Source: Oscillospiraceae bacterium (GTDB lineage Bacteria; Bacillota; Clostridia; Oscillospirales; Ruminococcaceae). Taken from it: 64,000 nucleotides of DNA. A program made the position numbers and the translations under genes. Positions 1 to 64,000 of the stretch are shown piece by piece. Positions within the stretch are counted from its first letter, which is position 1. Each line of letters starts with the position of its first letter. A model generated the notes under the pieces. It saw nothing but the letters and a program-made list of their open reading frames with translations, was not told where the DNA came from and searched no databases. The stretch is taken from the NCBI GenBank assembly GCA_017848115.1, contig JAGAKZ010000011.1, forward strand, positions 62,001 to 126,000, in the 5' to 3' direction.

Positions 1-694
1 CATTTGCTATTTTCTGATTAAGAGCAACACATTCGTCATTTAAACTTATATATTTCTCATAAGATTCACTGAATAAAGCGTATCTTTCAGCACTCATTTC
101 AGAATATTTTTCGCCGTCTATCGCTCCAAGATCAGCCTGCAATCCGGCCATAAGATTCATTATCTCAAGCAACCTGCCACTGTTATCCACCGGAGGTGCA
201 ACAGAATTTGCTTCATCTCTTGCTGCTATTGCATTATTAAGTGCATCTCTTGCCTGCGATATCGCCTGATTTTCTGCAAAGTAATCATTTGCAAGAGTCA
301 TTATAGCCTTTTCATATGCAAGCTTTGAAGTTTTTATTGTTTCTTCAAGCTGTTTGGCTTCAGCACTGTCTTCAGCCTGTTCAAGATAGAAAATAACCTG
401 TCCTTCTTTTATTTCCTGTCCTCTCTTGACTGCTACACGTTTTATATCTCTTGTTTCATCAGCAGTTACATCATATGTCTTATTTGCTTCGATCATAAGG
501 TCAAGTTCATAACTTCTTGACACTGAATCTCTCGACATTCTTGTAACCGAAACCTCAGGAAGAGAGTAATTCATAATTGTATTTGAAAAAAACGTAAGCA
601 AAAGCATAACAAGCAGAAAAACAATTATGATGTTTTTTACCCATTCTCTTCTGTTTCGCGGATTTGCGTTTTCTTTTATCTCTTTTGTTTCCAT
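1..694 (-). CDS. HlyD-like membrane fusion / efflux adaptor protein, C-terminus cut by window edge
   Basis: Reading leftward from the ATG at 694 gives an open frame of 231 codons that runs off the window. Residues about 18-38 form one hydrophobic N-terminal membrane anchor. A short beta-rich stretch follows (about 50-105, with GQEIKEGQVIFYLEQ, the biotinyl-lipoyl-like half typical of HlyD/MacA adaptors), then a long Ala/Glu-rich coiled coil. Adaptors of this family link an inner-membrane exporter to the outside; in Gram-positives they often serve MacB-like ABC exporters. A GGAAA ribosome site precedes the ATG. It starts 29 bases after the stop of a sugar-type permease and is probably in the same operon, which is an odd pairing. 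The substrate is unknown. Confidence 0.85.
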   Translation of the reverse strand, partial: METKEIKENANPRNRREWVKNIIIVFLLVMLLLTFFSNTIMNYSLPEVSVTRMSRDSVSRSYELDLMIEANKTYDVTADETRDIKRVAVKRGQEIKEGQVIFYLEQAEDSAEAKQLEETIKTSKLAYEKAIMTLANDYFAENQAISQARDALNNAIAARDEANSVAPPVDNSGRLLEIMNLMAGLQADLGAIDGEKYSEMSAERYALFSESYEKYISLNDECVALNQKIAN

Positions 695-723
695 TTTTCT
701 TTGATTTCCTTTCAGTAAAAAAA

Positions 724-1641
724 TTATCCCTTTATTCCTCCCGAATACGCTATACCCTCCACCAGATAATCTTCACCATAGAAGAACATAAGAAGTGTTG
801 GTATCATGTATATTACAGCAACCGCAAATGCCAATCCGACATCTCCAGAATTAATTTTTGAAAGAAATACAGACAACGGATGATAATCACTATCCGAAAG
901 CATAATAAGTGGCTGTTCAACCATATTCCAATAATCAATAAATAAAAGAAGTACCACTGAAAAAATAGCACTCTTTGAAAGCGGCAGGCATATCTGCGTA
1001 AAGATCTGTACCTCACCTGCTCCGTCAAGCTTTGCGGCTTCAATAAATGAAGTAGGTATTCTTCGCATTACTTTTGCAAGAAGAAAAACACTGAACGGTG
1101 CAAATATACCCGGCAATATAATAGACATTCTCGTATCAAGTAATCCGAGTGTATCAGCAACCAGATAGTTAGGAACGAGTGTTACCTGGTACGGCATAAG
1201 CATAAGTATTACATACAGAAAAAATAACAATTCCTTTAGTTTTCCACGATATCGGGCAAAACTGTAAGCAGCAAGACAAGCAACTATTATCTGAAACAGT
1301 ACTATCGGAACCACAAGTATAACAGAGTTCCAGAACTTCATAAGATAATCCGAACTTTTTAAAAGCACAGTCTTATACTGTTCAACTGATACTTTATCAG
1401 GTATCAGTTTAAGATTAAGTTTTTCAGATATGTAAGTCTTTTTTCCTTCACTTTCATCGAAGTTACTTATCATAGCGCCGTAGTTTGCGTTTATTTCTTT
1501 TTGTGTCATAAACGAATTGGCGATAGTCATAACTGTCGGAAACAAAAATAAAACTGCACACAATATCGCAAATATTGTAAGAAATACGTTTGCTACTTTC
1601 TGTCTTCTCTTTTGTTTTTTTACAGATACAGTTTTCATCAT
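724..1641 (-). CDS. Carbohydrate ABC transporter permease, MalG/UgpE type
   Basis: This 305-residue inner-membrane protein has an N-terminal membrane helix (about 18-40), an extracytoplasmic loop, and a binding-protein-dependent permease core with the EAA loop (EAAKLDGAGEVQIF, about 200-213) that docks on the ATPase. The C-terminus (EGIAYSGGIKG) matches the usual ending of MalG-type permeases. It overlaps the upstream MalF-type permease by four bases, so the two are translationally coupled and should form a heterodimeric sugar channel. No ATPase or solute-binding protein is encoded in the visible part. Sugar importers of Firmicutes often share a distant MsmK-type ATPase, but the binding protein would be expected nearby, perhaps beyond the left edge. 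The sugar cannot be read from sequence. Confidence 0.9.
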   Translation of the reverse strand: MMKTVSVKKQKRRQKVANVFLTIFAILCAVLFLFPTVMTIANSFMTQKEINANYGAMISNFDESEGKKTYISEKLNLKLIPDKVSVEQYKTVLLKSSDYLMKFWNSVILVVPIVLFQIIVACLAAYSFARYRGKLKELLFFLYVILMLMPYQVTLVPNYLVADTLGLLDTRMSIILPGIFAPFSVFLLAKVMRRIPTSFIEAAKLDGAGEVQIFTQICLPLSKSAIFSVVLLLFIDYWNMVEQPLIMLSDSDYHPLSVFLSKINSGDVGLAFAVAVIYMIPTLLMFFYGEDYLVEGIAYSGGIKG

Positions 1642-2534
1642 TCTACGTCCTTTCCGAACCAGTATTCAACTATAAACATTATACCGATAATAACAACCAT
1701 AACAATCGACATAATGATCGCAGCTGATGAAAGCTTCTGATATTCGAGAAGATTGAAAGTATTGTTCATAAAATGCTGTAACATATACAATGCATCAAAA
1801 GGATAATCCCCTGTAAGAAGGTAAACTTCTCTGAATATTTTAAATGAATTGATAAGTGATAATATTGTTACAAATAATATTGTCGGGGAAAGATACCTTA
1901 ACTTAAGATGGAAAAACTTATATATAGATCCTGCACCTTCTAAAGTTGCAACTTCCATAATATCTCCAGGTATATTTGAAATTGCTGCAAGGAACAATAT
2001 CATATTATAACCGAGGTTTTTCCATAAAAACATGATGATAACAACTACCATGCCCTGATTTGATTTAAGCCAGTCCACAGGCTGAGCTTCAAAAATCTCA
2101 AAAATCTGATTTACTGTTCCGTTTTTGTGAAACATAACCTGCCATATGAGTACTACCGATGCTATCGGAACCATCATAGGACAAAGGAATGACGCTCTTA
2201 ACTGACTTTTAAAAGGTATTTTTGAATCAAGTAAAAGAGCGAGCAGAAGCGACAAAACTACAACCAGTGGAACTGCAATAACTGAAAAAATTGTTGTGTT
2301 TTTCGCGGCGAGGACAAATGCCTCGTTTTCAATTATTGCCTTGAAATTATCCAGAAAAACAAACTCCTTGTTGATTGGGTTATCAATTATCGAATAATAA
2401 ATAACCACAAAAAAAGGCAATATAAAGAAAACCAGAACTCCAAGCAAACTCGGTGCAATAAAAGTAAGCTCCGTTGCCCGTTCACTGCCTTTAATGGTTC
2501 TGCTTTTTTTATTTGCCTTGACTTTTTTTCTCAA
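1638..2534 (-). CDS. Carbohydrate ABC transporter permease, MalF/UgpA type
   Basis: This 298-residue membrane protein starts with a basic cytoplasmic tail (MRKKVKANKKSRTIKG) and a first membrane helix at about 27-50, followed by the permease core with an EAA-like loop (EVATLEGAGSIYKFF, near 200). Size and order (MalF type before MalG type) are typical of sugar ABC importers. It is the first gene of a minus-strand operon driven by the promoter at 2621-2649. The next permease begins inside its stop codon. No ATPase or binding protein is visible in the operon, so the complex depends on partners elsewhere. Confidence 0.9.
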   Translation of the reverse strand: MRKKVKANKKSRTIKGSERATELTFIAPSLLGVLVFFILPFFVVIYYSIIDNPINKEFVFLDNFKAIIENEAFVLAAKNTTIFSVIAVPLVVVLSLLLALLLDSKIPFKSQLRASFLCPMMVPIASVVLIWQVMFHKNGTVNQIFEIFEAQPVDWLKSNQGMVVVIIMFLWKNLGYNMILFLAAISNIPGDIMEVATLEGAGSIYKFFHLKLRYLSPTILFVTILSLINSFKIFREVYLLTGDYPFDALYMLQHFMNNTFNLLEYQKLSSAAIIMSIVMVVIIGIMFIVEYWFGKDVE

Positions 2535-2610
2535 GTTTTCTCCTCCATTCTTTTTTTTAAAATAAAAAACATTTAGTTAACGTACTAAAACCTATAATAC
2601 AGTAGTAATA

Positions 2611-2649
2611 GTACAATATAATTGTACAACACAGTTAAAAGTGTGTCAA
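2611..2649 (-). promoter_or_regulatory. Promoter with overlapping palindromic operator for the permease-HlyD operon
   Basis: On the minus strand, TTGACA (2644-2649) is separated by exactly 17 bases from TACAAT (2621-2626), a near-consensus sigma-A promoter. A perfect inverted repeat GTACAAT-ATA-ATTGTAC spans 2611-2627, covering the -10 box and the start region. A repressor bound there would block transcription, which suits a sugar-inducible operon. The regulator is not in the window. The rest of the gap from 2535 to 2866 holds only AT-rich leader and the divergent promoter. Confidence 0.75.
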
Positions 2650-2783
2650 GATATTTTTTAAGAAATTAAGAATTTATTAAGATTTTTTTCTTAAATTTAT
2701 TTATGTTAAATAAATTTTCTTTTTTTATACAAACCATCTTATTCATTATGACTTAAGATTTAGCAAAGAGCCTCATCATCCAA

Positions 2784-2812
2784 TTGAACACAACTTTTGC
2801 TTATGGTATAAT
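2784..2812 (+). promoter_or_regulatory. Extended -10 promoter for the Na/Pi cotransporter gene
   Basis: TTGAAC (2784-2789), a 17-base spacer ending in TATGG, and TATAAT (2807-2812) form a sigma-A promoter with an extended -10. It lies about 70 bases before the first gene of the plus-strand cluster. Confidence 0.7.
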
Positions 2813-2881
2813 TTACAATGATGTGAACGAAAAAAATTCGAACACATAATTTCAATTTTATTACATATGGAGGAATACAAT

Positions 2882-4516
2882 TTGAGTATTACAGAAATTT
2901 TTGGTTTGCTTGGTGGTCTTGCGCTTTTCCTTTACGGAATGCAGATGATGAGTGACGGACTTGAAGACGTGGCAGGAAACCGCATGAAAAAAATTCTTGA
3001 AAAAATCACTTCAAACAGATTTCTCGGTGTAACTGTCGGCGCCGCAATAACAGCAGTTATACAATCTTCATCAGCTACAACAGTAATGGTCGTTGGATTT
3101 GTAAATTCAGGAATGATGACACTCAGACAAGCTGTATGGATTATCATGGGCGCTAACATAGGAACAACTATAACAGCACAGTTAATTACCCTTGATGTTG
3201 GAATGATTGCACCGTTACTCGCATTTATTGGTGTAGCTATGGTAGTATTTTTTAAAACTCCGAAAGTTAATTATATCGGAAAAATATTAGCCGGATTTGG
3301 TGTATTGTTTATCGGTATGGACATGATGGGAACCGCAATGGAACCACTTGAAAAAAGCGAAACTTTTATTTCTGTAATAACTAATTTCTCAAACCCACTT
3401 ATAGGAATACTTGCAGGAACACTTTTTACTGCTTTGATTCAGTCTTCTTCAGCCGCAGTAGGTATATTACAAACTCTTGCCGGTAATGGTCTGATTCCTT
3501 TTTCAAGCGCTGTATATGTCCTTTTCGGATCAAACATAGGTACCTGTATAACTGCAATTCTTGCTGCTATAGGAACAAATCGTGCAGCAAAAAGAACAAC
3601 TGTTATTCATCTTATGTTTAACATAATAGGTACTATTGTGTTCACTATTCTATGTGTTTCTATACCTGTTGCACAGCTTGTAGAATCTGTCACACCAAAT
3701 AATCCTACAGGACAAATCGCAAATATGCATACACTGTTTAACGTAACAACTACATTATTGTTACTTCCTTTCGGAGTATATATAGCTAAGATTGCTGAAA
3801 AAATTTTACCGGAAACAGAAGGTGCGTCTTCCACATCAATTCAGAAGCTTACAGAAGAGTTTCGCAGAAGCCGTACATCTCTTGGTTCTACAGCTGTACA
3901 TACTGACGTTCTTGCTCATGAGGTACGCAAAATTATCACCCTTGCCGGAGAAAACACCTCAAAAGCATATGGCGTTGTAATAGACAGAAACTACAAAGAA
4001 ATTGACAAAATAAACGATAATGAAAACATTATTGATAAACTAAATAATGAAATCTCTCAATATATTTCTAAAATCTTAGTTCATAACAATAATGGAACAA
4101 ACATTGAATCAGTGGAACAATATTTTCTTATAACAGGTAATGCTGAACGTATCGGTGACCATGCTGTAAATATCGCCGGATATACGAATGTTATCCAAAA
4201 TAAAAACATTGTTTTTTCAGAAAATGCAACAGAAGAACTAAGACAAATGCAGACGATCACATCAAATGCAATAGACAAGATATTGAACTTTGAACCGGAT
4301 ATAACAAAATGGCTTTCAGACATTGCTGCGACCGAACAGAAAATAGATGATATGACAAAAGAATACCGTGAAAAACATCTTCAAAGAATGCGTGAAGGTC
4401 AGTGTTCTCAGGAAGCATGTGTTCTTTATTCAGAATTACTCACTGATTTCGAAAGAATAGGTGATCATATATTAAATATTGCTCAGGCGTATTCAAAAAT
4501 AAATCACTCAGAATAA
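2882..4516 (+). CDS. Na/Pi cotransporter family protein with C-terminal PhoU domain
   Basis: The protein has two homologous halves of membrane helices, each with a QSSSAT/QSSSAA motif and a GANIGTT/GSNIGTC motif, the hallmark of NptA/SLC34-type sodium-phosphate symporters. The last ~220 residues are a PhoU-like helical domain with two signatures, ERIGDHAVNIA and ERIGDHILNIA. It imports phosphate with sodium; the PhoU tail probably senses or gates. An ATG at 2867 also opens this frame, but it lies inside the GGAGG ribosome site (2869-2873). The TTG at 2882, eight bases downstream of that site, is the better start and gives 544 residues. It is the first gene of a plus-strand run reaching the two-component pair. 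Confidence 0.9.
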   Translation: MSITEIFGLLGGLALFLYGMQMMSDGLEDVAGNRMKKILEKITSNRFLGVTVGAAITAVIQSSSATTVMVVGFVNSGMMTLRQAVWIIMGANIGTTITAQLITLDVGMIAPLLAFIGVAMVVFFKTPKVNYIGKILAGFGVLFIGMDMMGTAMEPLEKSETFISVITNFSNPLIGILAGTLFTALIQSSSAAVGILQTLAGNGLIPFSSAVYVLFGSNIGTCITAILAAIGTNRAAKRTTVIHLMFNIIGTIVFTILCVSIPVAQLVESVTPNNPTGQIANMHTLFNVTTTLLLLPFGVYIAKIAEKILPETEGASSTSIQKLTEEFRRSRTSLGSTAVHTDVLAHEVRKIITLAGENTSKAYGVVIDRNYKEIDKINDNENIIDKLNNEISQYISKILVHNNNGTNIESVEQYFLITGNAERIGDHAVNIAGYTNVIQNKNIVFSENATEELRQMQTITSNAIDKILNFEPDITKWLSDIAATEQKIDDMTKEYREKHLQRMREGQCSQEACVLYSELLTDFERIGDHILNIAQAYSKINHSE

Positions 4517-4538
4517 AAAGATACAGGAGAAAACTAAT

Positions 4539-4997
4539 TTGAAAAACAATATTTTTGTGACGTCGATTAAAGGATTTATCGTAGGTAGTACAATGCTCGT
4601 TCCCAGCGTAAGCGGCGGTTCAATGGCAATGATACTCGCCATTGCTCTTATTCTTCCGGGAATAAGTATATCATTTATGTTATTAATTATGGGAATATAT
4701 GAAAAGGTTATGAATGCAATAGGATCACTTGATATTTTTTATCTACTTCCACTTATAGCAGGTATAGTTATTGGCATTTTTATTTCTACCGGGTTACTTG
4801 AAAAAGCTATGATGCGTTATCCACAAGCAACTTATCTCATCATACTTGGTTTTATTCTCGGTTCGCTTCCGGATACTTTCCCGGGGCTACCTACATACCT
4901 TGAATGGATATATTGTTCGATCACTTTGGCACTGGGTTTCTCTTCGATATATTTTCTTTCTGCATTTGAAAATAAAAAATCGAGAAATTATAAATAA
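4539..4997 (+). CDS. DUF368 (PopT-like) membrane protein with a large internal deletion
   Basis: The frame opens with TTG after a GGAGA site. DUF368 proteins are usually 250-300 residues with two pseudo-repeats, each opening with a P-G-V/I-S-G signature. This one has 152 residues. The N-terminal signature (VPSVSGGSMAMILAI) runs directly into the start of the second repeat (ALILPGISISFMLLIMGIYEK), so roughly 100 or more residues of the first repeat are missing without loss of frame. The remaining second repeat (LLPLIAGIVIGIF, LGFILGSLPDTFPG) looks intact. Full-length DUF368 members have been linked to undecaprenyl-phosphate translocation. Whether this short form works, perhaps as a homodimer, is open. 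Confidence 0.75.
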   Translation: MKNNIFVTSIKGFIVGSTMLVPSVSGGSMAMILAIALILPGISISFMLLIMGIYEKVMNAIGSLDIFYLLPLIAGIVIGIFISTGLLEKAMMRYPQATYLIILGFILGSLPDTFPGLPTYLEWIYCSITLALGFSSIYFLSAFENKKSRNYK

Positions 4998-5040
4998 TTT
5001 ATAATTTTGTGGTATAATAAATATTCGGAGGGAAAACTTA

Positions 5041-6095
5041 TGAAAAACAAAAAAAGACTACTCGCTGATATCTTATTTATGCTGTTTATCCTTGCTCTTG
5101 ACTTTATTTTAAATCTTCTGCTTGGTTTTTATTTTGAAACGCAAACTCTTATACCTATGATATTTGTTCTCGGTGTTTTTTTGATATCGCTTAAAACCCA
5201 AGGATATATTTTAGGTATTACATCATCACTCATAAGTGTTGTACTTGTAAACTGGGCTTTTACATACCCGTATTATGAAATAGATCTTGTTACCCCTGAG
5301 TGTATAGTGTCGGCGGTTGCAATGCTTACAGTTGCTGTTTTGACAGGAACACTCACAATCAAAATCAAAAATACAGAAAAAATGAGAGCAGAAATAGAAA
5401 AAGAAAGTATGCGAGCAAATCTTCTAAGAGCAGTTTCCCATGATTTAAGAACACCACTGACAACGATCTACGGTTCATGTTCTGCTGTTATAGAAAACTT
5501 CAATCATCTTAAAAAAGAAGAACATATTCAGCTTTTGAATGAGATTCAGGAAGATTCCGAATGGCTTATACGTATGGTGGAAAATCTCTTATCTGTCACT
5601 CGAATCGATGGTCAAAAAGTAAATATAAAAAAATTACCTACGGTACTTGATGAACTTATAGATACTGTTCTTATAAAATTTAAAAAACGTTGTCCAAACC
5701 AGGAGATAGAAGTAAATATTCCGGATGACTTTATCTCTATTCCAATGGATGTTATGCTTATAGAACAGGTTCTTATAAATTTACTTGAAAATGCCGTCTA
5801 CCATGCAAAAGGCATGACCAAACTATGGCTTACTGTTACAGTCGAAAACAATTTGGCCAAATTTACTGTCAGCGATAACGGTTGTGGCATTGACGAAGAA
5901 ATTCTTCCGGAAATTTTCACCGGATATCTTGACAGAAAAAACACCAACATAGACAGTACTCGAAATAACATGGGAATCGGACTATCGGTATGTGCTACAA
6001 TTATTCGTGCCCATGATAGCGAAATATTCGCAAAAAACAATAAACCATGCGGTGCAGTATTTGAATTTACTTTAGAAACGGAGGACAATCAATGA
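5041..6095 (+). CDS. Sensor histidine kinase, KdpD C-terminal type (DUF4118)
   Basis: Translation from ATG 5041 (GGAGGG at 5027-5032, eight-base spacing) gives 351 residues. Residues about 8-112 form a four-helix DUF4118 membrane domain as in KdpD. There is a short linker, a HisKA domain with H-box AVSHDLRTPLT (His near 135), and an ATPase domain with N box INLLENAVYHA, G1 DNGCGIDE and G2 MGIGLSV. The KdpD N-terminal sensor and Usp domains are absent, and no kdpFABC genes are in the window, so potassium control is not implied. A TATAAT with extended context at 5013-5018 lies close upstream. It overlaps its response regulator by four bases. Confidence 0.88.
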
Positions 6096-6799
6096 ATAAC
6101 CGATACAAAATACTTGTAGTGGAAGATGAAAAAAACATACGCAGTTTTGTAAAAACAATTCTGAATGCAAATGAATATCAGGTAATTCTTTCAGACTCAT
6201 GCCAAAACGGCATAATGATGTTTACCTCATATATTCCTGATCTTGTAATACTCGATCTCGGATTACCTGACAAGGACGGGATTGAATTTATCAGATATGT
6301 ACGAACATCATCTGCAACACCAATTATTGTGCTCTCAGCACGGTCAACAGAAGAAGACAAAGTATCAGCTCTTGATGCAGGCGCAAATGATTATATCACA
6401 AAACCATTCGGGACAGCCGAACTTGTTGCCCGTATACGTGCCGCTCTGCGCAGCTACAGAGTTACTGAAAATGCAATTTTACCTGACGGAAAATTTACAC
6501 TTTTTGACTTATGCATTGATTATAACAAACGTATAGTAACAGTGGCAGGAAATGAAATAAAGCTCACACAGACAGAATACAATATCATGTCTTATCTTTC
6601 TCAAAACACCGACAAAGTATTGACATACGCAACAATAATCAAAGAAATATGGGGTTATGACGATGTTGGCAGTATAAAAAAATTGCAAGTAAACATGGCA
6701 AATATAAGAAAAAAATTAGGTTCAAAACCCGGAGAAACCAATTACATAATAAATGAACTTGGTGTTGGATACAGAATGAGAGATAAAACAAATATATAA
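6092..6799 (+). CDS. OmpR-family response regulator, KdpE-like
   Basis: The 235-residue protein has a receiver domain (acidic pair E11/D12, phosphoacceptor D55 in LVILDLGLPD, and lysine in DYITKPFG) and a C-terminal winged-helix DNA-binding domain ending in VGYRM. It starts within the ATGA overlap of the kinase gene and is followed by a strong terminator at 6807, so the pair ends this plus-strand run. Its targets are unknown. The upstream phosphate transporter and DUF368 genes are natural candidates, but no operator is evident. Confidence 0.9.
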   Translation: MNNRYKILVVEDEKNIRSFVKTILNANEYQVILSDSCQNGIMMFTSYIPDLVILDLGLPDKDGIEFIRYVRTSSATPIIVLSARSTEEDKVSALDAGANDYITKPFGTAELVARIRAALRSYRVTENAILPDGKFTLFDLCIDYNKRIVTVAGNEIKLTQTEYNIMSYLSQNTDKVLTYATIIKEIWGYDDVGSIKKLQVNMANIRKKLGSKPGETNYIINELGVGYRMRDKTNI

Positions 6800-6806
6800 A
6801 AATTTT

Positions 6807-6840
6807 AAGGTGTGGTAGGCTTTAGCCTTCCACACCTTTT
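6807..6840 (+). terminator. Rho-independent terminator, usable in both directions
   Basis: AAGGTGTGG-T-AGGC, loop TTTA, GCCT-T-CCACACCTT forms a 13-pair stem with one T-T mismatch, followed by a T run. It sits between the response regulator and the converging addB gene. Confidence 0.85.
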
Positions 6841-6882
6841 TCACTACTTAAAAATAATATCATCTATCATTGATGAAACTTC

Positions 6883-9800
6883 TTACCCTTCACTTCCGAG
6901 TATTTCTTCTTTTAACTTTTCTATATCATCAGGTAATATTCTCTCACGAACCCTCGGCATATTTCCGCATATTTCCCAATAATCACAATATGAACAAACA
7001 TCTTTGTTTTTATCATAAATTAAAGGTGAGGCAGAAATATTTCCACTGTACAGATCTTCAGCCATATCTTTAATAAGATGCTGTGTGTGTACACGAAGAT
7101 TTTCAAACTGTTTTCTTGTAAGACATGACGAAATAGTTTTATCAAGAATAAATGTTCCTTTCTTCCGTGCCTCACTTGTAAGTTTTGCAGGAATAAAAAC
7201 ACCTTCGATATTTTCCTCCATAGCATGCAGAACCGGCGCTTCCTTAAGCAAAACACCTGACATATGATAATATTTGTTTATATAGTCGCTCTTGTGTACA
7301 CTTCCCTCTCTGTCTCTGCCTATTGAGATTTTGCCGGATGGCATATAAAGAATACCGGCCGGAATAGTATTTCCGAAAGGGCTTTCTTTTCCGGTAACGG
7401 AAAAAAGATATAAAAGCAACTGCATATCAATACCGAATAAAATATTTTTCAGATTAAACACCTGAGTTCCTGTTTTATAGTCAACTATACGTATAAACTT
7501 TTCATTTCCATCATCAAAAATATCTATACGATCGATCTTTCCTTTTAGTATTATTTCCATTCCATCCGAAGTACGTACAGTAATTGGATTTACTCCGTTC
7601 TTTTCAGAAATTTCAAACTCATACCTTATCGGCATAAAATCTGACTGTTTTAATTCATCTCGAAGATGATTTACGAGAGAAAGTGTATCTTCTGCAAGAC
7701 GTTCAAACTGCTTATTAAATCTTATATCTTTTCCGAAGTTACCACCAAGATTTTCTTCTTTGTATTTATCTGAAAACTCATTTATATAACCCGTTATCTT
7801 TTCGTCAGAAAGCTCAAGAAATTCTTGCTTTGAAGAACAGTGCAGAAAAATATTTTCAAGACACATATGAACAAGGTTACCCATTTCAAGAAGATTTATT
7901 TCTTTTCTGTTTCTTGCCGCAATTTTAAGAGCATAGCGGCAGTAAAATTTAAAATGACAAAGATTATATTCCTGAAATGACGTAGCTGATATCATCAATC
8001 TGTCAGACATAAGCCCTCTCATAAGTGTGACATCTTTTATCCGATGGTCGCTTGCTACAGAAATACTGTCAAGATATTTTATTTTTTCTGAATACTCAGG
8101 AAGTTGCATAAGTGCTTCTTTGAGTGCTGATGTCTTTTCATTATTTTCTTTATATCTCTGAACATAATTATAATAAGCTGCTGCAGGTGTTGATGAATAA
8201 AAAACTATATCATAATCAGACGCAAAACTTTTGATATTTTCATCATACATATTTTGTATACTTCCGAGTATATATGATGGAAATCTCGCTGCACCTGACA
8301 GATCAGACAATGGATATGTCAGCAAAATTTCATCTGACGCGAGCGATAATATCCTGTAAACTGTAAAACGTTCGTCAGATAAAAGTCTTTCCGTATTCTT
8401 AGATATATCTATACCAATCTTAAGAAACGATTCTTTATCGCTGTCGCTTAAAAGCCCTGAAGACTTAACTGCAAAAGGGAAAATGCCTTCATTTACACCC
8501 AGGACAATTACTACCTTCGGATTATTAAGACGAGCTTTTTCTGCAGATACCACAGATACTATATCCAGTTTCTGAGGCGGACTAAGAAATTTGTTCTGTT
8601 TTAAGATAAGCACAAATAACTCTCTGAAAACTGCAAGTGATATTTTTTCATTTCCAAGCATTTCAACCATCACATCAAAAGCGTCTGTTATTGCATTCCA
8701 AAGCCTGTTAAGCTGTGAAGACATATCTGTAAATCCCAGCTCTTTATATGATACAATAAGATACTTTACCGACTCAATGATCTGATTTTTTTCAAGGAAA
8801 TCATAAATATACATACAAACCGTCCTGATGTCCTGTCCTGAACATTTTCTTTTTAATTCTAAAACAGGCACAACAAGTTTTTCTCTTATTTCTTCCGCTT
8901 TTTCATCTTCTTCACTGTCAGACGCTTCAAATTTCTCATTCCACATATCACCCTTAACGCCCCACTTATAGCAGTAGTTTTCAAGAATAGATATTTCATA
9001 AAGCTTTACATCAGTAAGACCTGTCTTGGCATAACGAAATATCGCCTCCGAATCAGGTTTATCCGCAGAACATAATTCAAGAAGTGACGTTATAAGCAAA
9101 ACCACAGATGTGTGCATGACTGAACGTTCGGTATCTATAAAATATGGGATATCATACCTCTCCATAGCACTTTCAAGTATAAATTCATAATCTGTAAGCT
9201 GTCTTGAAGTAATTGAAATATCTCCGTATTTTATACCTTTTTCTTTAATCAGATACCGTATATACGAACATACAAAATCCACCTCACTATAAATATCTCT
9301 TGCCTCAACTATTTTCACACAATTTTCCGAAGATACAGGTGGCACAGGTTTTCTGAAAATACTGTTGCTCAGATGATTTAAAGCTTGCGTACGCAGGTTA
9401 TTCTTATTAGAGGTTTTTATATCTTTGCATTCTTTACGATACTTTGAAACTATACTCATTATTCTGCGATATGTCATATCTGATATAGCAAAAACCGAAA
9501 ATTCATTTTGCCTATCACCATTTGTACATAACGAAATATAAAAATTTTCAGCTGATGCAATAGCTATATCAAGCATTTCAAATTCATCTGGACTAAAACT
9601 CTCAAATTCATCAACAAAAAAAACAGAACCTTCAAAAAAGTCATTCATATTTGCAATAGCTGCTGCTTCTGTAATATCAGTAAGACTATCCTTATATCCT
9701 TTTTCTCTCATTATTCTGTCATAAGTTGAATATATAACTGATATATCTGACGCTTTTTCACGTATTTTTTCATCAGCTCCGAGAATTTTTGATGTAAAGT

Positions 9801-10209
9801 TTTCAGGACTTACACACGATCTTCTAAGATCAGCTGTTATCTGCAATGCCTCATTTATAAAAGATCTGTTCTTTATCTGTCGGATAAAATACGAAAGCGA
9901 TTTATTTTTTTCTATTTCTTTCATCGCAAGATACATAAGAACTGTTTTTTTGCTGTCAGAAGCATATTCCCCTGTCCTGTCACCAAATCTATCAAAAATC
10001 ATTTTAGCCAGTCTTGTAAAACTCAGAACATAAACATTATTAAATATATTACTCCCAAGTTCATTATAAAGTTTTCTTTCATATTCAAAAGAAAACTGTT
10101 CAGGAATTATTACAAATACTTTTTTTATGCCATCACACGATTTTCTTATGCATTCGGTAATATACGCAGATTTCCCTGCACCGGATTCCCCAAGAATAAA
10201 ATTAACCAT
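6883..10209 (-). CDS. addB: ATP-dependent helicase-nuclease subunit AddB
   Basis: This protein of about 1108 residues starts with a Walker A (LGESGAGKSAY). It ends in a RecB-type nuclease domain with GKIDRIDIF and VDYKTG, plus the four-cysteine iron-sulfur cluster typical of AddB: one Cys in LCHFKFYC near 800 and three in CSYCDYWEIC near the C-terminus. With AddA it resects double-strand breaks for recombination. GTG 10218 also opens the frame, but the AAGGAG site is correctly spaced only for ATG 10209. Its partner addA lies about 50 kb away at 58.6-62.2 kb, whereas the two genes are usually adjacent. The gene stands alone between two terminators. Confidence 0.93.
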   Translation of the reverse strand: MVNFILGESGAGKSAYITECIRKSCDGIKKVFVIIPEQFSFEYERKLYNELGSNIFNNVYVLSFTRLAKMIFDRFGDRTGEYASDSKKTVLMYLAMKEIEKNKSLSYFIRQIKNRSFINEALQITADLRRSCVSPENFTSKILGADEKIREKASDISVIYSTYDRIMREKGYKDSLTDITEAAAIANMNDFFEGSVFFVDEFESFSPDEFEMLDIAIASAENFYISLCTNGDRQNEFSVFAISDMTYRRIMSIVSKYRKECKDIKTSNKNNLRTQALNHLSNSIFRKPVPPVSSENCVKIVEARDIYSEVDFVCSYIRYLIKEKGIKYGDISITSRQLTDYEFILESAMERYDIPYFIDTERSVMHTSVVLLITSLLELCSADKPDSEAIFRYAKTGLTDVKLYEISILENYCYKWGVKGDMWNEKFEASDSEEDEKAEEIREKLVVPVLELKRKCSGQDIRTVCMYIYDFLEKNQIIESVKYLIVSYKELGFTDMSSQLNRLWNAITDAFDVMVEMLGNEKISLAVFRELFVLILKQNKFLSPPQKLDIVSVVSAEKARLNNPKVVIVLGVNEGIFPFAVKSSGLLSDSDKESFLKIGIDISKNTERLLSDERFTVYRILSLASDEILLTYPLSDLSGAARFPSYILGSIQNMYDENIKSFASDYDIVFYSSTPAAAYYNYVQRYKENNEKTSALKEALMQLPEYSEKIKYLDSISVASDHRIKDVTLMRGLMSDRLMISATSFQEYNLCHFKFYCRYALKIAARNRKEINLLEMGNLVHMCLENIFLHCSSKQEFLELSDEKITGYINEFSDKYKEENLGGNFGKDIRFNKQFERLAEDTLSLVNHLRDELKQSDFMPIRYEFEISEKNGVNPITVRTSDGMEIILKGKIDRIDIFDDGNEKFIRIVDYKTGTQVFNLKNILFGIDMQLLLYLFSVTGKESPFGNTIPAGILYMPSGKISIGRDREGSVHKSDYINKYYHMSGVLLKEAPVLHAMEENIEGVFIPAKLTSEARKKGTFILDKTISSCLTRKQFENLRVHTQHLIKDMAEDLYSGNISASPLIYDKNKDVCSYCDYWEICGNMPRVRERILPDDIEKLKEEILGSEG

Positions 10210-10230
10210 ATCATTCACTCCTTTTACCTA

Positions 10231-10261
10231 AGAAAACAGGGCGATTCTTTAATAACCGCCC
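10231..10261 (-). terminator. Terminator after the ABC exporter operon
   Basis: On the minus strand GGGCG and CGCCC pair around a short AT-rich loop and are followed by TGTTTTCTT. It lies just after the stop of the second permease and before addB. Confidence 0.7.
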
Positions 10262-10270
10262 TTTATCTTC

Positions 10271-11584
10271 TCAAACTTTATCTTTTGCTTTACTGTTTTT
10301 CAGAATATTTATTATATCCTTTAACTTAAGTGTATTTCCTTTATAAAGTACAAATGCCTTATAAACTTTTGCTGCAAGAAATACTATCAATGCAGAACAC
10401 GCTATCATGATAACTGTACTTAAAAGTGCAGAGCTCATAGTCATTTTGCCGAGAATCAAATCCGCAGGAACAGTAAACGCACCTGTAAACGGAATAATCC
10501 TCATTATTCCCATGAGATGATCATCACCGTTTAAGCTTAATGTATATGGCATCATCCAGCATACTACAGTAATCATAGTATATATGCCATAGTAATTGTT
10601 CACTTCTTCGGTTTTGGATGCAAAAGAACCTACAAATGCCGCAAGTGAACAATACAACAGAAAACCAAACATCAATGATATGATAGCAATAACAATAAAC
10701 GCAGGCGAAAATGCTCCGCTTTCTGAAACTGTTGCCATAAAATCAAGGAACTTTTCACCGCTTGAATGACCATCATTGCTTATCATTCCTGAAACAAATA
10801 CACCGGCTGTAATACCAAGTATAATTGAAACTATCCAAAGAGTAAACTGCATTATTGCCAGAAGCCACTGTGAAAAAAGTTTACCGAAGATAATATCATA
10901 CGGGTTTGCAAATGTAAGTATGTTTTCTATTATCTTTGAATCCTTCTCTAAAACTACAGAACGTGAAATATTTTGTCCGTAAAGAAGAATCATCATATAA
11001 AGTATCATACTGAAGATACCAGGAATCATCGTTTTGAAAAACTCTATATCTCCGGCACTCTTTTCATCGCCTACAACATATGTTACAGTAGTTGTCTGCC
11101 TGAGGATTTCATTTTTCTGAGCACTTGTAAGTCCTGCCTTTTCATAGATGACATACTTAAGATTATGGCTTATATACTCATCAAGTTTATCTTCATTTTC
11201 ATACTTTTGAGTTTTAAAAATATTTACTGTAAATCCGCCGTCTTCCGAATCCTTTACTTCCATCGCAAGAGCATTTTCACTCTTTTGAGCTGCAGCTTCA
11301 ACAGCTTCCTGCGGTGTTCCCGAATAGTTTATGAAAGTTATATCGGAAAAAAGCTCATTTTTACCGGTATGTATCAGATTATAATCAAGACCACTTAAAA
11401 TACTTGAATCTGAAACATATATATAGTCTACTTCCGACTTTACATCTTCTTTATCAAATACCTCAACCAAAGCCATTATCGCTATAGCAAGAATAAACAA
11501 AACAACCGCTATAACAATAGAAACTATTGAAAAATATTTTGACTTCAGCTGCTGTACAAATGAAAATCTAAATACCTCACGCAT
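10271..11584 (-). CDS. ABC-2 type exporter permease, NatB-like
   Basis: The 437-residue membrane protein has one N-terminal helix (about 20-42), an extracytoplasmic domain of about 130 residues, and a cluster of five or six helices from about 185 to 410. This is the layout of NatB/YhaP-type ABC-2 permeases. The start ATG overlaps the stop of the preceding paralogous permease by one base (TAATG), so the two are coupled. With the ATPase gene at 12983 it forms a three-gene exporter operon with two different permeases. The substrate is unknown; sodium, peptides and drugs are all known for the family. Confidence 0.88.
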   Translation of the reverse strand: MREVFRFSFVQQLKSKYFSIVSIVIAVVLFILAIAIMALVEVFDKEDVKSEVDYIYVSDSSILSGLDYNLIHTGKNELFSDITFINYSGTPQEAVEAAAQKSENALAMEVKDSEDGGFTVNIFKTQKYENEDKLDEYISHNLKYVIYEKAGLTSAQKNEILRQTTTVTYVVGDEKSAGDIEFFKTMIPGIFSMILYMMILLYGQNISRSVVLEKDSKIIENILTFANPYDIIFGKLFSQWLLAIMQFTLWIVSIILGITAGVFVSGMISNDGHSSGEKFLDFMATVSESGAFSPAFIVIAIISLMFGFLLYCSLAAFVGSFASKTEEVNNYYGIYTMITVVCWMMPYTLSLNGDDHLMGIMRIIPFTGAFTVPADLILGKMTMSSALLSTVIMIACSALIVFLAAKVYKAFVLYKGNTLKLKDIINILKNSKAKDKV

Positions 11585-13005
11585 TACTGTTTACCCTGCC
11601 CTTTCTCTGCTTTTGCAATTCCAAGAAGTGCCTTGAACTTGATTCTCTCTCCCTTGTGAAATACCAGCACATGATATATACGTGCAGCAAATCTGAAAAG
11701 AATAACAGTCAGTACAATAAGTTCAGCCCAAAGTATAAATACGGTAACAATACCTGTCTTTCCGAAAATAAAGTGAACCGGAACTATATACATTCCTGAA
11801 AACGGGAAAAAATAAGAAATCGTTGTAACCACATCATTGTTTATAGCTGTAACACCCATACACAGATACAGACCCACAAGAGTTATCATTGAAATAAATG
11901 TACTTGCTCCTGAAAGATCTTCTACATTAGAGCAGCTCGCACCTGATATACCGGAAATAACTGCATAAAGAAGATATGCCAGAATAGTAGTCATGAGAAC
12001 AGCAAATATTCCGAATACTATTCTTCCGATACTTATATCTATACCTCCTGTAAATGCTGCAGCTTCTGCAGAACCAGGCGAAAATCCATTACCGATATCA
12101 CTCATGCTACTTGTCACAATGTTGAGTATCTCATTCATTTTCTTTGCAGTCATAACTGTAGTGATCACGCCTGAAATTATTCCGGAAATAAGAAGTGCAA
12201 CAAAATCACATAAAAGAATAGTTATAGTACCAAAAATTTTTCCTACTATGAGTGCAAGAGGTCTTACTGATATCATTAATGTTTCTATAACTTTTGATGA
12301 TTTTTCAATAATTATACTTGCACCTATCTGCTGACTTGATATTAACACTATCATCATTACCACCATAGCATATGCCATGATGACACCTGACATTACCGTA
12401 TTGAAACTGTCGTCATCTTCTTTTTCATCATCAGTTTCTGTATCAACTACCTCTGCTTTTACTTTGGCATTTATAAGCTCAAAAGATTCTTCTGTTATAC
12501 CAAGCTGAGATACACGACAATCATAAAAATATTCTTCTATAATCTCAGAAAGTACAGACATTACAGTTGTGTCTATCTCACTTGCCTGTGATCTGTAAAG
12601 ATCGATCTTATAAATATCTTCTTCTGTATCAAGAGAAATATTCACTATTACATCTTTGGTACTGTCTGATTTAAATTTTTCTTTTACAGTTTCAAGAGGA
12701 TCATCTGTTTTTATAAATTTGACATTTTTATAATAAGGTTTTTCAGAAATAAACTTTTCTGTATCAAATTCAAAATCAGTTTCATTTCTAAGATATATTT
12801 CTTCTATTTTGCACTCAGTCATACTATCGAGAGTATTTTCAATTCCCTCTCCGCCTATCATCGCCAGAACAGGTCCTGATGCTATGACAGCAAGGCACAT
12901 CAGTATAAGCGCTATTATGGCAGCTTTACTCTTGTAGTGCTGAAGAAACGTGAATGCATAGACATTTTTCCAGCCAGTAAGATCACTTTTCTTCACTGTC
13001 GCCAC
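11584..13005 (-). CDS. ABC-2 type exporter permease, NatB-like, paralogue
   Basis: The 473-residue protein has the same layout as its downstream neighbour: N-terminal helix at about 28-50, a large extracytoplasmic segment including an acidic stretch (TDDEKEDDDS near 193-202), then several membrane helices. Both paralogues keep the stretch V-L-x-x-K-G-x-x-x-K-x-K near their C-termini, which supports an ancient duplication and probable heterodimerisation. Its start lies 23 bases inside the end of the ATPase gene, which indicates tight coupling. Confidence 0.88.
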   Translation of the reverse strand: MATVKKSDLTGWKNVYAFTFLQHYKSKAAIIALILMCLAVIASGPVLAMIGGEGIENTLDSMTECKIEEIYLRNETDFEFDTEKFISEKPYYKNVKFIKTDDPLETVKEKFKSDSTKDVIVNISLDTEEDIYKIDLYRSQASEIDTTVMSVLSEIIEEYFYDCRVSQLGITEESFELINAKVKAEVVDTETDDEKEDDDSFNTVMSGVIMAYAMVVMMIVLISSQQIGASIIIEKSSKVIETLMISVRPLALIVGKIFGTITILLCDFVALLISGIISGVITTVMTAKKMNEILNIVTSSMSDIGNGFSPGSAEAAAFTGGIDISIGRIVFGIFAVLMTTILAYLLYAVISGISGASCSNVEDLSGASTFISMITLVGLYLCMGVTAINNDVVTTISYFFPFSGMYIVPVHFIFGKTGIVTVFILWAELIVLTVILFRFAARIYHVLVFHKGERIKFKALLGIAKAEKGQGKQ

Positions 13006-13924
13006 CTACCTTTTCAACAAAAATCTCATGCAGCGACGGCTCTCTGAGTTCAAATCTTATTATCATAATTTTCTTTTCTATCATCTTTGAAAGAAGATTA
13101 TTCGCCTGTTCTTCACCGGTTACTTTCAGAATATATTCGCTCTCTTTCTGATTTACAAGAGTTATTCCGCATTCTTTTATAAGTGCTTTTATATCACTTT
13201 CACACTTTACAAAAAGATTTACTCTGCCGTAACTTTTCTTTATTTCATTGAGATTTCCCTGTAGTACAGTTTTACTTTTATTAAGAATAGTTATATCTGT
13301 ACAGAATTCTTCTATAGTCGGCATCTGATGACTTGACATTATCAGATATTTCTTCTTTTCTATCTGCTCATATATAACTGACTTGAACAGATCAGTGTTT
13401 ACAGGGTCAAGTCCGCTGAGCGGTTCGTCAAGTATCAGAAGTTCAGGATCTGACAGAAGTGCAGATATAAGCTGTATCTTCTGCTGATTACCCTTTGAAA
13501 GCTGTTCAGGCTTTTTCATTGGTATCTTTTTACCCTTCGCATTTTTTTCGGGATAAATATACTCATTTACTTCAAAGCGATCTGACCAATATTTTATTCT
13601 GTCAAGAGCATCTGATTTTGAAACTCCTCTTAATCTTGCAAAATATACAAGCTGATCCATAAGAGTATACTTAGGATAAAGCCCTCTCTCTTCAGCAAGA
13701 TATCCCACATTGCATTTTACAGCATCGAGAGGCTCACCTTTCCATATGACCTCTCCGCTGTTACTTGCAAGCATTCCCAGTATCATTCGTATAGATGTTG
13801 TTTTTCCCGCTCCGTTTGTACCGAGCAGTGCATATACACCCGGTTCTTTTATTTCAAAGGAAAGATTATCTACAACTGTTTTTTCTCCGTATTTTTTTGA
13901 AAGTCCGTTTACTGTCAATGACAT
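12983..13924 (-). CDS. ABC transporter ATP-binding protein, NatA-like
   Basis: The ATPase of the three-gene exporter has Walker A LLGTNGAGKTT, the signature LSKGNQQKIQ, Walker B LLILDEPLSGLDP and the H-loop SSHQM. A C-terminal regulatory segment of about 90 residues is typical of DUF4162-type export ATPases. A longer frame exists to 13972, but GGAGGT at 13934-13939 is spaced for the ATG at 13924 (MSLTVNGLSKKYG), giving 313 residues. It is the first gene of the operon. Confidence 0.92.
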   Translation of the reverse strand: MSLTVNGLSKKYGEKTVVDNLSFEIKEPGVYALLGTNGAGKTTSIRMILGMLASNSGEVIWKGEPLDAVKCNVGYLAEERGLYPKYTLMDQLVYFARLRGVSKSDALDRIKYWSDRFEVNEYIYPEKNAKGKKIPMKKPEQLSKGNQQKIQLISALLSDPELLILDEPLSGLDPVNTDLFKSVIYEQIEKKKYLIMSSHQMPTIEEFCTDITILNKSKTVLQGNLNEIKKSYGRVNLFVKCESDIKALIKECGITLVNQKESEYILKVTGEEQANNLLSKMIEKKIMIIRFELREPSLHEIFVEKVGGDSEEK

Positions 13925-13998
13925 AATAGTGCTACCTCCACTTATTTCCTTGATTTTTTTCCAATACAACAATAAAATCTTTGCTAATGAAATATTAT

Positions 13999-16155
13999 TT
14001 AATTGTCAAGTTTCATTGTAAGAGCTATTCTCTTTTTCTTTACATCTACACTTAAAACACGAACTTTTACTACTTCTCCGACTTTTACAGCTTCAAGAGG
14101 GTGCTTTATAAAGCGATTGCATATCTGAGAAATATGGACAAGACCGTCTTCATGTACGCCGATATCGACAAAAGCGCCAAAATCTATTACATTGCGGACT
14201 GTTCCCATCATTTCCATTCCCTCTTTGAGATCTCCTATCTCCATTATATCTCCGCTTCTCATAAGAGGAGGAGGAAGTTCATCTCTGAGGTCACGTCCGG
14301 GTTTCTGAAGTTCAGAAACTATATCGTTAAGAGTAGGAACACCTATTCCGAGTTTCTTGCTTATCTCATTAATTCCTATCTTGCTTGCAGTTTCTTTTAT
14401 ACCTGTTGTCTTTCCGCTTGCTACATCAGCTATACTGAAACCGCATTCCTCGATAAGTTTCATAGCAGATTCGTAACTTTCAGGGTGTACTGCTGTGTTA
14501 TCGAGAGGATTTTTACCGTTTCTTACTCTTAAAAATCCTGCACACTGTTCATATGCTTTTTTTCCGAGTTTCGGAACTTTAAGGAGCTGTTTTCTGTCAG
14601 TAAATTCACCGTTTTCTTCACGATATGCAACTATATTTTTTGCAATTGCAGAATTTACACCTGCAACATATGACAGAAGTGAGTGTGAAGAAGTATTAAG
14701 GTCAACACCTACAGAGTTTACACAAGCTTCAACTACTCCGCCAAGTGCCTCATTCATTCTTGCTTTCGGCATATCGTGCTGATACTGTCCGACACCGATA
14801 GCTTTTGGCTCTATCTTTACAAGTTCGGCAAGCGGATCCTGCAATCTTCTTGCTATAGAAACAGCACTTCTGAGAGATACGTCATAGTCCGGGAATTCTT
14901 CTGCTGCAAGTTTTGACGCAGAATACACTGAAGCACCTGCTTCACTTACTACCATGTAGCTTACTTTCTGAGTAATTTCTTTAAGTATCTGTGCTACTAT
15001 TTCTTCACTTTCTCGTGACGCTGTACCGTTTCCTATTGCAATAGTATTTACATTCTGAGAAATGATTATCTTCTTGAGTTTTTCTTTTTCGCGGGCAATA
15101 AGTCCTGCTGAACCCATTGATATATGTACAACATCGGTATACAAAACTTTTCCTGTGTGATCTACAACTGCTACTTTACAGCCCGTTCTGAATCCCGGGT
15201 CAAGTCCGAGTGTGACTGTATTTTTTATAGGTGGCTGTAAAAGAAGCTGTCTTAGATTTTCAGCGAAAACTTTTATCGCCTGTTCTGCTGCGTTTTCAGT
15301 AAAGAAAGAACGTATTTCTCTTTCTATTGACGGGAATATGAGTCTCTTGTAACTGTCATCTGCTGCCACTGCAACAAGTTCACCGCATTTACTCTGATTT
15401 TTTGAATATTTGTTTACGCACATTGCAAGAGGTGTTTCATCAGGAGAAGTTACAGAAACCTTGATAAAGCCCTCTTTTTCGCCTCTGTCCATAGCGAGTA
15501 TTCTGTGATTTGCAACTTTGGCGAGAGGCTCTGAAAAATCATAGTAGTTTTCATAAACACTTTCTGCATTTTCATCAGCAGCTTTTGAAGATATTATACC
15601 ATGCTTCATAAAATATGTTCTTAAATCTTTACGAAGCTCTGCGTCATCAGATATATCCTCTGCTATAATGTCACAAGCACCGGCTAATGCTTCTTCAACA
15701 TTATTTACGCCCTTTTCTTCATCAACAAATCCTTCAGCAATTTTTTCTGGCTCTCCTGATTTTTCCTGTTTCATGATAAATACGGCAAGAGGTTCAAGAC
15801 CCTTTTCACGAGCTACACTTGCTCTTGTTTTTCTTTTGGGTTTGAAAGGTCTGTATATATCTTCTGCCTCAACAAGTGTAATTGCTTTCTCTATAGAAGC
15901 TTTTATCTCGTCTGTAAGTTTACCCTGTTCATCTATAAGATTTATTATTTCCTCTTTTCTCTTTTCAAGATTTCTAAGATACGTCATACGGTCAAATATT
16001 TCTCTTAGTATCTGGTCATCAAGAGAACCTGTAGCTTCTTTTCTGTAACGAGCCACAAAAGGTATAGTCTTACCATCATCAAAAAGTGCTATAGTATTAT
16101 CTATCTGTTCCTGTCTGAGTTTAAATTCCTCCGCAAGTAACTTATTTATATCCAT
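13999..16155 (-). CDS. tex: Tex, S1-domain RNA-binding transcription accessory protein
   Basis: The 718-residue protein shows the full Tex order: N-terminal helical region, a YqgF/RuvC-like domain (TLGLDPGFRTGCKVAV), helix-hairpin-helix segments (LLSYVAGVNSAIAKNIVAYREE and QLLKVPKLGKKAYEQCAGFLR, each quoted in part) and a C-terminal S1 domain (GTVRNVIDFGAFVDIGVHED). Tex binds nucleic acid and influences transcription and RNA decay. Length agrees with the family. A GAGGATAA site precedes the ATG. It lies on the minus strand between the ABC-F gene and the exporter operon, with short gaps. Confidence 0.95.
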   Translation of the reverse strand: MDINKLLAEEFKLRQEQIDNTIALFDDGKTIPFVARYRKEATGSLDDQILREIFDRMTYLRNLEKRKEEIINLIDEQGKLTDEIKASIEKAITLVEAEDIYRPFKPKRKTRASVAREKGLEPLAVFIMKQEKSGEPEKIAEGFVDEEKGVNNVEEALAGACDIIAEDISDDAELRKDLRTYFMKHGIISSKAADENAESVYENYYDFSEPLAKVANHRILAMDRGEKEGFIKVSVTSPDETPLAMCVNKYSKNQSKCGELVAVAADDSYKRLIFPSIEREIRSFFTENAAEQAIKVFAENLRQLLLQPPIKNTVTLGLDPGFRTGCKVAVVDHTGKVLYTDVVHISMGSAGLIAREKEKLKKIIISQNVNTIAIGNGTASRESEEIVAQILKEITQKVSYMVVSEAGASVYSASKLAAEEFPDYDVSLRSAVSIARRLQDPLAELVKIEPKAIGVGQYQHDMPKARMNEALGGVVEACVNSVGVDLNTSSHSLLSYVAGVNSAIAKNIVAYREENGEFTDRKQLLKVPKLGKKAYEQCAGFLRVRNGKNPLDNTAVHPESYESAMKLIEECGFSIADVASGKTTGIKETASKIGINEISKKLGIGVPTLNDIVSELQKPGRDLRDELPPPLMRSGDIMEIGDLKEGMEMMGTVRNVIDFGAFVDIGVHEDGLVHISQICNRFIKHPLEAVKVGEVVKVRVLSVDVKKKRIALTMKLDN

Positions 16156-16188
16156 TTATCCTCATTTTCCTTTCGGTATTTATTTTCT

Positions 16189-18132
16189 TTATTCTAAACT
16201 TTCTGAAAGTTCTGCCCACTCTTCAAACATAGTATTTGTAAGTTCTTTGATCTCATTTATTCTGGTGCATTTTTCATTCATCAGATTATAATCATTTAAT
16301 ACACTTTCCAAAGTAAGTTCCTGTTCAAGAGTATCCATTTCTTCCTGAAGTTTTTCCATTTCCTCTTCAAGCTGTTTTATACGCTGTCTGTTTTTAGCTT
16401 CAAGATTTCTCTGTTCCTTTGTCTTAAAGGCTTTGTTTTTCTTTTCAACATACTGTTGCCTTAACTTTTCCTGTTTTTCTCTGTCCTCAGCCTCCTGTTG
16501 CTCCTGTTCTCTGAGACGTTTTATCTTTATATAGTCATCAAAACCGCCTGCAAAACTCTCTGTTGCATTCTGCGTTATTTCAAGTATACGTGTAGAGATC
16601 TTATTGAGAAGATATCTGTCATGCGATACATAGATAACTGTACCTTCAAATTTTTCAAGAGCATCTTCAAGGACTTCTTTTGTCTGAAGATCGAGATGGT
16701 TTGTAGGTTCGTCAAGTATAAGGACATTTCCGTGTTCAAGCATCATTATAGCAAAACAAAGCTTACAGCGTTCTCCACCGCTCACTACTCCCGCCTGCTT
16801 GAATACATTTTCACCGACTATACGTACTTTTCCGAGCAAACTTCTTACTTCAAGATCAGACATGGAAGGATATCGGCTATGTATCTCTTCAAAAACAGTA
16901 TTTGCTCTGTTTATGTTTTCAGCTTCCTGATCAAAATATGATATCTTTACATTTGCCGCCCATATTACTTTTCCTTTGTGCGGTAGTTTTTCCTGTATTA
17001 TTTTAAGAAGTGTAGACTTACCTATACCATTATCGCCTATTATGGCAAGTTTTTCTCCTCTGCGCACCTCAAATGAAAGATTGTCAACAAGAGTTTTACG
17101 TTCATTTCCAAACCCTACTGATATATCTATATCCTTAACTTTAAGAACTTCCTGTGGCGGATCTATGCCAAAAGTAAATTCAAGTCTGGCTGATTTGTGA
17201 TATGTATTTGGTTTTTCGATACGTTCCATTCTTTCGAGTGCTTTTACACGGCTCTTAGCACTTTTGGAAGTAGTTGCCCTTACGATATTTCTTGCAACAT
17301 AGTCCTCCATTTTTGCGATTTCTTTTTGCTGGAGATCATATTCTTTCTGCTGACGTGTAACAGCTTCTTCTTTTAATTTTGTAAAGGCAGTATAATTACC
17401 TTTATAACGTTTAAGCACTGTATTTTCTATTTCACAAACTGATGTTACAACTTTATCAAGAAAATATCTGTCGTGGGAAACAATAAGCAAAGCACCCTTA
17501 TAATCTTTCAGATAATCTTCAAGCCACATGACCGTTCTGAAATCAAGATGGTTGGTAGGTTCGTCAAGGATAAGGATATTAGGGTTTTCAAGTAGCAACT
17601 TTGCTATTGCAAGTCTGGTCTTCTCCCCACCTGAAAATCCGGATATTACTCTGTCAAACAGATCTTCTGTAAATCCCATACCGTTTAATATGGTTTTTAT
17701 CTTTACTTTTATTGTATATCCGTCATTTGCTTCATAATATGCGGAAATTTTTGAATACTCATCACTTAACGCCTCATAATCAGACGGATTTTCAGCCATA
17801 AGCTTTTCAAGTTCTTTCATTCTCTCCGAAATAGCAATAAGCTCTGAAAAAACACTTTTCATTTCCTCGATAACAGTATTTTCGTTATCAAGTGCCCCCA
17901 TCTGTTCGAGATAACCGATATTCGTCTTTGACGCAAAAGAAATAACACCGTCTTCCTCTGTAAATCTGTCAGGTTCTTCTTTGCCTGTAAGTATTCTCAG
18001 AAGTGTTGTTTTTCCACATCCGTTTATTCCGACAAGTCCTATACGGTCGCTTTCATCTATGACAAGATCAACGTTTTTCAGTATCTGATTACCATTGTAA
18101 AATTTATTTACATTACTCATGCTTACCAGCAT
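16189..18132 (-). CDS. ABC-F family ribosome-associated ATPase
   Basis: The 647-residue soluble protein has two ABC ATPase domains: Walker A GINGCGKTT and GDNGIGKST, signatures FSGGEKTRL and VSGGERCKL, and LDEPTNHLD twice. The inter-domain linker carries Arg/Lys-rich coils, and a charged coiled coil (about 535-635) closes the protein, as in Uup/YdiF-type members. It has no membrane helices. ABC-F proteins act on ribosomes, as translation factors or antibiotic-protection proteins; this sequence does not tell which. A good sigma-A promoter lies at 18177-18205. Tex follows 33 bases downstream and may be co-transcribed. Confidence 0.92.
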   Translation of the reverse strand: MLVSMSNVNKFYNGNQILKNVDLVIDESDRIGLVGINGCGKTTLLRILTGKEEPDRFTEEDGVISFASKTNIGYLEQMGALDNENTVIEEMKSVFSELIAISERMKELEKLMAENPSDYEALSDEYSKISAYYEANDGYTIKVKIKTILNGMGFTEDLFDRVISGFSGGEKTRLAIAKLLLENPNILILDEPTNHLDFRTVMWLEDYLKDYKGALLIVSHDRYFLDKVVTSVCEIENTVLKRYKGNYTAFTKLKEEAVTRQQKEYDLQQKEIAKMEDYVARNIVRATTSKSAKSRVKALERMERIEKPNTYHKSARLEFTFGIDPPQEVLKVKDIDISVGFGNERKTLVDNLSFEVRRGEKLAIIGDNGIGKSTLLKIIQEKLPHKGKVIWAANVKISYFDQEAENINRANTVFEEIHSRYPSMSDLEVRSLLGKVRIVGENVFKQAGVVSGGERCKLCFAIMMLEHGNVLILDEPTNHLDLQTKEVLEDALEKFEGTVIYVSHDRYLLNKISTRILEITQNATESFAGGFDDYIKIKRLREQEQQEAEDREKQEKLRQQYVEKKNKAFKTKEQRNLEAKNRQRIKQLEEEMEKLQEEMDTLEQELTLESVLNDYNLMNEKCTRINEIKELTNTMFEEWAELSESLE

Positions 18133-18176
18133 TTTCTATCACCAATTTCTTAAATTTTATTGCGAAAAACAATAAT

Positions 18177-18205
18177 ATTATAACATAATATATGTATAAA
18201 ATCAA
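18177..18205 (-). promoter_or_regulatory. Promoter of the ABC-F gene
   Basis: On the minus strand TTGATT (18200-18205), a 17-base spacer and TATAAT (18177-18182) form a sigma-A promoter 45 bases before the ATG. Confidence 0.65.
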
Positions 18206-18246
18206 CAGATTATCTTTTAATTTTTATCTCAGGTATTCCGTAGTGT

Positions 18247-18271
18247 TTTTTTGATAAAAATATGATGAATT
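18247..18271. repeat. Direct repeat, copy 1 (second copy at 19131-19155)
   Basis: Twenty-five bases (six T, then GATAAAAATATGATGAATT) are identical at 18247 and 19131. The similarity continues less perfectly for about 30 more bases. In the second copy that extension holds the promoter of the small gene at 19221. Here the -10 position is degenerate (AAAAAT). The toxin-antitoxin pair lies between the copies. Confidence 0.8.
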
Positions 18272-18299
18272 CTTCTTACTTTTTCCAAAGCTTAGCAAA

Positions 18300-18416
18300 A
18301 ATCCTGAATCACAGCGAAATATCAAAGTCATTGTGCTGTGATACAGAGTACCGCGAGTCAGAGCCACAAGAAGAACAATGAAACAGGGTAGAAGGACACT
18401 TCTACCCTGTTTTTTT
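18300..18416 (+). ncRNA. Possible structured RNA or gene remnant ending in a strong terminator
   Basis: No frame of note exists here, yet an eight-base perfect stem (ATCACAGC 18308-18315 with GCTGTGAT 18335-18342) is followed by a 13-pair terminator oriented to the plus strand. A plus-strand terminator without a plus-strand gene suggests a small RNA or the remains of a lost gene. I see no convincing promoter; the duplicated promoter-like sequence at 18247 has a poor -10. Confidence 0.3.
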
Positions 18417-18417
18417 A
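18382..18417 (+). terminator. Strong rho-independent terminator
   Basis: AACAGGGTAGAAG, loop GACA, CTTCTACCCTGTT and a T run. The T run is on the plus strand, so it ends plus-strand transcription; the yoeB gene ends just beyond it from the opposite side. On the minus strand no T run follows. Confidence 0.85.
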
Positions 18418-18678
18418 CTTATCTCGATAATGCGTACCACATTGCCATATCTCCATTGTACCATTTACTATTCTGAAAACAATACGGTTTTTTGAGTCAA
18501 TTCGGACACTCCAAAAGCCTGACAAATTCCCTTTCAAAGATTCGAGCTTGCCAGTACAATGATAACCGTTCCTGTCAATATCTTTGATAAGGTCGTTGAT
18601 TTTCTTCAGCGTTTTCTTGTCTTTGGTCTGCCATTCAAGATATTCTTCCCACGCTTCATCTTGCCATATTTTTCTCAT
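18415..18678 (-). CDS. yoeB: Txe/YoeB family toxin (mRNA interferase)
   Basis: The 87-residue protein matches YoeB closely: a WEEYLEWQTKDKKTLKKIN-type N-terminal helix region, the core SLKGNLSGFWSVRIDSKNR and the C-terminal GTHYRDK with the catalytic His-Tyr pair. YoeB is an endoribonuclease that cuts mRNA on the ribosome under stress when its antitoxin is degraded. It starts four bases inside the end of the antitoxin gene, the normal coupled arrangement. The core catalytic residues appear present, so it is probably active. Confidence 0.92.
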   Translation of the reverse strand: MRKIWQDEAWEEYLEWQTKDKKTLKKINDLIKDIDRNGYHCTGKLESLKGNLSGFWSVRIDSKNRIVFRIVNGTMEIWQCGTHYRDK

Positions 18679-18947
18679 TCACAGTCTACCTCAATAAGCT
18701 CGTGTTCCTTCAAAGTGCTTGCTCCTGCAAGGACACTTGAAACACGGCGTTCCAGTTCTGCTACATTTTCAGCACTGTAGAATGGGTCTGCTGTTAGATC
18801 GAACGGTATTCTTCGTTCATTTCCTACTTTTTTTGCGAAAATAGTGAATGCTGCACTCATAGAAAGCCCGATTTCGTCACATACATCTTCCATTTTTTTC
18901 TTCACAATAGGGTCTAACTTGAAATTCACATTTACTGTCTGTGCCAT
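18675..18947 (-). CDS. RelB/DinJ family antitoxin
   Basis: The 90-residue protein begins MAQTVNVNFKLDPIVKKKME, a ribbon-helix-helix DNA-binding fold as in DinJ/RelB, and ends in an acidic toxin-binding tail. The frame is open back to 19001, but GGAGG with seven-base spacing precedes the ATG at 18947. It neutralises the YoeB toxin and, in this family, represses its own promoter. RelB-type antitoxin with a YoeB-type toxin is a known combination. Confidence 0.9.
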   Translation of the reverse strand: MAQTVNVNFKLDPIVKKKMEDVCDEIGLSMSAAFTIFAKKVGNERRIPFDLTADPFYSAENVAELERRVSSVLAGASTLKEHELIEVDCE

Positions 18948-18972
18948 AAATAAAACCTCCTTTACTACTCTT

Positions 18973-19001
18973 ATCATATCACAAAATAAAGAAAAATGCA
19001 A
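18973..19001 (-). promoter_or_regulatory. Promoter of the toxin-antitoxin pair
   Basis: TTGCAT (18996-19001), 17 bases, TATGAT (18973-18978), read on the minus strand, about 26 bases before the antitoxin ATG. Confidence 0.65.
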
Positions 19002-19130
19002 GTAATTTTCTTTATTTTTTCAAGACAAATACTTAAAATTATACCCAAAAAAATCAACGCACAAAACTAACAATATTTAACAATGAAATTTATACACAAA
19101 GTCAGTTAAAATTTAAAAATAACAACAATG

Positions 19131-19155
19131 TTTTTTGATAAAAATATGATGAATT
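19131..19155. repeat. Direct repeat, copy 2 (first copy at 18247-18271)
   Basis: This is identical over 25 bases to 18247-18271 and lies immediately upstream of the promoter of the small gene at 19221. Confidence 0.8.
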
Positions 19156-19159
19156 TTTC

Positions 19160-19188
19160 TTGTTATTTTCCCAAGACTATGGTATAAT
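19160..19188 (+). promoter_or_regulatory. Promoter of the 96-residue orphan gene
   Basis: TTGTTA (19160-19165), 17 bases ending TATGG, TATAAT (19183-19188): a sigma-A promoter with an extended -10. Confidence 0.75.
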
Positions 19189-19220
19189 TTATATAAAGCT
19201 ATCGAAAGGGGGACGTTCTC

Positions 19221-19511
19221 ATGTTTAAAAAGCGTATGTCTGATGATGAGATCAAGCAACTCATTTCAAAAGAGATAAAAGCTGCACAGAGCCAGAAATT
19301 ATCTGAAAATGAGATTAAAGAATTAGCTCAGTCAATGTCAAAAGAAATCATGACAAAACAGTCTGAAGAAATGATGGATCGCATGAAAAAGTACTGTGAT
19401 GAAAATGAAAAGATTGATATTGTTGGCAGAATGGCATTTGTAATGAATGAATGTAACAAATTCACTATTGATTATGTTACTCAGATGCTTACCAAAGTAT
19501 TTGGTGAATAA
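19221..19511 (+). CDS. Small helical protein of unknown function
   Basis: I do not recognise this 96-residue protein. It is strongly charged and predicted helical, with two similar N-terminal segments (SDDEIKQLISKEIKAA and SENEIKELAQSMSKEI) suggesting an internal duplication of about 23 residues. A more hydrophobic C-terminal helix pair follows. It has no signal peptide or membrane helix. A GGGGG ribosome site, an extended -10 promoter and a strong terminator make it a well-defined single-gene unit, so it is very likely real. Its promoter region shares the direct repeat that flanks the toxin-antitoxin pair. Confidence 0.7.
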   Translation: MFKKRMSDDEIKQLISKEIKAAQSQKLSENEIKELAQSMSKEIMTKQSEEMMDRMKKYCDENEKIDIVGRMAFVMNECNKFTIDYVTQMLTKVFGE

Positions 19512-19518
19512 TTTTAAG

Positions 19519-19560
19519 ACGCCCTGACAAAGTTGTAATTTTCTTTGTCAGGGCGTTTAA
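19519..19560 (+). terminator. Terminator of the small orphan gene
   Basis: ACGCCCTGACAAAG pairs with CTTTGTCAGGGCGT (14 pairs) and is followed by a T-rich tail. Confidence 0.9.
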
Positions 19561-19712
19561 TTTATAATTTTTTTCTACGATATCATTTTATTAACCATTT
19601 CTCTATGTTATAATTATAACATCATTTTTAAGTAAAAGCAAGCACAATAAATACAAAAATGGTAAAATATAACCATGCAACGATTTATAATCATAATTAA
19701 AAACACCGTTAA

Positions 19713-19753
19713 AATATGCACCTCCAAAAGTATCATCTTTTGGGGTGCATATT
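19713..19753 (-). terminator. Terminator after the lectin gene pair
   Basis: AATATGCACC...GGTGCATATT with an inner CCAAAAG/CTTTTGG forms a long stem with one bulge. On the minus strand it is followed by a short TTTT tract. The rest of 19561-19786 is AT-rich and I see nothing else in it. Confidence 0.65.
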
Positions 19754-19786
19754 ATTCTTTAAGCTGATGTTTTTATTTACAAAAAA

Positions 19787-21910
19787 TTAATTAACTTCTT
19801 CAAGACTCCATTTCTGGCATTCAATTTCATTGTATTCAGAAAGATATACATTCCCGGCTGAAACTATAGTCTTTCCCGTATTTGTTCCGTCCCCTGCGCC
19901 GTATACTGTAAGGCAAAGTTCTTCATCAGCAGCAGAAACGATCTTATACGTGCCATCGTCAAGACCAACTATTTTCCATGTCTGTGCCGGTGGATCAACA
20001 GCATCGTATATCTGAACATTGCAACCTGCTGATATTTCTGATGCCGGACTCTTTACTATATCGACTACTTTATTATCAGATATATGTAATCTGTAACTTC
20101 CAGTGTTATCAAAAAGTTCAAATCTGAATTTCTGTTCTTTTTTATCAGACTTTGAAGACTGATAAACATTTGATTTTGCAAGCTGACCTCCGGCTGTAAG
20201 ATATTTTCCACTTGCTGAATTTTTTAACACATATGTCTTACCGTCAAACTTAAGCAGTTCATTTTCCTGTTCAATTCCTGTTATATCCTTATATGCAACC
20301 CAACCTGCCTTATCAAGTCTTACTGTGTACGGATATATACTGCTCTCAAGTACGGAAAGCACTTTGTAGATTCCGTACGGAACTTCAACAGCTTCACCTT
20401 CACCGCTTGCAGAGTAATAAGCCATTCCACGATAGTTTACATAATCGCCTTCTTTTATATCAGTACCTGTATTTACCGATACAGAAGTTGTAGTTGTCGT
20501 AACTGTAGTTGTTGCAACGGTTGTAGTAACTTCGGGCTGATATGATGCTGTAAGTGCACTGTATTCTACCCAACCGGCATCTTTGAGATGAACATTGTAT
20601 TTTACAGATGAATCTTTTATTATTTCATCTATTACAAAGTCTCCTGAAACTTCTTTTATTTTTCCGTTACCGCTTGATGTATATCTTACCAGGCCACTGT
20701 AGCTTACTTTATCACCAACTTTAAGTTTTTTTGTTGTAGTAGTTATCATTGTTGTCGTAACAGGTGTAGTAGTAACAGTAGCTGTAGTTGTCACAACCGG
20801 CTGTTTTTTTCCGGTAAGCGCTTCATATGATACCCAGCCTGCATTTTTCAAAAGAACAGTATATGGCTTTGAAGAATCAGTAAGAATCTGCTCTACAGTA
20901 TATATTCCGCTTACTTCTATAACTGTACCTGCTCCGTTAGCAGAATAATAAGCTTTTCCTGAATACTGAACTTTATCTCCTGCACTCAGTATTTCATCAG
21001 GAACAGTGGTTGACGGTGCATTTATAGAAGTTGATGTATCAGGAGTTGTAGTCACGGTAACAGAAGTCGTTGTAATAACAGCAGGCGGTTCTTTTCCTGT
21101 AAGCGCTTTATATGATACCCAACCGGCACCTTCAAGCTGTACAATATTCGGATACTTTGTTCCGGCAAGAATATTTATTACTTTATAAAGACCTCTTGAT
21201 ACCTCTGTTACCTTTCCGGTTCCGTCAGCCATAGTATTTACTTCGCCGGCATACTCTACCATATCCCCGATCTTAAGTTCATCAGTATCACCCGGAACCA
21301 TTTCAACTACATTTCCGGCAACAGCTGAATATTTTACCCAACCGGCATTTTCAAGTCTTACTGTATATTCTGCAGAACCATTCTCAAGAATTTCTGCTAT
21401 TTTATATGTACCTGAAACCTCTACAGCCTTTCCGTTTCCATCTGACGAATACTGGGCTTTTCCTTTATAATAAACCAGATCACCAACATTAAGTTTATTT
21501 ACATAGCTAAGATATGTGCTTGTAGGTTCGGTTATTATAGGTATAAGAGTTATAGGCAATGTAGTTTCATCTGTTGTAGTAACAGGAGAAGTTGTAGTTG
21601 TTGTTTGGGACGGACTGTCTTTTTGCGATAATTCAAGTATTCTGGATTTTGCACGTGCTGAGTCCATAATATTAACAACACCGTCATGATTGTAATCAAG
21701 TTTTATTTTAAAGTTGTTACCGAGCATAATATTTCCGGAAATATAATTTTTCATCATTATATAATCCACTATAGTTTGTTGAAGTTCATCCATTGTATCG
21801 TTCAAAACATCATCAGGATTCAACGCTGCTACTTTTGACGAAGCAGTAACAGAACCCAGTGCCATTACCAATGATAAAATTACAGCCGTTTTCTTATTCA
21901 CTTTTTTCAT
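19787..21910 (-). CDS. Secreted half-dockerin, SH3-like repeat and ricin-type lectin protein
   Basis: The 707-residue protein has a signal peptide (1 to about 29), a leucine/isoleucine-rich segment, and one EF-hand-like dockerin repeat (LDYNHDGVVNIMDSARAKSR, about 73-92) without a clear second repeat. Thr-rich linkers separate five ~60-residue repeats (starting near 135, 209, 307, 392 and 483) of the pattern K-V-G-D-x-V-x-Y-x-G ... V-x-L-x-x-A-G-W-V-x-Y-x-x-L-T-G. A C-terminal ricin-type beta-trefoil (about 555-705, with QTWKIV and QKWSLEEVN as Q-x-W motifs) should bind carbohydrate. The repeats look SH3-like and may bind cell wall; that is inference. The upstream neighbour is a paralogue. 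No catalytic domain is present. Confidence 0.8.
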   Translation of the reverse strand: MKKVNKKTAVILSLVMALGSVTASSKVAALNPDDVLNDTMDELQQTIVDYIMMKNYISGNIMLGNNFKIKLDYNHDGVVNIMDSARAKSRILELSQKDSPSQTTTTTSPVTTTDETTLPITLIPIITEPTSTYLSYVNKLNVGDLVYYKGKAQYSSDGNGKAVEVSGTYKIAEILENGSAEYTVRLENAGWVKYSAVAGNVVEMVPGDTDELKIGDMVEYAGEVNTMADGTGKVTEVSRGLYKVINILAGTKYPNIVQLEGAGWVSYKALTGKEPPAVITTTSVTVTTTPDTSTSINAPSTTVPDEILSAGDKVQYSGKAYYSANGAGTVIEVSGIYTVEQILTDSSKPYTVLLKNAGWVSYEALTGKKQPVVTTTATVTTTPVTTTMITTTTKKLKVGDKVSYSGLVRYTSSGNGKIKEVSGDFVIDEIIKDSSVKYNVHLKDAGWVEYSALTASYQPEVTTTVATTTVTTTTTSVSVNTGTDIKEGDYVNYRGMAYYSASGEGEAVEVPYGIYKVLSVLESSIYPYTVRLDKAGWVAYKDITGIEQENELLKFDGKTYVLKNSASGKYLTAGGQLAKSNVYQSSKSDKKEQKFRFELFDNTGSYRLHISDNKVVDIVKSPASEISAGCNVQIYDAVDPPAQTWKIVGLDDGTYKIVSAADEELCLTVYGAGDGTNTGKTIVSAGNVYLSEYNEIECQKWSLEEVN

Positions 21911-21962
21911 AACTTAAAACTCTCCTGCTTTCTTGTTATAATTTATACGTGAGTATAAAAAA

Positions 21963-23978
21963 TCAATTTACTTTTTCAAGGAACCACTGCTGATCTGTAC
22001 GATTTTCATATTTTGAAATATATATATTTCCTGCTGAAGACGTTGTTTTTCCTGTTGCTGAACCATCAGAAACACCGCTTGCTGTAAGAACAACTTCAGA
22101 ATTTTTACTTGATGCTATACTATACATACCATTGCCAACATAAACAAGATTCCAAAGCTGTGCATCCGGGTCAACAGCATCATATATCTGAACATTGCAA
22201 CCTGATACAACATTTTTGTTACTGTCCTTTACTATATCAATTACTTTATTGCCGGCAAAAACTGCATACACTCTGAAATTTTCTGTATTATAGTATTTTT
22301 CTATCTTGAAATTCTGTGTAGTATTGTTTAAAAGTGAATACTGATAAACATTTGAATTATTACTTGTTCCGCCTATTGTGATATACTTACCACTTGCTGC
22401 ATTTTTTATTCTGTATGTATTTCCGTTAAAATTGTCTACAGATGCGATTGAAGAAGTTTTTCCTGTAAGATCTGAATATCTTACCCAACCGGCATTTTTC
22501 AACTGAACATTAAATTCAAGCTGAGTGCCTATAATGATATCCTGTATAACAAAACTACCTGAAACCTCACTTACTCTGCCGTTTCCATTTGCCTGATATC
22601 TTACCTGACCTGTATAATTTACAGTATCACCAACTTTTAAAACTCTTGCTGCCGTAGTAGTCGTTGTGGTAGTAGTTGTAGCAGGTGTTGTGGTTACTGC
22701 TGTTGTGGTTACTGAAGGCTGTGTTTGTCCGGTAAGGTCTTTGTATGACACCCAACCAACATTTTCTAATTGTACTGTATACGGATAATTTCCGCTTATT
22801 ATCTGAACTACCTTATACACTCCGTTTACTTCTATTGTATTTCCTTTTCCTCCGCTTGTTCCATATACTTTTCCTTTATATGATACCTTATCACCAACTT
22901 TTAAAACTCTTGCTGCCGTAGTAGTCGTTGCGGTAGTAGTTGTAGCAGGTGTTGTGGTTACTGCTGTTGTGGTTACTGCAGGCTGTGTTTGTCCGGTAAG
23001 GTCTTTGTATGACACCCAGCCAAGATTTTCTAACTGTACTGTATACGGATAATTTCCGCTTATTATCTGAACTACCTTATACACTCCGTTTACTTCTATT
23101 GTATTTCCTTTTCCTCCGCTTGTTCCATATACTTTTCCTTTATATGATACCTTATCACCAACTTTTAACGCTGATACTACTGTTGTTGTAACAGGTGTTG
23201 TTGTGACAGTTGTTGTAGTTACCGGTGTAGTGGTAGTAGTTGTTGTTGCTGATGTTGTAGTGACTGTTGTTGTAGTTGGTGATGTTGTAGTTGTTACAGA
23301 ACTCTGTTCCTTTCCGGTAAGGTCTTTGTATGATACCCAGCCAAGATTTTCTAACTGTACTGTATACGGATAAGAACCTGAAAGGATCTGAACTACTTTA
23401 TATGTACCATTTGCATCTACTACATTTCCTTTTCCGTCACATCTGAAATAAGCTTTGCCCTTATATTTTACTACATCGCCTACTTTAAGTGAACTTTCTG
23501 AATTTTGAACAGGTGTTGTTGTAGTCGGAACTGTTACAGTTGTCACAGGTGTTGTAGTTGTCTGTTCTGTAGTAGTTGTTGTTGATGATGTAGTAGTCGG
23601 CTCTGTTGTTGTAACTGATGTGGTGGTCGGCTCTGTTGTTGTTACAGTTGTTACCGATGTTGTAGTTGTATCCGGATCCTGTACTCCGGAAAGTTTAAGA
23701 ATCTTATTCTTAGCCTTTGTCAAATCAATAACATTGACAGTACCATCACCATTATAGTCGAGTGTCGCTTTAAACTCATCACTGAACACAACATTTTTGG
23801 CTATATAATTTTTTATAAAAATATAGTCGACTACAGTCTGCTGAAGCTCATTAAGATCATCCTTTAATACTGCTTCCGGATCCAGCGCCTTTGTAGTTAC
23901 TCCTCCGATGCCATTAACAGAACTTACTGCCATAATACATGCAAGTGCTGAGGCAACTTTTCTTATCTCTTTTTTCAT
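21963..23978 (-). CDS. Secreted half-dockerin, SH3-like repeat and ricin-type lectin protein, paralogue
   Basis: This 671-residue paralogue of the downstream gene has the same order: signal peptide, single dockerin-like repeat (LDYNGDGTVNVIDLTKAKNK), a long Thr-rich linker, four SH3-like repeats (starting near 161, 271, 358 and 446) and a ricin-type domain (about 516-668). The second and third repeats are nearly identical in protein and DNA, with a period of 264 bases, which shows a recent tandem duplication. In cellulosomal proteins dockerins are normally double and often C-terminal; here both paralogues keep a single N-terminal copy. They lie 52 bases apart and may be co-transcribed. Likely role: surface or scaffold carbohydrate binding. 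Confidence 0.8.
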   Translation of the reverse strand: MKKEIRKVASALACIMAVSSVNGIGGVTTKALDPEAVLKDDLNELQQTVVDYIFIKNYIAKNVVFSDEFKATLDYNGDGTVNVIDLTKAKNKILKLSGVQDPDTTTTSVTTVTTTEPTTTSVTTTEPTTTSSTTTTTEQTTTTPVTTVTVPTTTTPVQNSESSLKVGDVVKYKGKAYFRCDGKGNVVDANGTYKVVQILSGSYPYTVQLENLGWVSYKDLTGKEQSSVTTTTSPTTTTVTTTSATTTTTTTPVTTTTVTTTPVTTTVVSALKVGDKVSYKGKVYGTSGGKGNTIEVNGVYKVVQIISGNYPYTVQLENLGWVSYKDLTGQTQPAVTTTAVTTTPATTTTATTTTAARVLKVGDKVSYKGKVYGTSGGKGNTIEVNGVYKVVQIISGNYPYTVQLENVGWVSYKDLTGQTQPSVTTTAVTTTPATTTTTTTTTAARVLKVGDTVNYTGQVRYQANGNGRVSEVSGSFVIQDIIIGTQLEFNVQLKNAGWVRYSDLTGKTSSIASVDNFNGNTYRIKNAASGKYITIGGTSNNSNVYQYSLLNNTTQNFKIEKYYNTENFRVYAVFAGNKVIDIVKDSNKNVVSGCNVQIYDAVDPDAQLWNLVYVGNGMYSIASSKNSEVVLTASGVSDGSATGKTTSSAGNIYISKYENRTDQQWFLEKVN
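22628..23155 (-). repeat. Two near-identical 264-base tandem repeats within the lectin gene
   Basis: The sequence around 22741 recurs at 23005, an offset of 264 bases (88 codons), and the Thr-linker sequence around 22650 recurs at 22914. Each unit encodes one SH3-like repeat plus its Thr-rich linker. Only scattered single-base differences separate the copies. The boundaries are approximate. Confidence 0.85.
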
Positions 23979-24144
23979 AAATTTCTCCTGCTTCCTTTAT
24001 CATTTTTTTCAAAGCAATGCTTTGAGCATAAAATAACTGACTTGATTTAATTTTATTATCTTATGCCTTTATATTTTAACAGACTATCGTTGTCTGAAAT
24101 ATAACAAAAATACAAAATACAAAACTACATATCATATTTTTACT

Positions 24145-24921
24145 TTACTCTTTTAATATAATAACAGCATTTTTCCCAAGTTGATCATATCTCTTTTTTA
24201 CTTTCTCCATATTCATCGAAACTACTCCGAAAGTAGGATCGTTTAATATAACTGTATTATTGGTATAATCATATGCGCTAAGAACAACACAATGTTCATT
24301 TGTAGGCCATGTCACTTTTTCTCCTTCTGCTGTAAGCCATGACGTAATATATTCAGGCTCTTTGAGGGACATAGTAGACCATATTATCACGGGTATTTCA
24401 TCTGAAATATAATCAAAAAGATCATAAAATGATGTACCGGTAATATCTTTAACAGAGTACGCTGAATCTACAGCATCAAGATATTTTTGTGCAGTCTGTT
24501 CTATACATGGTGCCAGACAGCCAAATGATGAATCATCCTCCGGATCTCCCGGAAATATATATCTGAAATCTGGACCGCAAAGAATCTCATCATCATTAAG
24601 ATATAATTTTTCTTTTTCAAGATAATCCTGTGCTATTTCAAGTTTGTCAGCATCATGTCCGAAAAAATTCAAAACCATTGTAAGAGCAGTTACCTCACAA
24701 CCTGTAGGAAGTTCGGGTAACTGCATGATTTGCTTTATTCCATATACCCGTGAACTCTTTTCCACTGCTTTTATAGGAAGGGTTTCTCCATAATTATATA
24801 CATTCCCATTTATATTTGTATCTACATCTATGCTGTCATAATCATTTCCGAAAGTAAGCAAAACTATCAGTCCCCCCACTATAACGCATAGAAGAATACC
24901 AATAACAGCCAAATATTTCAT
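24145..24921 (-). CDS. C39-like papain-fold cysteine peptidase, membrane anchored
   Basis: The 258-residue protein has an N-terminal hydrophobic anchor (about 3-25) and a Peptidase_C39_2-type domain. The catalytic Cys lies in LPTGCEVTALTMVL, His in NEHCVVLSAYD and Asn/Asp in VILNDPTFG. Such domains in Firmicutes are stand-alone surface peptidases of unknown substrate, unlike the bacteriocin-exporter C39 domain, and no ABC exporter is fused. It lies 19 bases after metF on the same strand and precedes the two lectin genes, so it may act on secreted or surface proteins. A GGGGA ribosome site is present. Confidence 0.85.
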   Translation of the reverse strand: MKYLAVIGILLCVIVGGLIVLLTFGNDYDSIDVDTNINGNVYNYGETLPIKAVEKSSRVYGIKQIMQLPELPTGCEVTALTMVLNFFGHDADKLEIAQDYLEKEKLYLNDDEILCGPDFRYIFPGDPEDDSSFGCLAPCIEQTAQKYLDAVDSAYSVKDITGTSFYDLFDYISDEIPVIIWSTMSLKEPEYITSWLTAEGEKVTWPTNEHCVVLSAYDYTNNTVILNDPTFGVVSMNMEKVKKRYDQLGKNAVIILKE

Positions 24922-24940
24922 TCCCCTGTCCCCCGTTTTA

Positions 24941-25801
24941 TCATAGCAGTGATGAAACTCCCTCTGATATCTTCTTTGCTATATAAGGATTATTCATCGT
25001 ATATAAGTGAATTCCGTCCACACCGTTTGATATAAGATCTACTATCTGATCTATCGCATATGCTATGCCGGCATCTCTTAATGCTTCCGGATTGCTTTCA
25101 TATTTCTGCATCATCTTTACAAATTTCGGTGGCAAGCTTGCGCCGCACATAGAAACCATTCTTTCAATCTGTGACTTATTTACAACAGGCATTATTCCGG
25201 CTTCAATCGGAATATTTATACCTGCGATCTTTGCTTTTTCAAGAAAATCATAAAAATATGAGTTATCAAAAAATAGCTGACTCATCAGATGTGTTACTCC
25301 GCTGTCCACTTTTTTTCTGAGATTTATAACATCATCAACAAGACTTGCTGATTCCATATGACATTCCGGATAGCAAGCTCCTGATACATGGAAATCACCA
25401 TTTTCATGTATAAAAGTTACCATATCTGATGCGTATTCAAAATCTTTTGCCGGTTCAATATCAGGATTTCTGTCGCCTCTTAACGCAAGTATATTCTCGA
25501 TATTATTCTTTTTAAATTCACTTAGTATATCCAGAACATCTTTTTTTGTATTGTTAAGACACGTCAGATGTGCAACAGATTCAATGCCAAGGTCATTTTT
25601 TATATATCCTGCTATCTTTGCAGTGATATTATCAGCACTGCTTCCTCCTGCTCCATAAGTAACACTTATAAAATCAGGTGAAAGTTCTTTTAATGAATCC
25701 AGTGTGTTATATATAGTTTCTACAGGACTGTTCTTTTTTGGCGGAAAAACCTCAAAAGAAAAAACAGTTTTCTTTTTATTAAAAAGTTCTGAAATCTTCA
25801 T
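24941..25801 (-). CDS. metF: Methylenetetrahydrofolate reductase
   Basis: The 286-residue TIM-barrel flavoprotein has the MetF hallmarks FSFEVFPPKK near the N-terminus, SVTYGAGGS, the folate/FAD-site LALRGD, and SQLFFDNSYFYDF. It reduces 5,10-methylene-THF to 5-methyl-THF for methionine synthesis. Length is normal for the bacterial catalytic domain. It lies between a GNAT gene and the C39 peptidase gene on the minus strand with short gaps. No SAM or cobalamin riboswitch is seen upstream. Confidence 0.93.
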   Translation of the reverse strand: MKISELFNKKKTVFSFEVFPPKKNSPVETIYNTLDSLKELSPDFISVTYGAGGSSADNITAKIAGYIKNDLGIESVAHLTCLNNTKKDVLDILSEFKKNNIENILALRGDRNPDIEPAKDFEYASDMVTFIHENGDFHVSGACYPECHMESASLVDDVINLRKKVDSGVTHLMSQLFFDNSYFYDFLEKAKIAGINIPIEAGIMPVVNKSQIERMVSMCGASLPPKFVKMMQKYESNPEALRDAGIAYAIDQIVDLISNGVDGIHLYTMNNPYIAKKISEGVSSLL

Positions 25802-25829
25802 ATTATCAAACTAACTTCCTTTCGCAAAA

Positions 25830-26675
25830 TTAAATATCTCCCAGATTTTTCTCACACATCAGATACCATATATAATCTTTGAATCCAAATCGCATATACC
25901 ACTGATCGAGTGATGTATAATTTATAAACAAATCCGTACAGCCCTTGTCTGCAAGATACTTTATTCCATGTATCATAAGGCCTGAACCTATATGTTTTTT
26001 TCTGTTTTCGCTTAATACACCAAGATAGCGAAAAAGCCCCGTTTTATTATCAGCAGTTGTTATCAGTGTATCAGCGTCAGGTTCCAAAAGTAAAAACCCG
26101 ACTATTTTTCCGTCAACCGATGCCGTCATAACATTTTCATAAGATTTGAAGTGCCTTACCCACTTAGGTTCAACAAGACTGACTGTTTCAAGAAGTTCAC
26201 CAAATTTTTCTTTGTTGCACACAGAATAAACCGCATCAGTGCTAGCTTGTTTTTCAATAGTAGTAGTAGTGCCATAATCAAAATTTTCTGATTTAAGATA
26301 CATTCCAAGACAACCATTGTATGCGACATATCCTCTTTTTTCAAAAAAACGATGTGAAAAATTGTCCATTACCGCTCCGAAAAACAAATCACAATCACTT
26401 CTGCCGATAATGACTTTTCTGTATCCTTGTTCATAAATATATTTCTCACTTTTCAAAAGAAGTTTACTGCCGTATTTCTTATCCTGAAAATCAGGATGAA
26501 TGCAGATAAGTACTATTGAATTTTCATTTACAGCCGAAAAACCTATAATTTCTCCGTCTGCATATTCATTGATCATATGACAAGAGGATATTTTTCTTTC
26601 AAAAACATCTATACTCATCGGAATAAAATCAAAACAATCTGTAAAAATCTTATAAAACTTACTGATACTATCCAT
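25830..26675 (-). CDS. Tandem-domain GNAT N-acetyltransferase
   Basis: The 281-residue protein contains two GNAT-like halves. The first (about 40-135) has IHPDFQDKKYGSKLLLKSEKY as its acetyl-CoA motif (quoted residues run to the motif end). The second (about 170-275) has VLSENRKKHIGSGLMIHG. The acceptor substrate is unknown. It has no signal peptide. A short AAGGA site lies close to the ATG, overlapping the end of the preceding small basic gene. Domain doubling is known in several GNAT subfamilies. Confidence 0.8.
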   Translation of the reverse strand: MDSISKFYKIFTDCFDFIPMSIDVFERKISSCHMINEYADGEIIGFSAVNENSIVLICIHPDFQDKKYGSKLLLKSEKYIYEQGYRKVIIGRSDCDLFFGAVMDNFSHRFFEKRGYVAYNGCLGMYLKSENFDYGTTTTIEKQASTDAVYSVCNKEKFGELLETVSLVEPKWVRHFKSYENVMTASVDGKIVGFLLLEPDADTLITTADNKTGLFRYLGVLSENRKKHIGSGLMIHGIKYLADKGCTDLFINYTSLDQWYMRFGFKDYIWYLMCEKNLGDI

Positions 26676-26680
26676 AATCC

Positions 26681-26839
26681 TTATACTTTCTTTTTCTGAG
26701 TCTTTTTATCAGCCTCTTTTTTTGTTTTTGTTCTGACGACAGAACTGCTGCTTTTTTTGTTGTTCCCCTCAATCACGTTCTCTATTTTCTTTTCGAGATA
26801 ATCTGTATTTATCTTTTCTGATACATCAAAACGTTTCAA
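26681..26839 (-). CDS. Small basic protein of unknown function (52 residues)
   Basis: The frame is open from 26914, but that first part contains a near-perfect promoter (26886-26914), so translation from there is unlikely. GGAGG with seven-base spacing precedes a TTG at 26839, giving a 52-residue protein that starts MKRFDVSEKINTDYLEKKIE and ends in a Lys/Ser-rich basic tail. The tail could bind nucleic acid or ribosomes; this is inference only. It is the first gene of the run leading to GNAT and metF. Confidence 0.55.
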   Translation of the reverse strand: MKRFDVSEKINTDYLEKKIENVIEGNNKKSSSSVVRTKTKKEADKKTQKKKV

Positions 26840-26885
26840 ATTATTTCCTCCGTAACTGTGAATCGCCCACAAAACATTCATTTTT

Positions 26886-26914
26886 ATTCTATCACTTTTC
26901 AATTCATTTGTCAA
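26886..26914 (-). promoter_or_regulatory. Promoter of the small gene - GNAT - metF run
   Basis: TTGACA (26909-26914), 17 bases, TAGAAT (26886-26891), read on the minus strand: close to sigma-A consensus. Confidence 0.75.
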
Positions 26915-26946
26915 CTAATTATATTTAAATACATATAAAGGCGTTT

Positions 26947-26991
26947 CAATAAATATATTCTCCTTTTTTATACAACACAATATATTTATTG
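26947..26991. repeat. Perfect 12-base inverted repeat before the lysozyme-like gene
   Basis: CAATAAATATAT (26947-26958) and ATATATTTATTG (26980-26991) are exact inverted copies. The right arm overlaps the -35 box of the plus-strand promoter, so it may be an operator or an upstream hairpin. It lies between two divergent promoters. Confidence 0.6.
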
Positions 26992-27017
26992 AATTATTGA
27001 TTTTTATATGATATAAT
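26989..27017 (+). promoter_or_regulatory. Promoter of the lysozyme-like dockerin gene
   Basis: TTGAAT (26989-26994), 17 bases, TATAAT (27012-27017). The leader to the ATG is about 37 bases and contains an AAAGGAA ribosome site. Confidence 0.7.
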
Positions 27018-27060
27018 CAAATAAATACATACTTTTCTTATATGAAAGGAACGGATAAAT

Positions 27061-28164
27061 ATGAAATTATCATCAAAATTCAGAAAAGCCATATGCGCTG
27101 TTGTTTGTTCTGCTTTCGTTATGTCGGTAATGACATATACACCTGAATTTTTTCAGGTATCCGACGTATACGCTGACGAAAATATAGCACATGACCCAAG
27201 CCGTAATGTACAGGAAGAAGGTGTAGGAAATCCTTTTAACTATGGCGAAAGAAATACTCCTGCAAATGCTTCTGTCGAAGAAATACGCGCCATAAACCAC
27301 GCAATGTCTGTACAGGAAGTAAAATACAGCCTCTTTAAAGAAATCGATGAACACTGGGACCTCATTCGTGTACGTTTCGGACAGGAAAATCGTGAAATGG
27401 TATATGCACTTTTTCTTGGAATGGCTTCACGTGAATCCACACTTGGAGGAAATGGTGACGGTTCAGACCTTGAAACTGCTTTTTCACAAGGCTTTGGTGT
27501 AAGTTCAGCTCATGCATACGGACCACTTCAGACTGCTGTTACTGCTTTTGCTGATTGCGATCCAACTTTCATGAAAGAAGACGACGTTCCTGAAATGTTC
27601 CAGTATTCATTTACCCCCGAAAACTTTTATGACTGTATCATATCAAATCATATGGGTATAAGAAAAACTATACATTTCATAAGATCTGCTATCGTTGACT
27701 ACCAGCTTGAAGGTTATCAGATTGTACGTGCAGCACTCAAAGCGTTCAATACAGGCTGGGCAAACTACACCGGAGAAAACGATGGTTATTACAAAAACTA
27801 CCCTGATGAAATAATCGCTCTTGCACGCTGGTACTACGATGAAGGACACCTTTACGACAACGAATTTACATGGACAAACAGCCCGGCTGCCGATATATAT
27901 CGTCAGGGAAATCCATGGGACTGGTGGGGTGACGGAATACCGAGCCTTGAAGAAATATCATCACAACCACCTGCCCCCGAAAATCTCATCGGTGACATTG
28001 ATGAAAACGGCATAATCAACGCAACAGATGCTGTAAAACTCATATCTTTTATGACATGCAAGTCAACACTTACAGACTCACAACTTAAAAATGCTGACAT
28101 CAACAGCGACTCATCCGTAAATATAGCAGACATGATACTCTTAAAACAGATGCTTATCTCATAA
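27061..28164 (+). CDS. Secreted lysozyme-like (transglycosylase-like) protein with C-terminal dockerin
   Basis: The 367-residue protein has a signal peptide (1 to about 39, ending near VYADE). A globular domain (about 70-285) follows with ASRESTLGG, a candidate catalytic Glu in the E-S motif of lysozyme-like folds, then YGPLQ and a later NTGWANYTGENDGYY resembling the substrate-groove segments of soluble lytic enzymes. A complete type I dockerin lies at about 310-366 (GDIDENGIINATDAVKLI and ADINSDSSVNIADMILLKQM). It may cut peptidoglycan or a chitin-like polymer from a cellulosome-type scaffold. The catalytic assignment is inference from motif order; dockerin and export are clear. Confidence 0.75.
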   Translation: MKLSSKFRKAICAVVCSAFVMSVMTYTPEFFQVSDVYADENIAHDPSRNVQEEGVGNPFNYGERNTPANASVEEIRAINHAMSVQEVKYSLFKEIDEHWDLIRVRFGQENREMVYALFLGMASRESTLGGNGDGSDLETAFSQGFGVSSAHAYGPLQTAVTAFADCDPTFMKEDDVPEMFQYSFTPENFYDCIISNHMGIRKTIHFIRSAIVDYQLEGYQIVRAALKAFNTGWANYTGENDGYYKNYPDEIIALARWYYDEGHLYDNEFTWTNSPAADIYRQGNPWDWWGDGIPSLEEISSQPPAPENLIGDIDENGIINATDAVKLISFMTCKSTLTDSQLKNADINSDSSVNIADMILLKQMLIS

Positions 28165-28174
28165 TTAAATATAA

Positions 28175-28232
28175 AAAGCCATATACAACAAAATCGGATA
28201 ACCGTTTAAGTTTGTATATGGCTTTGTTTTTT
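28175..28232 (+). terminator. Bidirectional terminator between converging dockerin genes
   Basis: AAAGCCATATACAA pairs with TTGTATATGGCTTT around a loop of about 20 bases containing its own CGG/CCG, followed by a T run. Confidence 0.85.
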
Positions 28233-30189
28233 ATTCTATTCCCATAAGTATCTTTTTAAGTGCAATAAGATCTTTTATATTAAAGTATGTATCTCCGTCA
28301 ACATCAAAATATCCGGGTACTTCTGTTACTTCACTTTCAACCATAGTGGACTTCATCACAATAAAATCCGCTATATTGACAACACCGTCAAGATTTATAT
28401 CTCCTTTTTCATATACAACTTCTTCTTTTATTTTTACGTCCTGCGCATAATAAGCGCCTATTTCGACAGAGTTTAATGTTTTGAAAGTAAGTACATCACC
28501 TGCCTGAGCTTCTTTTGGAATACCATTTAAAATAAATACAGAAGTTTCTTCGTCAAGCCCTATAAGAGCACCTTCGTCAGTAAGTCTTGCAAGCAGAACA
28601 CCTGTTTTTTCTTCTGAAACCTTGCTCTTATCAGGTTCGGTCGGATCCTCTGTTACAGTGGCATTATACAGCGTTATTGCAGGTATCTCGGCTACACTCT
28701 GGTCAGGTTTCTTAAAATGCAGTGAACATGTTCCCTGTCCTGCAGGAACATTAAGACCTGCTACAAAGAAATATCCGACATTATTCATTGGTATAACAGA
28801 AGGCTCATTTGAAAAACCAAGGAAAAGTGTACAGTCAATTTCACTGTTATAACCCAATGAAATTCCTTTTGCAAAAATAGTATCTGTAAGTTCCTTTACT
28901 CTGTAAACGTTCATGTTTTCAGAAGAAACTCCTTCAACAGGAACAAAAGCAACAGTCTCTCCACGCTCGTACCCTTTGGTATCGTCACACAAAATAAACA
29001 ATCTTTCTTTATCTGTACTTACTTCCATGCAAGTATCACTATATGTTGCCATAACAGTCGCAAAAACATAACCTGTTTTATCAAACTTTTTAAACTCTTC
29101 TGCTTTGTATATTGTTTCTGCTTCATAGTCTGAGTTTTTCTTTATCGGCGGTGCATAACAGTGAAATTCTGTAGTATTATTTTCACCAAGCATTATTCCG
29201 ACTATATCTCCGCAATTTGATGCAAACTCAGGCATATAGTAAACTTTTACCTCTCCATAAGGCTGATATTCTTCGGGTCTGCAAAGCTGATAATACATTC
29301 CTTCGCCCAGAGAAAGTGCAACTATATCATAATAATCATATGCATCAACAGGCGCAGGCGGATCCTCTTCATCAAGCTCAGTACCAAGATTTTCAATATA
29401 CTCTGACGCATATGACCCCTTTACAGTATATGCCACAAAATCATAGTACTGATTTGGTCTGTTTTCAGGGTCGCCAACTCCGCAAAACATAAAAGCTTTT
29501 TCACCTATAAATGAAACTGACGAAGGAAGTGTGATTTCTTTAAGTCCTGTACAATAATAAAATGCACGTTCATTTATAGTCTTTACCTTATTTTTAAGAA
29601 CAACAGAAGAAAGCGAAGTACAGTCTGTAAATGCCTGCTGTCCGATAATAGTTACATTTTCACCAAAATCAACTTCTTTTAATGCACTGCAATAACTGAA
29701 CGCTATTGATGGAATAGTGTCAATTCCTGAACCTATAACCGCCTTTTCCAGAGATGAACAAAGTGAAAAACACTGATTTCCAAGTGAAGTTACCGAATCG
29801 GGAATAACTATCTCTTTAAGAGATTTGTTATCCATAAAAGCACCTTTTCCGATTTCTTTGACTGTATCAGGTATAGAAACTTTCTCAAGATCCTGCATAT
29901 GTGCAAATGCAAAATTTCCTATAAGAGTAATTCCGCTCTCTATCACTACAGATGTTATACCATCTCTGTCCCATGGTGTTGTTGACATATCTGTATACAT
30001 CGGACCTTCGCCCGAAACTGTGAGTACACCGTCTGAAATATTGTATTTCACCTTTGGACCACATTCGCCTGACAATTCAGCTGCTGCATAAATTGTGTCA
30101 ACAGAATCTGTATAACAATATGAAACAGCAGATAATGATACAGAAGCACAAAGACATAACGACAATAACACATTTGAAATTTTTATCAT
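28231..30189 (-). CDS. Secreted BspA-like leucine-rich repeat protein with C-terminal dockerin
   Basis: The 652-residue protein has a signal peptide (1 to about 33), an N-terminal beta segment (SGECGPKVKYNISDGVLTV), and about six BspA-type LRR_5 repeats (about 75-235, for example IPDTVKEIGKGAFMDNKSLK). A beta-rich region of unknown fold (about 270-530) follows, then a double dockerin (about 590-650: GDINLDGVVNIADFIVMK and FDVDGDTYFNIKDLIALKK). GGGGG is spaced for the ATG at 30189, not the one at 30198. No catalytic motif is seen; adhesion to a polysaccharide or scaffold is likely. The giant protein at 33751 carries the same LRR plus dockerin combination. Confidence 0.85.
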   Translation of the reverse strand: MIKISNVLLSLCLCASVSLSAVSYCYTDSVDTIYAAAELSGECGPKVKYNISDGVLTVSGEGPMYTDMSTTPWDRDGITSVVIESGITLIGNFAFAHMQDLEKVSIPDTVKEIGKGAFMDNKSLKEIVIPDSVTSLGNQCFSLCSSLEKAVIGSGIDTIPSIAFSYCSALKEVDFGENVTIIGQQAFTDCTSLSSVVLKNKVKTINERAFYYCTGLKEITLPSSVSFIGEKAFMFCGVGDPENRPNQYYDFVAYTVKGSYASEYIENLGTELDEEDPPAPVDAYDYYDIVALSLGEGMYYQLCRPEEYQPYGEVKVYYMPEFASNCGDIVGIMLGENNTTEFHCYAPPIKKNSDYEAETIYKAEEFKKFDKTGYVFATVMATYSDTCMEVSTDKERLFILCDDTKGYERGETVAFVPVEGVSSENMNVYRVKELTDTIFAKGISLGYNSEIDCTLFLGFSNEPSVIPMNNVGYFFVAGLNVPAGQGTCSLHFKKPDQSVAEIPAITLYNATVTEDPTEPDKSKVSEEKTGVLLARLTDEGALIGLDEETSVFILNGIPKEAQAGDVLTFKTLNSVEIGAYYAQDVKIKEEVVYEKGDINLDGVVNIADFIVMKSTMVESEVTEVPGYFDVDGDTYFNIKDLIALKKILMGIE

Positions 30190-30234
30190 ATTAATCATCC
30201 CCCGTTTATTTTACAACTTTCAAGCTTTAACTTA

Positions 30235-30263
30235 ATTATACCACCATAATATGCATAATTCAA
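30235..30263 (-). promoter_or_regulatory. Promoter of the LRR-dockerin gene
   Basis: TTGAAT (30258-30263), 17 bases ending TGG, TATAAT (30235-30240) on the minus strand, with an extended -10. Confidence 0.7.
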
Positions 30264-30337
30264 TCAGCTTTTTTTACATATATTTTTGCAGATATACAGC
30301 TATGCAACACCTATAAATCTATTATTGTATTTTTCAA

Positions 30338-30376
30338 ACAAAAAAGATGTCCTGCTTTTTAACACAGAAACATCTT
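30338..30376 (-). terminator. Terminator of the SGNH hydrolase gene
   Basis: On the minus strand AAGATGT pairs with ACATCTT and is followed by TTTTTGTTTG. The stem is short (7 pairs), but position and T run fit. Confidence 0.55.
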
Positions 30377-30392
30377 CGTCTTATATTTATTT

Positions 30393-31439
30393 TTAGCTCA
30401 AACCTACGCCAATAAGATTTATAAAACTTTTTCCATCCTTATTTTTCATAAGAACTTTCACATCATGAAAAGCTTCATTTTCATCTTTATAAACAAGTCT
30501 GCTGGTTATATCGTCACGCCCGACTGACGAATAACCGGATATATTTTCAACATAGTTATTATCTATATATATATGCATCTCTCCGCAGTTTATATTATTG
30601 GTTGATTCAAACATAAGAAAAATTGACTTAAATCTTGCAGTGAATGAAACAACTGACTGTGATTCACCTGTAGATGATATGCGTTCGCTGAAAATCTCAT
30701 CTTTGGTAAAGTAACGAAATCCGGAAAAATTCATATCGCGAAAAGCTGAAAAATTTACAAACGTATACTCCTGATAACGATCTCCAAAATACGGTGTTGG
30801 CATTTCTTTTAACTCTTTATCAAATTTTTCCTTCCATATACTGTCCCACATCTTATTTATACAGGACGCTATAAACTCATGACCATATTCTGTAGGATGT
30901 CCGCTGTCAAATGAATACTCATTCCATTTGACATTTCCGCTTTCAATCTCTGTTTTCAGAATCTCACATATATCAATCACAGGCAAACCATAGTGTTCAC
31001 CAAGAGTCTTCATATACTCTCCGGAAGAAGAAAAATCTTCGTTTGCAAGGAGGACAAGTACTATAGCCGGTTTGTTTTCCATGTTATAAATCTTCCTTAC
31101 AAGTGATTCAAAAGCCAGTATGCTCTCATCATCATTGCCGTTATTAAGTGCATACTCAATAAATACAACATCTGCTGGTTCTTCCTTTATGTATTTATCA
31201 GATATTGCAAGCCCCGTAAATGCATCTGCTCCTGAAACCGCATAGTTTGAAAATGTACATCTGTTATTTTTGGTTTTCCTGCAAAAATAGTCGAAAGATA
31301 TCTTTGCAAAATTATTTTCAATATTTCCTTTTTCCAAAATATACCCCGCTGTTGCCGAACCACCAAGATATACTATTTCGACATTTCCCCCGTCAATAGC
31401 TTTTTTTGCTGTTTTTTTCAATCTGTAGTTATTTCTCAT
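30393..31439 (-). CDS. SGNH/GDSL-type hydrolase
   Basis: The 348-residue protein shows SGNH blocks: I in VYLGGSATAGYI (nucleophile Ser), III as EYALNNGND, and V in DSGHPTEYGHEF (Asp-x-x-His). About 120 C-terminal residues form a beta-rich accessory region. Family members are esterases that often deacetylate polysaccharides. No signal peptide is visible, so a cytoplasmic role or non-classical location should be considered. GGAGG is spaced for ATG 31439; an in-frame TTG at 31448 is too close. It follows the sigma factor gene on the same strand but has its own promoter. Confidence 0.82.
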   Translation of the reverse strand: MRNNYRLKKTAKKAIDGGNVEIVYLGGSATAGYILEKGNIENNFAKISFDYFCRKTKNNRCTFSNYAVSGADAFTGLAISDKYIKEEPADVVFIEYALNNGNDDESILAFESLVRKIYNMENKPAIVLVLLANEDFSSSGEYMKTLGEHYGLPVIDICEILKTEIESGNVKWNEYSFDSGHPTEYGHEFIASCINKMWDSIWKEKFDKELKEMPTPYFGDRYQEYTFVNFSAFRDMNFSGFRYFTKDEIFSERISSTGESQSVVSFTARFKSIFLMFESTNNINCGEMHIYIDNNYVENISGYSSVGRDDITSRLVYKDENEAFHDVKVLMKNKDGKSFINLIGVGLS

Positions 31440-31501
31440 CGAGAACAATCCTCCGGATTCCCTTCTAAAATTTAAGTGTTACAATTACTTCACACAGATT
31501 T

Positions 31502-31530
31502 ATTATACCATAAAATGCGAATTAAAACAA
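31502..31530 (-). promoter_or_regulatory. Promoter of the SGNH hydrolase gene
   Basis: TTGTTT (31525-31530), 17 bases ending ATGG, TATAAT (31502-31507) on the minus strand. The -35 hexamer equals that of the giant LRR gene promoter at 37570-37575. Confidence 0.6.
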
Positions 31531-31637
31531 AGGTTTTTTTTATTTTTCTCAAATTTTTTTTACACATTGAAACCGGAGTATGTAAAATACACTTTCAAAA
31601 CATAATATATATTATTTTATCTCAGTTCTTTTATCAT

Positions 31638-32195
31638 TCAATAGAGTCCACGTGCTGTTATAAATTTTTTGAGATCAGCTCTGATTCTGCTCAACATAGT
31701 TTTTAATGAGCCTTCGGAAATATTATTTTTAGCGGCTATCTCCTTTATAGGAGTAAGATACCAGTATCTTTGAACAAAATATATTCTTTTGTTTTTATCC
31801 AACCCCTCAAGGAACTCATTTATAGCTGCTATAGTTTCCTGTCTTTCAACTTTGCTTTGAGCATCGTCAGACGAAGCAAAACATTCTGTAAGCTCATCTA
31901 TGGAAACTTCCATCTGACCATTGCTTCTCTTTGATGCAGTCTTTTTTTCATACATATTAATTGCCTTGTTTCTTGTTATTTTTGCAATAAACGACTTAAG
32001 TATAGTCGGAATCGTAGGCGGAATAGTTTTCCACAAGCTGAAATATGTATCATTTACACACTCTTCAGTTTCCTCTCTGTCATTTAATACATTCCTCGCA
32101 ATAGTACGGCAGTAACTGCCGTACTTTATATCAGTTTCTGATATAGCTCTCTCAGAACGTGATATGTATAATCCTATTATATCTTTATCTTCCAT
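31638..32195 (-). CDS. ECF-type RNA polymerase sigma factor
   Basis: The 185-residue protein has sigma region 2 (NDREETEECVNDTYFSLWKT, with the typical N-D-T-Y-x-x-x-W stretch) and region 4 (TPIKEIAAKNNISEGSLKTMLSRIR in part, a helix-turn-helix). GAGGG is spaced for ATG 32195; a GTG at 32207 has no site. It overlaps the end of the upstream anti-sigma-like gene by 11 bases, so the two are translationally coupled. Here the sigma gene comes second, the reverse of many ECF/anti-sigma operons. The target promoter cannot be deduced with confidence. Confidence 0.88.
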   Translation of the reverse strand: MEDKDIIGLYISRSERAISETDIKYGSYCRTIARNVLNDREETEECVNDTYFSLWKTIPPTIPTILKSFIAKITRNKAINMYEKKTASKRSNGQMEVSIDELTECFASSDDAQSKVERQETIAAINEFLEGLDKNKRIYFVQRYWYLTPIKEIAAKNNISEGSLKTMLSRIRADLKKFITARGLY

Positions 32196-33540
32196 CAGTA
32201 CCCTCACTGCTGATTATATCGGTATTTGTCAAACTATCCACTGATGTAATTTCATCTTCTGTGAAAATGGATTCAGAAACAACATTAGTTTCAGTAATTT
32301 CTTCACTTATTGTTGTTATAGTTGTGACTTCTGTTGTATTTGTAGCAGTTGTGATAATTTCCGGAATTTTTATAAAGGATAATTTCTCTTCAAACACACT
32401 GTATCTGCTGTCGATTACATCACTCATATCACGATACTCAGACGTAATAAGACTATCTCGTATACTGCAATCTTCAGAACCCTCAAAATACATAAGCGTT
32501 GAATAATCATGATAATACTTATTTTTATTGTCATGCAATATATAATGAATAGTAAAGTTATCAGGATAGTCTGTGATGCTGTTTATTTCACAGCCATAAT
32601 TATCAAATACAGCCTCATTAAGTTTTGCGACAACATCAGTACCACTGTAAAACAGTTCTGAAATATTATTTATTCTCTTTTTCTCTATCAGATCATAATT
32701 TAAGGTAGCAACTATATCAAAACAACGTTCATTTTTAGTATACGACGGCAAACCACTACTTGTCGGATTTTTCATTCCATCACTGTCAATGTATCCAAGT
32801 ACAATAGAAAGATAACCGTTTTCACATATAAGTTCTATTGCCATACCATTGGCAAGTCCCATTTCGTCAGGATTGGCAATAGAATTTGTTATTGTTCCAT
32901 TCCAGCCATCTTGATATATAGTTCCATATTTTTCGAGTTCATAAACAGGATCATGCCACTTTGATATTTCGTCCATTGCAGACTTTATATCACTATTTAT
33001 CTGCTCCTGGAAAGTTTTATCGCTTAAAAACTTGATCTTATAATAGGAGTTTTCTACTGTATAATAATCATATCCGCTGTTATCTATTTTTAGATATGAA
33101 TATTCAGGAGACGGACTATAATCTTCTGATTTTTTTAAACCTGTCCCGCTTATTGAGCCTATAGGTCTGCTGTTTATAACATATCGAGGTTTATCAGTAA
33201 CCGCAGGAGTAGTTTCTGCAGTAGTTTCTGAATTTATACCTGATACATTCTCCTCGGATATATCATATATGATTGTTGAAGAAGTAATAGTTGTATCGGA
33301 TGTTGAAGTATACGATGATGTTGTACTTTCTTTATCTTTCGACGGAATAAAATCAGGACTCTTATCTATTCTTAAAATCAAGGCAACTGCAGCGACACTG
33401 GCAGCAATACCGGCAAAGTATGTCCATGATATATTCCTTTTTTGTTGCTGTACAATCTGACAATCCGCTTCATCAATAAACTTATCATCAATCTCTCCGA
33501 TATCTTTGAGTAACTGACGTGCCTTATCATTTTTATCCAT
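32185..33540 (-). CDS. Membrane anti-sigma-like protein with RsiV-like (DUF3298-like) ectodomain
   Basis: From ATG 33540 the product has 451 residues: a short cytoplasmic part (about 1-36, LLKDIGEIDDKFIDEAD, typical of anti-sigma-like partners beside clostridial ECF genes), one membrane helix (about 38-57), a Ser/Thr-rich linker, and an ectodomain (about 150-385) containing TLNYDLIEKKRINNISELF, which resembles the core of DUF3298/RsiV. A Thr- and acid-rich tail follows. The same domain ends the giant protein encoded next door. RsiV binds lysozyme in Bacillus and is cleaved to free its sigma factor; the ligand here is unknown. The alternative start at 33558 has no better ribosome site. Confidence 0.75.
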   Translation of the reverse strand: MDKNDKARQLLKDIGEIDDKFIDEADCQIVQQQKRNISWTYFAGIAASVAAVALILRIDKSPDFIPSKDKESTTSSYTSTSDTTITSSTIIYDISEENVSGINSETTAETTPAVTDKPRYVINSRPIGSISGTGLKKSEDYSPSPEYSYLKIDNSGYDYYTVENSYYKIKFLSDKTFQEQINSDIKSAMDEISKWHDPVYELEKYGTIYQDGWNGTITNSIANPDEMGLANGMAIELICENGYLSIVLGYIDSDGMKNPTSSGLPSYTKNERCFDIVATLNYDLIEKKRINNISELFYSGTDVVAKLNEAVFDNYGCEINSITDYPDNFTIHYILHDNKNKYYHDYSTLMYFEGSEDCSIRDSLITSEYRDMSDVIDSRYSVFEEKLSFIKIPEIITTATNTTEVTTITTISEEITETNVVSESIFTEDEITSVDSLTNTDIISSEGTDGR

Positions 33541-33658
33541 ATTACACCATCTTTTCATTAAGCGCTAACTTCACAACCACATTTTCAAATACAAATTACG
33601 ACTATATAACAGATATTGCATATTTCCTTATATTCGGATAATTCACACAACTGTATTC

Positions 33659-33687
33659 ATTATATCACATAATTTTTTTAATATCAA
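33659..33687 (-). promoter_or_regulatory. Promoter of the anti-sigma/sigma operon
   Basis: TTGATA (33682-33687), 17 bases, TATAAT (33659-33664) on the minus strand. This is a housekeeping-type promoter; a second ECF-type promoter may exist but I cannot define it. Confidence 0.65.
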
Positions 33688-33727
33688 TATCAGAAACAGC
33701 AGATTTTCAAAGTAACTGTTTCTGATA
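33688..33727 (-). terminator. Hairpin between the giant gene and the sigma operon
   Basis: TATCAGAAACAG (33688-33699) and CTGTTTCTGATA (33716-33727) are perfect inverted 12-mers. The T tract on the minus side is weak, so it could be an attenuator or a leaky terminator. Confidence 0.5.
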
Positions 33728-33750
33728 CAAAGTTCGTATAGAAGTTTAGC

Positions 33751-36700
33751 TTATAATAATTTTTTTATATATTTACGATTTAATTTATCAGGAAAAATAA
33801 CTCTTTCAACCATACCTTTATTTGTATATATCTTCACTATATTTGTACCTAGATTTATATCTTCAAGATAATTTTCCCCTTCGTCATATCCTTTAAAATC
33901 ATCTCCGAGAATATCTGAAATATATACTCTTTCACCCGTTTGAGGATCATACATATTATACTTTTGGCCCACACTACCTTCATGATTATTTACATATAAA
34001 ACATTAAATCTGGTATCACTCGTTTTTATTATTATTCTTTCCGGATTTTCAGGATCTTCTTGTCTTTTCATAGCATCTTCATAAATCTTATCATAGATCT
34101 TCTGATGCATTTCTATTTCTTCCACTGTATGGAACCGTGAACCTTCGATCCACTGTCTTTTCACACCATCTTTTTCTACGTTTACAATATTCCATTCAAG
34201 ATAATCACACTCTTCAATATCCTCAAGTTCAACTAGTGTACTGATATCAAAATATTCACCTGTTACCATATAATCAGGAGTGTAATAGGATGTATAGTCT
34301 ACATAATGTATGTCATCTCTATCAATAAAAATATGTGAAAGAGTGAATTTATCCACTTCTCCTGTCAGATAACCAAAACCTGTTTTTACATCAATATTAT
34401 CAGACAATTGAATACATACATTTTCATTTATTATCGGAACATAGTCTATACCCTTGTAAAACAGATCAGAAAATTTTTCTATTTTTGACCTATCAATAAG
34501 ATTATAATTAAGTATTGCCAGTTTTTCTGTGTCTTTTGCTTTATAAGATTTAGCATCATCATATATAACTACTGACATATAACCATTTATTATTTCTACA
34601 GATAATGCAGTCTGTTCAATATCATATTTTTCTTTAACGATTTTAACAGCTTTACTTATATCACTATTTATGACACTTTCAAATTCCTTATCTTTCAAGA
34701 AATCTATGCCTAAGCAATCCGTATCAGAATATGTTGAATATTTAGTTGATGGAATATAATCTTTGGCTTTTTCCTTACCCGTACCCTTTGATACATAAAC
34801 TTCTGATGCATCAGAAATATCGGTCTGTCCTGCCGGTATATAACCACCTTCAAGTACAAGCTGCTGACCCTCTTTTGAAACTGCCCATTGTGTAAATTTT
34901 ACTGTTTCTTCTGAAGCTTCATTTGTGTAGAGTATGTACATATCATTTAAAAGTGGATAACTGTTATCAGATATTGTTTCATTTGAAGGTTTTATTCCAT
35001 CAACTGATATAAATTTTACATTTTCCATATTTTCAAGCATCTTTGCCGCATTTGAGTATACTGTGTATCCTATCGCTAATGACGAATTATTATTGGCCGC
35101 AACCTTACTTGTCAACATTGATATAGTTGTAAAACATTGAGATTTTGGTACATCTGCCAAACTATAACCATTCATAAATTTTGTCATATAATTTTGGCTT
35201 AGTGAATCACTATTTCTCTGATACACAACAATTTCTTTGTTATTTCCTCCGACTTCTGACCAGTTTGTTATCTTACCGGAAAATATATCTCTTATCTGCT
35301 CCTGCGTAAGAGAATTAACGGGATTATCTTTACTTACCATAAACACAAGCCCTTCTTTTGCTACCGGAGTAAATATGAGTTCCACCCCTGCATCACTTGC
35401 TATTTTTTTCTGTTGTTCTGATATCATATCTGTAAACACAAGATCATTTTCTCCACTTAACAGAAGTTCAAAAGACTCATTTGACTTATTGTGACTTACG
35501 AAATCTGTAGCTTGTGAACATGATATTCCAAGCATATCAGCTTTAAGAACTGTTTCAAGAGGTACCGCAGAAAAATTCCCATCCATTTTAGGCATATTAG
35601 TATTATCCCACAAAGTAATATCATTCATAAGAGCAAGTTTAAGTTTGGCAACATCAAATATATCTATTTTCCCATCAGTCTTTACATCAAATCTGTACTC
35701 GGAATATTCAATACCTCTCCCATTACCTACCAGATATTTATATAAATCAAAAATATCCGCAGCTGTAACTACACCATCATTATTTATATCTCCACGTAAA
35801 CCTTCTGATTCATTATAATATTCATCTTTACAAAAATGCAAATTTATATTCTCGTACAAATCTTCTGTTCCATGAATTTTTTCCCAATCATTTTTATTTC
35901 CTGCGTAATATACATCTGTCAATGAATGAAAATATGAACTCAAATAATTGTTTTTATAAAATTCTTTCAGGCTTTCAGGCACTGTTAATTTTTCTATATA
36001 TTTTTCGTCACCAAAAGCACCATGATCTATTGATTCTACACCGTCTAAAATTGCATAAGAAGTTTCTTTTTTGGATGCCGGATATTTTATAAGCTTCGTT
36101 TTTTCTTTATTGAACAACACACCATCAACACTTGCATAATTTGAATTTGTAGGTGAAACATATATTGATTCAAGAGATTCACAATTTATATCTTCGATTT
36201 TTGTAATATTTTCTGAAATATCAAGAGTTTTAAGTGAACTGCAATTGTCAAAAACGCCTTTCTCCAGAACATCAATATATCTCGGTAAAATCAGTTCTTT
36301 CAGATATTTATTGCCCACTTTATTAATAGTACGAACTCTATCCGGAACATAATATCTCTCAATATTAGCTTCTGGCGGATAATATATAAGTTTAGTTACA
36401 CCTTTATTGAACAACACACTGCCAATATTTTCGTATTCCATATTTTCTTTATCTACAGTTACTGAAGATAAAAAACTACCATCAAATGCATCGTCATCAA
36501 TTTCTACCGTTTGTGCAGGAATGCTGACTTCCTTTATTTTTTTACATCCAAAAATAACTTTACTTCCTATTTGCTTAACATTATCATGCAGATTCAGTTC
36601 CTCCAGCGAACTACAACCTCTGAAAAGATCGTTTGAAATAGACGTTACTTTATCAGGAATAAAGATATTCTTCAGAGAACTGCACCCTTCAAATGCAGCA

Positions 36701-37320
36701 TCATAAATTTTATTTACCGTTTTTGGTATATTTATTTTTTCAAGTGAACTACACCCATAAAACGCTTTTTTATCTATTGTCTCAACATTACTCATGACAA
36801 TGCTTTCCAGTACCGAACAACCTTCAAACAAATTTGAACTTATTATTTTTATGTTTTTTGGAATCTCAATAGATTTAAGTGATGAACAACCTTTAAAAGT
36901 GCCTTCTCCAATATCTGACACACTTTCAGGTAAATCAATTTTCTCTAACCGTGCACAATCAGCAAATACATAATCTCCAATTGCGTCGATACCATCAAGG
37001 ATTTCAACAGACGTGAGAGATACTGCTCCATTAAATGAATTACTTCCAATTCTCTCTACATAATCCCGGATAATTACCTTTTTTATGAGATGCATATACT
37101 TATCCCATGGTGGTTTACTGAATGCGTCATAATCATCCATCACCCCATCACCTCTTATCGTAAGCGTTCCCTCAGATTCAAACGCCCATAAGAGTTCTCC
37201 GCAAGACCCTTCTACTGAAAAACTGGCAAACACAGACTTTTCTTCAAATTGTGACATAACAGACATATTTGTTATTAATACAGCTGCTAACAAAAGTGTC
37301 TTCCATTTCCTTCTCTTCAT
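33751..37320 (-). CDS. Giant secreted LRR - dockerin - PstS-like - RsiV-like domain protein
   Basis: This 1189-residue protein has a signal peptide (1 to about 33), an N-terminal BspA beta segment, and more than ten LRR_5 repeats (to about 490). An internal double dockerin lies at about 510-568 (GDINNDGVVTAADIFDLYKY and FDVKTDGKIDIFDVAKLK). A PstS/periplasmic-binding domain follows (about 582-830; LVFTDMISEQQKKIA, FMVSKDNPVNSLT, IFSGKITNWSEVGG, VVYQRN). The C-terminal DUF3298/RsiV-like domain (about 860-1185; LNYNLIDRSKIEKFSDLF) also forms the ectodomain of the adjacent anti-sigma-like protein. GGAGG is spaced for ATG 37320; ATG 37335 lies upstream of that site. The domain order is unfamiliar to me. 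Likely role: extracellular sensing or capture linked to the neighbouring sigma pathway. Confidence 0.8.
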   Translation of the reverse strand: MKRRKWKTLLLAAVLITNMSVMSQFEEKSVFASFSVEGSCGELLWAFESEGTLTIRGDGVMDDYDAFSKPPWDKYMHLIKKVIIRDYVERIGSNSFNGAVSLTSVEILDGIDAIGDYVFADCARLEKIDLPESVSDIGEGTFKGCSSLKSIEIPKNIKIISSNLFEGCSVLESIVMSNVETIDKKAFYGCSSLEKINIPKTVNKIYDAAFEGCSSLKNIFIPDKVTSISNDLFRGCSSLEELNLHDNVKQIGSKVIFGCKKIKEVSIPAQTVEIDDDAFDGSFLSSVTVDKENMEYENIGSVLFNKGVTKLIYYPPEANIERYYVPDRVRTINKVGNKYLKELILPRYIDVLEKGVFDNCSSLKTLDISENITKIEDINCESLESIYVSPTNSNYASVDGVLFNKEKTKLIKYPASKKETSYAILDGVESIDHGAFGDEKYIEKLTVPESLKEFYKNNYLSSYFHSLTDVYYAGNKNDWEKIHGTEDLYENINLHFCKDEYYNESEGLRGDINNDGVVTAADIFDLYKYLVGNGRGIEYSEYRFDVKTDGKIDIFDVAKLKLALMNDITLWDNTNMPKMDGNFSAVPLETVLKADMLGISCSQATDFVSHNKSNESFELLLSGENDLVFTDMISEQQKKIASDAGVELIFTPVAKEGLVFMVSKDNPVNSLTQEQIRDIFSGKITNWSEVGGNNKEIVVYQRNSDSLSQNYMTKFMNGYSLADVPKSQCFTTISMLTSKVAANNNSSLAIGYTVYSNAAKMLENMENVKFISVDGIKPSNETISDNSYPLLNDMYILYTNEASEETVKFTQWAVSKEGQQLVLEGGYIPAGQTDISDASEVYVSKGTGKEKAKDYIPSTKYSTYSDTDCLGIDFLKDKEFESVINSDISKAVKIVKEKYDIEQTALSVEIINGYMSVVIYDDAKSYKAKDTEKLAILNYNLIDRSKIEKFSDLFYKGIDYVPIINENVCIQLSDNIDVKTGFGYLTGEVDKFTLSHIFIDRDDIHYVDYTSYYTPDYMVTGEYFDISTLVELEDIEECDYLEWNIVNVEKDGVKRQWIEGSRFHTVEEIEMHQKIYDKIYEDAMKRQEDPENPERIIIKTSDTRFNVLYVNNHEGSVGQKYNMYDPQTGERVYISDILGDDFKGYDEGENYLEDINLGTNIVKIYTNKGMVERVIFPDKLNRKYIKKLL

Positions 37321-37546
37321 TTTTTCCTCCAACATTTTTTAGTAAAATAATATTTTTCTTGAATATTCAACTTCTCACAATCATAATAAAAAAATATATT
37401 ATCTTCATTTCATGTTACACTTATGCTCAAAGTTTTTTTTAATATCTGACATATCCAAAAATTTTATCACATAATTATTTCTCATAAAAAATGTTTCCTC
37501 ATATCCCCTTAAGATTTAAAATAATATTAAAAATCCACATAAAGTT

Positions 37547-37575
37547 ATTATAACACAAAACGAGTTTCAAAACAA
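37547..37575 (-). promoter_or_regulatory. Promoter of the giant LRR-dockerin gene
   Basis: TTGTTT (37570-37575), 17 bases, TATAAT (37547-37552) on the minus strand, leaving a leader of about 220 bases. Confidence 0.55.
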
Positions 37576-38015
37576 AGACTTTTAGAAATTTTCATTTTTT
37601 TAATCGCTCAAATATCATTTCACCTAAAGCACTACTAAAATATATTTACATTTTTAACCTATACTATTTTTCTCGTGACACTTTGTTATTGTTACGTCCA
37701 TAAAAATTTAGCCATATTATTATCTGTAATATCTGATTTTTTTAATTTATATTTTTAAGATGCATTTTACAAATTATAATAGTCAAGTGTACTAATATAA
37801 ATCACCTCCGTTTTTGCAACATAAACCACTACATCTGTTAATGCTCTATTATGTTGCTAAAAATAAATTTTCTGTTACTATTTCTCATATTCTCTCCTTT
37901 CATTAGCGTCATATTTTTAAAACAATATTTTTTCCTTAAATATCGTTTCATAATAAAAGACAGAATAAAAATAAAAAGGTTACAAGTTTTTTTAAAAAAT
38001 TTTTTAATAAAAATA
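37576..38015. other. AT-rich gene-free stretch with an orphan ribosome site and inverted repeat
   Basis: No convincing gene is present; a plus-strand frame at 37851-38063 has a composition expected of random AT-rich DNA. On the minus strand a nine-base inverted repeat (37816-37824 with 37850-37858) is followed by a near-perfect ribosome site GGAGGTGAT (37801-37809). The only frame after it is a 14-codon one from a TTG 14 bases away. It may be the remains of a small gene or leader peptide. Confidence 0.4.
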
Positions 38016-38058
38016 AAACAGCAGAAAAAAACAGTTTATCACGTTTTTTCTGCTGTTT
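38016..38058 (-). terminator. Terminator of the lysine operon
   Basis: AAACAGCAGAAAAAA pairs with TTTTTTCTGCTGTTT (15 pairs) just after the dapB stop. The stem's own A and T runs make it work in either direction. Confidence 0.8.
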
Positions 38059-38067
38059 ATTAATTTA

Positions 38068-38826
38068 TTAAAGTTCTTTTAAAACATCTGACATATCATA
38101 AATACCTGCTGTACGATTTTTGATAAATACGGCTGCATTTATCGAACCAACAGCAAATACTGATCTTGATGCTGCACTGTGTGATAAAGTAATAACTTCA
38201 TCTTTTCCGGCAAATATAACTTCGTGTTCGCCTACTATTGTACCGCCTCTTACTGCATGAATGCCTATTTCTTTCTTTTCACGTTTCTTGCGCTGTGAAT
38301 GTCTGTCATAGACATACTGCTTTGTGTTATCAAATGTTTCATTGATACCGTTCGCGATCATAAGTGCTGTACCGCTTGGCGCATCAATTTTCTGATTATG
38401 ATGTTTTTCGATGATTTCGATGTCAAACTGCTCGCCTAAAAATGCTGCTGCTTTCTTTGAAAGTTCAACGAGAAGATTTATCCCCATTGACATATTCCAT
38501 GAGAAAAATACAGGTATCTGTGAAGATGCAGCTGTTATTTTCGCCATCTGTTCTTCGTTGTACCCTGTAGTTGCAAGCACAACCGGTACACCATTTGTAA
38601 GACAGTATGAAAGCAGGTTATCAAGTGAAGCAGGATTTGAATAATCTATGATTACATCAGGCTTTTCGGGAAGCTCTGACGGTAAAGAAACTATAGGAAA
38701 ATCAGCATATGATTCTGTAAAAACGTCAATACCACCGATAACCTTACAGTCTTCTCTCTCGCTTACGCAAGAATAGATCATCTTGCCCATTTTGCCGTTT
38801 GCACCGCAAATAACAATGTTTGTCAT
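38068..38826 (-). CDS. dapB: 4-hydroxy-tetrahydrodipicolinate reductase
   Basis: The 252-residue protein has the Rossmann motif CGANGKMGKMI at the N-terminus, VLATTGYNEEQ, and the catalytic/substrate segment EIIEKHHNQKIDAPSGTA with the family His-His and Lys. It makes tetrahydrodipicolinate for lysine and diaminopimelate. It is the third gene of asd-dapA-dapB, 20 bases after dapA, and is closed by a terminator. Confidence 0.96.
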   Translation of the reverse strand: MTNIVICGANGKMGKMIYSCVSEREDCKVIGGIDVFTESYADFPIVSLPSELPEKPDVIIDYSNPASLDNLLSYCLTNGVPVVLATTGYNEEQMAKITAASSQIPVFFSWNMSMGINLLVELSKKAAAFLGEQFDIEIIEKHHNQKIDAPSGTALMIANGINETFDNTKQYVYDRHSQRKKREKKEIGIHAVRGGTIVGEHEVIFAGKDEVITLSHSAASRSVFAVGSINAAVFIKNRTAGIYDMSDVLKEL

Positions 38827-38846
38827 ATTTTTTAATCCCTTCGGTT

Positions 38847-39737
38847 TTATTTTATAAGGTTATGTGCTCTCATAGAATCAGCAAGCTTCTTTGCATTGTC
38901 CTCACTCATAGGATACAGAGGCATTCTGCATTCACCGCTCGGAATTCCCATAAGGTTCATAGCCTTCTTTACCGGTATCGGATTTACTTCTATGAAAAGA
39001 TTGTTTATAAGTTCAAGATATTCGATCTGCATCTTTGTAGCTGCTGCAACATTGTTTTCAAGACAGTATGCTGTCATCTGATGTGTCTGAGCAGGCATTA
39101 TATTTGAAAGAACAGATATAACACCAATACCGCCAAGAGCCATAAGAGGAACTATCTGATCATCATTTCCGCTGTAAACATCAAGCATATCACCACATTC
39201 AGCGATAAGCTGTGCAACATAGCTCATATTTCCGCTTGCTTCTTTTACAGCAACTATATTTTTATGCTTTGCAAGTTCCTTGTAAGTATCAATTGCTATA
39301 TTAACACCTGTTCTTCCGGGGATATTGTAAAGAATAATCGGAATATTTACGCTGTCTGCTATTGCATTGAAATGAGCAACAAGGCCTCTCTGAGTTGTTT
39401 TATTATAATAAGGTGTAACCAGGAGAAGTCCGTCAGCACCAACTTCCTCTGCCTTTTGTGAAAGCTCTATTGCGTACTTTGTGTCATTACTTCCTGTACC
39501 TGCGATAACAGGAACTCTCTTGGCTGTCTTTTCAACAGTAAATCTTATACATTCGATATGTTCTTCATCTGTCATTGTTGAAGATTCACCTGTTGTTCCG
39601 CATACGATTATTGCGTCTGTACCGTTTTCAATCTGAAAATCTATATTTTTTCCGAACTGTTCAAAATTTATAGATCCATCTTCATTCATAGGTGTAATGA
39701 TAGCTACGCCTGCACCTGTAAATATGGTATTCTTCAT
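38847..39737 (-). CDS. dapA: 4-hydroxy-tetrahydrodipicolinate synthase
   Basis: The 296-residue TIM-barrel enzyme has the pyruvate-site CGTTGESSTM, the YYNKTTQRG segment with the catalytic Tyr, and the Schiff-base lysine in VAVKEASGN. It condenses aspartate semialdehyde with pyruvate, the first committed step to lysine. It lies 35 bases after asd under the lysine riboswitch. Confidence 0.96.
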   Translation of the reverse strand: MKNTIFTGAGVAIITPMNEDGSINFEQFGKNIDFQIENGTDAIIVCGTTGESSTMTDEEHIECIRFTVEKTAKRVPVIAGTGSNDTKYAIELSQKAEEVGADGLLLVTPYYNKTTQRGLVAHFNAIADSVNIPIILYNIPGRTGVNIAIDTYKELAKHKNIVAVKEASGNMSYVAQLIAECGDMLDVYSGNDDQIVPLMALGGIGVISVLSNIMPAQTHQMTAYCLENNVAAATKMQIEYLELINNLFIEVNPIPVKKAMNLMGIPSGECRMPLYPMSEDNAKKLADSMRAHNLIK

Positions 39738-39772
39738 AAACTTTCCTCCTTTACTGAATTTAATTTGAGTTA

Positions 39773-40852
39773 TCAGTCAAAGTATCCCTTAGCAGCGAGA
39801 AGTTCAGCAAGAAGTACAGCACCGCCTGCAGCACCTCTTAATGTGTTGTGTGAAAGGCATACAAACTTGTAGTCATACTGTGTATCTTCTCTGAGACGAC
39901 CAGCTGTTACAGCCATACCACCTTCAAGGTCTCTGTCAAGCTTAGCCTGTGGACGATTGTCTTCTTCAAAATAGTTTATAAACTGCTTTGGAGCGTGTGG
40001 AAGTTCAAGCTTCTGTGGTTCGCCTGCAAATTCCTTCCAGCAGTTGAGGATTTCTTCCTTTGACGGCTTGTTTTCAAATGATACGAAAACAGCAGCTGTA
40101 TGACCATCTGAAACCGGAACTCTGAGGCACTGTGTTGTGATTGAAGGTGACTGAGCCTTTACGATCTTACCGTTTTCGATAGTACCCCATACCTTGAGTG
40201 GTTCCTGTTCAGACTTTTCTTCTTCTCCGCCGATGTAAGGGATAAGGTTATCTACCATTTCAGGCCATGTTTCAAATGTCTTTCCTGCACCTGAAATTGC
40301 CTGGTAAGTACAAGCGAGAACGTTCTTGATACCGAACTTTTTAAGTGGGTGAAGCGCCGGAACATAACTCTGGATAGAGCAGTTTGATTTAACAGCGATA
40401 AAGCCCTTCTTTGTACCAAGTCTTTCTCTCTGTGACTTGATTATTTCAAGATGTTCAGGGTTGATTTCAGGTACTACCATCGGAACGTCATCTGTAAATC
40501 TGTGAGCTGAGTTGTTTGATACTACAGGGCATTCTGCCTTTGCGTATGCTTCTTCAAGAGCTTTTATTTCATCTTTGTTCATGTCAACAGCACAGAAAAC
40601 AAAATCAACCATAGAAGCGATTTCTTCTATATCAGCTGTTGCATCAAAAAGAACCATGTCTTTCATTTTTTCAGGCATAGGTGTTTTCATTGCCCATCTG
40701 CTGCCTGCTGCTTCTTCATATGTTTTTCCTTTTGAACGAGGTGAAGCTGCGAGAGCCTTTACATTAAACCAAGGATGATCTTCAAGAAGTGTTGCAAACC
40801 TCTGTCCTACCATACCTGTAGCACCAATGATACCTACGTTATACTGTTTCAT
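39773..40852 (-). CDS. asd: Aspartate-semialdehyde dehydrogenase
   Basis: The 359-residue protein begins with the Rossmann motif VGIIGATGMVGQRF and has the catalytic Cys in VKSNCSIQSYVPAL and a conserved His in RVPVSDGHTAAV. Its length and sequence fit the class shared with archaea and some Firmicutes rather than the ~340-residue E. coli type. It reduces aspartyl phosphate for lysine, threonine and methionine synthesis. It is the first gene of the operon, directly after the riboswitch terminator. Confidence 0.94.
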   Translation of the reverse strand: MKQYNVGIIGATGMVGQRFATLLEDHPWFNVKALAASPRSKGKTYEEAAGSRWAMKTPMPEKMKDMVLFDATADIEEIASMVDFVFCAVDMNKDEIKALEEAYAKAECPVVSNNSAHRFTDDVPMVVPEINPEHLEIIKSQRERLGTKKGFIAVKSNCSIQSYVPALHPLKKFGIKNVLACTYQAISGAGKTFETWPEMVDNLIPYIGGEEEKSEQEPLKVWGTIENGKIVKAQSPSITTQCLRVPVSDGHTAAVFVSFENKPSKEEILNCWKEFAGEPQKLELPHAPKQFINYFEEDNRPQAKLDRDLEGGMAVTAGRLREDTQYDYKFVCLSHNTLRGAAGGAVLLAELLAAKGYFD

Positions 40853-40894
40853 AAAAATAAACCTCCATTAAAATAAAAACTGATATATTAGATA

Positions 40895-40928
40895 TAAAAA
40901 AACCGGTATCTGTTAATAAGTTACCGGC
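40895..40928 (-). terminator. Riboswitch-controlled terminator before asd
   Basis: On the minus strand CCGGTA and TACCGG pair around a 13-base loop and are followed by seven T. It lies between the lysine aptamer and asd, the expression platform expected for an OFF switch. Confidence 0.8.
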
Positions 40929-40999
40929 TCATCAGTCAATATAACAAGAAAATATTGATATAGTACATACTCCGTTTTTAACATAAAACAAAGAAAACT

Positions 41000-41172
41000 A
41001 TACCGATAGCCCTCCATCATACCGAATGATGACAGTTATATGCCTTTTTGACATATACCCAGGATAAACTTTACCAGAGAATATCCTTCGGCGATATCGC
41101 CTTTCGTGAATGCTCATAACGGAATGGTTTTCCTTGCAGACACTACTCATCTCAACCGCACCTCTACCTGCT
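41000..41172 (-). promoter_or_regulatory. Lysine riboswitch (L box)
   Basis: Read on the minus strand, the leader holds the conserved L-box blocks in order: AGGTAGAGGTGCGG and GAGTAG near the 5' end, GGCGATATCGCCGAAGG in the middle, and ACTGTCAT followed by TGGAGGGCTATC at the 3' end. GGTAG at the 5' side pairs with CTATC at the 3' side as P1. A terminator at 40895-40928 follows. Lysine binding should stop transcription of asd-dapA-dapB. Confidence 0.93.
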
Positions 41173-41177
41173 AATAA

Positions 41178-41206
41178 TGATAACACGTTTATAGTCATGT
41201 TGTCAA
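41178..41206 (-). promoter_or_regulatory. Promoter of the lysine riboswitch operon
   Basis: TTGACA (41201-41206) with TTATCA (41178-41183, 17-base spacer) or TATCAT (18-base spacer) on the minus strand. The start site would fall at about 41170, at the edge of the aptamer. From 41207 to 41347 I see nothing else. Confidence 0.65.
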
Positions 41207-41347
41207 CAGTTTTTTTATATTTTATGCAGAAAAAATCTTCAGTGTGAATTTTTTAATGATTTTTTATAATATCGATTGTCTGTTTCTTTGTTTAATACCT
41301 TTGTCAAGTGGGGTTATACTATAGGGTACACTGCAGAATTACAAAAG

Positions 41348-41569
41348 CTATAAACTTAAAGCAAGATTTTCTATTTCTTCTACAGTAAGACCTGTTGCCA
41401 CAGATATATTTTCATATGACAATAACCCCATTTTTATGAGTGTAGTAGCTGTTTGATACTTATTTTCTCTTCTTCCTTCCTCTCTTCCTTCTTCTCTTCC
41501 TTCCTCTCTTCCAATCATTTTACCTTCAATTATACCATCCATTCGGATATCCTGTATTGCTTTGCACAT
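41348..41569 (-). CDS. Candidate internal RpnS-like antitoxin within the Rpn gene
   Basis: Inside the Rpn frame GGGGAG (41577-41582) is followed after seven bases by ATG 41569, with a further ATG at 41575. Starting there gives a 73-residue protein (MCKAIQDIRMDGIIEGKMIG...) that includes the GREE repeats and the C-terminal helices. This matches the gene-within-gene antitoxin known from E. coli Rpn systems, where the short product blocks the nuclease. An extended -10-like TGGTATAAT also lies within this segment. Expression is not shown by sequence alone. Confidence 0.6.
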   Translation of the reverse strand: MCKAIQDIRMDGIIEGKMIGREEGREEGREEGRRENKYQTATTLIKMGLLSYENISVATGLTVEEIENLALSL

Positions 41570-42337
41570 ATTCATGCTCCCCTTTCCTTGTGATATATCA
41601 AGTTTGGAATTCGTTACCACATTGATAGTCATTGCCGTTTCAATATCAACATTATGAAATGCTTTATCTTCTGTAGTAACTTTAAGTAATTTTTCTTTAT
41701 CCTTACAGTATTTTATATACTTCAATACTTCTCGAAGACCTGTATGAAATTTATCAAATTCTTCATCAGAAATTTCGTTTGGCGCAATAAGACGAATCCG
41801 ATAATCCTGTACATTTTTTGAAATGTCTTTATGTTCTATTCTCATCATCTCATGCAACGATTTTGGTGCATCCCAATCTTTCTCACCAAAATATATTACA
41901 AGTGTTATAACAGGTATCAGAATATCTGTTTTATTCCAACCGCTTAACCACTCCGATTTTGTTTGTTTTACGTCTTTTTCATTTCTATGCTTCTTCTTCA
42001 TTGCCTCAGTTTGTGAGTTTAACTGTAATGCATCATAAAGCATTACTCTCACAGGCATTGTATAATCTATTTCTGACTGATTTTCTATCCCCAGTATCAG
42101 ATACGCTGTTTCTCCGTCTGACATCGCTGTCATCATCTTTAGAACATCTCTGTGTTTCTGAACAGCTCCACTTGTACTGTCTGCCATAAACGGAAGTGCT
42201 ATTTCTGTTGTATCAAGTTCATGTAACTGTTCCGGTTTTATACGTTCTTCACCGTTATACAAAATAAAATTAAATGCATCTGCAAAACGTGATGCGTCTT
42301 CCATATATTTTTTTGTTATTGCGTCTTTTTCTGCCAT
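41348..42337 (-). CDS. Rpn family PD-(D/E)XK nuclease (recombination-promoting nuclease / putative transposase)
   Basis: The 329-residue protein matches the Rpn/PDDEXK_2 family: an N-terminal nuclease core with ELDTTEIALPF, YLILGIENQSEIDYTMPVR (the I-x-x-E-N-Q-S segment carrying the catalytic Glu) and LYFG-like VIYFGEKDWDAP. A variable C-terminal region contains three GREE tetrapeptide repeats (about 274-285). AGGAAA spacing favours ATG 42337 over 42355. E. coli Rpn proteins are DNA-cleaving anti-phage toxins controlled by a short C-terminal protein made from an internal start. Such a start exists here (41348-41569). The gene stands alone with its own promoter. Confidence 0.85.
   Translation of the reverse strand: MAEKDAITKKYMEDASRFADAFNFILYNGEERIKPEQLHELDTTEIALPFMADSTSGAVQKHRDVLKMMTAMSDGETAYLILGIENQSEIDYTMPVRVMLYDALQLNSQTEAMKKKHRNEKDVKQTKSEWLSGWNKTDILIPVITLVIYFGEKDWDAPKSLHEMMRIEHKDISKNVQDYRIRLIAPNEISDEEFDKFHTGLREVLKYIKYCKDKEKLLKVTTEDKAFHNVDIETAMTINVVTNSKLDISQGKGSMNMCKAIQDIRMDGIIEGKMIGREEGREEGREEGRRENKYQTATTLIKMGLLSYENISVATGLTVEEIENLALSL
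41477..41512 (-). repeat. Three 12-base tandem repeats encoding GREE
   Basis: GGAAGAGAGGAA-type units repeat three times in frame, differing by single bases, near the end of the Rpn gene. A fourth partial unit follows. Such repeats can expand or contract by slippage without frameshift. Confidence 0.85.
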
Positions 42338-42374
42338 ATCGTTGTTTCCTTCCATGTTGTCTTTATTTAATTTT

Positions 42375-42404
42375 ATTATACCACCATTTATATATAAAAA
42401 TCAA
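42375..42404 (-). promoter_or_regulatory. Promoter of the Rpn gene
   Basis: TTGATT (42399-42404), 18 bases ending TGG, TATAAT (42375-42380) on the minus strand, with an extended -10. Confidence 0.6.
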
Positions 42405-42569
42405 GCCTTAACTGGAATATAATTATAATTTATTTCAAATTTTACACATAAAATTAAAGAAAAACATATTATCTATAGCAACCAAAGTGAAAATTTGTAA
42501 TAAAAATTTACTTTAAATCAACAGAAAATAAAATTTCTTTTAAAAAGCATATACAAATGTCTGAAAATC

Positions 42570-42578
42570 TGTTATAAT
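42570..42578 (+). promoter_or_regulatory. Extended -10 promoter before queA
   Basis: TGTTATAAT at 42570-42578 fits an extended -10; no good -35 is visible. It would start a leader of about 80 bases. From 42405 to 42569 the DNA is AT-rich and I see no feature. Confidence 0.5.
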
Positions 42579-42590
42579 AAATTTGTATGT

Positions 42591-42660
42591 GCGTTATTTC
42601 TTCGCAGTGTTATAACGCCCGGATTTTTTCAAAATACAATTCTGCGGGAAACGGAGAAGT
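42591..42660 (+). promoter_or_regulatory. queA leader able to form an H-type pseudoknot
   Basis: GCGTTAT (42591-42597) pairs perfectly with ATAACGC (42612-42618). The loop sequence TTCGCAG (42601-42607) pairs with CTGCGGG (42642-42648; five Watson-Crick and two G-U pairs). The second stem ends five bases before the GGAGAAG ribosome site (42653-42659). preQ1 riboswitches are H-type pseudoknots that often precede queuosine genes, but I do not see the preQ1-I consensus, so the class is unassigned. Confidence 0.45.
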
Positions 42661-42668
42661 TCACATTA

Positions 42669-43694
42669 ATGAATACATCTGATTTTTATTATGATCTGCC
42701 GGAAGAACTTATAGCACAGACTCCGGTTGAACCAAGAAATCACTCCAGAATGATGGTACTTTCCAGGGAAACAGGAAATACAGAACATAAACATTTTTTT
42801 GATCTTCCGAAATATCTGAAAAAAGGAGATCTGCTTATTCTGAATGATTCAAGAGTACTGCCTGCAAGGCTTTACGGTACAAAAGAACCGACAGGTGCGG
42901 CAATCGAATTTCTTTTGCTCGAACAAAAAGGTGATAAAACATGGGAAATCATCTGTAAACCCGGAAGAAAAGCAAGAGAAGGCGCGCAGTTCACTTTTGG
43001 AAACGGAAAACTCAGAGCTACTGTTACCGAAGTAAAAGAAGACGGAAACAGAATAGTAAAGTTTGAATGTGAAGGAAATATTTTCTCAGTACTTGAGGAA
43101 ATCGGTCAGATGCCACTCCCCCCATACATAACAGCAAAACTCGAAAACAAGGAACGTTATCAGACAGTTTATTCAAAAGAACTCGGTTCGGCAGCGGCAC
43201 CGACAGCAGGACTTCACTTTACACCCGAAATGCTTGAGGAACTTAAAGAAATGGGTGTAAATATCGGTTATGTCACATTGCACGTGGGGCTTGGAACTTT
43301 CAGACCTGTAAAGGTAGATAATGTCCTTGAACACAAAATGCACAGCGAACACTATCACCTGCCCGCCCAAACCGCAGAACTTATAAAACAGACAAAGCAA
43401 AACGGTGGCAGAGTTATTTCAGTCGGAACAACATCGTGCCGTACCGTAGAAAGTGTTGCTACTTTTTACGATGAAATAAAAGAAGCTGACGGATATACCG
43501 ACATATTTATTTATCCCGGATACAAATTCAAAATCCTTGACGGTCTTATTACAAATTTTCATCTTCCCGAAAGCACATTGATCATGCTCGTCTCCGCTTT
43601 TTACGGATACGACAGAACAATGGCTGCCTATAAAAAAGCTGTTGAAGAAAAATACAGATTTTTCAGTTTCGGGGATTCTATGATGATTATTTAG
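42669..43694 (+). CDS. queA: S-adenosylmethionine:tRNA ribosyltransferase-isomerase
   Basis: The 341-residue protein has the QueA hallmarks [18 protein letters not shown] at the N-terminus, [34 protein letters not shown] and [17 protein letters not shown]. It moves ribose from SAM onto preQ1 in tRNA to give epoxyqueuosine. It is followed 18 bases later by tgt, which inserts preQ1, so the operon carries two consecutive queuosine steps. Confidence 0.96.
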
Positions 43695-43711
43695 TCAGAA
43701 AGGAAAAACTT

Positions 43712-44845
43712 ATGTATACACTTATAAAGAAAAATTCAAAAGCAAGACGCGGAAAATTTGAAACGGTACACGGAACATTTCAGACACCATGCTTTATGAA
43801 TGTAGGAACTGCCGCAGCAATAAAAGGCGGTATCTCATCAATAGATCTTTCAGAAAATCTCAAGTGTCAGGTAGAACTCTGCAACACATACCACCTGCAC
43901 CTTCGCCCGGGTGACCACATTATAAAGGAAATGGGCGGACTTCATAAATTTATGAACTGGAATAAACCTATACTTACAGACAGTGGCGGTTTTCAGGTGT
44001 TTTCACTTTCAAAACTCCGCAAAATAAAAGAAGAAGGCGTATACTTCAACTCCCATATCGATGGAAAAAAAATATTTATGGGCCCTGAAGAAAGTATGCA
44101 GATCCAGTCAAATCTTGGTTCTACTATTGCCATGGCTTTTGATGAGTGCGTTGAAAATCCTGCTACTTATGAATATTCTGAAGCCTCATGCGAACGTACA
44201 ACAAGATGGCTTGTAAGATGTAAAGCTGAAATGGAGCGACTCAATTCACTCCCTGATACTATAAATAAAAATCAGTTGCTTTTCGGAATAAATCAGGGCT
44301 GTACATTTGCTGATCTGAGAGTAAAGCATATGAAACAGATACGTGAGCTTGACCTTGACGGTTACGCTATAGGCGGACTTGCTGTCGGAGAAAGTACTGA
44401 AGATATGTACCGCATAATCGATGCTGTCGAACCGCATATGCCTGTAGATAAGCCACGTTACCTCATGGGCGTAGGAACTCCTTCAAATATAATAGAAGCA
44501 GTTGCAAGAGGAATAGATATGTTTGACTGCGTTATGCCAAGCCGAAACGCACGACACGCAACTGTATTCACATGGAGCGGTATAATGCACCTAACAAACA
44601 AATGTTATGAAACCGATCCACGACCTATTGATGAAAAATGCGACTGCCCTGTATGTCGTGATTTTTCAAGAGCATATATCCGTCATCTCTTCAAAGCACA
44701 GGAAATGCTTGCAGGAAGACTGGCTGTAATGCACAATCTTTATTTTTATAACACACTTACAGAAAAAATAAGAGAAGCCATAGACAATGATAATTTTGAT
44801 GAGTTCAGAAACAAATATTCCGAACTTCTTGCTAAGAGGATATGA
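43712..44845 (+). CDS. tgt: tRNA-guanine transglycosylase
   Basis: The 377-residue TIM-barrel enzyme has LTDSGGFQVFSL with the catalytic Asp region, GGLAVGES, VMPSRNARHA, and the zinc-binding Cys cluster near the C-terminus (CDCPVC with a later His). It replaces guanine-34 of tRNAs with GUN anticodons by preQ1. It has an AAAGGAAAA ribosome site and lies between queA and the penicillin-binding protein gene. Confidence 0.96.
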   Translation: MYTLIKKNSKARRGKFETVHGTFQTPCFMNVGTAAAIKGGISSIDLSENLKCQVELCNTYHLHLRPGDHIIKEMGGLHKFMNWNKPILTDSGGFQVFSLSKLRKIKEEGVYFNSHIDGKKIFMGPEESMQIQSNLGSTIAMAFDECVENPATYEYSEASCERTTRWLVRCKAEMERLNSLPDTINKNQLLFGINQGCTFADLRVKHMKQIRELDLDGYAIGGLAVGESTEDMYRIIDAVEPHMPVDKPRYLMGVGTPSNIIEAVARGIDMFDCVMPSRNARHATVFTWSGIMHLTNKCYETDPRPIDEKCDCPVCRDFSRAYIRHLFKAQEMLAGRLAVMHNLYFYNTLTEKIREAIDNDNFDEFRNKYSELLAKRI

Positions 44846-44890
44846 TACAATTTTTCATTCTTATTAATTTGAAAGGTTAAGAAAACGATT

Positions 44891-47299
44891 ATGAATAAAA
44901 AATTCTTTTCACGTTTTTTTTCTAATGAGCAAAGGAAAAAAGAATGGCTGTACAATTTTTACAAAGGTCAGAAACCACCGGAAAACAAAATACTCAAAAA
45001 CCTGTTTATATTCTACAGAGTTTCCGGAAAAATCATATCTGTATTAACCACTGCACTTGTTTCATTACTTCTCATATTTACATTGACCTGCACTATAGTC
45101 GGAACAGTAACAATAGTATATATATTGTCATTTACGAATGATGTAAAAGAACTTACACTCACCGAACCATCTCAACTCTTTTCAACATACATATATACTA
45201 CAGATTCGGAAACCGGCGAACATGAACTTGTTTACAGAAAAACACCGTCTGACAGAAATATACGTATAAAAAAAGAAATTGACGATCTTCCCGATTATGT
45301 AAAATACGCCTTTGTCTGTGTCGAAGACGAAAGATTTTACTCTCATGATGGTGTTGACTACAAAAGAACCGCAGCTGCCGTTGCAAATCTCTTCTTGTCC
45401 TCACTAAATCTGAGCGATTCATATTTCGGCGGTTCAACAATAACGCAGCAGCTTATAAAAAACGTTACAGGTGACAATGAAGATACCTGGGACAGAAAAA
45501 TGCGTGAGATCTTCACTGCAATGAAACTTGAAAAAAGATATACCAAAGACGAGATACTCGAAGCATATCTCAATGAAATATATTTCGACCAGATAGACGG
45601 CTACAATATGTATGGTATAGAAGCGGCCTCTATAGGATACTTTGGCAAAACTTCCTCAGAACTTACTATAGCAGAAGCAGCTGCTCTTGCTGCTATTCCC
45701 AAAAGTCCAAACTACTACAACATATCAAAAAATTACGAAAATAACCATGAACGAAAATTATATTGTCTGATGAAAATGTTTGAACTTGGAATAATTTCCG
45801 CAGAAGAGTATGAACAAGCCTCAAATGAAAAAATTCTTGTTACTTCTATGGACGAGTTTCATCAGAAATATCAGGACTACAGAAAGTTTTTCGATGAAAC
45901 TGATTTTGAAAATCCTGATATAAACTCTGATACTGTCGATCTCGCTATCATGGAATTTACAGACTATCTCATGGAAAAGCACAATCTGACATCCAGACAG
46001 GCCGCAATAAATATGTTCAACAACGGCGGATACACACTGTATCTCTCAGTTAATAACGACATACAATCGCTTCTTGAAAGAAGATATGCTGACTGGTACA
46101 ACTACTTTCCACAGGAAACTACAGATTCGGGTGAAAAAGTACAATCAGCTTTTACTGTAATGGATTATGAAGGACATATACTTGGTCTTATAGGCCGAAT
46201 AGGCGACAAGCCGGAAAGTCTTTGCTGGAACAACGCATACAGTGCTCACAGACAGTGTGGTTCCACAATAAAACCTGTTTCAACATATGGTTATGCCCTT
46301 GAATATGACTACATAACATGGTCAAAAATGTTTCAGGACTCGCCTATTCCTGCGGGAGTTGCTTCTGAAGATGTATGGCCTCAGAACTATGACGGTGATC
46401 CAACAGGTAAAACATTTCCTGTAAACTATTTCCTGAAACGTTCTATAAACACACTACCGGCTCAGATATGCTACAATATAGGGATCGATACCATTTTCAA
46501 ATTTACAACTGAAAAATTTCATCTTGATCTTGATCCGATACACGACAGAACATATTCTGCTCTTGCAGTAGGTGGTACATTTGAAGGTCCAACACTCTTA
46601 AATCTTACAAACTCATATATTCCTTACGGAAACGGTGGTAAGTACTATAAAGCGAGCATAATTGCAAAAGCTGTGGATTCCCACACAGGTGAAATTATAA
46701 TTGATAATGAAAATCGTGAAGGTGAACGCGCTGTAAGCGAAGAAACTGCATATGTTATGAATAAACTTCTGCAAAATAACGTAATCGGTCAGAATGGTAC
46801 AGGTGGTCGTGCAAAACTTGATAATAAAGAAATCGGCGGAAAAACAGGGACATCTGAAAACTGGCGTGATATCGCATTTATAGGGCTTACCCCGGATTTT
46901 GTATCAGGTGTATGGATAGGATACGAAAATGGCACAAATCCTGAAGCAATAGAAAACGCAAACTCCGCAGGTATATGGTACAACATATTTGGAGAATTTG
47001 CAGATTCATATGAATCTAAAGCAGCTTTTCCGGAATGTAAAACTGTTATATATCACAAATATTGTTCTGAAACAGGATTACTTGCAACTGAGTACTGTCC
47101 TTCTACAGAATCAGGTTATTACAAATCTTCAAACTGCGCTTACTGCAACGAACATAAGCAAGTTCAGAAAACTGAAAACAAGAAAGACAACAAAAAAAAT
47201 GAAACAAAAAAAGAAACTACTGTAACTACTGCACCTGTAAATTCATATACACAGCAGACGACAGTTTCAACCAAAAAACAAAATCCGACTCATGAATAA
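44891..47299 (+). CDS. Class A penicillin-binding protein (transglycosylase/transpeptidase)
   Basis: The 802-residue protein has a cytoplasmic basic tail and a membrane helix (about 55-80). A GT51 transglycosylase follows (VEDERFYSHDGVD with the catalytic Glu, GGSTITQQLIKN, EAYLNEIYF). The transpeptidase has SxxK in CGSTIKP, SxN in RSIN and KTG in GGKTGTSENW. The C-terminal tail has paired cysteines and a Lys/Thr-rich end. It builds and cross-links peptidoglycan. It lies 45 bases after tgt and 17 bases before the methyltransferase gene, so co-transcription is likely. Confidence 0.94.
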   Translation: MNKKFFSRFFSNEQRKKEWLYNFYKGQKPPENKILKNLFIFYRVSGKIISVLTTALVSLLLIFTLTCTIVGTVTIVYILSFTNDVKELTLTEPSQLFSTYIYTTDSETGEHELVYRKTPSDRNIRIKKEIDDLPDYVKYAFVCVEDERFYSHDGVDYKRTAAAVANLFLSSLNLSDSYFGGSTITQQLIKNVTGDNEDTWDRKMREIFTAMKLEKRYTKDEILEAYLNEIYFDQIDGYNMYGIEAASIGYFGKTSSELTIAEAAALAAIPKSPNYYNISKNYENNHERKLYCLMKMFELGIISAEEYEQASNEKILVTSMDEFHQKYQDYRKFFDETDFENPDINSDTVDLAIMEFTDYLMEKHNLTSRQAAINMFNNGGYTLYLSVNNDIQSLLERRYADWYNYFPQETTDSGEKVQSAFTVMDYEGHILGLIGRIGDKPESLCWNNAYSAHRQCGSTIKPVSTYGYALEYDYITWSKMFQDSPIPAGVASEDVWPQNYDGDPTGKTFPVNYFLKRSINTLPAQICYNIGIDTIFKFTTEKFHLDLDPIHDRTYSALAVGGTFEGPTLLNLTNSYIPYGNGGKYYKASIIAKAVDSHTGEIIIDNENREGERAVSEETAYVMNKLLQNNVIGQNGTGGRAKLDNKEIGGKTGTSENWRDIAFIGLTPDFVSGVWIGYENGTNPEAIENANSAGIWYNIFGEFADSYESKAAFPECKTVIYHKYCSETGLLATEYCPSTESGYYKSSNCAYCNEHKQVQKTENKKDNKKNETKKETTVTTAPVNSYTQQTTVSTKKQNPTHE

Positions 47300-47316
47300 T
47301 TTAAGGAAGTGCTTAC

Positions 47317-48432
47317 TTGGAAAATTTAAAAATAGTATGCCCGTGTCACTTCGGGCTTGAAAGCGTTCTTTCTTTTGAAGCGAAAAAAATCGAAGGACGA
47401 AATGTAACAGCCGATAATGGCCGTGTCATATTTGAAGGTGGATTTGAACATATCGCAAGGGCTAATATATGTCTTTCAACTGCTGAAAGAGTTCTGATAC
47501 AACTTGCGGAATTCAAAGCACTTTCGTTTGAAGATCTCTTTGAAGGTGTAAAAAATATTCCTCTTGAAAATTTTATAGGAAAAACAGATGCTTTCCCTGT
47601 AAAAGGTTATTCACTCAATTCTAAACTTAAAAGTATTCCTGACTGCCAGTCGATAATAAAAAAGGCTGCTGTTGAAAGACTAAAATCCAAATACGGCGTG
47701 AATTGGTTAGAAGAAAGCAGCTCGGTTCACCAGATACAGTTTGGAATTATGAAAGACATTGTAACGATTTATCTCGATACAAGCGGGATTGGTCTCCATA
47801 AAAGAGGTTATCGCCGCAACTCCAATCTTGCTCCTATAAAAGAAACTCTGGCAGCCGGTATAATTGATCTTGCTCATGTACGTGAAAACAGTTTTGTCTG
47901 TGATCCTTTCTGTGGAAGTGGAACATTCCTCATTGAATCTGCATATAAGGCTCTCAATATAGCACCAGGCCTCAACAGAAGGTTTTCTGCCGAAAAATGG
48001 GATATAATAGATAAAAATATATGGTCCGAGGAACGCAAACGTGCCATATCACTTGTAAAGAAAAATACGGATTTTCATGCTCAGGGTTTTGATAATGACA
48101 ACGAGTGCATTATACTTTCAAACGACAATATAAAAAAGGCAGGTATAACATCAAAAGTATCTGCTCAAAATGCTGACATACGTGATTTTAGCAATATTGA
48201 AAATGCAATTGTTATATGCAATCCGCCTTACGGCGAAAGAATGCTTGAACTACGAGAAGCTGAAGAACTTTACAAGATAATGGGAAGAAAATTTGTAAAA
48301 GGAAATGGAAATACGTACTATATCATATCTCCTCATGAAGAATTTGAAAAGTTTTTTGGTAGACCTGCTGACAAACGCAGAAAACTTTACAATGGAATGA
48401 TAAAGTGTCAGCTCTTTATGTACTTTAAATAA
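47317..48432 (+). CDS. THUMP-domain class I SAM-dependent rRNA methyltransferase (RlmL/YpsC type)
   Basis: The 371-residue protein starts at TTG (AAGGAAG site, nine-base spacing). It has an N-terminal ferredoxin-like plus THUMP region (about 1-160, KRGYRRNSNLAPIKETLAA at its end), SAM motif I in VCDPFCGSGTFLIES and the catalytic NPPYGERM motif IV of N2-guanine methyltransferases. The family methylates 23S rRNA guanine. The gene closes the queA operon and is followed by a strong terminator. Confidence 0.92.
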   Translation: MENLKIVCPCHFGLESVLSFEAKKIEGRNVTADNGRVIFEGGFEHIARANICLSTAERVLIQLAEFKALSFEDLFEGVKNIPLENFIGKTDAFPVKGYSLNSKLKSIPDCQSIIKKAAVERLKSKYGVNWLEESSSVHQIQFGIMKDIVTIYLDTSGIGLHKRGYRRNSNLAPIKETLAAGIIDLAHVRENSFVCDPFCGSGTFLIESAYKALNIAPGLNRRFSAEKWDIIDKNIWSEERKRAISLVKKNTDFHAQGFDNDNECIILSNDNIKKAGITSKVSAQNADIRDFSNIENAIVICNPPYGERMLELREAEELYKIMGRKFVKGNGNTYYIISPHEEFEKFFGRPADKRRKLYNGMIKCQLFMYFK

Positions 48433-48437
48433 TTATT

Positions 48438-48482
48438 AATCTGTAACACATATTATTTATTTTATGTGTTACAGATTTTTTA
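48438..48482 (+). terminator. Terminator of the queA-tgt-PBP-methyltransferase operon
   Basis: AATCTGTAACACA pairs with TGTGTTACAGATT (13 pairs) around an AT loop and is followed by a T run. Confidence 0.9.
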
Positions 48483-48505
48483 TGTATATTCTACACAAAA
48501 AAGTA

Positions 48506-48534
48506 TTGTAATCAACAGCTTTATATGTTATAAT
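48506..48534 (+). promoter_or_regulatory. Promoter of the GGDEF gene
   Basis: TTGTAA (48506-48511), 17 bases, TATAAT (48529-48534) with TG one base before the -10. Confidence 0.7.
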
Positions 48535-48570
48535 TAGTATATCTATTAAATACGCACAGGAGAAAAAATT

Positions 48571-50886
48571 ATGGGAAAGAAAAAACTCAACGTCGGTCTG
48601 TATGTAAGTACACTTAACGATGAATCTGTAGGAAGATTTTGTAGAGGAGCAGTAGCAGCATCTTCTGATGTAAACGCAAATCTTATAATATTCCCCGGTA
48701 TGCATCTGAACGCATACTTCAATGATATATTGCATACGCCGTATTTCTTTCAATACAATACTATATACGAACTTGGAAACAATCAAAATCTTGATGTTCT
48801 GATAGTTATGACCGGAAATATCGGAAACACTTTAAATTCTGATGAAATTAATGCTTTTCTTAAAAAATACAAAAATATACCTATTATAACCATATCGACC
48901 GAACACGAAGATTATAGTTGTATAAAATTCGATAATGTAACAGGATTAAAGAAAGCTATAAATCATCTCATACACTCTCACAATTGTCGAAAAATAGGAT
49001 TTGTAAGTGGTTCTCAGTTTAATCATGATGCTTCTGAACGACTTGAAACATACTGTAATACTTTACTCGAAAATAACCTGCCTATCGACCACAATCTCAT
49101 AATATACGGAAACTTTTCAGAATTTTGTGAATTTGAAGTAAATGAACTCATAAAAAACAACCCTGATATAGATGCTATATGCTTTGCAAATGACGAAATG
49201 GCTAAAGGCGGCTACAACGCACTTGTTGCAAGCAATTACAAAATTGGAAAAGATATAGCTGTTATAGGCTTTGATAATACACTTACAGCAATAAATCTTT
49301 ATCCTTCCCTTACGACTGTAGACGCAAGCTCTTTTGAACTTGGCTATCAGGCAGTAGAAACTGCATCGCAACTGATGGATTCAGATAAAATATTAAAAGT
49401 TACTGTTCCTACAAGACTTGTTGTAAGAAATTCTTGTGGATGTAAAAACACAACATTTGACAAATTAAGCTACCTTTTTTCTGACACAAAGATGAATAAA
49501 GAACAAATAGCATCATGTACAATTGACGACTACATGACATACCTTTTCGGTACACAAGAGTCACCCATATATCATAATTACTTTTCAGCAAGTGATTATA
49601 ATAAGACCAAAAACGCATTTGTGTCATTTTTTGAAACATTACTTGATTATGAGACTTCCAAAAAATCAAAACAATACAGAAAATCAATACAAAACGCTGT
49701 TTCTGAACTCATGGCAACTAAAATTCTGGCTGCTATGCCATATGATAAGGTATACAATATAATTGATGCGTTGTATTGTAAAATGTCATTTGAAAATATG
49801 TGCAATGATGATCTTGGACTAATATTCACACAGATTTATCGTGAAATATCTGCTTATAACAAAACTGCAGACCAGATTAATCTCATATCAACACATGAAA
49901 AAGATACAATAATAAATTCAATAATTAATGATGTTATAATAACCGAAGAATCAAACAACAAAGCTTTTTATCCGGTTATGAAAAGATTATCGCAGTTAGG
50001 CATAAAAAATACATATATGCTTCGTTTTGAAAAGACTATAAAAAACACAGGTGATACGCCCTGGACACCTCCTGAAAGATTATATCTGCACTTCGAACAG
50101 AAAAATGAAGATATAAAATACTATCAGTATCCTCCTATGATACAGCTAAACGAACTTTTCAATAATAAATATATATCTGATGCCCAGTCAGATTGCCTTG
50201 TAGTTGTACCGCTTTTTTCAAATGAAGATCTGTATGGTATACTGATATGTGATACCGAATGTGACTTGTATGAATATCTCAGCAAAGCCGCTCTTCAGAT
50301 AAGTACAGCACTAAAATACAACGAACTTCTAATAAACTGGCAAAATATGCTTGACTTTGAAAAAGAAAACAACAAAAACCTTGAAATAATGTCAAAACAC
50401 GATGAACTTACAGGCGTTTTCAATCGTCGCGGCTATTATGTAAACGCTCAAAACATTATTTCTTCTCCTGCAAACACAGGCAAAAATGCAATTGTTGTTT
50501 TTGCAGATATGGATAATCTGAAAATAGTAAACGACAAATTTGGACATGATGACGGTGACTATGCTATCAGGGCAATAGCAGGTATACTCCAGAACTCATT
50601 CCGTACCACTGATATCATAGGACGTATTGGTGGTGACGAGTTTGCTGTCTTTGCCCTGCTTGGCAATACTGACAATATAAATAACATACAGACACGTATC
50701 GCACTTACGATGGAAAAGTTCAACAAATCATGTGATAAACCATACTATGTAAACATGAGTGTAGGCATATACCCTTTCATATGCAATCCCGAAATAAAAT
50801 TAAGCGATATTATGGAGCACGCTGATGAACTGCTCTATATGCAAAAGAAAAATAAAAGAAAATCTGTTTTAAAAGAAGAAAACTAA
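48571..50886 (+). CDS. Diguanylate cyclase with LacI-type sugar-binding domain
   Basis: The 771-residue protein lacks a signal peptide and membrane helix. Residues about 5-290 resemble the ligand-binding domain of LacI/GalR regulators (CFANDEMAKGGYNAL, AVIGFDN, LTTVDASSFELG) but without the DNA-binding headpiece. A helical and GAF-like middle part (about 300-600) leads by a short coiled coil to a GGDEF domain with intact GGDEF (687-691) and an inhibitory I-site RTTD (678-681) exactly five residues upstream. It should make cyclic di-GMP with product inhibition, gated by a cytoplasmic small molecule, possibly a sugar. It has its own promoter and terminator. Confidence 0.88.
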   Translation: MGKKKLNVGLYVSTLNDESVGRFCRGAVAASSDVNANLIIFPGMHLNAYFNDILHTPYFFQYNTIYELGNNQNLDVLIVMTGNIGNTLNSDEINAFLKKYKNIPIITISTEHEDYSCIKFDNVTGLKKAINHLIHSHNCRKIGFVSGSQFNHDASERLETYCNTLLENNLPIDHNLIIYGNFSEFCEFEVNELIKNNPDIDAICFANDEMAKGGYNALVASNYKIGKDIAVIGFDNTLTAINLYPSLTTVDASSFELGYQAVETASQLMDSDKILKVTVPTRLVVRNSCGCKNTTFDKLSYLFSDTKMNKEQIASCTIDDYMTYLFGTQESPIYHNYFSASDYNKTKNAFVSFFETLLDYETSKKSKQYRKSIQNAVSELMATKILAAMPYDKVYNIIDALYCKMSFENMCNDDLGLIFTQIYREISAYNKTADQINLISTHEKDTIINSIINDVIITEESNNKAFYPVMKRLSQLGIKNTYMLRFEKTIKNTGDTPWTPPERLYLHFEQKNEDIKYYQYPPMIQLNELFNNKYISDAQSDCLVVVPLFSNEDLYGILICDTECDLYEYLSKAALQISTALKYNELLINWQNMLDFEKENNKNLEIMSKHDELTGVFNRRGYYVNAQNIISSPANTGKNAIVVFADMDNLKIVNDKFGHDDGDYAIRAIAGILQNSFRTTDIIGRIGGDEFAVFALLGNTDNINNIQTRIALTMEKFNKSCDKPYYVNMSVGIYPFICNPEIKLSDIMEHADELLYMQKKNKRKSVLKEEN

Positions 50887-50901
50887 AAATCGAAGCATTA
50901 A

Positions 50902-50935
50902 AATGGCGGAATCTAAAAGATTCCGCCATTACTAT
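50902..50935 (+). terminator. Bidirectional terminator between the GGDEF and PilT-like genes
   Basis: AATGGCGGAATCT, loop AAA, AGATTCCGCCATT: 13 pairs. The T tract after it is weak, but the convergent position fits. Confidence 0.75.
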
Positions 50936-50942
50936 TTATGTG

Positions 50943-52013
50943 CTATCTAAGATAATGCATAAGATCTGTTCTGTCAGGTGAATATTTTATTGCAGTTTCT
51001 TTTGATATGATACCACCACTGCAAAGCTTGACAAGTATACTGTTAAAGGTGTGCATCCCTATCATTCCGCCTGCCTGCATTATATCATTTACCTTACCTT
51101 TTTTATCTGTGCGAAGAACCTCAACTATTTCATCTGTTGAAATCATTATCTCATTTATAAGAATAGTTTCTGACTTTTCAGTAGCAGGTACAAGTTTTTG
51201 GGTAACTATAGACCTTAAAACATTTGAAAGTCTCATTCGAAAACGTTCACGCCTCTCATGAGGACAAAGCTCATCTATTGCATCAAGAGTCTGAAGTACA
51301 CTACCGGAGTTAAGACATGCTATTACTGAGATACCACTCTCGGCAGATGAAACTATCGCATTAAGCGTTTCAAAATCACTTACATCAGAAATAAATATTA
51401 TATCTGTGTCTTCTATTGCGGCAAATCTGCAAACATCACTGAAACTTTCAGAATCGCTGCCTATCTGTCTCTGGTGAACAGTTGAACGTCCATTTTTGAA
51501 AACATACTCAACAGGGTCTTCACCTGTTATAACATGGAGCGGATAGTTATCGATTACATACTGCAGTATTACAGATGCAGAAGTAGTCTTTCCGCTACCT
51601 GCAGGTCCCGTGATAAATGTTATCCCTCCCGGTATCACTATGTTGTTTATGACAGCTTCAGGAATATTCAGTGACTCCATTGAAGGCAACACATCAGGCA
51701 GGAGTCTGATGGATGCAGCGATTTGATCAGCCTGTCTGAATATACTTACTCTCTGTCTGTAAACATCAGGTACAGGAGTTTCGAAGGTAGAAATAAGATC
51801 AGTGCGTTCTTTTATCAGATTATCCCCGTCCTCGTTTAACATAGACAATATCATTTTTCTTATTTCATCATTTGTTGCTTCAAAGTTGGTTTTTATAAGT
51901 TCGCCTCTACGTCTTAACATCGCAGGACTGTTCATGGAAATATGTATATCCGTACAGTTCATCTGCCTTGCAAATCCGATAAGATTAATCATTTTTTCAT
52001 CTTTTATCGTCAT
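50943..52013 (-). CDS. PilT-like secretion/retraction ATPase with altered catalytic motifs
   Basis: The 356-residue protein follows PilT over its length: N-terminal PAS-like domain, Walker A GPAGSGKTT (136-144), Asp box ITGEDPVEY (162-170), HQRQIGSDSESF, and the C-terminal IMQAGGMIGMHTFNSIL segment. The Walker B region reads DIIFISDVSDFET (204-216), where PilT has G-E-M-R, so the catalytic Glu is Asp-210 and the Arg is Ser-212. The His box reads SGISVIACLNSGS, without either histidine. It may be a weak or inactive ATPase, or a regulator. AAGGA favours ATG 52013. No pilus genes are in the window. Confidence 0.82.
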   Translation of the reverse strand: MTIKDEKMINLIGFARQMNCTDIHISMNSPAMLRRRGELIKTNFEATNDEIRKMILSMLNEDGDNLIKERTDLISTFETPVPDVYRQRVSIFRQADQIAASIRLLPDVLPSMESLNIPEAVINNIVIPGGITFITGPAGSGKTTSASVILQYVIDNYPLHVITGEDPVEYVFKNGRSTVHQRQIGSDSESFSDVCRFAAIEDTDIIFISDVSDFETLNAIVSSAESGISVIACLNSGSVLQTLDAIDELCPHERRERFRMRLSNVLRSIVTQKLVPATEKSETILINEIMISTDEIVEVLRTDKKGKVNDIMQAGGMIGMHTFNSILVKLCSGGIISKETAIKYSPDRTDLMHYLR

Positions 52014-52128
52014 TCTTCTCATTCCTTAAAAAAATATTATTCACGATTGGTACATACAATATAAGTATATCATTTATACCTCTCACAAGTCAATATTTTT
52101 GATGAACTAATTTCTTTTTTTATTTATA

Positions 52129-52158
52129 TTGACATTTTACCTTAAAATAATATATAAT
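52129..52158 (+). promoter_or_regulatory. Promoter of the zinc-ribbon/SH3 gene
   Basis: TTGACA (52129-52134), 18 bases, TATAAT (52153-52158). Confidence 0.7.
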
Positions 52159-52210
52159 TAAATAGATAATTCTTTTATAAAAAAATAAATTTAAAAATAG
52201 GTGAAATAAA

Positions 52211-53206
52211 ATGAAAAGAACTTGTAAAAATTGCGGTGCGAAGCTCCCAAGAAAATCAGATATATGTAAGAAGTGCGGCGAAGAATACGAATATATATCA
52301 CTTGATCCTGAAACAGCAAAGCTCATAGAAGTAGAAAAACCATCGAGTATGATTCATGTATGCATTATGATACTTGCGTCAATAATATTCATTTTCTCAC
52401 TTCTTCTCATATATCTGTCACTTTCAGGAAAAAACGATACTGAAAAACTCTCAAGTGCACCTGTTGTTCAGTCATCAATCCCTGATACTTCCTCTGATAG
52501 TCAGGTTGAAGAAGTGTCGAACTATTATGCCATAGATTTTATAGGACAAACACTCGGCGAGGTGAAAGAAACTATCGGCGAACAATATTCAATAAAGCTC
52601 TCTGATATGACACAGATCGTATATATCGACTATCCTATTACCCTCTTTACCACAGACAAAACTCCTACTGACGACTCTGTTATCTGCAAAGTTATCGTAA
52701 CAGAATCCGGAAAGGTTACCTCCCAGATATCCGCTGATAATACCTATACAGAACTTGTAAGTATACTCAATCTTGCAAAGCCTGCTCCTGAGCTTAATGA
52801 AGAGGATTCTTACTACTACGCATACAGAGCACTTGCAAATGACAACTATCAGGTAAAGGTTTCTTTCAAATTTGGTTTTGATACTACAGATCAGCCTCCT
52901 GTTGAAGTAATCCTCGAATGTGAGGAACTTACAGCCGCAAAACTTTATGGAACAGTTTCGGGACTTGATGAAGGAAGTTCTCTTAATGTACGTACAGAAC
53001 CTTTGTATGCTGCAGAAGCACTTACACAGATTTATGAAAATGACGTTGTAGAAATTCTCGAAGAATACACCTCCGAAGACGGTGTAAAATGGTATAAGAT
53101 TTCAGTAAATGATGTTACAGGATACTCTGTTGCCGAGTTTATAGCTATCGACAACGATTCAGATGAAAACAACACATCAGACGAAAGTTCCACAGAAAAC
53201 GAATAA
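52211..53206 (+). CDS. Zinc-ribbon membrane protein with PASTA-like and SH3 extracytoplasmic domains
   Basis: The 331-residue protein begins with a C-x2-C...C-x2-C zinc ribbon (Cys 5, 8, 19 and 22). It has one membrane helix (about 49-75), an acidic linker, a PASTA-like segment (IGQTLGEVKETIG, about 113-126) and a C-terminal bacterial SH3 domain (about 255-315, SSLNVRTEP, KWYKISVNDVTGYSVAEF) followed by an acidic Ser-rich tail. It probably connects a cytoplasmic zinc ribbon to cell-wall binding. The function is unknown. It is a single gene between promoter and terminator. Confidence 0.8.
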   Translation: MKRTCKNCGAKLPRKSDICKKCGEEYEYISLDPETAKLIEVEKPSSMIHVCIMILASIIFIFSLLLIYLSLSGKNDTEKLSSAPVVQSSIPDTSSDSQVEEVSNYYAIDFIGQTLGEVKETIGEQYSIKLSDMTQIVYIDYPITLFTTDKTPTDDSVICKVIVTESGKVTSQISADNTYTELVSILNLAKPAPELNEEDSYYYAYRALANDNYQVKVSFKFGFDTTDQPPVEVILECEELTAAKLYGTVSGLDEGSSLNVRTEPLYAAEALTQIYENDVVEILEEYTSEDGVKWYKISVNDVTGYSVAEFIAIDNDSDENNTSDESSTENE

Positions 53207-53226
53207 AACGAATAATAAAAATTCTG

Positions 53227-53264
53227 ATAAGAGTGACGGTTTATCACCGCACTCTTATTTTTTA
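53227..53264 (+). terminator. Terminator of the zinc-ribbon/SH3 gene
   Basis: ATAAGAGTG pairs with CACTCTTAT, with an inner CGGT/ACCG, followed by a T run. Confidence 0.85.
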
Positions 53265-53294
53265 TCTTTTTTTAAAATATTTTCGTATTTTTTG

Positions 53295-53312
53295 TTGTGA
53301 ATTAATTGACAA
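53295..53312. promoter_or_regulatory. Candidate Rex operator
   Basis: TTGTGAA-TTAA-TTGACAA matches the Rex consensus TTGTGAA-N4-TTCACAA in 13 of 14 fixed positions. It covers the -35 box of the acn promoter, so Rex bound here would block transcription. rex itself is the third gene downstream. Confidence 0.65.
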
Positions 53313-53335
53313 CACCCCATATATAGTGGTACAAT
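53306..53335 (+). promoter_or_regulatory. Promoter of acn-icd(-rex)
   Basis: TTGACA (53306-53311), 18 bases ending TGG, TACAAT (53330-53335) with an extended -10. The leader is about 85-90 bases. Confidence 0.7.
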
Positions 53336-53429
53336 AATAAGTAGCTGTATTTCTTTTTGAAGAAAGCGTATAAAAAAATTTTACCGCAAAAAGTAATCTT
53401 ACTTCAAGCGGAGAAACGGAGTAATTTTA

Positions 53430-55367
53430 ATGGGTTTGACATTAACTGAAAAAATTCTTAAAAATCATATCGTTGACGGCGAAATGGTAAAAGGCACTGA
53501 AATAGGAATCCGTATCGACCAGACACTTACACAGGACGCAACCGGTACTATGGCTTATCTCGAATTTGAAGCAATGGGAGTTCCGAGAGTAAAGACAGAA
53601 CGCTCTGTAGCATATATTGACCACAACACACTCCAGAACGGTTTTGAAAACGCTGATGACCACAGATTTATCGGCAGTGTTGCCAAGAAGCACGGTATCT
53701 ACTTCTCAAGACCGGGTAACGGTATATGCCACCAGGTACATCTTGAAAGATTTGGCGTACCAGGCAAGACACTTATCGGTTCTGACAGCCATACTCCTAC
53801 AGGCGGCGGTATCGGTATGATAGCTATCGGTGCAGGCGGTCTTGACGTTGCTGTTGCTATGGGTGGCGGTGCATACTATATCACATGCCCTAAGGTAGTA
53901 AAAGTAGAACTCACAGGCAAACTTCAGCCATGGGTAGCTGCAAAGGACGTTATACTTGAAGTTCTCAGAATAATGTCTGTTAAAGGTGGCGTAGGCAAGG
54001 TTATCGAATACTGCGGTGAAGGCGTAAAGACTCTCTCAGTTCCTGAAAGAGCTACTATCACAAACATGGGTGCAGAGCTCGGTGCTACAACATCTATCTT
54101 CCCTTCTGACGAAATAACAAAGCAGTTCCTCAAAGCTCAGGGTCGTGAAGAAGTATGGGTACCACTCGCAGCTGATGAAGATGCAGTTTATGATGAAGTT
54201 ATAAACATCGATCTTAGCAAACTTGTTCCGCTCGCAGCTTGTCCTCATATGCCTGATAACGTAAAATCAGTAAAAGAAATCGGAAATATCAAGATCGATC
54301 AGGTATGTATCGGTTCATGTACAAACTCATCACTTCTCGATATGATGAAGGTTGCTCATATACTTAAAGGTAAAACTGTTAATCCGGACGTTTCACTTTC
54401 TATCGCACCTGGTTCAAAACAGGTTCTTAATATGCTTGCTAAAAACGGTCTTCTCTCCGTTATGATCGATGCAGGCGCAAGAATTCTTGAAAGTGCGTGC
54501 GGTCCATGTATCGGTATGGGTCAGTCACCTAACTCAAACGGTGTATCACTCCGTACATTCAACAGAAACTTTGAAGGACGTTCAGGCACAAAGGACGGTC
54601 AGATATACCTCGTTTCACCTGAAATGGCTGCAGCTTCAGCTATAACAGGCGTACTTACAGACCCAAGAGATCTCGGAGAAATGCCTGAGTTTACACTCCC
54701 TGAAAAGTTTGATATCAATGACAATATGATCGTTCTCCCTGCAGATGAAAAAGATATGGACAGCGTAGAGATCCTCAGAGGACCAAACATCAAGCCATAT
54801 CCTGAAACAGCACCTCTTGTTGAAGAAATAAGCTGTAACGTTTCACTCAAGGTAGGCGATAATATCACAACAGACCATATCATGCCTGCAGGTGCAAAGA
54901 TTCTTCCGCTCCGTTCAAATATCCCTGCTATATCACAGCACTGCTTTACTGTATGCGATGAAGATTTCCCAAGAAGAGCAAAGAACCTCGGCGCATCTAT
55001 CATCGTAGGTGGCGCAAACTACGGTCAGGGCTCATCAAGAGAACACGCTGCTCTCGCACCACTCTATCTCGGTATCAAGGCAGTTTTGGTTAAGAGCTTT
55101 GCAAGAATACACAGAGCAAACCTCATCAACGCAGGTATACTTCCGCTTACATTTGTAAACGAAGCTGATTATGACAAGATAAGCCAGGGCGATCAGATCG
55201 AAATAAAGAATATCAGAAATGATATCTCTGCTGACAAGACAGAACTCACTGTTATCAACAAGACAACAGGCGATTCTATCCCGGTTCTCTGTGAACTCAC
55301 AGGTCGTACAAAGGATATAATCCTCGCTGGCGGTCTTCTTGACTACACAAGAGAAAATCTTAAATAA
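53430..55367 (+). CDS. Aconitate hydratase
   Basis: The 645-residue enzyme has the aconitase signatures SDSHTPTGGGIGM, GSCTNSSLLD with the first cluster Cys, ESACGPCIGMG with the other two, and the C-terminal swivel domain GGANYGQGSSREHAALAP with the catalytic Ser. The length fits the shorter bacterial form seen in Firmicutes rather than the ~900-residue AcnA. It converts citrate to isocitrate with a 4Fe-4S cluster. Codon use (many C-ending codons, AAG, GGC) differs from its neighbours and suggests high expression. icd follows in 33 bases, making an oxidative branch to 2-oxoglutarate. Confidence 0.95.
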   Translation: MGLTLTEKILKNHIVDGEMVKGTEIGIRIDQTLTQDATGTMAYLEFEAMGVPRVKTERSVAYIDHNTLQNGFENADDHRFIGSVAKKHGIYFSRPGNGICHQVHLERFGVPGKTLIGSDSHTPTGGGIGMIAIGAGGLDVAVAMGGGAYYITCPKVVKVELTGKLQPWVAAKDVILEVLRIMSVKGGVGKVIEYCGEGVKTLSVPERATITNMGAELGATTSIFPSDEITKQFLKAQGREEVWVPLAADEDAVYDEVINIDLSKLVPLAACPHMPDNVKSVKEIGNIKIDQVCIGSCTNSSLLDMMKVAHILKGKTVNPDVSLSIAPGSKQVLNMLAKNGLLSVMIDAGARILESACGPCIGMGQSPNSNGVSLRTFNRNFEGRSGTKDGQIYLVSPEMAAASAITGVLTDPRDLGEMPEFTLPEKFDINDNMIVLPADEKDMDSVEILRGPNIKPYPETAPLVEEISCNVSLKVGDNITTDHIMPAGAKILPLRSNIPAISQHCFTVCDEDFPRRAKNLGASIIVGGANYGQGSSREHAALAPLYLGIKAVLVKSFARIHRANLINAGILPLTFVNEADYDKISQGDQIEIKNIRNDISADKTELTVINKTTGDSIPVLCELTGRTKDIILAGGLLDYTRENLK

Positions 55368-55400
55368 TAAAAAAATTCACTCACAGGAGGTTTATATAAA

Positions 55401-56606
55401 ATGGCAAAAATTCAGATGACAACACCGCTCGTTGAAATGGACGGCGACGAAATGACCAGAATCCTCTGGAAATGGATAAAGGATATACTCATTCTCCCAT
55501 ATGTAGATCTCAAAACAGAATACTACGATCTCGGACTTGTTCACCGTAACGAAACAAACGATCAGGTTACTATCGACAGTGCTGAAGCTACAAAGAAATA
55601 CGGAGTTGCTGTAAAGTGTGCTACTATCACACCAAATGCAGCAAGAATGCCTGAATACAACCTTAAAGAAATGTGGAAATCACCAAACGGCACTATTCGT
55701 GCAATTCTTGACGGTACTGTTTTCAGAACACCTATCCTTGTAAAAGGTATAACACCATACATTCCTACATGGACAAAGCCTATCACTATCGCTCGTCACG
55801 CTTACGGCGATGTTTACAAGAACACTGAAATTCAGGTTAAAAACGGCGGAAAAGCTGAACTTGTATACACAGACAAGGACGGAAATGAAACAAGAGAACT
55901 TATCCATACTTTTGACGGTGATGGTATAATTCAGGGTCTTCACAATGTTGACAAGAGTATCGAAGGTTTTGCAAGAGCTTGTCTTAACTACGGTCTTGAT
56001 CTCAAGCAGGACGTATGGTTTGCTACAAAGGATACTATCTCCAAGAAGTATGACCACAGATTCAAAGATATATTCCAGGAAATCTACGACAACGAATATA
56101 AGGAAAAGTATGAAGCACTCGGTATCGAATACTTCTATACTCTCATAGATGACGCTGTAGCTCGTGTTATCCGTTCAAACGGCGGTTATATCTGGGCTTG
56201 TAAAAACTATGACGGTGACGTTATGTCTGACATGGTTTCAACAGCTTACGGCAGTCTTGCTATGATGACTTCTGTTCTTGTTTCACCTGACGGAATATAT
56301 GAATATGAAGCTGCTCACGGTACTGTTCAGAGACATTACTACAAGCACCTCAAAGGCGAAGTTACATCTACAAACTCTGTTGCAACAATATTTGCATGGA
56401 GCGGTGCACTCAGAAAAAGAGGCGAACTTGACAACATTCCTGAACTTTCAGCTTTTGCAGACAAGCTTGAAAAGGCTACTATCCAGACAATCGAAGAAGG
56501 CGTTATGACAGGCGACCTCTATATGATCTCAACTCTTGAAAACAAGAAGAAGGTTAATTCAGAAGAATTCCTCGTTGAGATCAATAAAAGACTTGAAAAA
56601 ATGTAA
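55401..56606 (+). CDS. icd: Isocitrate dehydrogenase, NADP type (homodimeric, eukaryote-like class)
   Basis: The 401-residue protein begins [18 protein letters not shown] and has [26 protein letters not shown] at the substrate site, [16 protein letters not shown] with the metal-binding Asp residues, and [10 protein letters not shown] near the cofactor site. This fits the IDH1/2-like class. It oxidises isocitrate to 2-oxoglutarate, the carbon source of glutamate. It has an AGGAGG site and the same high-expression codon use as aconitase. Confidence 0.95.
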
Positions 56607-56626
56607 TTTTTAAATAAATTACCCTC

Positions 56627-56671
56627 AGATTTTCAGCGGATAGTATATCGTTGCTATCCGCCGAAAAATCT
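56627..56671 (+). other. Stem-loop between icd and rex
   Basis: GCGGATAG (56636-56643) pairs with CTATCCGC (56654-56661), extended by AGATTTTC/GAAAAATCT across a mismatch. No T run follows, so it is not a classic terminator. It may be a processing or stability element that lowers rex expression relative to icd. Confidence 0.6.
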
Positions 56672-56690
56672 CAGAAAGGCGGTGCACTCT

Positions 56691-57332
56691 ATGGCAAAAG
56701 ACTCAATATCAAAACTTGTAATCAGGCGTTTACCACGTTACTACCGTTTTTTAGGTGATCTCGACGCTATGGGAATTACAAAGATATCTTCACGTGAACT
56801 CTCCGAAAGAATGGGACTGACAGCATCACAGATACGTCAGGATCTCAACTGTTTCGGCGGATTCGGACAGCAAGGTTACGGATACAATATTCTTGATTTA
56901 AGACATGAGATCGGAAAGATCCTCGGACTCAATGTTGAAAATAAAGCAATACTTATCGGTGCCGGAAATTTAGGAAAAGCAATAGCATCACATCTTAACT
57001 TTGAAAAGATGGGTTTTAAACTTATCGGTATATTTGACAACGATCCACAGCTTATAGATACCAAGATAATGGACATAAAAGTTTCTGATATAAAAAATCT
57101 TGAAATGTTTTGTGAAAAACATAAACCCGATGTTGCTGTTTTGTGTATTCCAAAATCCGCTGCAAACCTGCTTTCAGAAAAGCTTATAAGCTACGGCATA
57201 TCAGCTTTCTGGAACTTCAGTCACTACGACTTCAGACTCAGCAATCAGGACGTTATAGTTGAAAACGTTCATCTTGGTGACAGTCTGATGGTTCTTTCTT
57301 ACAATCTACGTGAAAGAAATGAAAAACAATAA
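56691..57332 (+). CDS. rex: Redox-sensing transcriptional repressor Rex
   Basis: From ATG 56691 (AGGCGGTG site) the product has 213 residues. The N-terminal winged helix has SRELSERMGLTASQIRQDLN. The Rossmann domain has LIGAGNLGKAIASH and AVLCIPKSAA, and the C-terminal domain-swapped helix is present. Rex binds DNA when NAD+ is high and leaves when NADH rises. A Rex-like site overlaps the promoter of the upstream acn-icd genes, so this cluster is probably autoregulated by redox state. Confidence 0.95.
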   Translation: MAKDSISKLVIRRLPRYYRFLGDLDAMGITKISSRELSERMGLTASQIRQDLNCFGGFGQQGYGYNILDLRHEIGKILGLNVENKAILIGAGNLGKAIASHLNFEKMGFKLIGIFDNDPQLIDTKIMDIKVSDIKNLEMFCEKHKPDVAVLCIPKSAANLLSEKLISYGISAFWNFSHYDFRLSNQDVIVENVHLGDSLMVLSYNLRERNEKQ

Positions 57333-57335
57333 ACA

Positions 57336-57383
57336 AAACGGATATATCATTCCTTTACTTTGGTATGATATATCCGTTTTTTT
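57336..57383 (+). terminator. Bidirectional terminator after rex
   Basis: AAACGGATATATCAT pairs with ATGATATATCCGTTT (15 pairs) and is followed by a T run. Confidence 0.9.
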
Positions 57384-57960
57384 ATCTGTAACTATTTATT
57401 ATTTTTATACACTGACTTACATTTTCATCATTTGTCCCTGATGAATCAACACGGTGAAGATTTTTACAGGAATCTATTATGCTTTCGCAAAAATCCTCTT
57501 CATCCGACAGATATCTTCTGCACACTTCACTATAGTTAGGTTTAGTTTGTTCTGATTCTCGCGATATGCACCTAAGCAAACGCTCTTTGTTATCAAGGTC
57601 AAGGTATATTACAACCACAGTTTCATTATCATAATAGTCAAGCAGTTTATTAACAACCTCAGGAGTACCTATCATTGCATAGTGTTCACTTATCGAAAAG
57701 TCAATATCACAAGTAAAGTAATTCCAATCGCCATGTACTGTGTGATAAGTACGCTTCTCTATTATTTTGTTCTCACTTGAAAGTTTCTCCATAGTTTCAT
57801 CCGTTACAAAATAATACTCCCTGCCATTAACTTCTCCCTGCCGCATAGGACGTGTAGTATACGTAACAACAGGTCTGAGTGAAGTTCTTTTTAACAGTTC
57901 TCCAAATACAGTATCTTTTCCGGCTCCGCTTTTTCCTATCAAACAAAACAATCTTTTCAA
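57382..57960 (-). CDS. Guanylate-kinase-like P-loop protein
   Basis: From TTG 57960 (AAGGA, nine-base spacing) the product has 192 residues; ATG 57967-57969 is the alternative but nearly touches the ribosome site. The P-loop LIGKSGAGKDTVF and the GMP-site segment TYTTRPMRQGEVNGREYYFV match guanylate kinase. The following EKRTYHTVHGDWNYF diverges from the usual E-x5-G-N-Y-Y-G stretch, and the C-terminal half is atypical. It may be a divergent guanylate kinase paralogue rather than the housekeeping enzyme. Confidence 0.75.
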   Translation of the reverse strand: MKRLFCLIGKSGAGKDTVFGELLKRTSLRPVVTYTTRPMRQGEVNGREYYFVTDETMEKLSSENKIIEKRTYHTVHGDWNYFTCDIDFSISEHYAMIGTPEVVNKLLDYYDNETVVVIYLDLDNKERLLRCISRESEQTKPNYSEVCRRYLSDEEDFCESIIDSCKNLHRVDSSGTNDENVSQCIKIINSYR

Positions 57961-57987
57961 AAAAATCATTTCCTTATCATTATTTTT

Positions 57988-58617
57988 TTAAAGTGATACA
58001 CTTTCCATTTCAACATTTTCACTTTTTCTTTCTTTTTCCATCCATGGGTTTCCTGAAAAATTCTGAAAATCAACCTGCTCCATATTATTAATTCTTCTGT
58101 ATGATTCCATGTTGTTTTCAGGAATATACTCTCTTTGATGCGAACGTTCTTCAAGGCCTTCAACAAAATACGGATAACCCGGTTCTTCAGATAAAGCTAT
58201 TTCATCAAGAGCAAGCCGGTAATATAACCAGTCAAGAATCGCACTTATCAAAAAAGCTATCATCAATCCCTTAGCTATAAATATAGATACCACACCAATA
58301 AACACACATGGAATAAGCAACTTCAGCAAAAACTCCGGTTCTTTTTTATATGTTGTCCCCAAAAACGACATTGCAACAACAGGAGCCATAAACAAAACAT
58401 GATCAAAAATATCAAATAACTTTACTGTCATTACAGCTGCAACTATCAATGTAAGATAAAAAACAACATACCCTGCTTCAAATACAAAAAGCAGATTTCT
58501 TACTCTTTTCAAAAACTTCATCTTATCAAAATTTTCTTTGAGTTTCTGATTACTTAGTTCCCTTTCATCCTTTATTCTCTCTGCTTTCTGTGTGTCATAG
58601 ATTTTGTTTTCATTCAT
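57988..58617 (-). CDS. Small membrane protein of unknown function
   Basis: From ATG 58617 (GGGAGG with seven-base spacing; the frame is open to 58656) the product has 209 residues. A charged cytoplasmic N-terminus (about 1-37) is followed by four hydrophobic helices between about 40 and 135 (FVFEAGYVVFYLTLIVAAVM is the first). A charged C-terminal tail contains the repeated Met-Glu-rich NNMESYRRINNMEQ. I do not recognise the family. It lies between addA and the guanylate-kinase-like gene on the same strand, with short gaps. Confidence 0.7.
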   Translation of the reverse strand: MNENKIYDTQKAERIKDERELSNQKLKENFDKMKFLKRVRNLLFVFEAGYVVFYLTLIVAAVMTVKLFDIFDHVLFMAPVVAMSFLGTTYKKEPEFLLKLLIPCVFIGVVSIFIAKGLMIAFLISAILDWLYYRLALDEIALSEEPGYPYFVEGLEERSHQREYIPENNMESYRRINNMEQVDFQNFSGNPWMEKERKSENVEMESVSL

Positions 58618-58634
58618 AAAAATACCTCCCTTTA

Positions 58635-61600
58635 TTACACATTCACTTCGACCCATTTTCCAAGTTTGAGTGAATATATGATCGTCTGTTTTACTCGTTT
58701 ATTCTCCATTTTTTCAAGTGCCGCCTTATACAAAGTAAGCTGTGTTGAATAGTTTTCTGCCAAAAACGAAACCTGTGATACATTGTCGGTTTTATAGTCA
58801 ACCAGTACTATTTCGCCATCTTCTTCAAAGTACATATCTATTATACCCTGTATCATGCACCCTGTATCTTCATATGCCGCAAACTGCTCACCCTTAAGTC
58901 CAAGATCACTTATTTTCACTAAAAATTTGCGTTCTTTTTCAACTCTGTGTGAAAGCAAAGCCCTTTTGAAAATATCTGAAGAAACAAAGTTTTCTATCAT
59001 CGAAATATTTATTCCTTTTTTCTGACTTTCAGTTATAAATCCATGAGAGACAACTTCATCGACCTGACTTAAAATATTTTTTGAAAGTCCTTCAAAATCA
59101 GCATGCTGTAAAATACTGTGAACAACTGTACCTTTTTCAGTAGGAGTCATCTTTTCACCGTTATTATGCACAAACGAAGGTCTTTTTAAGATAATGTCAA
59201 ATCTGTCATCATTTTTTGAGATATCTGACACTGATACTTTTGCAGGTGTCATACTCAATCTACGGTCATACTCAAAAGCAAAGTCACTTAATATATCACT
59301 TACAAGTTTTTTATCCACCTGTACTTCAGGAATATCAGTTTTCTCGTTTATAGATTCGGTTTCATTGACTGTTTTCTCTGTTGAAACTTCATTGAAGTTT
59401 ATATCAAAATCACTCTTTTGAGTATAGAACATATCATATCCACTCAATTCCCTGAGCCTTCTGCTGTTGTGATGTGTTATCAGCGACATCATCAGCCAGT
59501 CGGCCATCGAATCTGCACTCATTGAAAGCTGCGGAGTTATCCCCTGTGCTCTGTGTATTTCCGAGGCAAACTTAAAAAGTTTTTTCTGATGAGGCGCATC
59601 AACCAGAAGTGGTATAAACAACCTTTCTTTTGCACGGGTAAGAGCAACATACAAAAGACGCATCTCCTCACTTATCGAATCTCGAAGATTTATTTTTGAT
59701 ATAGTAGAAAAAGGTAATGTAATATACTTCTGAAACTCACGCCTGTTCTGCAAACGGAATCCTATACCATATTCAAAGTTAAGCTGAATATTTTTCCGTT
59801 GATCTAGCTTGTTGAATGCGATATGTGTTTCACAAAGAAATACAAATGGAAACTCCAGGCCTTTTGACTTGTGTATAGTTTTTATCATTACAACATCTTC
59901 TGAAGTAGATACGGTCTGTCCCTGACGGAAATCACCGTTTATACGTGTTATGCGCTCTATATATCTCAAAAATCCGCTAAGCCCATCATCCGATGACTCC
60001 TGATATATACGTGCGTATTCAAGCAACGCTCTGAGATTTGCACGCTTTTTTTCTCCGTCGTCATACATATGTATGACAGATATAAAATCAGTTCTGTCAT
60101 ATATTTTCCTTATCAGTTCAGTAAAACTCATTGTTGCACTGTAAATACGAAGCTGAACAAGTGTGTCATATATATATTGAAGCTTTTCAACAAGTTCTAC
60201 AGGTAATAAAGACCTGTTCTCCTCTTCGAGCGCCCATACTACAGCATCATATATATGACCTTTTTTATGACTTACCCTTAACTTTGCAAGTTCATCATCA
60301 GTTATCATAAACATAGGTGACAACATGATTGCCACAAATGCTGTGTCTATAAGAGGATTATCTATGATTTTAAGAATGTTGAGTATAACTGAGATTTCTC
60401 TTGACTTAAGATATCCCGATGTTTCTTCGCAGTAAGCAGGAATATTATATTTTGAAAGTTCACTCACATATGCAGCAGCATCACTTTTTCTTCTCAGAAG
60501 TATGCAAAAATCTTTTTTACAACAATCTCTGCTACTCACACCGTCCTTATTTGCTACCTGTACTCTACTTTCAAGCATCTGATATATCTTTTCTGCAGTA
60601 TATGCCGCTCCGGATATTTCTTCATTTTCACCTGTAAGTATTGTTACTTCTGTTTTTCTGTCACATTCAGGATATGATGCACCAAGTACCAGTTCTTCTC
60701 CCTTGTCATAACAGATATCCCCTGACTTTTCGCTCATTATGCCTCTGAAAATAAAGTTTACAAAATTTATAACGTCAACAGAGCTTCTGAAATTTTTGTT
60801 AAGCTGTATATATGAATTTTCTTCAGGCATTTCTTCGTTATACTTTACAGAAGCGTTCATTGTATTTATAAAGTTTTTCGGATTTGCAAGTCTGAAACGA
60901 TATATTGACTGTTTTACATCACCCACCATAAACATATTGTCCCCCGCTCTGTACGCTGTACCATTATGCGAAAGCAACTTAAAAATGAGATCCTGATTGT
61001 TATTTGTATCCTGAAACTCATCTATCATTATTATTTTATAATATTCGGAAAGTTCATGTGCAAGCGATGTTTTTTCTATATGTCCTTCCTCTGTAAATGA
61101 CGAAAGTAACTGTACTGTCAATGTTTCGGCATCACTGAAACCTATAGCATTTTTCTCAACTTTGGTCTTGAAAAGATTTTCTTCAAGTGACGATATCATT
61201 TCACAGAGTATACTGAGAATTTCATAGTGTACCTCAAAATCTTCGTCAGCATATTTTACAAGTTCAAATTCTTTAGGAATAATTTCTTTGAGAATTTCTT
61301 TATAGCAGTCACGCAAGGATTTTACTTGTTCTTTTACATCTTCGTCAAAGTTTTTCCCCATAACAAGTCGTGAAAATTCCGGAGAATTGTACTGCTGTGC
61401 TTTTTGTTTTAGAGAAAGTGTTTTATCATTAAAAGTATCTCTTATTTTTCTTATTGAAAAATATTCGGTGTCAAGTATATCAATAACTTTTTCATTTCCA
61501 CAGTCACTTACCGCTTCAACACATCCGCTGCTGCATATTTCAGCATTTGTAAGCATAGAAAGTATAGTTTTTTCGCTTTCTGAGGTCATATCACTGTAAA

Positions 61601-62204
61601 AATCCTCATTATCCCTGTATTTGTCACGACACTGTTCAAGCCAGCGATGACCAAAAGGAACAGATGAAATAAACTTGTATATCTCCGATATAAGTTTTTC
61701 TATAGAACTATCATCCTTATAACAAAATCTGTTATACAGGCACTCTATCTTCTGAGGAAATTTCTCGTAGTATCTTGTGACCAGATCAGATATTGCTTTG
61801 TTAAGCATAAGTTCTGCTTCTGTTTCATCCATTATACGAAATCCAGGTGAAAGTTCAAGTTCCTGAATATTATCACGTATCAGGTCAAAACAGAACGAAT
61901 GTATGGTAGAAATTTTTGCACTTTGTAACAACAACTGCTGACGACTGAGCCAACTGTTCTCAGGTTCTTTCTCTATAAGTTGTGACAAAGCCGTAGTAAG
62001 TCGCTGTTTCATTTCAGCTGCCGCATCTTTGGTGAATGTAACTACTATCATCCTGTCAGCAGGTATTTTGTTTTTAGTATCTGAAAGCTGTCTTATAAGT
62101 CGCTGAACAAGTACAGATGTTTTTCCGCTTCCTGCCGCTGCTGATACAAGCAATGATGCACCTGTAGCATTTATAGCACATTCCTGCTCCTTAGTCCATG
62201 GCAT
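58635..62204 (-). CDS. addA: ATP-dependent helicase-nuclease subunit AddA
   Basis: The 1189-residue protein is a UvrD-type helicase with a C-terminal RecB nuclease: Walker A SAAAGSGKTSVLVQR near the N-terminus, IMIDEFQDTNN, GDVKQSIYRFR, TIHKSKGLEFPFVF, LLYVALTRAKERL, and the nuclease motif GIIDMYFEEDG followed by LVDYKTD. With AddB it processes double-strand breaks in a Chi-dependent way. AAGGAG precedes the ATG. addB lies about 50 kb away. The downstream genes are a membrane protein and a guanylate-kinase-like protein. Confidence 0.96.
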   Translation of the reverse strand: MPWTKEQECAINATGASLLVSAAAGSGKTSVLVQRLIRQLSDTKNKIPADRMIVVTFTKDAAAEMKQRLTTALSQLIEKEPENSWLSRQQLLLQSAKISTIHSFCFDLIRDNIQELELSPGFRIMDETEAELMLNKAISDLVTRYYEKFPQKIECLYNRFCYKDDSSIEKLISEIYKFISSVPFGHRWLEQCRDKYRDNEDFYSDMTSESEKTILSMLTNAEICSSGCVEAVSDCGNEKVIDILDTEYFSIRKIRDTFNDKTLSLKQKAQQYNSPEFSRLVMGKNFDEDVKEQVKSLRDCYKEILKEIIPKEFELVKYADEDFEVHYEILSILCEMISSLEENLFKTKVEKNAIGFSDAETLTVQLLSSFTEEGHIEKTSLAHELSEYYKIIMIDEFQDTNNNQDLIFKLLSHNGTAYRAGDNMFMVGDVKQSIYRFRLANPKNFINTMNASVKYNEEMPEENSYIQLNKNFRSSVDVINFVNFIFRGIMSEKSGDICYDKGEELVLGASYPECDRKTEVTILTGENEEISGAAYTAEKIYQMLESRVQVANKDGVSSRDCCKKDFCILLRRKSDAAAYVSELSKYNIPAYCEETSGYLKSREISVILNILKIIDNPLIDTAFVAIMLSPMFMITDDELAKLRVSHKKGHIYDAVVWALEEENRSLLPVELVEKLQYIYDTLVQLRIYSATMSFTELIRKIYDRTDFISVIHMYDDGEKKRANLRALLEYARIYQESSDDGLSGFLRYIERITRINGDFRQGQTVSTSEDVVMIKTIHKSKGLEFPFVFLCETHIAFNKLDQRKNIQLNFEYGIGFRLQNRREFQKYITLPFSTISKINLRDSISEEMRLLYVALTRAKERLFIPLLVDAPHQKKLFKFASEIHRAQGITPQLSMSADSMADWLMMSLITHHNSRRLRELSGYDMFYTQKSDFDINFNEVSTEKTVNETESINEKTDIPEVQVDKKLVSDILSDFAFEYDRRLSMTPAKVSVSDISKNDDRFDIILKRPSFVHNNGEKMTPTEKGTVVHSILQHADFEGLSKNILSQVDEVVSHGFITESQKKGINISMIENFVSSDIFKRALLSHRVEKERKFLVKISDLGLKGEQFAAYEDTGCMIQGIIDMYFEEDGEIVLVDYKTDNVSQVSFLAENYSTQLTLYKAALEKMENKRVKQTIIYSLKLGKWVEVNV

Positions 62205-62340
62205 TTAATCACTCTCCTTATTATCGTTCTTATTTGAATATATAAAAATTATTAAAACAATACAAATATCCAAGATATATCATATCACAAATTTGTCAGA
62301 AAATCAAGTACATCTGTATATTTAAAACAGTATGGACTTA

Positions 62341-62433
62341 TATATTGGTACATAAATATATTCTCATTATATAAATGACTCCGCACAAAATATCACACTC
62401 TCTGTAGGTGATGTAAGTTATACGCTTAAATAA
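62341..62433 (+). pseudogene. Possible 3' remnant of a lost gene
   Basis: A frame from 62356 to a stop at 62431-62433 ends DSAQNITLSVGDVSYTLK, which has the look of a surface-protein C-terminus, and a plus-strand hairpin terminator follows within ten bases. A stop at 62353 closes the frame upstream. The remnant is short and could be chance. From 62205 to 62340 I see only AT-rich DNA. Confidence 0.25.
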
Positions 62434-62439
62434 TCATAA

Positions 62440-62480
62440 CAAAACCTTCCTTTAACTAAACCAGGAAAGTTTTGCTTTTG
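62440..62480 (+). terminator. Orphan plus-strand terminator
   Basis: CAAAACCTTCCT pairs with AGGAAAGTTTTG (one mismatch) and is followed by CTTTTG. No intact plus-strand gene lies upstream of it. Confidence 0.55.
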
Positions 62481-62486
62481 TATCTG

Positions 62487-62507
62487 ATATGAAATTAAAT
62501 TTCATAT
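62487..62507. promoter_or_regulatory. Operator 1 of the XRE-ImmA-polymerase module
   Basis: ATATGAAATT-A-AATTTCATAT is a perfect 21-base palindrome just upstream of the -35 box. Its partner lies exactly 60 bases further. Confidence 0.8.
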
Positions 62508-62512
62508 TGATA

Positions 62513-62541
62513 TTGACTTTCATAAAATAATGATGTATAAT
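62513..62541 (+). promoter_or_regulatory. Promoter of the XRE-ImmA-polymerase module
   Basis: TTGACT (62513-62518), 17 bases, TATAAT (62536-62541). It lies between two matching palindromes, and its spacer contains a further TTTCAT half-site. Confidence 0.8.
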
Positions 62542-62546
62542 AACTT

Positions 62547-62567
62547 ATATGAAATTAAGTTTCATAT
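62547..62567. promoter_or_regulatory. Operator 2 of the XRE-ImmA-polymerase module
   Basis: ATATGAAA-TTAAG-TTTCATAT repeats operator 1 with one central difference and covers the transcription start region. Centre-to-centre spacing to operator 1 is 60 bases. Confidence 0.8.
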
Positions 62568-62593
62568 ATTTTGGATAAGACTGGAGGAATAAT

Positions 62594-63007
62594 ATGAAAT
62601 TTTCTGATAAGATACGCACTCTGAGAACTGAGCAGAACAAAACACAGAAAGAAACAGCCGAATATTGCGGAGTGTCACTAAGGACATATATCTCATATGA
62701 GCAGGACGGAAGATATCCGAGAAAACGTGAGATTTATGATAAACTTGCTGAATTTTTCGGTACGGATAAAAATTATCTTCTTACAGAAGATGAAGAATTT
62801 ATAAGTACAGCGTCAGACCGATACGGAAAAAGAGGCAGGCAACAGGCAGAAGCACTGGTTGCTGAACTTTCAGGATTGTTTGCAGGTGGTGAACTTTCGG
62901 AAAGTGACAGAGATGCAGTTATGATAGCATTACAAAAGGCTTATTTTGACTGTAAGGAAGATAATAAAAAATTCACACCCAAAAAGTACTCAAAAAAAGA
63001 GGAATAA
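62594..63007 (+). CDS. XRE-family HTH repressor
   Basis: The 137-residue protein has a Cro/CI-type helix-turn-helix (about 5-60; TQKETAEYCGVSLRTYISYE) and a helical C-terminal part (LFAGGELSESDRDAVMIAL) with a basic tail. It starts after a consensus GGAGG site and ends three bases before the ImmA/IrrE-type gene. In such pairs the protease cleaves the XRE repressor on DNA damage (ImmR/ImmA of ICEBs1, DdrO/IrrE of Deinococcus). It should bind the two palindromes around its promoter. Confidence 0.9.
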   Translation: MKFSDKIRTLRTEQNKTQKETAEYCGVSLRTYISYEQDGRYPRKREIYDKLAEFFGTDKNYLLTEDEEFISTASDRYGKRGRQQAEALVAELSGLFAGGELSESDRDAVMIALQKAYFDCKEDNKKFTPKKYSKKEE

Positions 63008-63010
63008 CTC

Positions 63011-63529
63011 ATGAATTCATATGACATCTACAAACAGGCAAATAATCTTATGATGAAATACGGCACAACCGACCCGGTAAAACTTGCACGCAGTATGGGG
63101 ATCATGCTCTATAATGAAGATTCACTTGAAAACCTTCTGGGTATGTACACTTACCGCTGGAAACACCGCATTATCATTATGAACCCTAACATAAACGACA
63201 CTCTTTATAAAATGGTAGTCGCTCACGAAATAGGTCACGACCAGCGCCATCGTTTGCTTGCAGGAGACGGAATGAAAGAGTTTGAACTCTTCAATATGAC
63301 CGATATAACAGAATATGAGGCCAATGCATTTGCTTCCCACTTACTTATGAATGAAACTGACATGACCGAACTTTTTAAAGAAGGATACGATATTGCAACC
63401 ACTGCAAAAATGCTCAATGTAAATATAAATCTGCTTCTGATAAAAATTCAGGAAATGAACCGTCTGGGAATGAACTTCAAAATCCCCTTTGACCCTGATC
63501 CTAATTTTTTCAGAAAAACCCGATACTGA
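63011..63529 (+). CDS. ImmA/IrrE family metallopeptidase
   Basis: The 172-residue protein has the zinc motif HEIGH (His72, Glu73, His76) and a downstream EYEANAFASHLLM with the likely third ligand Glu103, as in ImmA/IrrE proteases. It presumably cleaves the XRE protein encoded immediately upstream and so derepresses the operon. Coupling is tight on both sides: three bases from the XRE stop and nine bases to the polymerase start. Confidence 0.92.
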   Translation: MNSYDIYKQANNLMMKYGTTDPVKLARSMGIMLYNEDSLENLLGMYTYRWKHRIIIMNPNINDTLYKMVVAHEIGHDQRHRLLAGDGMKEFELFNMTDITEYEANAFASHLLMNETDMTELFKEGYDIATTAKMLNVNINLLLIKIQEMNRLGMNFKIPFDPDPNFFRKTRY

Positions 63530-63538
63530 GGAAAAGTT

Positions 63539-64000
63539 ATGCCTTCATATGTTGCGATAGATTTAAAAAGTTTCTATGCCTCGGTAGAATGTGTAGAACG
63601 CAGACTTGATCCTCTTACGACAAATCTTGTGGTAGCTGACCCTGAAAGAACAGAAAAAACAATATGCCTTGCCGTAACTCCGTCTTTAAAATCATTCAAT
63701 ATTTCCGGAAGAGCAAGACTTTTTGAAGTGGTACAGCGTGTAAAAACAATTAATTATGAACGAATTAAAAAAGCACCATTTCACAGATTCAGCGGAAAAT
63801 CATATATATCAACCGAACTTGATGCTGATCCGTCACTGGAACTTGATTACATAATAGCACCGCCACAAATGGCACTATACATGAAAATAAGTCTGGATAT
63901 ATACAAAATCTATCTTAAATATATCGCCCCTGAAGATATCCACGTTTATTCTGTTGATGAAGTTTTTATAGACGTTACAAACTATCTTAGAATATATAAA
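63539..64000 (+). CDS. Y-family (UmuC/DinB-like) DNA polymerase, cut by window end
   Basis: From ATG 63539 (GAGGAAAAG site) 154 codons are visible. The N-terminus MPSYVAIDLKSFYASVE carries the first catalytic Asp (D8) and the steric-gate region, and YSVDEVFIDV carries the D140/E141 pair of Y-family palm domains. A segment resembling the UmuC/UvrX subgroup (SGRARLFEV) lies between. It performs translesion synthesis. Placement behind an XRE repressor and its protease implies damage-inducible expression. Confidence 0.93.
   Translation, partial: MPSYVAIDLKSFYASVECVERRLDPLTTNLVVADPERTEKTICLAVTPSLKSFNISGRARLFEVVQRVKTINYERIKKAPFHRFSGKSYISTELDADPSLELDYIIAPPQMALYMKISLDIYKIYLKYIAPEDIHVYSVDEVFIDVTNYLRIYK

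Follow-up and report, generated by a model that had tools for sequence, protein, structure and literature searches.

A predicted RsiV-type sensor domain shared by a putative ECF anti-sigma factor and exported dockerin proteins under its probable control in an Oscillospiraceae bacterium

Results

The window analysed here is a stretch of 64,000 nucleotides from an Oscillospiraceae bacterium, and the locus within it consists of three genes on the minus strand. They encode a giant exported protein of 1194 aa (33751..37335; identified by Pfam, BLAST and a counterpart in the related genome G010), a membrane anti-sigma factor of 457 aa (32185..33558) and, adjoining it, an ECF sigma factor (31638..32195; 185 aa from the ATG at 32195), and all three reading frames were as the first-pass annotation had described them. 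As the order is giant, anti-sigma, sigma, the sigma gene is the last of the three; its start codon and the anti-sigma stop lie in an overlap of 11 nt. The ATG at 37320 is favoured as the probable start of the giant because GGAGG stands just 5' of it. A Cel124-dockerin gene is found near the locus.

The anti-sigma/sigma operon is preceded by a SigA-like promoter, TTGATA-N17-TATAAT (33659..33687, minus strand). Because the scan for such promoters found 41 sites overall against 41.1 in shuffled sequences, the evidence for this one is its conservation in G010. Between the giant and anti-sigma genes lies a hairpin (33687..33728, minus strand; MFE -17.5 kcal/mol, z -5.6) with a counterpart in G010 (-21.2, z -4.4), and its 3' end meets the operon promoter at its -35 box.

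The sigma factor matched Sigma70_r2 and Sigma70_r4_2 above the Pfam cut-offs. Its best match was TIGR02937 (sigma70-ECF, 72.5 bits), and no SigI model was among the best 25 of 58 families. Relatives are 94.6% identical in G010, 76.8% in G001 and 57% in G009. For the 457-aa protein we infer anti-sigma activity. Like RsiV-type proteins it has a short cytoplasmic N-terminus, here with the motif LLKDIGEIDDKFIDEA, a single membrane helix (residues 43-62, 33373..33432, minus strand, from a Kyte-Doolittle scan) and an extracellular domain, reached through a Ser/Thr-rich linker, and it adjoins an ECF sigma gene. Anti-sigmas from related sigma operons matched its N-terminal part. Scanned directly with Pfam and NCBIfam, the protein yielded nothing useful, and RsgI_N was absent among its Pfam matches up to E 1.

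The giant was expected to be an LRR-dockerin-PstS-like protein, and Pfam bore this out. A signal peptide (such signals, like the lipoprotein boxes below, were assigned by eye) is followed on the minus strand by BspA-type leucine-rich repeats (35926..37158, limits approximate; LRR_5, 1e-64), a type I dockerin (residues 515-569, 35629..35793; Dockerin_1, 4.9e-9), a PstS-like PBP_like_2 domain (residues 613-835, 34831..35499; PF12849, 4.3e-29), the domain shared with the anti-sigma, here called ECTO (residues 851-1036, 34228..34785; located by BLAST, model pLDDT 86.6), and a C-terminal tail (residues 1045-1194, 33754..34203) that stands behind ECTO in many PBP-ECTO proteins. The domain before ECTO resembles phosphate-binding proteins of the PstS type (PF12849, TIGR02136). 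It differs from them in being carried on a dockerin protein, in its TIGR02136 score of 127.5 bits, which lies under the 206.6 cut-off and so does not reach that of the PstS subfamily, and in an altered motif, DGNFSAVPLE, where most relatives have DGSTSAIPLE. The G010 counterpart has an identical architecture (55% identity over 1233 columns). The tail was considered as a second copy of the RsiV fold and rejected, with a tail profile matching ECTO at E 0.43 and the reversed control at E 0.30.

The ectodomain of the anti-sigma (residues 138-383, 32410..33147, minus strand) is homologous to residues 851-1036 of the giant, judging by sequence comparison. BLASTP aligned the two at 28% identity (E 6e-16 for that pair), and the Smith-Waterman score was 207, compared with 45 +/- 7.6 for 500 shuffles, the largest of which reached 91. 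The pair originally cited for the resemblance, TLNYDLIEKKRINNISELF and ILNYNLIDRSKIEKFSDLF, is aligned in the same BLASTP, as are the similarly placed F-x-x-H segments, FTIHYILHDN and FTLSHIFIDR. The shared region had been put at the last ~320 residues of the giant; the homology stands, and its length is about 190 giant residues, with the last ~150, the tail, unmatched in the window anti-sigma. A 538-aa anti-sigma in G006 has ECTO and in addition matched the tail (E 3e-5). Just N-terminal of ECTO, the anti-sigma and the giant also have a GTG-x-x-K-x-x-DY-x-P stretch in common.

In a tree of 37 rows, six of seven anti-sigma ECTOs grouped with ECTO-only proteins, apart from PBP-ECTO proteins, at a support of only 90/62; the seventh (L068, on a long branch) fell outside. 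A recent duplication giving rise to the giant ECTO from that of the anti-sigma was rejected on this 6/7 split, at the same support, and the separation looks old, though not firm.

Predicted structures of both ECTO domains match the RsiV/DUF3298 fold rather than two different folds. The four best matches of the giant ECTO model among 990 chains were 3cyg (8.6), 5jen (8.0, the RsiV-lysozyme structure), 4e72 (7.5) and 3s5t (7.5). The RsiV paper names 3CYG, 3S5T and 4E72 as RsiV-like structures (PMC5014341). The A4 profile, run against all PDB sequences, had 3cyg_A as its sole match up to E 10 (E 0.072, weak). From VIA-align, this weak profile match and the structures published as RsiV neighbours, the modelled anti-sigma ectodomain and giant ECTO very probably have the RsiV fold in common.

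Foldseek alone found nothing significant for either ECTO model. The initial suggestion of an RsiV relationship thus held at the level of predicted fold and not at that of Pfam, where no scanned ECTO member reached the DUF3298 or PdaC cut-off. Neither window protein matched PF11738 or PF13739 above the curated cut-off, and a PF11738 profile search of this genome gave nothing at E 1e-5. PdaC (PF13739, that is DUF4163, which we take to be the N-terminal half of RsiV) was the sole Pfam family matched by more than one of 23 ECTO members, weakly and far under its cut-off in three (best E 0.021), and the deacetylase domain was not found in the scanned proteins.

ECTO was found in nine of the 11 genomes of the genus that were examined, on PBP-ECTO proteins (most with a dockerin), lipoproteins and ECF anti-sigmas. 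The 21 PBP-ECTO genes counted are more numerous than the ECTO anti-sigmas. In a wider survey of the class, one of 390 other genomes matched, weakly; matches listed from the named collection include at least a Lachnospiraceae MAG and a distant Ruminococcus MAG. The linkage of giant and sigma operon proposed in the first-pass annotation is partly upheld elsewhere. The three-gene order recurs in one of the 10 other genomes of the genus examined (one sister species), and five of 14 PBP-ECTO loci have a sigma/anti-sigma pair no more than about 4 kb away (6.7% expected, p 0.0016; 3/7 with orthologs merged, p 0.009). For this test the loci were grouped by hand, sigma density was taken from this genome, and the fragment G005:C298 (a 3.3-kb contig) was left out of the count. 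The linkage did not hold at the other nine loci or in G001, where the 77% identical sigma and its anti-sigma occur without the giant alongside. The ECTO anti-sigmas of G001, G006, G008 and G004 have no adjoining PBP-ECTO gene, and in the last three none was present among the matches.

Upstream of the giant, a motif scan found an ECF-type promoter, TGTAACCTTTTT-N9-CTGTC (37959..37984, minus strand), 649 nt before the first ORF start codon here and 59 nt before it in G010. With up to two mismatches the motif occurs at five sites in 3.34 Mb, and its reversed control at none. These sites precede the giant, the C39 dockerin-PBP-ECTO gene, the C4 ECTO gene (one mismatch) and the C25 and C103 genes for lipoprotein-like products, covering all three non-anti-sigma ECTO genes found in the genome and two apparent lipoprotein genes; every product looks exported by its by-eye signals. 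The C4 ECTO product is an apparent lipoprotein with its signal peptide in another frame in this assembly. Since the giant and C39 genes supplied the motif, only the C4, C25 and C103 hits count as independent; for any single gene, a site falls within 700 nt by chance with a probability of about 0.0005. The motif is absent from the window sigma operon, and two other window-sigma paralogs in the genome have similarly built promoters, TGTTAC-N17-CGTC. Two other patterns were discarded. One, a base too long, gave four sites and one in the control; the other, CTTTGTTTT-N16-TATAATAA, before the giant and a GDSL gene (two exact sites; six with up to three mismatches, 1.7 expected), seems to belong to a degenerate remnant of the GDSL gene start, located upstream of the giant.

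Sites in G010 precede the giant, the C39-type gene (99% identical) and the C103-type gene (58%, two sites), and those in G001 the C39-type gene, the C25-type lipoprotein gene (one mismatch) and the orthologous anti-sigma (two mismatches). In G009, where the promoters read GGGTC in place of CTGTC, sigma C111 (57% identical to the window sigma) and a dockerin-PBP-ECTO gene have 58 of 63 promoter bases alike, and the promoter also stands before sigma C66 (54%). In G007 it precedes a sigma fragment.

Discussion

The common ECF-type promoter, going beyond linkage, makes a regulatory connection between the ECF system and the exported ECTO genes likely. Because it stands before the ECTO genes, the G001 anti-sigma and the G009 sigma, exported proteins with the sensor's own domain are probably under the control of that sensor. 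We therefore read the locus, with a probability of about 60%, as a switch made of an ECF sigma and an anti-sigma, with the sensor domain repeated in proteins that the switch probably controls. An extracellular ligand would bind the anti-sigma ectodomain, the anti-sigma would be cleaved as RsiV is, and the freed sigma would transcribe the giant, C39-type and C4-type ECTO genes. Exported ECTO proteins, whose dockerins would tie them to the cellulosome or whose lipid would keep them at the membrane, would in turn bind that ligand and most likely capture or neutralise it, ending the signal, as in the pairing of sensing and inhibition by RsiV. On the promoter evidence, the ECTO genes are quite probably transcribed by the window sigma or one of its close paralogs; for the exported domain binding the same ligand class as the sensor we see even odds, and neutralising feedback, rather than another role, is put forward tentatively.

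The five sites could instead be used by a different ECF sigma, for example that of C4, which would leave the anti-sigma beside the giant a mere neighbour with a common family domain. The sigma and ECTO genes of C4 are arranged divergently, this sigma occurs in all three species with sites, and the window sigma operon lacks the motif. However, C4-type sigmas (65-67% identity) also occur in G005, G007 and G009, where the motif search found no site before ECTO genes (G005, G007) or only the GGGTC form (G009). The site before the orthologous anti-sigma in G001, the promoter common to a sigma of the window subfamily and a PBP-ECTO gene in G009, and the similar promoters of the two paralogs also argue against this explanation, which we consider unlikely.

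To the same low degree we credit RsgI-like polysaccharide sensing, in which ECTO would bind a plant or microbial glycan, the anti-sigma would report it and the exported dockerin proteins would aid attachment of the cellulosome to this glycan. The closest precedent for the mirrored design of the preferred reading also comes from such a system. In Clostridium thermocellum, the GH10 sensor module of RsgI6 is reported to be 57% identical to the dockerin protein Xyn10D, whose promoter SigI6 activates (PMC4711584). The sensor module in common with a cellulosomal protein, a trait of RsgI/SigI systems, is found here too by homology, dockerin and promoter, and we infer regulon membership; dockerins occur on exported proteins, with the Cel124-dockerin gene close by. 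However, that system has a SigI-type sigma, an RsgI protein and a glycoside hydrolase module, whereas the locus described here has an ECF-type sigma and a module that looks RsiV-like, and Pfam scans of five PBP-ECTO proteins from the genus and one from Lachnospiraceae found no CBM or GH module.

It is less probable still that the giant is a co-receptor, anchored by its dockerin and LRRs, that binds ligand by its PBP domain and passes it to, or pairs with, the anti-sigma through ECTO-ECTO contact, activating it. Such a role could account for ECTO on both partners, for the adjoining genes of two species, for the restriction of PBP and LRR modules to the exported partner and for the larger number of PBP-ECTO genes, but ECTO self-association is without support, the RsiV co-crystal is described as showing direct ligand binding (PMC5014341), and ECTO anti-sigmas in four genomes stand without a PBP-ECTO neighbour. 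Plain domain shuffling, with ECTO a common extracellular spacer and adjacency and promoter without signalling meaning, would suit a genus rich in ECF pairs and multi-domain secreted proteins and the nine PBP-ECTO loci not next to a sigma, but it is similarly improbable given the excess of loci near sigma genes and the concentration of promoter sites on ECTO and apparently exported-protein genes.

The preferred reading, a switch with a mirrored sensor domain, draws on the SigV/RsiV system of Bacillus subtilis, which also pairs an ECF sigma with a single-pass anti-sigma whose ectodomain has the same predicted fold, and which senses lysozyme (PMC5014341; PMC4183432). Unlike there, the anti-sigma here precedes the sigma and has no Pfam-level match to the RsiV families, and exported copies are fused to dockerin, PBP_like_2 and LRRs. 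RsiV is reported to both sense and inhibit lysozyme (PMC5014341; PMC4183432); since it inhibits its own ligand, a capture role for the exported copies would fit. Lysozyme is a candidate ligand of ECTO. In RsiV-type anti-sigmas a signal-peptidase cleavage site follows the membrane helix, and S169, P259 and Y261 of RsiV are tied to the binding and inhibition of lysozyme. According to the RsiV authors, co-purification with lysozyme was not seen for Rv1980c, one member of the wider class, and the other structures they found to be RsiV-like are not encoded near ECF sigmas (PMC5014341).

Literature searches within one limited collection gave no description of a sensor domain mirrored in exported proteins. 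What appears new is the ECF-type promoter before ECTO genes and the RsiV-type fold on anti-sigmas and on the dockerin and lipoprotein-like proteins that share it. In related sigma systems, mirroring between sensor and exported protein is also seen with LRR_5 and other modules. More speculatively, and with less conviction than for the feedback role, this could be a design of the whole genus, in which a common N-terminus that binds sigma carries one of several exchangeable ectodomains (RsiV fold, LRR_5, lipoprotein domain, large solute-binding module). Each sigma would then direct the production of exported copies of its sensor ectodomain, often bound to the cellulosome. As soluble competitors, these copies would determine the signalling threshold and shut the signal off, making the cellulosome part of the circuit.

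RsiV is the reported case of an anti-sigma that serves as receptor for a host enzyme and also inhibits it (PMC5014341), and the RsiV-like structures listed by its authors had no ECF link. The locus would offer a concrete test case for whether bacteria use self-made soluble versions of their sensor domains for feedback, and may open up the regulation of some of the numerous functionally uncharacterised dockerin proteins of ruminococci.

ECTO, a domain shared by an anti-sigma factor and exported proteins

The giant exported protein (33751-37335, minus strand; LRR_5, Dockerin_1 and PBP_like_2 by Pfam) is encoded by the first-transcribed of three genes. The anti-sigma factor (32185-33558, minus strand) follows, and then an ECF sigma factor with Pfam region 2 and region 4 domains (31638-32195, minus strand), whose gene overlaps the end of the anti-sigma gene by 11 nt. 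The anti-sigma factor had no Pfam match above the cut-off, and residues 43-62 form its one hydrophobic helix. The likeness between its ectodomain and the C-terminal region of the giant, noticed in the first-pass annotation, proved real: BLASTP aligned giant residues 851-1036 with anti-sigma residues 138-383 (28% identity, E 6e-16), and the local alignment score of 207 compares with a mean of 45 (s.d. 7.6, maximum 91) over 500 shuffles. The RsiV fold of this common domain (ECTO) is, like the promoter common to genes of the system, a computed result.

In the same genome, contig C39 encodes a further copy within a dockerin-PBP protein of 997 aa, and contig C4 encodes one in an ECTO-only protein. 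A gene on C25 and the C4 gene carry a stop or frame change past the signal peptide in the assembly (L091, L118).

Distribution and linkage to sigma factors

A search profile built from four sequences matched nine of 120 genomes, own included, all inside the genus, where nine of the 11 genomes examined carry ECTO. A class sample of 391 genomes, with no further genus member among those listed, gave one other genome with a match, a weak one. Among the matches listed, named copies came from Ruminococcus and Oscillospiraceae MAGs, plus one Lachnospiraceae MAG with three tandem PBP-ECTO lipoprotein-like genes (L079, 3467-11110). ECTO proteins in the fetched loci were of three kinds: PBP-ECTO proteins (21 genes by hand count, most with dockerin), sigma-adjoining anti-sigma factors, and ECTO-only proteins of ~430-490 aa, lipoprotein-like wherever the start was visible.

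Linkage to sigma genes recurs in part. Giant, anti-sigma and sigma genes follow one another in the SIG549 MAG (G010), and GDSL-sized, LRR-dockerin and Cel124-sized dockerin genes come after them, as in the window. G005 has one PBP-ECTO gene immediately upstream of a sigma and anti-sigma pair and a second downstream of such a pair, and G009 has a PBP-ECTO cluster behind one; two of the linked sigma factors (G005 C57, G009 C13) are only distant relatives of that in the window. A sigma gene lay within ~4 kb at 5/14 PBP-ECTO loci (p 0.0016), or at 3/7 with orthologous loci merged (p 0.009), the loci being grouped by hand.

Downstream of the system, Cel124-dockerin and LRR_5-dockerin genes occupy 27061-30198; the size-matched G010 genes, with dockerin or LRR hits, keep this order. 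Between the giant and anti-sigma genes, a stable hairpin (33687-33728, minus strand) extends to the -35 box of the promoter that serves the sigma operon. It may act as an operator or as a terminator that lacks a T run. Its G010 counterpart (L044, 8986-9060) is kept, with stem bases changed.

A common ECF-type promoter

The regions upstream of the giant and C39-type genes, each in two species, have TGTAACCTTTTT-N9-CTGTC in common. The own genome contains four exact copies and, at ≤2 mismatches, a fifth site with one mismatch; its reversed control contained none at ≤2 mismatches. The five sites precede the giant gene, the C39 gene, the ECTO gene of C4 and two lipoprotein-like genes, one on C25 and one on C103; the last three (C4, C25, C103) were not included in defining the motif. 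The C25 protein ends in 60-80 residues that recur in the C39 protein and in further PBP-ECTO proteins. The window sigma operon has a SigA-like promoter in place of this motif, and one other ECF sigma factor, on C4, is also a candidate regulator.

Sites in G010 precede the giant and counterparts of the C39 (99%) and C103 (58%; two sites) genes. Those in G001 precede a C39 counterpart (66%) and a C25 relative (40%), and one with two mismatches precedes the anti-sigma gene itself; no such gene lies behind the fourth. Two-mismatch sites are weak on their own, because control counts equalled or exceeded site counts in G008, G004, G006 and G002 (≤2 mismatches) and approached them in G001 (3 against 4). 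In G009, TGTAACCTTTTTGAATACTTCGGGTC lies 87 nt upstream of the start of a sigma gene (57% identical to the window sigma), and a stretch at a dockerin-PBP-ECTO gene (dockerin and PBP confirmed by Pfam) matches this promoter region at 58/63 bases.

Between the giant and its ECF-type promoter, an apparent decayed copy of the start of the GDSL gene (30393-31448) lies at 37335-37577 (minus strand), comprising its promoter CTTTGTTTT-N16-TATAATAA and first codons (MRNNY...); it was not seen upstream of the G010 giant.

Other sensor modules on exported proteins

Anti-sigma factors of related sigma factors keep the N-terminal motif and differ in their ectodomains, which also occur on apparently exported proteins. 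In G009 C66 (L136, 2881-6501), a sigma gene, an LRR_5-ectodomain anti-sigma gene and an LRR_5-dockerin gene adjoin in that order, the latter two products sharing 44% identity over 252 residues; since LRR_5 proteins are common among the loci examined, this sharing alone is weaker evidence than the adjacency. The C66 sigma promoter reads TGTAAC-N16-TGTC. Anti-sigma factors of G009 C111, G007 and G005 have a domain in common with C25-type lipoproteins and a dockerin protein, and those on own contigs C6 and C80 (L137, L138) have ~1000 residues, a solute-binding module among them, in common with a 1042-aa lipoprotein-like protein on C105 (L141, 14813-17941). Among fetched loci, three of eight own-genome subfamily members (window, C6, C80) have an apparently exported homolog; for the other five, these loci showed only anti-sigma-like proteins or nothing. 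The G007 sigma gene (L095) is shortened next to a transposase-like gene.

Proposed mechanism

We infer the ligand, cleavage, cognate sigma factor and feedback of the ECTO system. Most likely, ligand binding by the RsiV-fold ectodomain would lead to loss of the anti-sigma factor and release of the sigma factor, which would drive production of exported proteins bearing the anti-sigma factor's own domain. The closest precedent for this logic comes from RsgI6: its GH10 sensor and the dockerin protein Xyn10D share 57% identity, and SigI6 activates the Xyn10D promoter (PMC4711584). The window system differs in using an ECF sigma factor rather than SigI, and an RsiV-fold rather than a carbohydrate-active module. 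Exported ECTO proteins, on the cell surface or the cellulosome, may bind the same ligand as the anti-sigma factor. RsiV is described as blocking lysozyme almost completely at 1:1 (PMC5014341), and by analogy neutralisation would be their simplest role.
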